A stretch of 36,729 nt of DNA from Opitutia bacterium (GTDB lineage: Bacteria; Verrucomicrobiota; Verrucomicrobiia; Opitutales; UBA953). The stretch is taken from the NCBI GenBank assembly GCA_947373115.1, contig CANBWJ010000002.1:1-36729 (forward strand). Direction: 5' to 3'. The notes beneath the pieces were generated by a model that was given only the letters and a program-made list of their open reading frames with translations, did no database searches and was not told the origin of the DNA. The position numbers were made by a program, and so were the translations under genes. Of this stretch, positions 1 to 36,729 are shown one piece after another. Position 1 is the stretch's first letter. Each line of letters starts with the position of its first letter.

Positions 1-501
1 TCGGGTTCGTGTGTGGCGATGATTAAGAAATTCTACCCCGACTTACTCAAAGACACCCCTCACGCCGCCGAGGCCAAAGAATTGGCACAACGGACTTTTG
101 AATTTTCGGAGTTTATTGTTCGTCAACTCGGAGTCACGGATATCGGGGCGACCTTAAATAAGAAAGTTACCTATCATGATGGCTGTCACGCCATGCGTGA
201 ATTGCGACTGAAGGAAGAGCCCCGGCAGTTGCTTCGTGCCGTACGCGGGTTGGAATTAATTGAAACCGAGGAATCCGAATCCTGCTGTGGTTTTGGTGGA
301 CTCTTCTCCGTTAAGTTCCCGATGATCTCGACGGCCATGGTGCAGGTTAAAGGCGGTGCCCTGGCCCGTACAGGTGCTGATTACGTTGTCTCCTCCGACC
401 CTTCCTGCTTATTGCAAATCGGTGGTTGGCTCACCCGCGAAGGTAAACCCATTCGCCCTATGCACATTGCCGAGGTCCTCGCCGAAGGACTCCCCCGCTA
501 A
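1..501 (+). CDS. lutA: LutA-type (Fe-S)-binding lactate utilization protein, 5' truncated by window edge
   Basis: Reading frame is open from base 1 (SGSCVAMIKKFYPDL...); CCG-type motif ESCCGFGG and HDGCHAMREL typical of CCG-domain LutA/GlcF-like proteins; directly followed by lutB and lutC. Confidence 0.88.
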   Translation, partial: SGSCVAMIKKFYPDLLKDTPHAAEAKELAQRTFEFSEFIVRQLGVTDIGATLNKKVTYHDGCHAMRELRLKEEPRQLLRAVRGLELIETEESESCCGFGGLFSVKFPMISTAMVQVKGGALARTGADYVVSSDPSCLLQIGGWLTREGKPIRPMHIAEVLAEGLPR

Positions 502-1892
502 TGTCTAACGCCAAAGAGATTTTCTTAAAGGAAGCCACCACGGCCGCAGCGGATGGTCCGCAACGCATTTTTATAAATAAGGCGCTCGGCGGTTATTACG
601 CTAACCGCGATATTCAGAAAGCCCGCTTTCGCGATTGGGAGCGTGCCCGCGATGCGGCTTCGCTCGCCAAATGGGAAGCGGTGAATGACCTGGCCAATAC
701 CCTCGAAACCTTTGTTACGAAATTTGAAAGCAATGGAGGGAAAGTGCACTGGGCGCGAGATGCCGAGGAAGCTCGACAAATCATGCTGCGACTCATCGCA
801 GCGGCCAATGCCAAAGCGGTGGTCAAATCGAAGTGCATGACGACGGAGGAGATTCACCTTAACGATGCGCTTGAGAAAGCGGGTTACAGCGTCGTCGAGA
901 GTGATCTCGGTGAATTCATTCAGCAATTGCGCGGCGAAGCACCCTATCACTTCGTGTTCCCATGCATGCATGTGAAGCGAGAAGAAATCAGCGCCCTCTT
1001 CACTAAACATTTAGGAACTGCCGCCACCAACAGCCCCGAGGAGCTCACGATGATTGCCCGTCGTCACCTCCGTCAACTTTACGTCGATGCCGATGTCGGT
1101 ATTACCGGGGCTAATTTTCTCGTCGCCGAGACCGGTCAAATTTCAATCACTGAAAATGAAGGTAACGCACGTCTGACTGCGGCGCTTCCCCGTATTCATA
1201 TTGCACTCTCAGGTATCGAAAAAGTCGTGAAGAAACTCGACGACCTTTCAGTGCTCTTGCCCATGTTAGCCACGGCGGGTGCGGGTCAGCCCATGACTTG
1301 TTATAATACACTTTATAGCGGGCCGCGTAAGCCAGGTGAATGCGATGGACCAGAAGAATTTCACTTAGTGCTTTTAGACAATGCGCGTACGCAATTGCTG
1401 GCCGACCCCGAACAGCGCGACTCCCTGCACTGCATCCGTTGCGGTGCCTGTCTGAATGTCTGTCCTATTTTTAAAAATATCGGAGGCCTCGCCTATGGTA
1501 CCACTTACCAGGGTCCGATTGGCTCGGTAATCACGCCTCACTTGCGCGGACTGAAGCAGTGGAATCACTTGTCAGGTGCCTCGAGCTTATGTGGTGCGTG
1601 CACGGATGCTTGCCCCGTGCGCATCGATTTGCACCACCACCTTTTGCACAATCGTCGCAACGCCAATCAAACCTCCCCAACGTTGTTTGATCGCCTCTTC
1701 CATCGCGGCTTTAATTTTGTTATTTCTCGTCCGCGTCTCTTCGCTTTGGGTGGTAGGGTATTTCGCTTCACCCTACCGGTATTAAAGAAAATCCCGCTCC
1801 CTTACCTCAGTGCTTGGTTGAAGACACGGGATCTACCATCCGCGCCCGCCCAATCGTTTCGCCAACAATGGAAGGACTCATCTCATGGCTAA
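501..1892 (+). CDS. lutB: LutB-type iron-sulfur lactate utilization protein
   Basis: Two ferredoxin-like Cys clusters (CIRCGACLNVCP, CGACTDACPV), GITGANFLVAETGQI motif; 1-nt stop/start overlap with lutA. Confidence 0.92.
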   Translation: MSNAKEIFLKEATTAAADGPQRIFINKALGGYYANRDIQKARFRDWERARDAASLAKWEAVNDLANTLETFVTKFESNGGKVHWARDAEEARQIMLRLIAAANAKAVVKSKCMTTEEIHLNDALEKAGYSVVESDLGEFIQQLRGEAPYHFVFPCMHVKREEISALFTKHLGTAATNSPEELTMIARRHLRQLYVDADVGITGANFLVAETGQISITENEGNARLTAALPRIHIALSGIEKVVKKLDDLSVLLPMLATAGAGQPMTCYNTLYSGPRKPGECDGPEEFHLVLLDNARTQLLADPEQRDSLHCIRCGACLNVCPIFKNIGGLAYGTTYQGPIGSVITPHLRGLKQWNHLSGASSLCGACTDACPVRIDLHHHLLHNRRNANQTSPTLFDRLFHRGFNFVISRPRLFALGGRVFRFTLPVLKKIPLPYLSAWLKTRDLPSAPAQSFRQQWKDSSHG

Positions 1893-2565
1893 TGCTCGAT
1901 CTGAAATTTTGAGTCGTATTCGCGAGGCTCTTAAAGTGGTCGCGCCTAAGCCACATTTTAAGTCTGAACCGCACGGTAATTCGGCAGCCCAGAATGCCAA
2001 GCCGTGGTTGCCCGATGGCGGAGCAACGATGACGGCTCGCCTGGATTTACTCACCGAAAACCTTGCGAAACTTAAAGCGAACCTCATTCGGGTTCCCGAT
2101 GCGACTGCGGCTCAACAAGCGCTCCAAAGCATTGCCCAAGCTAAGCATTGGAAAAAAGTCGCTTACCATTCACACCCTTTGGTGGCGCCTGCGGTGGAGG
2201 CCTTACTTTGCGAAAAATGGGAAGTCACTTCCTCATTTGATAAACAAAAACTGGAGGCTTGTGACGCAGGTGTCACTTCGTGTGAAGCCATCGTCGCACA
2301 ACTCGGTTCCATTTTAGTTTCCAGCGTCTCATCGGGTGGCCGTTCGCTCTCTATTTTGCCTCATGTTCACGTGGTGATTGCGACGGTCGACCAGGTGACG
2401 GCTGACCTGGAGGGCTGCTTTAGTGACATGCTGGCACGTCACGGTCAAAAGCTCCCCAGTATGCTTTCCTTCATCACTGGCCCCAGCCGCACGGGTGATA
2501 TCGAGCGCATTCTTGTTTTAGGTGCCCACGGACCCAAAGAGCTGTACGTTATTTTGGTTGGTTAG
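1885..2565 (+). CDS. lutC: LutC-type lactate utilization protein (LUD domain)
   Basis: Third gene of lutABC order; LUD-like pattern (VTSCEAIVAQLGSILVSS...LPHVHVVIATVDQV...ITGPSRTGDIERILVLGAHGPKELYVIL). Confidence 0.9.
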   Translation: MANARSEILSRIREALKVVAPKPHFKSEPHGNSAAQNAKPWLPDGGATMTARLDLLTENLAKLKANLIRVPDATAAQQALQSIAQAKHWKKVAYHSHPLVAPAVEALLCEKWEVTSSFDKQKLEACDAGVTSCEAIVAQLGSILVSSVSSGGRSLSILPHVHVVIATVDQVTADLEGCFSDMLARHGQKLPSMLSFITGPSRTGDIERILVLGAHGPKELYVILVG

Positions 2566-2590
2566 AATATTATCTTATGAGTCCGTGAAG

Positions 2591-2653
2591 TCAGGTTTTT
2601 GGCCTGAAATCATTGGGTAGAATCTTGTTTGGGATTCGCAGAATAAGTCTACC
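2591..2653 (+). repeat. Two short inverted repeats in the lutC / 2678-ORF intergenic
   Basis: TCAGG-tttttgg-CCTGA (2591-2607) and GGTAGA (2616-2621) ... TCTACC (2648-2653). Confidence 0.4.
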
Positions 2654-2677
2654 TTACAATTATTTTACGATGAGGCA

Positions 2678-4492
2678 TTGACTCTGGCCGAGCATGCCTC
2701 AATCCCAACCTTTCGCATGCAGAATTTCGCGAGTCAGTGCCTGGATCAGACCAAGGCCCTTCTTAAACTTAATCTCGGTTCCATCGCCCCCGATGGTACT
2801 GTCATCCCCGTTGCCGGTGAGGTCTCACGTGCCGATGAACCGGGCCACGTTGCCCTTGCCTTCGGTGAGTACTTTCGTGCCACGGGTGAGCTCACCCTGG
2901 AACGTCAAAACATTCCCGAAATTGTCGCCCGTACCATCACCGCTCAGGTTCGTCTCTCGAAGGGCTCCGATAATGGTATGGCTTTTGCTTGCCTTGGCCT
3001 GCTGGCTTTCGGTCCCACGCGCGAGCGTAATGCCGTCTGGGCGATCCTCGATGAGGACACTCGTAAGTTAATCGACGAACGCCTCGCCGTTACGCTCGAC
3101 CACCACGACCACGTGCAGGCCTTTGACATCGCTAAGGCGGTGTGTCGTGCCTCTTTCGGCCTCAGTAAAAAAGATGAGACGGGCATGTTGTTGGACCGTT
3201 TTATCGAGCGACTCACCGCGGCTTCCACGGGTGGTTTTCATGACGATGCATCAAAGGCAGCCCATGCCGACAATTTAGGCGGTGCATTTGATCTCTACGG
3301 CATCGTTTCACTTATCTTTATTCGTCAGGCCTTGCAGTTGCATGCGAATGTTCAGCTGCGTGATTCTAAGTTACCTAAACTTCGTACCATTGCCGAAAAA
3401 TACCTGCGTATCATTCTCGAAACGGTGCGGGAAGATGGTTTGGGCTGGTCGTACGGACGTGGCATTGGTGCCTACGGTCAGATGCACTGCATTACCCTCC
3501 TTCTCCAAGCCCTGCGCGATCGCTGGATTGCCTCGGACAAGGAACCTCAAGCCCGTGATTTAATCCGTCGACTGTATGCTAATTTCTTTACGACGTTCTT
3601 CGATATGGAGCACGGCGTGATTATCGTACGTGATGCGGAGCGTGACACCATTCCGGGTCACACTACGCGCATGGCTAATTTTGATGCGGCACGCTACCTC
3701 TCCCAGTGGTCACGCTTAGCTAAGACCGCGGGTGGCAGCATGGAAATTCATCGTCCGACCCAGAAGAATGCGATGTGCCGACTGTACTCGTTTGATAAGA
3801 ATCTTAAAAAAGAACAAGGCCTCTTGGCCTTCAGCGATCCGAACTCAGGTTTACATATTTTGATTCCAGTCGTTTCGGGCGGTATGCATAAGTTTTCTGA
3901 TTCGCTGGCGTTCCCACACATGCCGGGCGTCTTTGATTGGCCGGCCAATTCTTACACGTCACCGTTTATTCCTGAATACACGATCGGTGAGAAAGTATTC
4001 ACTCCCTCTTTCTACGGTAAAAACTTACAGGTCGTGATGGGCACCAAGGCAGGTACTTACCATTTTCGCTACGATCAACCTGAGCTTATTGATACGCAGG
4101 AAAAAATGAGCAACGGCATCGGTGCCCTGAAGGTGGACTGGGAGCTGTCGGGCGGTCGCATCGTGGGACGCTTCACTTTAACCCCGAAGGCCAACGTGGT
4201 CCTCAATAATTTCCGTTTGGTTTTACCGATTGCGACGACGCACAGTCGTATGACCCCGGGCAATGCCATTACCATGGGACAGGAGTCGCACCGCGCCGAA
4301 GTTTTACGTGACGATTTCCATGCCGAATGGCTCGAAACCAAGGTCGTATCAGAAGATAGTAAGCACCGCACGATTTGGGGCAAAGTACATTTCTATCAAG
4401 TACTCGAACGCAATAAGGCCATGAACTTGCGGGCAGGCACCAGTTACAGTTTCGAGATTGCCTACCAGCCCGACATTCAGCGCCTGAGCTAA
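2678..4492 (+). CDS. Uncharacterized protein, possibly (alpha/alpha)-toroid plus beta-sandwich, polysaccharide-lyase/heparinase-like; start uncertain (TTG 2678 or ATG about 2720)
   Basis: Long ORF; helical N-terminal half ending in GWSYGRGIGAYGQM, beta-rich C-terminal half; no signal peptide seen. Fold is inference only. Confidence 0.55.
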   Translation: MTLAEHASIPTFRMQNFASQCLDQTKALLKLNLGSIAPDGTVIPVAGEVSRADEPGHVALAFGEYFRATGELTLERQNIPEIVARTITAQVRLSKGSDNGMAFACLGLLAFGPTRERNAVWAILDEDTRKLIDERLAVTLDHHDHVQAFDIAKAVCRASFGLSKKDETGMLLDRFIERLTAASTGGFHDDASKAAHADNLGGAFDLYGIVSLIFIRQALQLHANVQLRDSKLPKLRTIAEKYLRIILETVREDGLGWSYGRGIGAYGQMHCITLLLQALRDRWIASDKEPQARDLIRRLYANFFTTFFDMEHGVIIVRDAERDTIPGHTTRMANFDAARYLSQWSRLAKTAGGSMEIHRPTQKNAMCRLYSFDKNLKKEQGLLAFSDPNSGLHILIPVVSGGMHKFSDSLAFPHMPGVFDWPANSYTSPFIPEYTIGEKVFTPSFYGKNLQVVMGTKAGTYHFRYDQPELIDTQEKMSNGIGALKVDWELSGGRIVGRFTLTPKANVVLNNFRLVLPIATTHSRMTPGNAITMGQESHRAEVLRDDFHAEWLETKVVSEDSKHRTIWGKVHFYQVLERNKAMNLRAGTSYSFEIAYQPDIQRLS

Positions 4493-4560
4493 TTCTCCAG
4501 GTTTAAGTCGGCTTCGGTGTTGTCCTTTGCCTGAGTGTTCCTTAGGTATCGAGCTCCAGT

Positions 4561-6102
4561 ATGCCACGTCCGTTTTACATCACGACCGCGATTGACTACG
4601 CCAATGGTGCCCCGCACCTCGGTCACGCTTACGAAAAAGTTTTGGCCGATGTGATTGCACGTTACCAGCGCTTACAGGGTCGGTCCGTTCACTTCCTCAC
4701 GGGCTTAGATGAACATGGCCAAAAGGTTCAGCAGACCGCCTTGAAACGTCAGATCGAGCCCCAGGTTTTCGTGGATGAAATCGCTGTCACTTTCCAAGAG
4801 ATGCTGCGCAACCTCCAGATCTCTAATGATGATTACATTCGCACCACCGAACCTCGCCACAAGACGGTCGTCCAAGACTTCCTGCAAAGACTTTTTAATC
4901 AAGGTTTGATCTACAAAGGACAGAAGACGGATTGGTATTCGACGCGTCAGGAGCAATTTTTAACCGACAAAGACCGCGACGAAAACGGCAACTGGCCGGA
5001 AATCTTTGGTGAAGTCACACAGACCACCGAAGAGAATTATTATTTCAAACTTTCCCAGTTCCAGCCTTGGCTCATCGAGCACATTCAGTCGCACCCTGAT
5101 TTTATTAATCCGCGGTTCCGCCAAAAACAGGTCCTCGAGTTCTTGAAGGAGCCGATGAATGACCTCTGTATTTCCCGTCCTAAGTCTCGCCTCACTTGGG
5201 GAATCGAACTCCCGTTTGACCACAATTTCGTGACGTACGTTTGGTTTGATGCCCTCACGAATTATTATTCAGCGGTGGCCGCTAAGGGTCTGTGGCCGGC
5301 AGACATCCACGTTATTGGTAAAGATATTCTATCTCCCCCGCACGCCGTCTATTGGCCCTGCATGCTTAAGGCTTTGAATATCGAGCCACCCAAGCAGTTG
5401 CTGGTGCATGGTTGGTGGACGATTAATGCTCAGAAAGCCTCGAAGAGTACGGGTAATGCCTCCGAGACCCTCAGCCTTGTGCAGTCGCACGGTGCGGATG
5501 CGTTCCGATTCTACCTCTGTCGCGACATGGTTGTCGGACAAGATGCCGACTTCTCGGTCAAAACCTTCGGCGAACGTTATAAGTCCGAATTAAGTAATAA
5601 CCTCGGTAATTTAGTGAATCGCCTGCTGAACATGGTCGGTCGGAGTTACGCTGGCATCATCCCCTCGCCTGCCGCGGATGAAGAGTTGGAGAAATCGCTT
5701 AAAGACCTGTGGGTGATTACAGAGCGCAAGGTCCTCGCCGCCTTTGAAGAATCTCAAATCAGTCACGCCCTTGAAGCACTCTGGGTTTTCATCAGCGCCA
5801 TGAACGCGTACATTGATACGCGTGCCCCTTGGAAATTAGCGAAGTCAACGGAAGCTGCGGACCGAGCCAAGTTGGATTCATGCTTAGCCACGGTAGCCGA
5901 AGGCCTGCGCCTCGTGGCAACCGTACTCACGCCCATTATGCCGAGCACCTGTGAAAAACTTTTACAGAATATCGGGGCCAACCCCGTGCAGCGCTTCGCC
6001 GGTCAACTCACATGGTCCAATATCTGCGTGGGTCGAAAGGTCTCCGAAAGTTGCATATTGTTCCCAAGAATCGAGCCCAAGCCTGAGGAAACACCGGCTT
6101 AA
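4561..6102 (+). CDS. metG: Methionyl-tRNA synthetase
   Basis: FYITTAIDYANGAPHLGHAYEKVLADVIARY (HIGH region), FLTGLDEHGQKVQQ, KASKSTGN (KMSKS region), DAFRFYLCR. Confidence 0.95.
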   Translation: MPRPFYITTAIDYANGAPHLGHAYEKVLADVIARYQRLQGRSVHFLTGLDEHGQKVQQTALKRQIEPQVFVDEIAVTFQEMLRNLQISNDDYIRTTEPRHKTVVQDFLQRLFNQGLIYKGQKTDWYSTRQEQFLTDKDRDENGNWPEIFGEVTQTTEENYYFKLSQFQPWLIEHIQSHPDFINPRFRQKQVLEFLKEPMNDLCISRPKSRLTWGIELPFDHNFVTYVWFDALTNYYSAVAAKGLWPADIHVIGKDILSPPHAVYWPCMLKALNIEPPKQLLVHGWWTINAQKASKSTGNASETLSLVQSHGADAFRFYLCRDMVVGQDADFSVKTFGERYKSELSNNLGNLVNRLLNMVGRSYAGIIPSPAADEELEKSLKDLWVITERKVLAAFEESQISHALEALWVFISAMNAYIDTRAPWKLAKSTEAADRAKLDSCLATVAEGLRLVATVLTPIMPSTCEKLLQNIGANPVQRFAGQLTWSNICVGRKVSESCILFPRIEPKPEETPA

Positions 6103-6111
6103 ATTTTCGTC

Positions 6112-7452
6112 GTGGACTTACTGACACACAGTGAAATCAGGGACGCCCTCACTCAGGCGATTTCGCTTCGCCCGGACTGTCAGTACGTTTCCTATCAGTT
6201 TAATGTACCTGCCCTCGATCCGTTGGCCGTACTCGAGACGTTGAATGTCGGTGCACCGCGTGGCTACTTTGAAACCCCGTCGCGTCGCCGGGCACACGCC
6301 GCCGGAAATCCACTGGTCGAATGGAAAGGCATCGGCCCCGAACGCTTCAACGCTGCCGACGCCTGGCTCAAGAAATTATTCACCGCAGTGGTTTCCCTCG
6401 GGGCGACGCCGCGCGTCATCGCTACTTTTCCTTTTTATGCTGGCGAGGCTCAGGTTGGCATGCCTTCGCATTTGTTCTTACCATCGTGGCAAATCATCAC
6501 TGAGGAAGGGGTGACTAGTGTCATTCTTGTAGAGAAGAATGATGCGAGCGTGATTGAACGTCTCGTGCAGCGCGCGGAACCATTTAAACAATTCTCCTAC
6601 CATCACTCCAAAACGAATCATCACTCTGCCGTTCCCACGGTGCTGAGTGAAGTCGGTGGCGGCTGGTTTCCTTCCGCCGTCACTCGTGCGACCGAACTCA
6701 TTAAGGACGGTTCCTTTGAAAAGATTGTTTTGTCACGTGCCTTCGATTGGCGACGTGCCACGCCGTTTAATACCTACGCCAGTCTGCACCGTCTCCGTCA
6801 GGCCAACCCCAGTTGTCACACCTTCTTAGTCGATGAACCTGATGGTGCATTGGTCGGTGCCACGCCTGAAACATTGCTCTCGCTCTTTAATGGCGAAGTC
6901 CGTTCCGAAGCCGTCGCGGGTACAACCCGCCGGGGCGAATCTGCCTCCGAAGACGCCAGCTTAGCAGAAGCCTTGCTTGCCAGTGACAAGGACCGTCGCG
7001 AACACGAGGCCGTTTCGGCTTCGATTTTACGACGACTCCGGATGGTCGGCGTGCTCGCCGCCACCTCACGCCCCCCTGAGCTCCTGCGCCTCGGCAATGT
7101 CATGCACATCCGTACTCCGATTGTTGGGACGATGCCCGCAGACCAGCGCTTCTTAACGATTGCGGGCGAGCTCCACCCTACCCCAGCAGTCGGTGGTAAG
7201 CCGCGCGACCTCGCCCTGCCCTTCATTCCTGGCTTCGAGCCGCATGCCCGCGGACTCTACACGGGTGCGGTCGGTTGGATTAACCTCGATAGTCAATCGG
7301 GTAAACTCTTCGTCGCCCTCCGCTGCGCACGTATCCAAGGAAATTTCGCACGCGCTTTTGCGGGTGCCGGAATTGTGGCCGGATCTGATCCTACCGCGGA
7401 AACCGTCGAGACGGAAATGAAACTCCGTACGATTCTAGAGGCCTTGGTTTGA
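6112..7452 (+). CDS. menF: Isochorismate synthase (MenF/EntC/DhbC family), GTG start
   Basis: Chorismate-binding signature: KIVLSRAFDW, PDGALVGATPETLLSL, EAVAGTTRRG, LHPTPAVGGKPRDLA, RGLYTGAVGWI, AGAGIVAGSDPTAE. Confidence 0.88.
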   Translation: MDLLTHSEIRDALTQAISLRPDCQYVSYQFNVPALDPLAVLETLNVGAPRGYFETPSRRRAHAAGNPLVEWKGIGPERFNAADAWLKKLFTAVVSLGATPRVIATFPFYAGEAQVGMPSHLFLPSWQIITEEGVTSVILVEKNDASVIERLVQRAEPFKQFSYHHSKTNHHSAVPTVLSEVGGGWFPSAVTRATELIKDGSFEKIVLSRAFDWRRATPFNTYASLHRLRQANPSCHTFLVDEPDGALVGATPETLLSLFNGEVRSEAVAGTTRRGESASEDASLAEALLASDKDRREHEAVSASILRRLRMVGVLAATSRPPELLRLGNVMHIRTPIVGTMPADQRFLTIAGELHPTPAVGGKPRDLALPFIPGFEPHARGLYTGAVGWINLDSQSGKLFVALRCARIQGNFARAFAGAGIVAGSDPTAETVETEMKLRTILEALV

Positions 7453-7886
7453 TGAAAATCGTCCTGCAGCGGGTCACCTCTGCCTCTGTGCAGGTCGAGC
7501 AAAATACGGTCGGACAAATCCAAGCAGGCTACCTCTTATTAGTGGGCATTGGCTCCGAAGATACAAATGCCACGGTCAAATGCGCCGCCGATAATATTTT
7601 AAAATTACGACTGATGTCCGACGCTCAGGGTAAAATGGGGGTCAACCTCCGCGACCATGGCGGCGATATTTTAGCCGTTAGTCAATTTACGCTCTATGCC
7701 GATTTCAGTAAGGGAAATCGGCCTTCTTTTCATCAGGCGGCTGCGCCCGAAGTGGCACGCCCGCTGTTTGCCAAATTTGTGCATGAGCTAGAAAAAGGCC
7801 TAGGCAAAAAGGTGGCACAGGGCGTCTTTGGCGCCGATATGAAAGTGTCGTTGTGCAATGATGGCCCCGTCACGATTGTTCTCTAG
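7452..7886 (+). CDS. dtd: D-aminoacyl-tRNA deacylase
   Basis: MKIVLQRVTSASVQV, SQFTLYADFSKGNRPSFHQAA, MKVSLCNDGPVTIVL; ATG overlaps menF stop (TGATG), so start is 7452 rather than the listed 7449. Confidence 0.96.
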   Translation: MKIVLQRVTSASVQVEQNTVGQIQAGYLLLVGIGSEDTNATVKCAADNILKLRLMSDAQGKMGVNLRDHGGDILAVSQFTLYADFSKGNRPSFHQAAAPEVARPLFAKFVHELEKGLGKKVAQGVFGADMKVSLCNDGPVTIVL

Positions 7887-7913
7887 GGCTCAAAGTCTAC
7901 CGTAGGATTTTCT

Positions 7914-7943
7914 TTGCCTCGCAGAGAATTTCCGCCGTTTAAT
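7914..7943 (+). promoter_or_regulatory. Putative hisF promoter
   Basis: ttgcct (7914-7919), 18-nt spacer, tttaat (7938-7943), ATG at 7954. Confidence 0.4.
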
Positions 7944-7953
7944 TCACCCGCTC

Positions 7954-8712
7954 ATGCTCTCCATTCGCATCATTCCCTGTCTCGATGTCCATGCCGGACG
8001 CGTCGTTAAGGGCGTGAAGTTTCAAGAGTTGCGCGATGCCGGAGACCCCGTCGCCGTAGCGGCTGCCTACGAAACCCAGGGAGCCGATGAATTAGTGTTC
8101 CTCGATATCACCGCTTCCAGTGATAATCGTAAAACGATGGTCGACGTAGTGGAGCGCACGGCTGACCAAATCTTCATGCCGCTGACGGTTGGTGGCGGCC
8201 TACGCTCAATTGACGACATTCGCATCATGCTCAACGCCGGTGCGGATAAAATCTCACTTAATACTTCGGCGGTACAGGAGCCTGAATTGATTCTTAATTC
8301 CTCTCGCAAGTTTGGCAGCCAATGCATTGTGGTTGCGATCGACGCCAAGAAAGTCGGGCCTGAAAAGTGGGAAGTTTTTACCCATGGTGGCCGCAATCCT
8401 ACTGGCCTCGACGTTGTCACCTGGGCCCAACGGGTTCACCAACTAGGTGCCGGTGAGATTCTCCTGACCAGTATGGATCGGGATGGAATGGCCGATGGTT
8501 ACGATGTTGAGCTCTGTCGTCGGGTTTCTGATGCCGTGGAAGTCCCTGTCATCGCTTCTGGTGGAGCGGGTAACCTCGATCACCTTGTTAAGGTCATTAA
8601 GCAAGGCGGCGCGAGTGCTGTTTTAGCGGCGAGTATTTTCCACTTTGGGACCTACACGGTGCGTCAGGCTAAGGAATACCTTCAGCAACAAGGCATCGCC
8701 GTTAGGCTCTAG
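7954..8712 (+). CDS. hisF: Imidazole glycerol phosphate synthase, cyclase subunit
   Basis: [68 protein letters not shown]. Confidence 0.97.
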
Positions 8713-10051
8713 TCGTCGTCGCTTTCGGCATTACGAGGACTTTGTCCATGCGGTGGCCGTCCATGTCCATCACCTCAAAGACGTGGCTTAACGCTTCGAC
8801 GCGATCACCCTCAACCGGGATGCGACCCAATGCTCTCATCATGAAGCCAGAAACCGTGGAGAAGCGACCCGAGCCTTCGCCTGGGAAACGTCCGATCAGG
8901 CCAGTCGATTCACGAAAATCGTCGAGCGAGATAATGGCATCCACAATCCAACTGCCATCTTCGCGGCGACGTACGGGTTTGTTTTGCGTTCCAGGCGAAC
9001 CTTCAGTCGGCAGTTCCCCGACCACTGCTTCTAAGACATCGTTCAGGGAAACAACCCCCTTCACTTGTCCGAATTCATCAACGACCAGCGCCATGTGGAT
9101 TTTTTCAATTCGAAAACGTTCCAATAATTGAGTGCCACTTGTTTGGGGGCTCACGGTGGGTGCTTCAGTGAGCAAGTCTTTGATTACGGCTGTGCCGGCG
9201 AGTGAGAGATTAGCCCAGAGGCGCTTAACTGAGACCACTCCGAGTGGACGATCAGGCGAGCCTCGAAAAACCGGAAACCACGTGTGACCGGAGGCCACGA
9301 TTTTCCGCCAATTAATTTCTTCAGGATCATCCAGGTTCAGCCATACGACTCGATTGCTGGGCGTCATGAGTTGGGAGGCGGTGATGCCATCCATCGAAAG
9401 TGCACCGTGCACCATACGGTGTTCCGTCGCATGCAAAACGCCAGAGGCCATACCTTGGTCGACCATCATCCGAAGTTCGTCCTCGGAAACAATTTCTTCT
9501 GCCGTCCGTCGGCGACCAAATATTCGTAATATGAGATCAGCCGCACCACTGAGAGAGTTAACCAGCGGTGAGGCCAACCAAGATACCGCTGCCATTGGAC
9601 GCGACAAGGTGACGGCGAAAGCTTCAGGGTTGGATAAGCCAATACGTTTCGGAACAATTTCAGCGATGACGATGGTGCAGGAACCGATTAAAAAAGAAAC
9701 TACCCCTCGTGATACCTCCTCCGCATGCAGGACAATCCATGATTGCCCGCATACTTTAAAGTACGGGGCAAAAGCCATCGCCAAGGGCTGCCCCCCGTAG
9801 GTGGCGGCGATGATGCTACCAAAGGTTAGGCCAACTTGGACCGTGGAGAGGAATTTAGTTGGGTTTGCCACCAGCTCTAAAGCCTTCTTGGCCCCTTTAT
9901 TTCCCTTTTCGGCCATCTGTGCTAATTTACGACGGTTCGATGAAACCAGGGCCATCTCCGAAAGCTCGAAGAGCCCGATCATAAACCAACAGGCGAATAG
10001 AAGGAAAAACTCCACTTCGGGCACTGAATAGAACCGAACGCTTTCAGTCAA
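8702..10051 (-). CDS. CNNM-CBS transporter-associated (CorC/HlyC family) membrane protein; TTG 10051 or GTG 10024 start
   Basis: N-terminal hydrophobic segments with [15 protein letters not shown], paired CBS ([11 protein letters not shown]..., [25 protein letters not shown]), C-terminal CorC_HlyC domain ([15 protein letters not shown]). Confidence 0.88.
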
Positions 10052-10094
10052 ATCCGCTTGTTGCTTTGGCCCTACTCCCTAGGGTAAATCGCGA

Positions 10095-11708
10095 ATGGCG
10101 ACACAAACTTATGACGCAATTATCGTCGGAAGTGGCATCGGAGGCCTGAGCTTTGCGCTCAATTTGGCTAACCGTGGACTTTCTGTCGCCATTGTAACCA
10201 AGAAGAGCAGTTCCGAATCCAATACCAATTGGGCCCAAGGAGGCATCGCTTGTGTCACCGATGAGACCGACGATTTTGCGAGTCATATCAACGATACCCT
10301 TAACGCTGGCGATGGACTCTGTGACCTGAAAGCAGTAGAGCATATCATTAAAGGCGGACCTGCCCGAGTCGCCGAATTGATTCAGTGGGGCGTACAATTT
10401 GAAAACGGTGCTAATGGTCGACCCGATTTGGGGCGTGAAGGTGGACATTCCCAACGTCGCATCCTTCACGCTCGTGATATGACAGGTCGAGCCATCGAAT
10501 CCGCCTTGCTCAAGGCCGTGAGTCTACAACCTAAAATTGAAACACTCGAGTATCACTTTGCGGTCGACCTCATCACGCTCGCCAAAATCGGGCAATGCCC
10601 TGTCGGCTCACCCCAAGACCGGGTCGTCGGTCTGCACGTTTTAGACACGCGCAGTGGGAAAGTTAAAACCCTTTCGGCGACAGTCGTGGTGCTTGCCACA
10701 GGCGGAATTGGCCAAGTCTACCAATTTACAACTAATCCTGACATTGCTACCGGTGACGGTATTGCGATGGCCTATCGTGCCGGTGCAGAGATTCGTGACA
10801 TGGAGATGGTGCAATTCCATCCGACTGCGCTCAAGGCTCCGGATGGCAGTCGGGCTTTGATTTCAGAGGCGGTGCGCGGCGAAGGTGCCATTTTAAGGGA
10901 TACCAATGGTCATGCCTTCATGAAAGATTTTCATCCGATGGGCGACCTCGCCCCACGCGATGTGGTTGCCCGAGCAATTGACTCGGTCATGAAAAAAGAG
11001 GGTTCGCCCCACGTCTTACTCGACGCACGCGAGGTTGCCAAAGGCCACCTAGCAGAACGATTTCCTCATATTTACGCCACCTGCCTGAAGGCGGGCTTTG
11101 ATCTCACGCGCGAGCCGATTCCAGTGGTTCCAGCTGCGCATTACTTGTGTGGTGGGGTTACGACCGACCTAAAAGGACAGACCACACTAAATGGCCTCTT
11201 TGCGGTCGGCGAAGTTGCCTGCACGGGCTTGCATGGTGCCAATCGCTTGGCTTCAAATTCATTACTCGAAGCCGTTGTCTTGGCCTATGATGGTGCGTTG
11301 GCTGCATTCGCGGTGATTCAAAAAAGCAACCGTAGCACGGTTTCCCTTCCCGCTTGGATTGATGGGGCGGCGGGCAATCCAGATGAGCGCGTTGTACTGA
11401 CTCACAACTGGGATGAACTCCGACGGACAATGTGGGATTATGTCGGTATTGTTCGCACCACGAAGCGACTCAAGCGTGCCCAGACACGTGTCGGCACCCT
11501 TAATGATGAGATCGCCGAATACTATTGGAACTTCCGCGTGGAGCCGCGTTTACTCGAGCTGCGTAACTTAATTCAAGTCGCCGAATTAGTGATTAATTGC
11601 GCCCTGCAGCGCCACGAAAGTCGCGGCCTTCATTACACTTTAGACTTTCCTCAACAAGCCGCGGAAGCTCGTCATACCTCGATTCGCCGTCCGATTGCCG
11701 TGTCATGA
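10095..11708 (+). CDS. nadB: L-aspartate oxidase
   Basis: FAD-binding GSGIGGLSFALNLA, SNTNWAQGGIACV, DMEMVQFHPTAL, EAVRGEGAILRDTNG, CGGVTTDLKGQTTLNGLFAVGEVACTGLHGANRLASNSLLE. Confidence 0.95.
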   Translation: MATQTYDAIIVGSGIGGLSFALNLANRGLSVAIVTKKSSSESNTNWAQGGIACVTDETDDFASHINDTLNAGDGLCDLKAVEHIIKGGPARVAELIQWGVQFENGANGRPDLGREGGHSQRRILHARDMTGRAIESALLKAVSLQPKIETLEYHFAVDLITLAKIGQCPVGSPQDRVVGLHVLDTRSGKVKTLSATVVVLATGGIGQVYQFTTNPDIATGDGIAMAYRAGAEIRDMEMVQFHPTALKAPDGSRALISEAVRGEGAILRDTNGHAFMKDFHPMGDLAPRDVVARAIDSVMKKEGSPHVLLDAREVAKGHLAERFPHIYATCLKAGFDLTREPIPVVPAAHYLCGGVTTDLKGQTTLNGLFAVGEVACTGLHGANRLASNSLLEAVVLAYDGALAAFAVIQKSNRSTVSLPAWIDGAAGNPDERVVLTHNWDELRRTMWDYVGIVRTTKRLKRAQTRVGTLNDEIAEYYWNFRVEPRLLELRNLIQVAELVINCALQRHESRGLHYTLDFPQQAAEARHTSIRRPIAVS

Positions 11709-12622
11709 AACTATGCGTAGTGGGTGCAGGCGCCGTCGGCGGTTGGTATGCGGGACTCCTTGCCGAGGCCGGGCATGAAGTCCATTGCGTGACGCGTTCT
11801 GACTACGCCATCATTCAACAACGTGGTTTAGTGTTACGTGATGCCGCGGGTGAGCGTATCGTCAAAGTTGCCTCCGCGCAGCCTGACACATCGGCGATTG
11901 GCCCGTGTGACTTAATTATTGTCGCCGCGAAAGCGACGGCGAACTCCACCTTGCCGCCCGTCATTAAGCCCTTGCTGAGCCCAAACTCAATTTTACTGAC
12001 GCTACAAAATGGCATGGGCAATGTAGAGGCCTTTGCGTCGTTACTTCCCAGTGATCAAATCGTGGCTGGGCTTTGTTTCGTCTGTATTAATCGCACCGCC
12101 TCAGGCGTTATTTTAAATACGATGCACGGTTACGTGCGAATGGCCGCCGCTCAGGGCGATATTAATCCAGCGGTCCATACTTGCGTTAACGCTTTTCGTG
12201 AAGCGGGCGTGGAATGTGAAGCAGAGCCCTCCCTCTCTGCCGTACTCTGGAAAAAACTCTGCTGGAATATTCCATTTAACGGCCTCGCGATTGCTGCCGG
12301 CGGCCTCACGACCGACCAAATCTTAGTCGACCCCGGGCTGCGTCAGCGTGCATTTAATCTTATGAATGAAGTGCGTGAGGCAGCGGAACGATGTGGCGTT
12401 CCGTTTTCTGAAAAACATATCGCCAGACAATTTGCCGTGACGGAAGGAATGGGTGCTTATCGCCCATCCAGTTTAATCGACTACCTGGCAGGTCGCGAGG
12501 TGGAGGTGGACGCCCTTTGGGGCATTCCTTTGCAACGCGGCTTGGCTGCGGGCGCAACGATGCCGGAGTTGCAAAAACTTAAGGACGAAATTTTAATTAA
12601 GCTCGCCCATCGGCGGTCTTAA
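11705..12622 (+). CDS. panE: 2-dehydropantoate 2-reductase family protein
   Basis: MKLCVVGAGAVGGWYAGLLAEAGHEV (Rossmann), LTLQNGMGNVE, LWKKLCWNIPFN, PSSLIDYLAGREVEVDALWG; ATG overlaps nadB TGA (ATGA), so the listed 11597 start is too far upstream. Confidence 0.88.
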   Translation: MKLCVVGAGAVGGWYAGLLAEAGHEVHCVTRSDYAIIQQRGLVLRDAAGERIVKVASAQPDTSAIGPCDLIIVAAKATANSTLPPVIKPLLSPNSILLTLQNGMGNVEAFASLLPSDQIVAGLCFVCINRTASGVILNTMHGYVRMAAAQGDINPAVHTCVNAFREAGVECEAEPSLSAVLWKKLCWNIPFNGLAIAAGGLTTDQILVDPGLRQRAFNLMNEVREAAERCGVPFSEKHIARQFAVTEGMGAYRPSSLIDYLAGREVEVDALWGIPLQRGLAAGATMPELQKLKDEILIKLAHRRS

Positions 12623-12634
12623 GAAATTTCTCAA

Positions 12635-13096
12635 TTACGGTTGAACGGCCGAAACGGCTGATGGCATCGGCCCCAACATCATTGCCACTTCAGCATTCGC
12701 CCGCGACTGAGTCCAAAAAGACGAAGGAATAGCTGGTCCCGTATTACCAGAGAAAATTCGTTTTCCTTTGAGGTTAAAAAGGGTCATCGATAATGAGAGT
12801 GGGCAATCGCCTTGGGAGTTGGACGACGAGATGCCAGTCATCCAAGACATTCGGAGAACGCCTTCCGCTGAGGCCTTGGAGCTTACCACCACGTAGCCGT
12901 GACGAGTGAGTTCCATCGCAATCTTATCAAGAACTGCGGGGGTAATCATTTCGACGGTCGTATTGGTTGAAAGTCTTGTATTCTCAATGTAGACACGCTT
13001 AACGCTGGTAACCTTGGTGCGCTCGGCATTCGCACATCCCAAGAAAGCAAGACTCGTCAAAAAACAGGCAAGCCAGGTTAGGCGGGTTAAGCTCAT
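12635..13096 (-). CDS. Hypothetical lipoprotein
   Basis: From ATG 13096: MSLTRLTWLACFLTSLAFLGCANAER, signal peptide with lipobox LAFLG|C; no specific family recognised. Confidence 0.65.
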   Translation of the reverse strand: MSLTRLTWLACFLTSLAFLGCANAERTKVTSVKRVYIENTRLSTNTTVEMITPAVLDKIAMELTRHGYVVVSSKASAEGVLRMSWMTGISSSNSQGDCPLSLSMTLFNLKGKRIFSGNTGPAIPSSFWTQSRANAEVAMMLGPMPSAVSAVQP

Positions 13097-13167
13097 GCTG
13101 GTTTTTATGGCTACCTTGAGCCTAATCTCAAGACGAGAGACGTACCCACCCAAGATACCTAAGGTTT

Positions 13168-13185
13168 TTCACATGTAATTGTGAA
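13168..13185. promoter_or_regulatory. Dyad TTCACA-N6-TGTGAA in divergent intergenic region
   Basis: ttcacatgtaattgtgaa: two perfect 6-bp arms between the divergent lipoprotein and HAD-DciA genes. Confidence 0.45.
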
Positions 13186-13241
13186 TAAAAGGGCTTTTAG
13201 TGGTGATTTACTTCCCATTTCAACTGCAGCCTAATGCCCAC

Positions 13242-14297
13242 ATGCCCGAGCTCAAAGCCATTACCTTGGACCTCGCTGGCACCCTGCTCTTCCCTTATCC
13301 TAGCGTCGGTGCTGTTTATGCCCGATGTGCGCAGAAGCATGGCATAAATGTCTCGGCTCAAAAATTAGAGAACGCATTTCATACTGCATACGCTCACACG
13401 TCCAAAAATCTTCCGCCGGAAGCCTTTTGGCGTGACGTGGTACTGCGAACTTTTGCTAGCGATCTCCCTTCCGATAAAGCGGATAAAATTGTTGCCGCAT
13501 GCTGGCAGGCTTTTGCCGAGGAGAAGTCGTGGAGGGTGGCTCCGGGTGCCATCAGTGCCCTGACGGCCCTCCGCTTTCTCGGACTTAAAGTTGCGGTCCT
13601 ATCCAATGCCGATGCCCGCCTGCTTCAGGTCTTAAAAGCCAAACAACTCACACCTCATTTCGACGAAATCTTTTTATCGACTGAAATTGGATACGCCAAA
13701 CCTGATGCACGTGCCTTTCAACACTGCGCTCGGGCGTTGGGCGTTGCCCTTTCGGCGCTTGCCCATGCCGGCGACAACCCAGAAGAAGATGGCCAAGGAG
13801 CTTTTGCGGCCGGTGCGGTGGGTATTATTGTCGGCGGTCGCCACGCCCCTCCTAATTGCCTGCGAGCAGAAAAAATTACTGATCTCCCATATGTGGTACG
13901 TGCCTACCTGACCGAAGGAAAACAAAAAGGCAAATTCTCGCGCAACGTCCAAAACCTACTCGCCAATTTACGCGGCGTCCCGGAGGACCGGGGCCGTTCG
14001 ACTTCGCGCAGCGCCAAGAGCCTGGATGAAGCGATGACGGAAGTTTTTCAGAAGCTTCGCTTTGATCGCATTACACCCGAAGACACAATAATTGCGCAGT
14101 GGCATACGCTCTTGCCAATTAAATTAGCCAAGCGTTGTGCGCCCTTAAAAGTCCACGACGACGGGAAACTCATTGTGCAGTGCGAAAGCAGTATCGTAAA
14201 GACGGAGGTTCAATTTCACGCCAAAGCGATGCTGGCGAAAATTAAACTACTCCCCGGTTGCCAGAGCATCCGGGTACTCACTTTGACCAGCGTTTAG
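13242..14297 (+). CDS. HAD-superfamily hydrolase with C-terminal DciA/DUF721-like domain (fusion)
   Basis: N-term HAD: ITLDLAGTLL, VAVLSNAD, EIGYAKPDARAFQHCARALGV, HAGDNPEEDGQGAFAAGAVGIIV; C-term about 13932-14297: FSRNVQNLLANLRG...SLDEAMTEVFQKLRFDRITPEDTIIAQWHTLLPIKLAKRCAPLKVHDDGKLIVQCESSIVKTEVQFHAKAMLAKIKLLPGCQSIRVLTL. Confidence 0.75.
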   Translation: MPELKAITLDLAGTLLFPYPSVGAVYARCAQKHGINVSAQKLENAFHTAYAHTSKNLPPEAFWRDVVLRTFASDLPSDKADKIVAACWQAFAEEKSWRVAPGAISALTALRFLGLKVAVLSNADARLLQVLKAKQLTPHFDEIFLSTEIGYAKPDARAFQHCARALGVALSALAHAGDNPEEDGQGAFAAGAVGIIVGGRHAPPNCLRAEKITDLPYVVRAYLTEGKQKGKFSRNVQNLLANLRGVPEDRGRSTSRSAKSLDEAMTEVFQKLRFDRITPEDTIIAQWHTLLPIKLAKRCAPLKVHDDGKLIVQCESSIVKTEVQFHAKAMLAKIKLLPGCQSIRVLTLTSV

Positions 14298-14689
14298 GCT
14301 TTTAGATTGGGCTCAAACGGACGTAGAAAAGCGTCTTTGAAGTCAAAAACGTTCTCAAAATCCTCCAAGCGGTCTTCGTCGGAGCGTCCAAACATGCCCG
14401 TGCTAATAATGTTGAAAACGATGTGCCCAACGTCGACCGATTTTTTAATACCCCAGCTGTGTAAGAGTGTGTAGGACATGGGTCCATAAGTCTCGAGCAC
14501 ATGCTGGCGGAAGCCTTCGAGTAACTGCGGACCAGTGACATGACGATTGGGCTGCAACTTGTTTTTTTTAATTTCGCCGTGCACGTTCTTCTGAGCCAAG
14601 TCCAGCGACAGACGTACTAATTGGTAAGCTTGCGGCATGTAGCGCTTATCCTTTTGGCAGAGTTGCCGAATGGCTTCCTCGAAGTCCAT
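14294..14689 (-). CDS. Minf_1886 / TIGR04138-type protein (Planctomycetes-Verrucomicrobia restricted family of unknown function)
   Basis: MDFEEAIRQLCQKDKRYMPQAYQLVRLSLDLAQ...HVTGPQLLEGFRQHVLETYGPMSYTLLHSWGIKKSVDVGHIVFNII; recalled resemblance to this family. Confidence 0.7.
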   Translation of the reverse strand: MDFEEAIRQLCQKDKRYMPQAYQLVRLSLDLAQKNVHGEIKKNKLQPNRHVTGPQLLEGFRQHVLETYGPMSYTLLHSWGIKKSVDVGHIVFNIISTGMFGRSDEDRLEDFENVFDFKDAFLRPFEPNLKA

Positions 14690-15780
14690 TATTTAAGTCG
14701 CGCGAGCTCCGCAAGGAGTCGGGCATTTTGAGATTCCGTCCCCACTGTAATACGCAGCCAACCCGTCATACCATAACCGCGTAACGGGCGGACAATTACA
14801 CCTGCCTTCTGTAAGGACTGGAAGGTGGCGTCGGCATTCGGGATTTCAGCTGCTAAGAAGTTGGCCTTACCGTCGATGTATTTATAACCCAACTGATTCA
14901 GGCCATGTTTAAGTTGGGCAATACCCGTGGCATTAACGGCTTTAGAATGTGCCAGGAATGCTTGATCATCGAGGGCGGCTTCAGCTGCGGCCAAGGCGGG
15001 TAAGTTGACATTAAATGGCTGACGAACCCGATTTAACAATCCGCAGACTTCGCTGGATCCCAATAAGTAGCCCACGCGCAATCCGGCTAAGCCATAGGCC
15101 TTAGAGAAGGTGCGGGTGACCACGACCTTACGTCCGGCTTTAATCAACGCTCGCATATCAGCTGAGGCGTCTAAGTACTCGGTGTAAGCTTCATCTAAGC
15201 AGAAGATGACGTTATCCGGAAGTGACTGAGCCAGGGCGATAATGTCTTCGGGTTTATCTGTGCCGCCGGTCGGATTATTCGGGCTAGCCAAAAACATAAT
15301 GCGCGTGCGCTCCGTTACCGCTGCTCGCATCGCTTTAAGGTCGTGACAATAATTAGGCATCGGCACTTCCACCGGGGTCGCACCTTGGAGCAGCGTGGCT
15401 AATTTGTAGACAATGAAGGCTTGTGACCCGAAAACGACTTCGTCGCCGGGGCGGAGAAACGCTTGTGCGAGTAAAATCATCACTTCGTTGGAACCGTTCC
15501 CAATCACAAATTGATTCGGTTCCATGGACCAGACTTTGGCTAATTTTTCTCTCAGGAAAGTGCTGCCGCCATCGGGATACAGGTGACAATTGGCCAACGC
15601 CTTTTGGGCAGCGGCCAGACCTAACGGTGAAGGACCCAGTGGATTTTCATTCGAGGCTAGTTTAATCACCGTTTGAGGATCCAAGCCAAATTCACGTGCC
15701 ACGACTTCGATGGGCCGACCCGCTTCGTAAACCGGTTGGGATAAGACGGGTCGATTCGCCATTTCCGAATAAGTAGGCAT
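14689..15780 (-). CDS. hisC: Histidinol-phosphate aminotransferase
   Basis: KLASNENPLGPSP, GNGSNEVMILLAQAFL, SPNNPTGG, DEAYTEY, TRTFSKAYGLAGLRVGYLLG, VRQPFNVN. Confidence 0.95.
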   Translation of the reverse strand: MPTYSEMANRPVLSQPVYEAGRPIEVVAREFGLDPQTVIKLASNENPLGPSPLGLAAAQKALANCHLYPDGGSTFLREKLAKVWSMEPNQFVIGNGSNEVMILLAQAFLRPGDEVVFGSQAFIVYKLATLLQGATPVEVPMPNYCHDLKAMRAAVTERTRIMFLASPNNPTGGTDKPEDIIALAQSLPDNVIFCLDEAYTEYLDASADMRALIKAGRKVVVTRTFSKAYGLAGLRVGYLLGSSEVCGLLNRVRQPFNVNLPALAAAEAALDDQAFLAHSKAVNATGIAQLKHGLNQLGYKYIDGKANFLAAEIPNADATFQSLQKAGVIVRPLRGYGMTGWLRITVGTESQNARLLAELARLK

Positions 15781-15812
15781 AAAATTAATATGAAGAGTAG
15801 TTTTGCGTTTTT

Positions 15813-15843
15813 GGCAAGCGTACCCCTTGCCTCCCCGCTTGCC
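15813..15843. repeat. Inverted repeat GGCAAGCG/CGCTTGCC with internal second CTTGCC
   Basis: 8-bp perfect arms 15813-15820 and 15836-15843; additional CTTGCC at 15826-15831 can pair with GGCAAG 15813-15818. Confidence 0.75.
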
Positions 15844-15873
15844 TAATGTCCCAAATTAAGTGTCATTGGCTCG

Positions 15874-16839
15874 ATGCGTATCATCGTCACAGGGGCGACA
15901 GGTTTTGCCGGACGTGAGGTCGTGCGTGCGGCTTTGCGGCGTGGGCACGAGGTTTTGGCTATCGGTGGTAAAAATACACCCCGTGCCCCTGATTTAAAAC
16001 GCATACTGAATCTGGACCTCACCGATCGGGCTAAGGTGGAGGCTCTTATCTTGGACGAGTTTCCGCAGGCGATTATTAATTGTGCTGCCCTTGCCACAAT
16101 CGAGTCCTGTCAGCTCAACCCTACGCTCGCTACCCAACTTAATACCGACCTTCCCGCTCAGCTGGCACAACTGAGTTTTCACGTCGGTGCTAAGTTAATC
16201 CACTTCTCTACCGATATGGTCTTTGACGGTGCACGAGGGAATTACGGACACACGGAGCAGACCAACCCCCTTCACCTCTACGGTAAAACCAAAGCGGCAG
16301 GTGAAATTGATGTACTCAAATACGGACGTGAGCATGCGGCGGTGATTCGGACCTCTTTATTAAATGGAAATTCTCCGACTGGCGAACGCGGTATTCATGA
16401 GCGGCTATTCCTCGATTGGTCGTCAGGAAAATCCTCCACCCTCTTCACGGATGAAATTCGCCAACCGGTTTCCGCCAGCAACCTCGCTGATGTGGCCGTT
16501 GAACTTTGTGAACGGCCCAACCTTTCTGGCGTCTACCACTGGGCTGGCTTAGCGCCGATTAGCCGGTTTGAGATGGGACAAGCGATTGCGGAATATTTCG
16601 GTCTCGATGCGAAGAAGTATGTTCAGGCGAGCCAGCGCCAAGACCACCCACAGCACGCCCAACGTCCGCGAGATTTAAGCCTCCAGTTACACCCACTGGC
16701 GGGCAAATTACGCACCCCCGCTCAGCCATTCGTCGATCAACTCAATGAATTACGCGTTCCCCGTGGTTGCGAAGCATGGTACGAGCAAGAAACCGGTCGA
16801 AAGGTCGTGCGTCTGCTCGAAAAGGGCGTAGACTTCTAA
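15874..16839 (+). CDS. SDR family sugar-nucleotide reductase (dTDP-4-dehydrorhamnose reductase-like, RmlD substrate-binding family)
   Basis: MRIIVTGATGFAGREVVRAALRRGHEV, INCAALATIESCQLNP, HFSTDMVFDGARGNYGHTEQTNPLHLYGKTKAAGE. Confidence 0.8.
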   Translation: MRIIVTGATGFAGREVVRAALRRGHEVLAIGGKNTPRAPDLKRILNLDLTDRAKVEALILDEFPQAIINCAALATIESCQLNPTLATQLNTDLPAQLAQLSFHVGAKLIHFSTDMVFDGARGNYGHTEQTNPLHLYGKTKAAGEIDVLKYGREHAAVIRTSLLNGNSPTGERGIHERLFLDWSSGKSSTLFTDEIRQPVSASNLADVAVELCERPNLSGVYHWAGLAPISRFEMGQAIAEYFGLDAKKYVQASQRQDHPQHAQRPRDLSLQLHPLAGKLRTPAQPFVDQLNELRVPRGCEAWYEQETGRKVVRLLEKGVDF

Positions 16840-16840
16840 G

Positions 16841-17536
16841 ATGGACGTCTTACCCCGAGAGTCTTGTACCGCCGTTGCCAACATGGCCAACAATTGTTTG
16901 TTGCTCGAGCACTACCCACACCCCGAGCGCATTCGTTATCGACCCTTTGCGTGGTCGGAATTGGCTTACACTTTTGGCGTATCCCAAAAGTGGACCACCT
17001 ATCGCGGCGTGGTGCCGCATCACATTCCTTTAGTTCGTCGCTGCACGGGTGGAGGTTTAGTTTCACACTTAGAAGACTGGACCTTCGCTATTGCGATTCC
17101 AGCTGACCACGAACTTTATAAAGCGGACGCCAACCAAGCTTACGCGGTTGTGCATCAAGCGCTACTTGAATGTTTATTGAGTCAAAAATTACCGGTTGAA
17201 TTGGTTTTACATCCCATGTCGTCCCGCCCGTTTAAGGCGCCCGATCAATGCGAGACGAATGCCGAGCCTCACGACCTTGTACTAAAGTCTGATGGTCGAA
17301 AAGTGGCCGGTGCCGCTCAACGTCGAACCAGGCACGGACTCCTTTTAGAGGGTTATATTTCCCGCCCCTTACTAGCGGGCTGTAACTGGAGTAAGTTTGA
17401 AGAAGATTTTCCACGTGCACTTGGTGCGGCGCTTAAGAGTCCCCCTGTCCCAGTTTCTTCGCCTATCTACGATCAGTCCGACCACGAAGGAATGTGGGCG
17501 AAGTTTAACTCTTGTGCCTGGAACCAGCGGATTTAA
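16841..17536 (+). CDS. Lipoate/biotin-protein ligase family protein (LplA-like)
   Basis: PLVRRCTGGGLVSHLEDWTFAIAIP and DGRKVAGAAQRRTRHGLLLEGYI, matching RRxTGGGxVxH and GKKxxGxAQRR patterns. Confidence 0.8.
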   Translation: MDVLPRESCTAVANMANNCLLLEHYPHPERIRYRPFAWSELAYTFGVSQKWTTYRGVVPHHIPLVRRCTGGGLVSHLEDWTFAIAIPADHELYKADANQAYAVVHQALLECLLSQKLPVELVLHPMSSRPFKAPDQCETNAEPHDLVLKSDGRKVAGAAQRRTRHGLLLEGYISRPLLAGCNWSKFEEDFPRALGAALKSPPVPVSSPIYDQSDHEGMWAKFNSCAWNQRI

Positions 17537-20091
17537 CTGAATAAATCTAACTGCGGTCCTGGTCCCTTTGGTGCCTCCTTCGACGACTTTACCTTGGCCA
17601 CGGGACTGACGGGCTTTTTCTCGATCTGTGAGAGGTCCGCAATCGGTACCTTATCATTCACAGGTAAACGCCCCGCGTCTTCGAGCCCCGATAAAATTTC
17701 ACGGGCACGCTTAACCACGGTCGGCGGCATGCCCGCCAATCGGGCGACTTGAATACCGTACGAACGATCCGCCGCACCCGGTACGACCTGGCGGACGAAA
17801 ACGATTTCGTCCTGCCACTCTTTCACGGCAACCGACCAATTGCGTAAGCGTTTTAATTCACCCGCGAGTTTAGTTAGTTCGTGGTAATGGGTGGCGAAAA
17901 GCGTTCGTGCACCCGCTTCGCCCGTACCGTGCAAGTATTCCGCGACGGCCCAAGCGATACTGATACCATCATAGGTGCTCGTGCCTCGCCCGATTTCATC
18001 AAGCACAACTAAAGAGCGCTCCGTCGCATTATTTAAAATATTAGCGGTCTCATTCATCTCCACCATGAAAGTAGAATTACCGCGGGCCAATTCATCAGAC
18101 GCCCCGACGCGACAAAATATTCGATCAATCAACCCCACGCGGGCCGACTGTGCCGGAACCCAGCAGCCAAGGTGCGCCATCAGGGCAATCAAGGCGACCT
18201 GACGAATGTACGTCGACTTACCCGCCATATTCGGGCCTGTGATCAGGGCGATTTGTTCGCCGCGGCTACTCAGTCGGGTGTCATTGGGAACAAAGGCCCC
18301 CGCCCCGGCACGGCTGTTCAGCATTCGCTCCACCACGGGGTGACGGCCCTGCACGATTTCCAAAACGTCCGAGTCATCCACGGTTGGGCAAATCCACTTA
18401 TGGGTGCGAGCCAACTCTGCCCAGCCACGCAGGGTATCGATTTCCGCCAAGGCTTGGGCGGTTGATAACAAGGACTCTGTACGTGCTAAAACCGATGCTA
18501 ATAAATTTTGGAATAATTCCAGTTCGCGGGCGAGGGCGAGTTCATCCGCTCTCAATACTTCTCTTTCTTTAACCCGCAGCTCTTCGGTCGTAAAACGCTC
18601 CGCATTCACCATCGTCTGCTTGCGAATGTAATCCGCTGGCACTTGGGCAAGATTCGACTTCGTAACCTCGATGGCATAACCAAAGGCGCCGTTATACCTT
18701 ACTTTAAGATTCTTAATCCCGGTGCGTTGTTGTTCCCGACTTTCGAAATCAAGAATCCACTGCTTACTATCCGTCGCCAATGAGCGCAGTCGATCCAGCT
18801 CAGCATCGTAGCCCAAGCGCAAGGCCCCGCCCGCAGTCAGATCGACCGGTAATTCATCCGCCAAGGCCTGTACTAAGAGTTTATAAAGGTCGCTCTCTAG
18901 ATTAATGCGCTCGGCATAGAGTTTGAGCGTGGAATTGGAGAGCCCTTCGAGTTCCTCGCGAAGTACAGGGAGAACTTTTAGGGTATCGCGTATGCCGCCG
19001 AGTTCACGCGGGTTTCTTAACCGATTTTGAAGTCGGGCAATGATACGTGGTAAGTCGCTCATCGTATGTAGGGCTTCGCCTAATCGTGTAGAGGCCCCGG
19101 AGTGCTTATAAAAAACTTCCACGACCGCTTGTCGGCCCTGGATGACTTTGAGGTCGGTTGAAGGTTCCGCCAACCACATCGCCAAGAGTCGGGCGCCACC
19201 AGGCGTGCAGGTACCATCAATCGTCTCTAATAAGGATGTTTCACGTGCACCCTGAGTAGAGCTGAACAGTTCCAGGTTTTTCGCCGAGGCCGCATCCAAG
19301 AGCACGGCCGCACCGAGTTTTACTTCGGAGATTTTAAAAAGGTTTTTGGGGCGCTCACAGAGTGAATCGGTGACGTACCCTAAAACCGCACCCGCCGCAC
19401 CCAGTGCCGCATGGTCATCCTTTAACCCAAAGCCTGCGAGGCTGTGTACGGCTAAAACCTGTGACACCAAGCGTGCGCCTGCACTGACGTCGAAATTCCA
19501 GCCCGGTAGGCGTGACACGGCCCTGCCCTCTAAAAAGGCTTCAAGGGTTGAGCGTTGGGCGTCTGAAATTTCTAATCCTTCTGGCAGCAAGACTTCGCGT
19601 GGATTAAGCGCATACAGGAGGGGCAATAAGTTTTGCGAGGTAACGTCGGTGGCTAAACGGAAATCTGCGGTGGAGACATCGAGCCATGATGCATGCCAAC
19701 CCGACTTATCCCAATAGAGTGCCAATAAATAATTACCCCGACGTGAATCCAGTTGGGAGTCTTCTATGGCTGTCCCAGGCGTAAGAATGCGGGTAATGCC
19801 ACGGCGCACCAGCTTACCCGTTGTTGGCGCTTCTAGTTGATCGCAAATCGCTACCTTCCAGCCAGCAGCTAACAATCGATTCACGTACGCGGGTGCCGCA
19901 TGATAGGGCAAGCCAGCCATCGGCGTTTCATGACGTTTCGTCAGCGTCAGGCCAATAACCTTGGAGGCTACGACCGCATCTTCGCCAAATACTTCATAGA
20001 AGTCGCCCAAGCGAAACAGGAGTAAAGTACCCGGAGCGAGTTTCTCCCGCATTTCGCGGTACTGACGCTGCATAGGGGTTTCTTTTTCCAC
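17533..20091 (-). CDS. mutS: DNA mismatch repair protein MutS
   Basis: LLFRLGDFYEVFGEDA (FxE mismatch motif), GPNMAGKSTYIRQVALI Walker A, DEIGRGTSTYDGISIAWAVAEYL. Confidence 0.97.
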   Translation of the reverse strand: MEKETPMQRQYREMREKLAPGTLLLFRLGDFYEVFGEDAVVASKVIGLTLTKRHETPMAGLPYHAAPAYVNRLLAAGWKVAICDQLEAPTTGKLVRRGITRILTPGTAIEDSQLDSRRGNYLLALYWDKSGWHASWLDVSTADFRLATDVTSQNLLPLLYALNPREVLLPEGLEISDAQRSTLEAFLEGRAVSRLPGWNFDVSAGARLVSQVLAVHSLAGFGLKDDHAALGAAGAVLGYVTDSLCERPKNLFKISEVKLGAAVLLDAASAKNLELFSSTQGARETSLLETIDGTCTPGGARLLAMWLAEPSTDLKVIQGRQAVVEVFYKHSGASTRLGEALHTMSDLPRIIARLQNRLRNPRELGGIRDTLKVLPVLREELEGLSNSTLKLYAERINLESDLYKLLVQALADELPVDLTAGGALRLGYDAELDRLRSLATDSKQWILDFESREQQRTGIKNLKVRYNGAFGYAIEVTKSNLAQVPADYIRKQTMVNAERFTTEELRVKEREVLRADELALARELELFQNLLASVLARTESLLSTAQALAEIDTLRGWAELARTHKWICPTVDDSDVLEIVQGRHPVVERMLNSRAGAGAFVPNDTRLSSRGEQIALITGPNMAGKSTYIRQVALIALMAHLGCWVPAQSARVGLIDRIFCRVGASDELARGNSTFMVEMNETANILNNATERSLVVLDEIGRGTSTYDGISIAWAVAEYLHGTGEAGARTLFATHYHELTKLAGELKRLRNWSVAVKEWQDEIVFVRQVVPGAADRSYGIQVARLAGMPPTVVKRAREILSGLEDAGRLPVNDKVPIADLSQIEKKPVSPVAKVKSSKEAPKGPGPQLDLFS

Positions 20092-20167
20092 CCGTATAAG
20101 CGAATAATCCTCCCGAATGTCGGCAAGGACAGATTCAACCTTCAGCGATGATTTAGCCGAAAGTTGC

Positions 20168-21742
20168 TCACATCACTTGCGACGCCAATTCGGAGAGCGC
20201 ACTGCGCACGCCGTGAATGAGGCGTACGTTGGCCGTAATGGCGTGCCCCTTCATACGTTCGTGCGTGTGAATCAAGCCGTTTGATTTACCGTCGAGGTAA
20301 GGGGTGTCGACCTGATCCAAGTCGCCAATCAGGACCACTTTGGAACCTTCACCGATGCGGGTAATCACCGTCTTGGCTTCATGTGGCGTCATGTTCTGCG
20401 CCTCGTCCACAATCATGAAGGCGTGCCCGATGGAACGACCACGAATAAAAGTCATCGCCTCGATTTCAATGAGGCCAGAATCAATCAACCACTGATACGG
20501 TTTGCGTGGTTGGCCGACCTGTTGGAACTGAGAACCAAAAATCGGTTGAGCGGATTTCATGGCCTGTGCCTTCTTTTGTTTGCGCTGCGAATCGGTTGAG
20601 ACCGAGGTCTTAGTGGGCAAAGGAACTTGCGATGAAGCGGGTGCACCGTTGCGCGAGAATAAGACTTCTAAATTATCGAAGTAGGGCTGAATGTAGGGCG
20701 AAAGTTTCTCTTCCTTGGTGCCCGGCAAGGCCCCAATGTCTTTGCCGATTTGCACCACCGGACGGGAGACATAGAGTTTCTTGTAGGGCGAGAAATCACT
20801 GAGCACCTGTGATAATGCGGCGGCGATGGAAATAAAAGTTTTACCGGTGCCGGCTCGACCGAAACAGGTGACCAACTTAATCTCAGGATTAAGTAACGCG
20901 TCCAAGAAGATCCATTGCTCGAAATTTTTGGGGATCACTCGCATGCCGCGTGGCATCTGTAGTCCTTTCCGCGCACCACTGGCGGTCGACATGAACTCGC
21001 GGTAAAGTCCTAGTGGCACAAAGGCGCCATCACCGACGTGACGGGCGGGCTCGCTCCAGGAATCTGATGCCAACATGACATACTCATTGATCATGGGCGC
21101 GGGCTCGTTCTTTAACGTGACCACGACCTGAGCCACATCGCGAAAATCGCGCATCGCTGCCGCCGAAATCGTTAAGGTGCGATACTCCCCTAAATCGCTC
21201 GTCTCAATCCGGTCGTTGCGGTAGTCCTGAACTTCTAAGCCCAAGGCCTGGGCTTTGAGCGACATACACGCATCCTTGGTGACTAAGATTACGGAACCCT
21301 TGGAGGTGTCGCGCAGGTAAAGGGCCGAGGCGATGATACGATGGTCAGGTGCATCAATTTGCATGAACACCGCCCGGAGACGATCCGCCCGAGCGCCTTC
21401 GAAGTGTTCACGAATGAGCGACTCGTTAATGACGATACGCAATTCACCGCCATCGCGTAGGTCAGCATGTAATGCGCCAGGTTTCGAAGGATCACCTTCG
21501 GAAATATCTTTTAAAGTACGGTTCTCGAATAACGAACGAATGGTGCGGTTCACTCGGCGAGCACTCGCACCGAGCTGACCTTGTTGCGTCTTTAAACGAT
21601 CCAGTTCCGATAAAACCTCGACTGGTATCGCGACCGTATGCTCATCAAACTTAAAGAGCGACTCTGGGTCATGAATTAAAACATTCGTATCCAACACGTA
21701 GGTTTTTTTCACCCGTTTAGTATTCTTCTTTTCTACCTTCAC
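20168..21742 (-). CDS. PIN domain plus PhoH-type ATPase (YlaK/PhoH2-like)
   Basis: N-term PIN (TYVLDTNVLIHDP...), C-term PhoH (VTCFGRAGTGKTFISIAAAL, AFMIVDEAQNMTPHEAKTVITRIGEGSKVVLIGDLDQVDTPYLD). Confidence 0.92.
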   Translation of the reverse strand: MKVEKKNTKRVKKTYVLDTNVLIHDPESLFKFDEHTVAIPVEVLSELDRLKTQQGQLGASARRVNRTIRSLFENRTLKDISEGDPSKPGALHADLRDGGELRIVINESLIREHFEGARADRLRAVFMQIDAPDHRIIASALYLRDTSKGSVILVTKDACMSLKAQALGLEVQDYRNDRIETSDLGEYRTLTISAAAMRDFRDVAQVVVTLKNEPAPMINEYVMLASDSWSEPARHVGDGAFVPLGLYREFMSTASGARKGLQMPRGMRVIPKNFEQWIFLDALLNPEIKLVTCFGRAGTGKTFISIAAALSQVLSDFSPYKKLYVSRPVVQIGKDIGALPGTKEEKLSPYIQPYFDNLEVLFSRNGAPASSQVPLPTKTSVSTDSQRKQKKAQAMKSAQPIFGSQFQQVGQPRKPYQWLIDSGLIEIEAMTFIRGRSIGHAFMIVDEAQNMTPHEAKTVITRIGEGSKVVLIGDLDQVDTPYLDGKSNGLIHTHERMKGHAITANVRLIHGVRSALSELASQVM

Positions 21743-21757
21743 AGCAATAAGGAAAAA

Positions 21758-22087
21758 TTATTTTATGTCGGCAGCGATGGTCCGCAGGTACTCCCAGCTG
21801 TAGATGCCGGTTTTGTGACCATCGCTAAACTCAAACGTCACCGCATAGTTACCAATCTTCGTCATTCCTAGTACAGTGACCCCGGGAAACTGTCGGGGAC
21901 CATCGCCACCCCAACGCTGCCCTAGAATGTCGACCTCACCCATGTTTTCCGCACTGGGTGAACGTTCGCGCAAGAACTCACCGGTGTAAAAATGCTCCAC
22001 TGCGTCCGCCCATGTGATGGCGACAAACTGACCAACGATTTGGATATCCTTAGGGGCCAGCATTGCGGTAAAGTTGTCGAGTTCCAT
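21758..22087 (-). CDS. DUF971-type (gamma-butyrobetaine hydroxylase-like N-terminal domain) protein
   Basis: From ATG 22087: MELDNFTAMLAPKDIQIVGQFVAITWADAVEHFYTGEFLRERSPSAEN...YAVTFEFSDGHKTGIYSWEYLRTIA; listed 22198 start would overlap divergent recR. Confidence 0.75.
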   Translation of the reverse strand: MELDNFTAMLAPKDIQIVGQFVAITWADAVEHFYTGEFLRERSPSAENMGEVDILGQRWGGDGPRQFPGVTVLGMTKIGNYAVTFEFSDGHKTGIYSWEYLRTIAADIK

Positions 22088-22168
22088 TGCTTCCCGCAAG
22101 CAGGGAGAAAGAATCGTGTGCAACCTTGACTCCCCTTCCCCTATGAAAAGTGTGAGGTCAGTATCCAA

Positions 22169-22771
22169 GTGACGCCCACCTTCGAAAAAGTCCGACAACT
22201 CTTACGCCAGCTTCCTGGCCTTGGACACCGCTCGGCCGAACGTTTGGCCCTTCACTTACTTGTCGAAAAACCCCAAACGCTGGCACCCATCTTGGAAGCG
22301 CTCCAAGCGGCCAGCCTAGCCGTGAAACGCTGTGAACGCTGTGGCAGCCTCGCCGAGGCACAACATTGCGAAGTCTGTGCGGATCCCAAGCGCGACCCAC
22401 ACTCACTCTGTATTGTGGAGCTGGTGCCCGACCTCTTTGCCATTGAGCGCTCCCAAGCCCATCGCGGCACCTACCATGTGCTCCACGGAAGGCTTTCCCC
22501 GATCAACGGCGTTGGCCCTGAGGCCCTCAACCTTGCCAGCCTTGAGCAGCGCCTGAAGTCCGAGCCGATTAATGAAATTGTGCTGGCTTTGGGTAACGAC
22601 ATCGAGGGCGAGGCTACGTGCCACTACCTCAGGGACTGTATTTTTAATATTAGGAGCACGATTAAGGTTTCACGCATCGGTTTCGGCCTCCCCAGCGGCA
22701 GCGGACTTACTTTTGCCGATACGGCCACACTCCGCAGTGCTTTAGAGGGACGACGTGATGTGGGTAACTAA
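22169..22771 (+). CDS. recR: Recombination protein RecR, GTG start
   Basis: LLRQLPGLGHRSAERLALHLL, CERCGSLAEAQHCEVCADPKRDPHSLCIVE zinc finger, YHVLHGRLSPINGVGPEAL, Toprim LALGNDIEGEATCHYL, LPSGSGLTFADTATLRSALEGRRDV. Confidence 0.96.
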   Translation: MTPTFEKVRQLLRQLPGLGHRSAERLALHLLVEKPQTLAPILEALQAASLAVKRCERCGSLAEAQHCEVCADPKRDPHSLCIVELVPDLFAIERSQAHRGTYHVLHGRLSPINGVGPEALNLASLEQRLKSEPINEIVLALGNDIEGEATCHYLRDCIFNIRSTIKVSRIGFGLPSGSGLTFADTATLRSALEGRRDVGN

Positions 22772-23930
22772 TCCTCGTTTGCACTACCCGGCCTCAGCGG
22801 AAGCTTACTGGCTGCAACAAGCCCAGGAGTTGACGCAACTGAATGAAGCGGAGGCCCTCGAACGCCTCATCCCGACCGTTGCGAAGCTATCCGATTTATT
22901 TACAACGGAACGGCCTGAGAAAAACTTCCCCGATTATTTCTCGGACGCCCATCAATTAGTCGCCTATGGACTTTTCTTTTTGCCACAGAGTTTTGTGCGT
23001 ACGAGTTTCGCCCTGTCGCACGCCGTCGATTTCCGTAAGTGGCGGCCGCAGGATAAAACCCTGCGCATTCTCGACCTTGGTTCTGGCCCAGGTTCCTGTG
23101 GCACCGCTCTCGCCCATCAGCTACAAGCCTATCACGCTGCGACCATCGACCTAACTTTTGTCGATCGCTCCCCTGCTGCCCTGGTGGCCGCTGAAAACTT
23201 TGCCCAAGCAGTCTTAAAAAAGGATACGGCGGTCCATTCACGCATCGGTGATGCCAGTCGTCCAGAAACATGGCCCAGCGGTCCCTATGATATTATCGTA
23301 GCGGGCTTTGTTCTTAACGAAATGTCCCGCCTCGGCCCCAAAGAGCTGCTCCAATGGGTACAATCCATGACCGACGCCCTGGCGCCGGGTGGATTGATTC
23401 TGATTCTTGAGCCCGCCCTGAAAATTACGTCCGAGCGTCTCCAGCGATTAAGTGATGCCGTTGTGGCCAACCAAATCATTCCGCGCATCGGACCCGACCT
23501 CGATGATGCCCCCTGTCCACAATTAGCGGCCGGTATACATTGGTCACATGAAGTCCGAGCTTGGTCGATTCCGAGCGCCACCGAAATTATCAATCGCCAA
23601 CTCCATCGCGACCTCCGCGAAATTCGTTTCTCTTTTTCTGCTTTCTCCACTCAGTCTCTGCCTCCCGTTCCGGCTAACGCGATTCGCATTGTTTCTGACG
23701 TCCAAATTATCAAAGGCCTCGTTCGTTTTATTGGCATCAGTCGTGGCGCATTACAGACTGTAGAGATCTCAACGCGTGGATTATCAAAGCACGACATTAA
23801 AGCCCGAGCCGCGACCCTTGAACGGGGCGATACCGTGGCGCACACTCAGCCCGCCGCCAGTAAAGTGCGCTTACCTGATTTTGAGGCACTCCAGGTAATT
23901 TGGTCGGGTCAACGTACGGTCCAAAGCTAG
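22755..23930 (+). CDS. Rsm22-like small ribosomal subunit SAM-dependent methyltransferase
   Basis: SAM motif ILDLGSGPGSCGTALAHQL, YGLFFLPQSFVRTSFAL N-terminal element, PYDIIVAGFVLNEM, LILEPALKITSERLQRLSDAV, DAPCPQLAAGIHWSHEVRAW. Confidence 0.65.
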   Translation: MMWVTNPRLHYPASAEAYWLQQAQELTQLNEAEALERLIPTVAKLSDLFTTERPEKNFPDYFSDAHQLVAYGLFFLPQSFVRTSFALSHAVDFRKWRPQDKTLRILDLGSGPGSCGTALAHQLQAYHAATIDLTFVDRSPAALVAAENFAQAVLKKDTAVHSRIGDASRPETWPSGPYDIIVAGFVLNEMSRLGPKELLQWVQSMTDALAPGGLILILEPALKITSERLQRLSDAVVANQIIPRIGPDLDDAPCPQLAAGIHWSHEVRAWSIPSATEIINRQLHRDLREIRFSFSAFSTQSLPPVPANAIRIVSDVQIIKGLVRFIGISRGALQTVEISTRGLSKHDIKARAATLERGDTVAHTQPAASKVRLPDFEALQVIWSGQRTVQS

Positions 23931-23978
23931 GTCACACGGTTGTCACATTTGACACCGAAATAACACCTATTTCATAAA
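23930..23978 (+). promoter_or_regulatory. Putative ppk1 promoter with overlapping repeats
   Basis: ggtcaca(23930)...tgtcaca(23941), 11 bp apart; dyad TGTCA-catt-TGACA 23941-23954; -35 TTGACA 23949-23954, 18-bp spacer, -10-like CATAAA 23973-23978. Confidence 0.5.
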
Positions 23979-24055
23979 GATTTTTGCGGATTTCAGCCGA
24001 CTGAGCCCGACTCGTTGCTGACAAGGCCGTTAAATTGACTTAGGCTTAACTTCGC

Positions 24056-26125
24056 ATGTTTAATCGCGAACTAAGCTGGCTTACTTTTGACCGCCGTGTC
24101 CTGGAGCTGGCCGAGGATAAAACGGTGCCCCTGCTCGAGCGCGTTCGCTTCCTCTCTATTGTCAGCTCCAACCTCGACGAATTTTTCGAAATTCGCGTGG
24201 CCGGTATCATGCAACAAGAGGAATCCGCCAGTCACCCCGCTACGCGAGAATTTTTACACGAAGTCCTCCGTCGAGCCCACGAACTGGTCGATGCCCAGCA
24301 GCAATGTTGGCGCACCCAAATTTTACCTGCCCTCGCTCAAGAGGGCATTCATTTTAAAGTTAGCGGTAAATTCACAAAAGAAGAGCAGCGTGAATTATCA
24401 GAACGGTTTGATCGCGATATTTTACCAGCGTTAACGCCCTTGGCCATCGACCCCTCTCACCCGTTTCCCGTCCTAACTAATAAAGGCCTCTACCTTTTAG
24501 CCCTCTTGCGTGATACCGAGACGAAAGAAACCCGCCGCGCCGTGGTTCCTATTCCACGCGTCCTACCACGTATTCTTGCCCTCGGCCAAGGTCATCAACG
24601 CACCTTCACCTTACTTAGTCACGCGATTCAATTACACATCGAACGACTTTTCCCTGGTCTAGAGTTATGCGGCACTTGGGCCTTTCGCATCACTCGAAAC
24701 AGCGACTTGTACGTCGATGAAGAAGAGTCGGGTAACTTACTCGAAGCCATTGAAGAAGAAATTCGCAATCTGCGTAAGGGCGCTCCAGTGCGACTCGAAA
24801 TTGAGTCGAGTGCCCCCGACGTAGAGCTCACCTGGCTGCTCAAGTCTATTGGGCTCAACGCTGAGAACGCTTTTAAAACCGATGGGCCCGTCAACATGAT
24901 GCGTTTGAGCAGTTTGATCGACCTCATTCCGCGCCCCGATTTACTCTACCCTCATTTCAGCCCAGCGATACCGTATGAGTTCGCGGAGCCCAATAAACTT
25001 TTCTCACGCATCGCTAAGCAGGACTTACTTTTACACCACCCCTACGAGTCGTTTGCGCCAGTCGTAGATTTTATCCGCCAAGCGGCCACTGATCCCGCGG
25101 TGGTTGCCATCAAGCTCACCCTTTACCGAACCAGTGGTGACTCGCCCGTCGTCGAAGCCCTCAAAGAGGCCGCACGCAATGGCAAACAAGTGACCGCCCT
25201 CGTTGAACTCCGCGCCCGATTTGATGAGTTAAATAATATCGAATGGGCCCGCCAACTCGAAGAAGCAGGGGCACACGTGGTCTATGGTCTGGCCGGATTA
25301 AAAACACACTGCAAGGCCTGCCTCATTGTGCGTCAGGAAAAAACGGGCTTACGCCGCTATGCCCACCTAGGCACGGGCAACTACAATCCTAAGACGGCCC
25401 GACTCTACACAGACTTCTCGCTCTTCACTGCCGAAGAAGAAATCACCGCCGACGTGGGCCTGTTGTTTAATGTCCTTACGGGTAACCTTTCGAAACCGAA
25501 ATTCAAACACCTGCTGGTCGCACCTTTTTACCTGCAAAGTAGTATCCTCGATTTAATCGCTGCCGAAACTTCGGCCGCCCAAGCGGGTCGTACGGCCAGC
25601 ATCTTTGCGAAGGTCAATAGCCTCGTTGATCCTGTCGTCATTAAAGCCCTCTACCTCGCCTCTCAGGCAGGCGTGAAAGTGGAACTGATTGTGCGGGGCA
25701 TCTGCTGTTTGATTCCCGGTGTCCCAGGTACCAGCGACAATATTCGCGTCACCAGTGTGCTCGGACGTTTCCTCGAACACAGCCGAATCTTCCGTTTTGA
25801 GAATTCAGGCGGTGAGCCCGTTATCCTCCTTGGTAGTGCCGATTGGATGCAGCGTAATTTTTTACGACGTGTGGAATGCGTCTTCCCGCTGCGGGATAAA
25901 CACCTCCGTCGACGAATTGAAAAAGAGATTATTCAGACCTATGCCACTCACTTGGGTGACTCCAAAGAGTTACTCGCCGACGGCACGTATTCGGTTCGTC
26001 TGCCCAACGGTAGACAAGCACCTCAAGCCCAGGACGCCTTCTTACAGTTAGCGTTTAAGCATTCGCCACTCGTTACGAGCGCGAGTTCGAAGCGCTCAAG
26101 CAAATCCGTTCGACCGCAGCGTTAA
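24056..26125 (+). CDS. ppk1: Polyphosphate kinase 1
   Basis: FNRELSWLTFDRRVLELAED, SNLDEFFEIRVAG, HHPYESFAPVVDFIRQAATDPAVVAIKLTLYRTSGDSPVVEAL, HCKACLIVRQE, HLGTGNYNPKTARLYTDFSLFT. Confidence 0.97.
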   Translation: MFNRELSWLTFDRRVLELAEDKTVPLLERVRFLSIVSSNLDEFFEIRVAGIMQQEESASHPATREFLHEVLRRAHELVDAQQQCWRTQILPALAQEGIHFKVSGKFTKEEQRELSERFDRDILPALTPLAIDPSHPFPVLTNKGLYLLALLRDTETKETRRAVVPIPRVLPRILALGQGHQRTFTLLSHAIQLHIERLFPGLELCGTWAFRITRNSDLYVDEEESGNLLEAIEEEIRNLRKGAPVRLEIESSAPDVELTWLLKSIGLNAENAFKTDGPVNMMRLSSLIDLIPRPDLLYPHFSPAIPYEFAEPNKLFSRIAKQDLLLHHPYESFAPVVDFIRQAATDPAVVAIKLTLYRTSGDSPVVEALKEAARNGKQVTALVELRARFDELNNIEWARQLEEAGAHVVYGLAGLKTHCKACLIVRQEKTGLRRYAHLGTGNYNPKTARLYTDFSLFTAEEEITADVGLLFNVLTGNLSKPKFKHLLVAPFYLQSSILDLIAAETSAAQAGRTASIFAKVNSLVDPVVIKALYLASQAGVKVELIVRGICCLIPGVPGTSDNIRVTSVLGRFLEHSRIFRFENSGGEPVILLGSADWMQRNFLRRVECVFPLRDKHLRRRIEKEIIQTYATHLGDSKELLADGTYSVRLPNGRQAPQAQDAFLQLAFKHSPLVTSASSKRSSKSVRPQR

Positions 26126-27230
26126 AGCCTTCAGCGTCACCCAAGATATCCACTTCCAATCGCACATACATGAGCGGAAGTGGTGGCCGGAACCGTGCTT
26201 GTAGTCGCACGGCGTCTTTCTCGGTCGTGACAATGACCTCGGCCTTGGTTCGCAAGGCAGCTTCTAAGACTTCATCCAAATCTTCGTCACTAAAGGAATG
26301 GTGATCAAGGAACCGTCGGTTGGAAACCAAGATCGCGCCTTGTTTACGTAATGTGTCTTCAAAGCGCTCGGGGGTCGCAATGCCTGAAAAAGACGCCACG
26401 CGCTTACCGTCCAAGAAACTTAAGGGCAGACGTTGGGGCCCATCAATCTCCACCAACTCTTTCGGACTGTGGGCGCACGCGATGATTTCTGCGGTCGGAT
26501 TATACTTACGTAATTTTGCCACAAGTTCTGGCGCAGGTGGCCCGCTCGACTTGGTAACGAAGATATAAGAGGCACGACTCAAGTTTTGAATCGGCTCTCG
26601 CAAGATCCCACGCGGTAAAAGTTTTCCATTTCCAAAGGGATCGAAGCTATCGACCAATAATAAGTTTATCTGACCCCGCAGTGGCAGGTACTGCAGGCCG
26701 TCATCGAGCAAAATCGTGTCCACTCCGAAACGTCGTAAGGCAAAGCGTCCACCTTCAACCCGATCGCGGTCCACGACGACCACCACACCGTCTGCAACTA
26801 AGTTAGTTGCTAACATGAAGGGCTCGTCGCCCGCCTCCGCTGGACCTGCTAATACTTTTTTGCCATCAGACACCACTAGGGGCTCGGGACGCTGCCCTTG
26901 CGTCAGCCAACGCCAAAAACGCTTGGGCATGGAATCAGACGAACCCTTGTAACCACGGGATAAAATCGCGACTTTGCGACCGCGGCGTGCTAAGACTTGT
27001 GCCATTTTCATGACGACTGGGGTCTTTCCTGTGCCTCCCACCGTTAAATTACCCACCACCACAACCTTACAACCCAACGGCGTGTCACGAAATAATCGAT
27101 TGTGGTACAGCCATAGGCGCAATCGCACAATCCCTTCAAAAATCCACGATAACACCAATAAAAACACCCTTAAGACGGAGGCGATGAGGCCTTTTTTACG
27201 CTCATAAACGACCTCAACCGCGTAGGCCAT
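26073..27230 (-). CDS. lpxK: Tetraacyldisaccharide 4'-kinase (start ATG 27230 preferred; track gives 27278)
   Basis: [105 protein letters not shown]. Confidence 0.93.
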
Positions 27231-27346
27231 TAACGTGTCTTTAATGGTCGAAAAGTATCCTCGGTGGTTGGCCGTCATATCGCACTAAGATGCAAACTTG
27301 TTTGACGCAGGCAGGCAACCCGATTGAGAAGGGACAACTCTGGGCC

Positions 27347-27751
27347 ATGCTTTACCACCTGTTGCGCACTAAGTTGCTCCGCGCCGAAGTCACCGGTGCT
27401 CGCCTCGATTACGAGGGCTCCTTAGCCATCGATAGTGAGTTAATGGCCCTGGTCGGTATGCTCCCCTACGAGAAAATTTTAGTGGGTAACATTGCCAACG
27501 GCGAGCGCTTTGAGACCTACGCCATCCCTGCCCCCGCTGGCACCCGCGAAGTTTGCCTCAATGGTGCGACCGCCCACCTCGGCGAGGTCGGCGACCTCCT
27601 TGTGGTCATGACCTTTGCCGAAGCCTCAGCCGACGAAGCCAAGAGCTGGAAACCCAAGACCGTCACCCTTGCCGATAAAAACAAACGCGTGGTCCGACTT
27701 GAAAACCCCGACGTCTCCCCTGACCTTCTCAAAACCTTTCTTACTAAATAA
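27347..27751 (+). CDS. panD: Aspartate 1-decarboxylase (start ATG 27347 preferred; ORF opens at 27290)
   Basis: [56 protein letters not shown]; Gly-Ser pyruvoyl processing site. Confidence 0.9.
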
Positions 27752-27760
27752 TATAATAAC

Positions 27761-28840
27761 ATGAGCTACCGCCTTTATATTCCCGGACCCTTGACCATTT
27801 CGGAGTCCATCAACCAGGCCATGGGCAAACCCATGGTGGGTCACCGTTCCAAAGACTTTGTGGCCCTCTACGAAGACATGCAGCCGAAGTTGAAGAAGAT
27901 GTTCATGACCCAAGACCCCGTTTACCTCGGCACCAGTTCCGCCTGGGGTGTGATGGAAGGCGCGCTCCGTAATGTTTGCCGTAAGGGTGTACTCAATTGC
28001 ATGAATGGTGCGTTCTCCGACAAGTGGAACGATGTGGCCAAGCGCTGCGGTAAGTACGCCGAGGCCCTGCAATTCGACTGGGGTAAACCCGTTGACCCCG
28101 AAGCCGTACGTAAGGCCCTCGCAACAGGCAAGTTCGACTGTATTACCTTTATTCACTCCGAGACTTCGACCGGTACCCTTTCACCGATCGCTGATATCAT
28201 GGCGGTTGTCCGCGAGTTCCCCGATGTAATCTCCATTGCCGACTCGGTAAGCTCGTTCTCCACGCTACCTATTAATAAAGACGAACTGGGCGTAGACATC
28301 CTGCTCACTGGTTCTCAAAAGGCCTTAGCTTTGCCTCCTGGCTTGGCCATCTTCGCAGTCAGCGAGCGTGCCCGTGAACGTGCCAAACAGATGACCGATC
28401 GTGGTTACTACTTCGATCTCATCGAATTCCACGATAACCACTCCAAGGGAATGACCCCTTCAACGCCTTGCATCTCGCTGCTCTTTGGCCTTCAACATCG
28501 CCTCATTGAAGTGGAAGCTGAAGGTTTAGAGAATCGCTACGAACGCCACCGCCGCCTCAACGAACAAGTGCGCGCTTGGGCTTTTGGTAAGGGTTTCTCG
28601 CTCCTACCGGAAGCGCAATTTGCGACCCGCGGACTCAACTGCTTCAAGAACGATCGCAATGTCGATCTCGAGCGCCTCAACAAGATCCTCAAATCACGAC
28701 ACAAACTCGTCATCGATGGCGGCTACGGCAAACTCAAGGGTAAGACGTTCCGCATCTCCAACATGGGCGACGAAACCGACGCGACGATTGCGACCTTAAT
28801 TGCCGCCTTGAATGACGGACTCGCTGAGCAAGGAATGTAA
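27761..28840 (+). CDS. Class V PLP aminotransferase (alanine-glyoxylate / serine-pyruvate aminotransferase-like)
   Basis: YIPGPLTISESINQAMGKPMVGHRSKDF, HSETSTGTLSPI, ISIADSVSSFSTLPINKDELGVDILLTGSQKALALPPGLAI. Confidence 0.9.
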   Translation: MSYRLYIPGPLTISESINQAMGKPMVGHRSKDFVALYEDMQPKLKKMFMTQDPVYLGTSSAWGVMEGALRNVCRKGVLNCMNGAFSDKWNDVAKRCGKYAEALQFDWGKPVDPEAVRKALATGKFDCITFIHSETSTGTLSPIADIMAVVREFPDVISIADSVSSFSTLPINKDELGVDILLTGSQKALALPPGLAIFAVSERARERAKQMTDRGYYFDLIEFHDNHSKGMTPSTPCISLLFGLQHRLIEVEAEGLENRYERHRRLNEQVRAWAFGKGFSLLPEAQFATRGLNCFKNDRNVDLERLNKILKSRHKLVIDGGYGKLKGKTFRISNMGDETDATIATLIAALNDGLAEQGM

Positions 28841-28858
28841 CCGAGCTTGACCATCGGT

Positions 28859-28864
28859 TATAAT
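28859..28864 (+). promoter_or_regulatory. Consensus -10 TATAAT 7 nt upstream of the topB start
   Basis: ggttataatcctacgcATG: TATAAT at 28859-28864, ATG at 28872. Confidence 0.5.
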
Positions 28865-28871
28865 CCTACGC

Positions 28872-31601
28872 ATGCGCAAGAAATCTTCGAAAGCCGAAAA
28901 TACTGAAACCGCAGCCCCAGGTTCCAAGACCCTGGTGATTGCCGAGAAGCCATCCGTTGCGGCGGATCTCGCCAAGGTTCTGAAGGTTCCCAAGCTGGGC
29001 GAAGTTTTTGAAAACGATCAGTGGATCATTAGTTCAGCGATTGGTCACTTGGTGCGTTTAAAGGATCCGCAAGACTTAGACGAAAAATATAAACGCTGGA
29101 CGCTGAAGGACCTGCCCATCCTGCCCGAAAAGTTCGATGGCACCATCTGCGACGACATCTTAAAGGCGATCGTCGATAACCGTAACGACGGCTCCCGCTA
29201 TAAATTACTGAAGAAGCTCTTCACCCGTAAAGACGTGGGGGCAATCGTAAATGCCTGTGACGCTGGCCGCGAAGGTGAACTCATCCTGCACAATATCTAC
29301 GTTCTTATCGGACGTGAATTGCCCATCAAGCGTCTCTGGCTGACGAGCATGACCAACGCGGCAATCCAGAATAGCTTCGATAACTTACTCTCCTACGAAG
29401 CCAAAGCCGGTCTGCGTGACTCATCGGTCGGACGTTCCCAAGCCGATTGGTTAGTAGGTATGAACGCTAGCCGCTTCTCCACGATTCGTATCGGTGGTGG
29501 CCGTCGCGAATCCTATTCCTGTGGTCGAGTCCAAACTCCCACCCTCATGCTCATCGTGGAACGCGAATTAGAAATTCGCGCCTTCCAGCCCAAAACTTTC
29601 TGGAAGATTGAAACCACCTTCAAGGTAGCCGCTGGCGAATATCAAGGTGTCGCACAAGTTCCTGGAGTCACGGACCGTAAAGAGGCTGAACGCTTTTTCG
29701 TCGAGGCCACCGCCCAAACCGTCGCCGATGAAACCAAGAAAATCGGAATCGGTACCATTACGGATGAACGTAAGCCCAAGAAAGAGAGCGCCCCGCGCCT
29801 CTTCGATCTGACAACTTTACAGCGCGAAGGGAATCGTCGCTTCGGTTTCTCCGCCAAGACCACCCTCGGTGCCGCCCAGTCGCTCTACGAACGCCACAAG
29901 GCACTCACCTACCCTCGTACCGATTCGCAATACCTGCCCGAGGATCACGTCGCGACCGCCAAGTCAGTCCTACAATCACTCGTCCAAGGTCACAGCACCG
30001 GGACTCACGCTCAAGAGGCACTCACCAAGGGCTGGATCGATTCCGCCGGTAAGCGCGTTTTCGATAACAAGAAAGTCAGTGACCACTTTGCAATCGTTCC
30101 CACTGGTACGATTCCGTCTGACCTTACCGATGTGGAACGGAAAATTTACGATTTAGTCGTCCGCCGTTTCGTCGCCGTGTTCTTCCCGATGGCTGAGTTT
30201 GAAGAAACTGTACGTCTCACCCAAGTTGGTCCCCACACTTTCCGTACCACCGGCAAAGTTCTCGTGGTCGCTGGCTGGCGCTCCGTCATGGGTCAAGAAG
30301 CCGACTCTGAAGACGATAAAGACAAAGAAGGTGCCGCCAATTTACCCAGCATCGGCACGGCCGATGGCACGCCTCCGCAAGGCAAGGTGACCGATGTCTC
30401 CATGCGCCAGGACGCGACCAAGCCACCCGCACGCTACAATGAAGCGTCGCTGCTGGGTGCCATGGAAAATGCGGGTAAACTCGTCGACGATGAAGCCCTC
30501 GCCGAGGCAATGAAAGAACGCGGACTCGGCACTCCAGCCACCCGTGCCCAAACCATTGAAGGCCTTCTCGGCCAACAATACATTGAACGCCAAGGTAAGG
30601 AACTCGTGCCTCAAGCTAAGGCCTTCCAACTGCACCAGTTTATCCACGCCAAAGGACTCTCCTTCCTTTCCGAACCTCAACTCACCGGTGAATGGGAGTA
30701 CCAACTCAAACAGATTGAACAAGGAAAGTTGTCGGTGAAGAAATTCATCAAAGATATTAAGGCGCAAGTCAGCGAGATGGTGGAGAAAGGCAGCGCGGAA
30801 GTCGCCCCCACGGTGGTCGAGCCGGAAGTACTTTCACCGACGGATAAAAAACCTATTCTCACTAATGGTGAGAGTTATTTCTCTCAGGATCGTTCGGCCG
30901 ACGGCAAGAAGCCGATGCTCATCGTTTACAAAGGAATCAATGGCCACACGGTGACACCCGTTGAGCTCGCTGAACTCATCGAGAAACGTCGTATCGGCCC
31001 ATTCAATGACTTCCGCTCCATGAAGTCGGGGAAAAATTTCACGGGCTACATCGACTTGATGGACGAAGATTCTATTGTCTCCTGGAAGACCAAGGCTGAA
31101 CCTGCCGCGGCACCCGCAGCGACCGATGCCGAAGTTAAGCCCAAGCGTAAGACCAAGCCCAAGGCGCCATCAGGAAGATTAAAAGCTGTCCTTTTCCTTC
31201 CTCCGCGCGAAGGCGTCGACGGCAACCCTGATGCGTTTGATGCGGATTGGCCCGTCCTGGGCCCCTGCCCAGTCTCTGGCCTTCCGGTTCAGCAAACGCC
31301 CACCGCTGGTTACCGCGTCTGCCCACAGAAAGCTTTAGCCGCCGGCGCGAAAAAGACTTTCAGCCTCAACGCTGAAATGTTGAAAGCTCCGATCAGCCCA
31401 GAAGACGTAAAGGCATTGCTCAATCAAGGTCGCACCCCATTGAAGAAATTTATTTCCCGTCGCACGAATCGCGGCTTTGAAGCGTTCCTCGTCGCCGACA
31501 AGGACAAGGGTTGGTGGTTTGAATTCCCGCCGCGCAAACCTAAAGGCCCAAAGAAAGCCGCCGCTGGTGAAGCGAAGGCCGAAGACGGTAATCCGTTCTA
31601 A
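28872..31601 (+). CDS. topB: Type IA DNA topoisomerase (topoisomerase III / TopB-like) with C-terminal topoisomerase repeats
   Basis: LVIAEKPSVAADLAKVL, NACDAGREGELILHNIY, KALTYPRTDSQYL (catalytic Tyr), GLGTPATRAQTIEGLL; C-terminal RRIGPFNDFRSMKSGKNF and second repeat LNQGRTPLKKFISRRTNRGFEAFLVADKDKGWWFEFPPR. Confidence 0.93.
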   Translation: MRKKSSKAENTETAAPGSKTLVIAEKPSVAADLAKVLKVPKLGEVFENDQWIISSAIGHLVRLKDPQDLDEKYKRWTLKDLPILPEKFDGTICDDILKAIVDNRNDGSRYKLLKKLFTRKDVGAIVNACDAGREGELILHNIYVLIGRELPIKRLWLTSMTNAAIQNSFDNLLSYEAKAGLRDSSVGRSQADWLVGMNASRFSTIRIGGGRRESYSCGRVQTPTLMLIVERELEIRAFQPKTFWKIETTFKVAAGEYQGVAQVPGVTDRKEAERFFVEATAQTVADETKKIGIGTITDERKPKKESAPRLFDLTTLQREGNRRFGFSAKTTLGAAQSLYERHKALTYPRTDSQYLPEDHVATAKSVLQSLVQGHSTGTHAQEALTKGWIDSAGKRVFDNKKVSDHFAIVPTGTIPSDLTDVERKIYDLVVRRFVAVFFPMAEFEETVRLTQVGPHTFRTTGKVLVVAGWRSVMGQEADSEDDKDKEGAANLPSIGTADGTPPQGKVTDVSMRQDATKPPARYNEASLLGAMENAGKLVDDEALAEAMKERGLGTPATRAQTIEGLLGQQYIERQGKELVPQAKAFQLHQFIHAKGLSFLSEPQLTGEWEYQLKQIEQGKLSVKKFIKDIKAQVSEMVEKGSAEVAPTVVEPEVLSPTDKKPILTNGESYFSQDRSADGKKPMLIVYKGINGHTVTPVELAELIEKRRIGPFNDFRSMKSGKNFTGYIDLMDEDSIVSWKTKAEPAAAPAATDAEVKPKRKTKPKAPSGRLKAVLFLPPREGVDGNPDAFDADWPVLGPCPVSGLPVQQTPTAGYRVCPQKALAAGAKKTFSLNAEMLKAPISPEDVKALLNQGRTPLKKFISRRTNRGFEAFLVADKDKGWWFEFPPRKPKGPKKAAAGEAKAEDGNPF

Positions 31602-31602
31602 T

Positions 31603-32373
31603 TTATTTCTCCCAAGTCTGCCGAGGAATACGCTGTAAAACGGGCAACGTTAATTCTGCCTCCATGTAACGTAGGTGCTCTAGGTCGTCGGGCGAACTGT
31701 CGCCCACGCCTTTGAGTTTCTCCTGCCACTGCTTCCGGTACCAGGCATACGATTCTTTTTTCTGTCCGCCCTCCCAAAGGGCTCGGGCACATAAGAAATA
31801 GGAAAACCAAGGCGCATTGGTCGACTCGGTGGCGCGTTTATAATACGATGCAGCGAGTAGATTATCCTTCAGCTTAATTTCCGCCATTTGACCCGCAGAA
31901 ATTAAAATGCCGGGATTGCCGCCGGTGTGTTTAGCGCCGTCTTCAAAAACTGCTAAACCCTTTCGGGCGTAACTCTTGAACAGCCCATCTTGGATTTCTT
32001 GGCTGAGCTTCGCATAACCACCGCGGCGACGAATTTCCCAGTGAGCCATGTCATAGCCTATCACGTAACCCGTGTTCTCCCAAAAATAGCGGGCCCGCGG
32101 ATCCAAGGCACAGGCCGTTCGCATCAAGCCCTCACAGGCAGCCCGATCACGCTTCTCCCAGGCCACGTAGCTCCGTAACCAGGTGCCGTCGGCTATGACG
32201 GTCCTGAGGCCACCCAGGACCCCCAACAGCACGCCCTGCCCCAGGGTTGGCTCAATCTCCTTCCGTCCCATCTCGGGAATGGAGGTTCGGACGAGACGCC
32301 AGGAATTTTCCGCAAAACAGCCGGCAATGAATAGTGCCACCGCCACCGTCAAAATTGTCAGCCCACGAACCAT
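31603..32373 (-). CDS. Membrane-anchored TPR-like protein associated with ABC transporter genes
   Basis: N-terminal TM (MVRGLTILTVAVALFIAGCF), LLGVLGGLRTVIADGTWLRSYVAWEKRD, helical repeat-like remainder; 2-nt gap from upstream permease. Confidence 0.6.
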   Translation of the reverse strand: MVRGLTILTVAVALFIAGCFAENSWRLVRTSIPEMGRKEIEPTLGQGVLLGVLGGLRTVIADGTWLRSYVAWEKRDRAACEGLMRTACALDPRARYFWENTGYVIGYDMAHWEIRRRGGYAKLSQEIQDGLFKSYARKGLAVFEDGAKHTGGNPGILISAGQMAEIKLKDNLLAASYYKRATESTNAPWFSYFLCARALWEGGQKKESYAWYRKQWQEKLKGVGDSSPDDLEHLRYMEAELTLPVLQRIPRQTWEK

Positions 32374-32375
32374 AA

Positions 32376-33224
32376 TTAAATTTCGCGCCGGCGAAAACCG
32401 AGGCCGGCCAAAACGAGTAAAACTAAAATATAAATGCAGCCCGATACACTGGCGGCCCAGACGGCACCGTTAGCAACTGACGCGACATCCAGTGCTAGTG
32501 CATCGCCGATGTTGAACTGCTGCAGGTTGGGAATCACCCGCGTGATTAACCAGAGGAACGATTGCTGCATCATTCCAAGGTCCTTGTCCTTAAGTAATGC
32601 TTCTTGGGCAATCCACTGCAACTGACCCGCCAGCACGGCCATCGCACCCACCACAATCGCAAAGAGAAAACTTCGGGCGACCGAGGAAACCGCTAAAACC
32701 ATGGCCGTAATGACGCCTAGACGCAGCCACTGTAGCAACGCATAGGACGCCACGCCGCTGACACTTAAATCGGGTGGCACACGGCCTGCGGCTTCGGCCA
32801 GTGCGACTAACTCTTGGTGTCGACCCCACATGACGAGACCAAGAATGAATGTGAGGGTGAAAATAAATATGCCTAAGACGGCCCACACTCCAGTAAATTT
32901 TCCGGCCAAAAACTCCCAGCGACTCACGGGCTTCGCCAGCAAAGTGAGTGCGGTGCGATTTTCAATTTCCGCAAAAAACAATTGTGCGGTCATCACCAAG
33001 GTCAGAATCGAGCCAAAGAAAAATATCCCACCGAAGCCAAAGTCGGCGACAAACTTCAGTTCCCCGTGGCCGAAATCAAGGAAGCGGAAAGAGACCGACG
33101 ACACTACGAGCGCGGCGGATAATAAAATAAGGAAGGCAAAAAATCGCTGACGGATCGCCTCCAGGAAAGTAATGCGCGCAATCCACGCCGTGCGTCGCAG
33201 CGATTGTTTCACGAGATTACGCAT
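32376..33224 (-). CDS. ABC-2 type transporter permease
   Basis: Multiple hydrophobic segments; ITFLEAIRQRFFAFLILLSAALVV and ENRTALTLLAKPVSRWEFLAGKFTGVWAVLGIF; 8-nt overlap with upstream ATPase. Confidence 0.85.
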   Translation of the reverse strand: MRNLVKQSLRRTAWIARITFLEAIRQRFFAFLILLSAALVVSSVSFRFLDFGHGELKFVADFGFGGIFFFGSILTLVMTAQLFFAEIENRTALTLLAKPVSRWEFLAGKFTGVWAVLGIFIFTLTFILGLVMWGRHQELVALAEAAGRVPPDLSVSGVASYALLQWLRLGVITAMVLAVSSVARSFLFAIVVGAMAVLAGQLQWIAQEALLKDKDLGMMQQSFLWLITRVIPNLQQFNIGDALALDVASVANGAVWAASVSGCIYILVLLVLAGLGFRRREI

Positions 33225-34074
33225 CGCGACTTCCTTTCACCAGTTCACGGAATAATTCTTCCAGCGAACGCCGGGGGTGTGAGATGCTCACGTCCTTGGC
33301 ACCGTTGGCCAAAAGGGCTGCTTCGGCTGCTGCCCAGGCCGGCGCGGTTAGGTCTGTGGCTGTAATTACTTGGCGGTCGCGACGGGCGAGGACTTCGTCC
33401 ACTCGACCCTCGAGCACGAGCTTCCCCTTGTCCATAATCGCAACGCGGTCACAGACTTGTTCGACCTGCCCCAGTAAGTGCGAGCAGAGCACCACCGTCT
33501 TACCTTGTGCTCGCATGGCTAAAATCATTTTACCGATGGCCGCTGCGCCAACTGGATCCACTCCGGCCGTTGGTTCATCAAGGATAACCAATTCGGGCTG
33601 ATGCACGATGGCTTGGGCCAGTCCGATACGTTGTAACATTCCCTTGGAGTAGGTGCCGATGGTGCGACCCCCGGCTTCGGTCATCGCGGTTAACTCTAAC
33701 GCGGCTTCCACGGCCGACGTTAAATCGACTTCCGCCACTCCACTGAGTCGGGCGTAATAGCTGACGAGTTCGCGACCAGTGAGAAATTTATGAAAGTAAG
33801 GTGCTTCCGGTAAAAAGCCCGTGCGTCGACGTGCTTCACTCGTCGCTGAAGCAAAACCTAAAATCGAAACCTTACCGGCCGTTGCGGGCACCAAGCCGAG
33901 AATAATTTTCAACGTCGTACTTTTGCCGCAACCATTCGGACCCAGCAGTCCGTACACCTGACCGCGCGGAATATTTAAACTCAAGTTGTCGACGGCACGA
34001 AGTTTGTGACCCGCAAGACCGACACGAAAATCTTTCGTTAACCCCTGAACCGAAATGGCGAAATCGACACTCAT
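33217..34074 (-). CDS. ABC transporter ATP-binding protein
   Basis: Walker A GLLGPNGCGKSTTLKI, signature YSKGMLQRIGLAQAI, Walker B LVILDEPTAGVDP, H-loop VVLCSHLLGQVEQV. Confidence 0.95.
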   Translation of the reverse strand: MSVDFAISVQGLTKDFRVGLAGHKLRAVDNLSLNIPRGQVYGLLGPNGCGKSTTLKIILGLVPATAGKVSILGFASATSEARRRTGFLPEAPYFHKFLTGRELVSYYARLSGVAEVDLTSAVEAALELTAMTEAGGRTIGTYSKGMLQRIGLAQAIVHQPELVILDEPTAGVDPVGAAAIGKMILAMRAQGKTVVLCSHLLGQVEQVCDRVAIMDKGKLVLEGRVDEVLARRDRQVITATDLTAPAWAAAEAALLANGAKDVSISHPRRSLEELFRELVKGSRDA

Positions 34075-34352
34075 CGTTTAATGATAAACTGCGTCGCAGT
34101 GCGCACCCCGGCGAAGTCCCGAATTTCGACATTACGGATGTGACCATCCAGCGATTTTATAATCTCTTCAGTAAACGCCTCCACTTCGTTGCCCGCGCCT
34201 TCGGCATGCAGGTAGACTCGTCCGTCGGTAAGGTTTTGAACAAAGCCAGTTACGTCATAACCGCGGGCAATACCGAGCACTTGGGCTCGGAAACCAACCC
34301 CTTGGACGTGACCTGAGTACCAAACTTCACGATGGGAGACATGGGTTGACAT
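34071..34352 (-). CDS. acyP: Acylphosphatase
   Basis: EVWYSGHVQGVGFRAQVLGIARGYDVTGFVQNLTDGRVYLHAEG; 4-nt overlap with ABC ATPase. Confidence 0.92.
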   Translation of the reverse strand: MSTHVSHREVWYSGHVQGVGFRAQVLGIARGYDVTGFVQNLTDGRVYLHAEGAGNEVEAFTEEIIKSLDGHIRNVEIRDFAGVRTATQFIIKR

Positions 34353-34416
34353 TTTTAACGTTCTGGGGAATCTTCACCACGTTATCTTTCATCGCAATCG
34401 CAAATCAACCTAGCCC

Positions 34417-34713
34417 ATGATCCTCCCTCTCGCCTTCATTGATGGCCCAGTTTTTTGGGCAATTCTGGCTGTAGCCATCCTCCTTTTTGGTGGCACCAAA
34501 CTCCCTGAGCTCGCTCGCGGCCTCGGTAAAGCGAAACGTGAATTTAAGAAAGCTTCCGAAGAAGTGGAAGATGAAGTCCGCAGCGCCGTCGAAGAAGACG
34601 AGCGCAAGAAAGCTCGCCTCCGCGTCATTGAGGAAGAAGAGCGTGTGCGCATTCGTGCTAAAATTGAAGCCGAAGAACGCCTCAAGCGAGACAACGAAGG
34701 AAAACAAAACTAA
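34417..34713 (+). CDS. tatA: Twin-arginine translocase TatA/TatE family subunit
   Basis: Short TM then FGGTKLPELARGLGKAKREFKKASEEVEDE, charged amphipathic tail. Confidence 0.88.
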   Translation: MILPLAFIDGPVFWAILAVAILLFGGTKLPELARGLGKAKREFKKASEEVEDEVRSAVEEDERKKARLRVIEEEERVRIRAKIEAEERLKRDNEGKQN

Positions 34714-34720
34714 TACCCTC

Positions 34721-34747
34721 GGGGCCGATAATCCGGCCCCTTTTATT
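34721..34747 (+). terminator. Intrinsic terminator downstream of tatA
   Basis: Perfect 7-bp stem ggggccg-ataatc-cggcccc (34721-34740) followed by ttttattt. Confidence 0.82.
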
Positions 34748-34751
34748 TGGT

Positions 34752-35342
34752 ATGTTCACAGGATTAGTCCAAGCCATCGGTGAAGTCATCGCCATTACGC
34801 CACGCGCTCAAGGCGGTGCACGCCTCACCCTCCGATCGCCGCTCATTCAGACAGCATCGCCCGGCGACAGCATTGCGGTCAACGGCTGCTGCCTCACCGT
34901 GACCGACCCCCAAGGCCCGCAAGCATCGTTCGACCTTTTAGCGGAGACTTTAAAACTCACCAACCTGGGTGACCTCAAGGTTGGCTCATTCGTGAACCTA
35001 GAGCCCAGCTTGCGCCCAACGGATCGCATGGGTGGGCACTTTGTTACGGGGCACATCGATAGTTGCGGCACGGTGGCCTTCCTTGGACAAGATGGGGCCG
35101 ACTGGAGACTCGATATCCAGGCACCCGAAACCATCCTACGTCACGTTGTACGCAAAGGTTGCATCGCCATCGATGGCATGTCGCTCACGGTGGCCGATTT
35201 AATTCCGGGCGGCTTACGCATTTGGATTATTCCGCACACGCTCACGGTCACTAACCTTAAGCAACGCCAGTCAGGCCAACGCGTGAATCTCGAATCAGAC
35301 TTGTTGGCTAAGTATACTGAGAAACTTTTGCAGAAAAATTAG
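34752..35342 (+). CDS. ribE: Riboflavin synthase (alpha-subunit type)
   Basis: MFTGLVQAIGEV, DSIAVNGCCLTV, NLEPSLRPTDRMGGHFVTGHIDSCG, GCIAIDGMSLTVADL, IIPHTLTVTNL, NLESDLLAKY. Confidence 0.96.
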   Translation: MFTGLVQAIGEVIAITPRAQGGARLTLRSPLIQTASPGDSIAVNGCCLTVTDPQGPQASFDLLAETLKLTNLGDLKVGSFVNLEPSLRPTDRMGGHFVTGHIDSCGTVAFLGQDGADWRLDIQAPETILRHVVRKGCIAIDGMSLTVADLIPGGLRIWIIPHTLTVTNLKQRQSGQRVNLESDLLAKYTEKLLQKN

Positions 35343-35992
35343 TCTCCAGAAATCGCATTGAGTTTCTGCTGAATCGACAAGGCCACTTGCTCATCGCTTT
35401 GACTTTCGCCTGGCACAGGCATCACCTCAAGCCTCACATCAACGTGGCTAAATGGAAACGGAATCGCAAAGGCATCCCAGCTTTTCAGTCGGATGGCCCG
35501 ACGGTAAGAGATGCCCATTAATAAAAATGGACGTTGGGTGAGCTTGGCTAAAGCAACTACCCCTGACTTGCATTCGCGACGGGGTCCTTTCGGCCCATCG
35601 GGCGTCACCCCGGCACAGTCGCCTGTCCGCACCGCTCGAGTGAGCGACATCAGCGCAGCGGCACCGCGTTTACTCGACGAACCACGTACGGCCTTAATTC
35701 CCATTAATTTAAAGAAGGCCACCAGCCAGCCGCCATCCTTACTCGTACTAATGAGTGCCGTAATCGGTCGATCGATAAAACGCTTCGCCACTACCGCTGA
35801 AGTGAACAATCGGTCATGCCAGAGTGTGATCAAGTAGGTTTCATCTTTTTTTACAGCATCTACCCCTGAAATATTAATTCTTAAGGTCGCCAACCAAAGC
35901 CTCAGTGACCAAGCCGCGGGATAGACCCACACCCAATGGTACCAAGGCACCACCACGGGGACTTCGGGCCATTCTGGGTTACTTTGCGACAC
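35339..35992 (-). CDS. DUF374-type lysophospholipid acyltransferase-like protein, GTG start
   Basis: ITLWHDRLFTSAVVAKRF, ALISTSKDGGWLVAFFKLMGIKAVRGSSSKRGAAALMSL, CAGVTPDGPKGPRRECKSGVVALAKLTQRPFL. Confidence 0.88.
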   Translation of the reverse strand: MSQSNPEWPEVPVVVPWYHWVWVYPAAWSLRLWLATLRINISGVDAVKKDETYLITLWHDRLFTSAVVAKRFIDRPITALISTSKDGGWLVAFFKLMGIKAVRGSSSKRGAAALMSLTRAVRTGDCAGVTPDGPKGPRRECKSGVVALAKLTQRPFLLMGISYRRAIRLKSWDAFAIPFPFSHVDVRLEVMPVPGESQSDEQVALSIQQKLNAISGD

Positions 35993-36031
35993 ATGGGATT
36001 CATCGCACTATAATCCTAATTATTCAAACAC

Positions 36032-36574
36032 TTATCCTATGCCTAAAGCTTTTCGAATCTCCACGCGACCGAGTAGATGAATATAGGCAGTGGCAAAGAG
36101 TGTGGGCTGGAGTTTCACCCAGCGTGCCACCTCCGCTGGCGTTCGCCAGACTATGGAATCTACCTCTGGCCGATGCAGGCATTGAGCAAATTCACCCTGC
36201 AAAAGGTAAGAACGAACAAACTCCTGACCTAGGTGTACATGCGCAGGTGCATAGTCGATTTCCAGCAATTGCTCCGGTTCAACTTTTACACCCAGTTCTT
36301 CCTCCAGCTCTCGGACGGCGGCGATTAAGTAGGTTTCACCGCTATCGACGTGACCCGCACACGAACTACTAAGAAGGCCAGGGCTATTGTCTTTAGCGTA
36401 GGATCGACGTTGGAGGGCGAGTTTACCGTCCGGCCGTAACCAAAAAATATGAATGGCACGGTGCTTTAATTGCCGACGGTGAATCTCACTGCGTGGCAAA
36501 GCACCAATCACCTTGTCAGCTTCATCGACGGTATCGAAAATCTCGTCGGGCGATTGACCGTACTCCTGTCTCAT
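36032..36574 (-). CDS. Nudix hydrolase (IPP isomerase-like subgroup)
   Basis: Nudix box GHVDSGETYLIAAVRELEEELGV; N-term EIFDTVDEADKVIGALPRSEIHRRQLKHRAIHIFWLRPDGKLALQRRS. Confidence 0.9.
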   Translation of the reverse strand: MRQEYGQSPDEIFDTVDEADKVIGALPRSEIHRRQLKHRAIHIFWLRPDGKLALQRRSYAKDNSPGLLSSSCAGHVDSGETYLIAAVRELEEELGVKVEPEQLLEIDYAPAHVHLGQEFVRSYLLQGEFAQCLHRPEVDSIVWRTPAEVARWVKLQPTLFATAYIHLLGRVEIRKALGIG

Positions 36575-36729
36575 GCGCGCCCTAAATCCATGAGGTTGTT
36601 CCAGCGCTTCGTTAATTGCCGGTCATGCGTCTTCCATTCTGGATCCCATTGAGCTAATTGACGCCAGAATTTGTCCGAGTGATCCATATTCACGCGGTGT
36701 GCCAACTCATGTAAAATCACGTGGTCGTG
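36571..36729 (-). CDS. YgjP-like (M48/WLM-type) metallopeptidase, 5' truncated by window edge
   Basis: Minus-strand frame from 36729: HDHVILHELAHRVNMDHSDKFWRQLAQWDPEWKTHDRQLTKRWNNLMDLGRA*, with HELAH zinc motif and HSxxFWxxL; stop overlaps Nudix ATG (ATGA). Absent from ORF track because no start is inside the window. Confidence 0.8.
   Translation of the reverse strand, partial: HDHVILHELAHRVNMDHSDKFWRQLAQWDPEWKTHDRQLTKRWNNLMDLGRA

Follow-up and report, generated by a model that had tools for sequence, protein, structure and literature searches.

The window analysed here, a 36,729-nt stretch of DNA at the start of contig CANBWJ010000002.1 of an Opitutia genome, carries a gene that encodes a HAD domain and a DciA/DUF721 domain in one reading frame, and this HAD-DciA fusion is real and conserved. 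DciA is the ancestral bacterial loader of DnaB and is normally a small independent protein. In this uncultured Opitutae family, the only recognisable DciA comes with an enzyme-like HAD domain permanently attached. The gene and its parts are as follows (positions are those of the window):

13242–14297, forward strand: HAD-DciA fusion gene, 351 aa plus a TAG stop
13254–13814, forward strand: HAD domain, REG-2/HDHD3-like, with cap helices (residues 5–191; PF00702, E = 2.6e-19)
13269–13283, forward strand: HAD motif I, DLAGT (residues 10–14), with the nucleophile D10 present and Ala12 at the D+2 position
13602–13604, forward strand: HAD motif II, Ser121, invariant in 32 fused proteins
13698–13700, forward strand: HAD motif III, Lys153, invariant in 32 fused proteins
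13773–13790, forward strand: HAD motif IV, D178 to D183 in GDNPEED, with D183 invariant and D178 conserved in at least 90%
13929–14015, forward strand: DciA N-terminal extension (residues 230–258), equal to the start of a stand-alone DciA
14022–14294, forward strand: DciA/DUF721 KH-like domain with the conserved Trp287 (residues 261–351; PF05258 at 261–335)

Translation of the window from the ATG at 13242 to the TAG gives 351 residues with no internal stops. The open frame extends upstream as far as a GTG at 13200, and the start codon common to relatives is the ATG, not this GTG. A sequence-only reading of the DNA had described the two domains in one frame, and had suggested looking for PF05258 in the C-terminal segment, for a separate dciA in the genome and for the fusion in related Verrucomicrobiota. 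A Pfam search of the fused protein placed both domains above the curated cut-offs, PF00702 at residues 5–191 and PF05258 at residues 261–335 (E = 1.1e-10 for the whole protein). The C-terminal part on its own also matched PF05258 (E = 2.3e-11, 44.2 bits, compared with 42.0 bits for the whole protein and a cut-off of 24). Alignment with stand-alone DciAs upheld the DciA part proposed in that reading and moved its start from about 13932 to 13929 (residue 230). The full-length model of the fused protein (mean pLDDT 89.5, pTM 0.63) has low confidence at residues 226–231 and 252–256; the HAD and DciA domains are each predicted to be well folded, and at this pTM their relative arrangement is loosely defined.

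The joint between the two halves is conserved. The 32 fused proteins that were aligned are 350–351 aa long in 351 columns, and the junction peptide GKFSRxVxNLLANLRG is kept across species while its codons vary. As the junction DNA varies and the peptide is kept, an indel in the A-rich stretch at the junction, GAAGGAAAACAAAAAGG, cannot be the cause of the fusion, in agreement with the sequence-only reading, which had favoured a true fusion over an indel at that position. Relatives were searched for a two-gene form with a frameshift, and none with a frameshift was seen. That an indel or misassembly has joined two separate genes is a notion to which we assign practically no probability: the A-rich junction had been pointed out beforehand, and the window comes from a MAG in 132 contigs that is 82% complete, yet dozens of independent assemblies show the identical in-frame joint, among them an 8-contig assembly (G152) and one with the joint on a 490-kb contig (G417). 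A sequencing or assembly artefact is thus ruled out by the many relatives with an intact fusion. An A/G-rich, Shine-Dalgarno-like stretch at about 13914–13931 lies where the start of an unfused dciA would sit, and could indicate that an internal start near the junction also yields free DciA, with the fused form being one product among others. This is very improbable, and was rejected, because near residue 230 the fused genes have no common in-frame ATG, GTG or TTG, the nearest being sporadic.

Intact, full-length fusions were found in 29 of 36 other genomes of the same genus (48–61% identity). Two others (G020 and G023) have pieces that end at contig ends, and the five without a usable match are all incomplete MAGs. 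Two more Opitutae MAGs carry the fusion at 93% and 78% identity. One MAG (G021) has two different fused copies, on contigs C10 and C29, and since the score of the C29 copy is close to that of the G015 copy, contamination is likely. Profiles of the fused protein were run on three overlapping samples, with 286 genomes from the class, 284 from the order and 388 from the phylum. The conservation among related Verrucomicrobiota that the sequence-only reading had left to be checked extends, beyond the genus, to all five genera seen of the window's family (g1, g22, g153, g154 and g155), where full-length fused frames were present; the frames of representatives were read. No fusions were seen outside this family in the three samples, and no reversal to separate genes was seen across the five genera. 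The length of the linker varies strongly from genus to genus in the family, and in genus g22 extra residues inserted after the DciA N-terminal extension and before the KH-like domain make the protein longer.

The surroundings of the gene were also compared. A block of genes, nadB-panE-fusion-Minf_1886-hisC-rmlD-lplA-mutS (nt 10095–20091), is conserved across genus g1 but not in the sister genus g22, where the neighbourhood of the fusion differs; mutS and the Minf_1886 gene were named by family search, the other genes mostly from reading the sequence. The Minf_1886 family protein (TIGR04138, 2.4e-38) is encoded at 14294–14689 on the reverse strand, convergent with the fusion gene, and the ends of these two genes share 4 bases. 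On the other side, a small lipoprotein-like reading frame (12635–13153, reverse strand) has no Pfam match; it is 84, 62 and 32% identical in loci L080, L081 and L093, and was not found beside the fusion in four other loci of the same genus.

PF05258 matches nothing but the fused gene in the window's own genome (a MAG, 82% complete), and this gene is the only match above the cut-off in three relatives that are 99%, 99% and 98% complete (G152, G019 and G202); the search for a second, separate dciA thus returned none above the cut-off in these four genomes. DnaB is present once per genome in the four genomes of the family (f1) that were checked. The f1 genomes checked gave one match each to PF01695 (DnaC-type), in frames of 460–490 aa, and the one inspected, that of the window's genome, reads as DnaA. 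No DnaC or DnaI was recognised beside DciA and DnaB in the f1 genomes checked, of which the window's own is 82% complete.

In other families of the order, HAD and DciA are separate proteins. At least six families (f5, f8, f15, f18, f20 and f21) have the HAD gene immediately upstream of dciA and in the same orientation, and the genes of such pairs may overlap by 4 bp, as ATGA in G040 and G399 and as GTGA in G393. One candidate for a further fusion, in G362 (family f8), was ruled out, as a stop separates its two genes; in G265 the HAD and dciA genes share a frame but are separated by a TAA and about 18 bases. Given these separate neighbouring genes in related families, the single gene is explained by read-through fusion of two linked genes. 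A tree built from 44 HAD domains places the 18 members from fusions on one side of a branch with support of 100/96, in agreement with a single fusion event. The DciA alignment is too short for its tree to resolve the fused group, and the starred branches of that tree are compatible with one origin. Since linked and unlinked HADs are intermixed in the HAD tree, the adjacency of the two genes may date far back and have been lost several times. Some relatives carry the HAD gene elsewhere in the genome, away from dciA, and most genomes of family f14 lack a strong match to the HAD half.

Nothing of DciA has been lost in the fusion, as residue 230 of the fused protein aligns with Met1 of stand-alone DciAs beginning MxFSR, and the stand-alone DciAs of the order and the fused DciA part share the same C-terminal end. 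Within the genus, no other part of the fused protein is as conserved as residues 230–258 (entropy 0.49 versus 0.66–0.98 elsewhere), and a helix is predicted at residues 234–244. Foldseek searches with the model of residues 230–351 returned 7YKM (probability 1.00, TM 0.73 by target) and 8A3V (probability 1.00) as best matches, and a profile of the order's DciAs matched the solved domains 7YKM (3.2e-6) and, weakly, 8A3V (0.0063). Trp287 occurs without exception in the 23 DciAs compared from the order; the conserved Trp of the domain in Mtb is W113 (PMC5720831). In C. crescentus DciA, ssDNA is bound by Arg106/Leu119 (PMC12547741), and K333 is the likely counterpart of Arg106, a match made by spacing only. 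The N-terminal extension of C. crescentus DciA has been shown to bind ssDNA, and by analogy the conserved extension of the fused protein is a candidate for DnaB contact or ssDNA binding.

The HAD half is closest, among NCBIfam families, to the REG-2-like HADs, with a match to TIGR02252 (E = 1.3e-41) of 142.6 bits that is below the cut-off of 155.2; the linked, unfused HAD of G055 scores 155.6 bits. The phosphonatase-like family TIGR03351 gave 22.4 bits against a cut-off of 218.9. The closest solved structure is human HDHD3 (PDB 3K1Z; 8.9e-24 by sequence and 2.3e-17 by fold). The nucleophile D10, together with A12, S121, K153 and D183, is invariant in the 32 aligned fused proteins. The second Asp of motif I, the general acid-base of HAD phosphatases (PMC12715507), is absent from all 44 proteins compared, whether fused, linked or unlinked, and is replaced by A, G, T, V or F. 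Its absence from all three groups suggests that the loss, most simply, precedes the fusion. The sequence-only reading had called this domain phosphatase-like: the HAD assignment holds, and the phosphatase label is weakened by the lack of this residue throughout the lineage. D178 is replaced by N in two loci of genus g1 (L039 and L042), so that motif IV reads GN in place of GD, as it also does in three loci of family f8 (L113, L125 and L126); this hints at relaxed catalysis in some members. Both halves are under purifying selection, judging from median dN/dS values of 0.10 for the HAD half (127 pairs) and 0.045 for the DciA half.

An account that fits these observations starts from two genes that were already neighbours, a REG-2/HDHD3-like HAD gene and, downstream of it, dciA. 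The stop and start between them would have been lost once, in the ancestor of the window's family. The DciA half would still be the cell's DnaB loader, with its N-terminal extension and KH-like domain binding DnaB and ssDNA. The HAD half would be a folded and selected domain that has kept its nucleophile, Ser, Lys and acidic motif and has lost the acid/base Asp. Its most likely task would be to bind a partner or a phosphorylated ligand as a tethered docking or regulatory module; efficient action as a general phosphatase would be less likely. Both DnaB loading by the DciA half and the role of the HAD half are inferred, and we put the account as a whole (one-time read-through fusion, working DciA loader, HAD docking or regulatory module) forward tentatively, as having somewhat less than an even chance of being correct.

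Three observations lead us to prefer the docking or regulatory reading of the HAD half: its pairing with DciA is seen in several families, the fusion has lasted in five genera, and the acid/base residue is lacking; the HAD half is more likely such a module than a standard phosphatase. Against it, no linked HAD accompanies DciA in many relatives, and conservation alone does not separate functional coupling from mere co-expression. It is quite conceivable, though somewhat less likely than the account above, that the read-through union is harmless or merely fixes stoichiometry, the HAD being an independent metabolic enzyme and loading being unaffected. The HAD and dciA genes are, after all, co-directional neighbours already in several families, the HAD keeps its own conserved active-site residues, its gene is found elsewhere in the genome in some relatives, and the linker is of very different length in different genera; yet the fusion has lasted across the five genera with no reversal seen, and the adjacency recurs over several families. 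We know of no metabolic link between the HAD and replication that by itself would favour the neighbourhood, which also counts against co-expression. A second possibility, which we consider rather improbable, is that the HAD half is an active hydrolase brought by DciA to the fork or origin, where it might act on a nucleotide or a phosphorylated protein, for example. The invariant D10, S121, K153 and D183 and the purifying selection on this half would suit such an enzyme, but every fused protein checked has A, V, T or F in place of the acid/base Asp (PMC12715507), the one in the window having Ala, D178 is N in two genomes, and the literature search turned up no substrate assigned to HDHD3, the closest solved relative. 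On a further reading, the HAD half may be a built-in loading switch, whose catalytically weakened pocket binds a phosphorylated metabolite, a nucleotide or a partner protein; this is unlikely on present evidence but, if true, would couple replication initiation to cell state in the window's family. That the tethered domain could link helicase loading to a metabolite or a phosphorylated substrate was a suggestion of the sequence-only reading.

HAD-DciA is apparently an undescribed arrangement of a known helicase loader. No description of such a fusion was found in a literature search that did not reach Blaine et al. 2022, the main DciA architecture survey, to which a report of great diversity is credited in PMC9912922. 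The fusion bears on the mechanism by which DciA loads DnaB and on whether a partner is required: a study of the V. cholerae complex remarks that the KH-like fold is all there is to some DciAs and that another cofactor has probably yet to be identified (PMC9912922). Here, one specific domain is covalently attached to such a short DciA, and its gene is a neighbour of dciA in several related families, which makes that domain a candidate partner of DciA. The candidate partnership also concerns the relatives in which HAD and DciA are separate proteins.

Like known DciAs, the fused DciA has a domain that scores above the Pfam cut-off, a KH-like fold and a single copy beside DnaB, and like the other DciAs of the order it keeps the N-terminal extension; unlike known DciAs, it has a HAD domain joined to its N-terminus. 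The DciAs of C. crescentus and V. cholerae hold DnaB through a C-terminal region or helix (PMC12547741, PMC9912922), whereas those of the order, fused or not, end after the KH domain. The latter share an N-terminal segment of the NLIAxLRGLP type and lack a C-terminal extension, in which they differ from the proteobacterial DciAs studied. Compared with HDHD3, which reads DVKDT in the alignment, the fused HAD has likewise lost the second Asp of motif I, but it differs from HDHD3 and the REG-2-like HADs in bearing a helicase loader at its C-terminus, and from the REG-2-like HADs in falling below the TIGR02252 cut-off. A further parallel is provided by the stand-alone HAD/dciA neighbours of other Opitutae, which specify the same two proteins in the same order and on the same strand, with DciA homologous from end to end; there the pair consists of two genes, overlapping by 4 bp or lying up to roughly a hundred or more bases apart, and here it is one.
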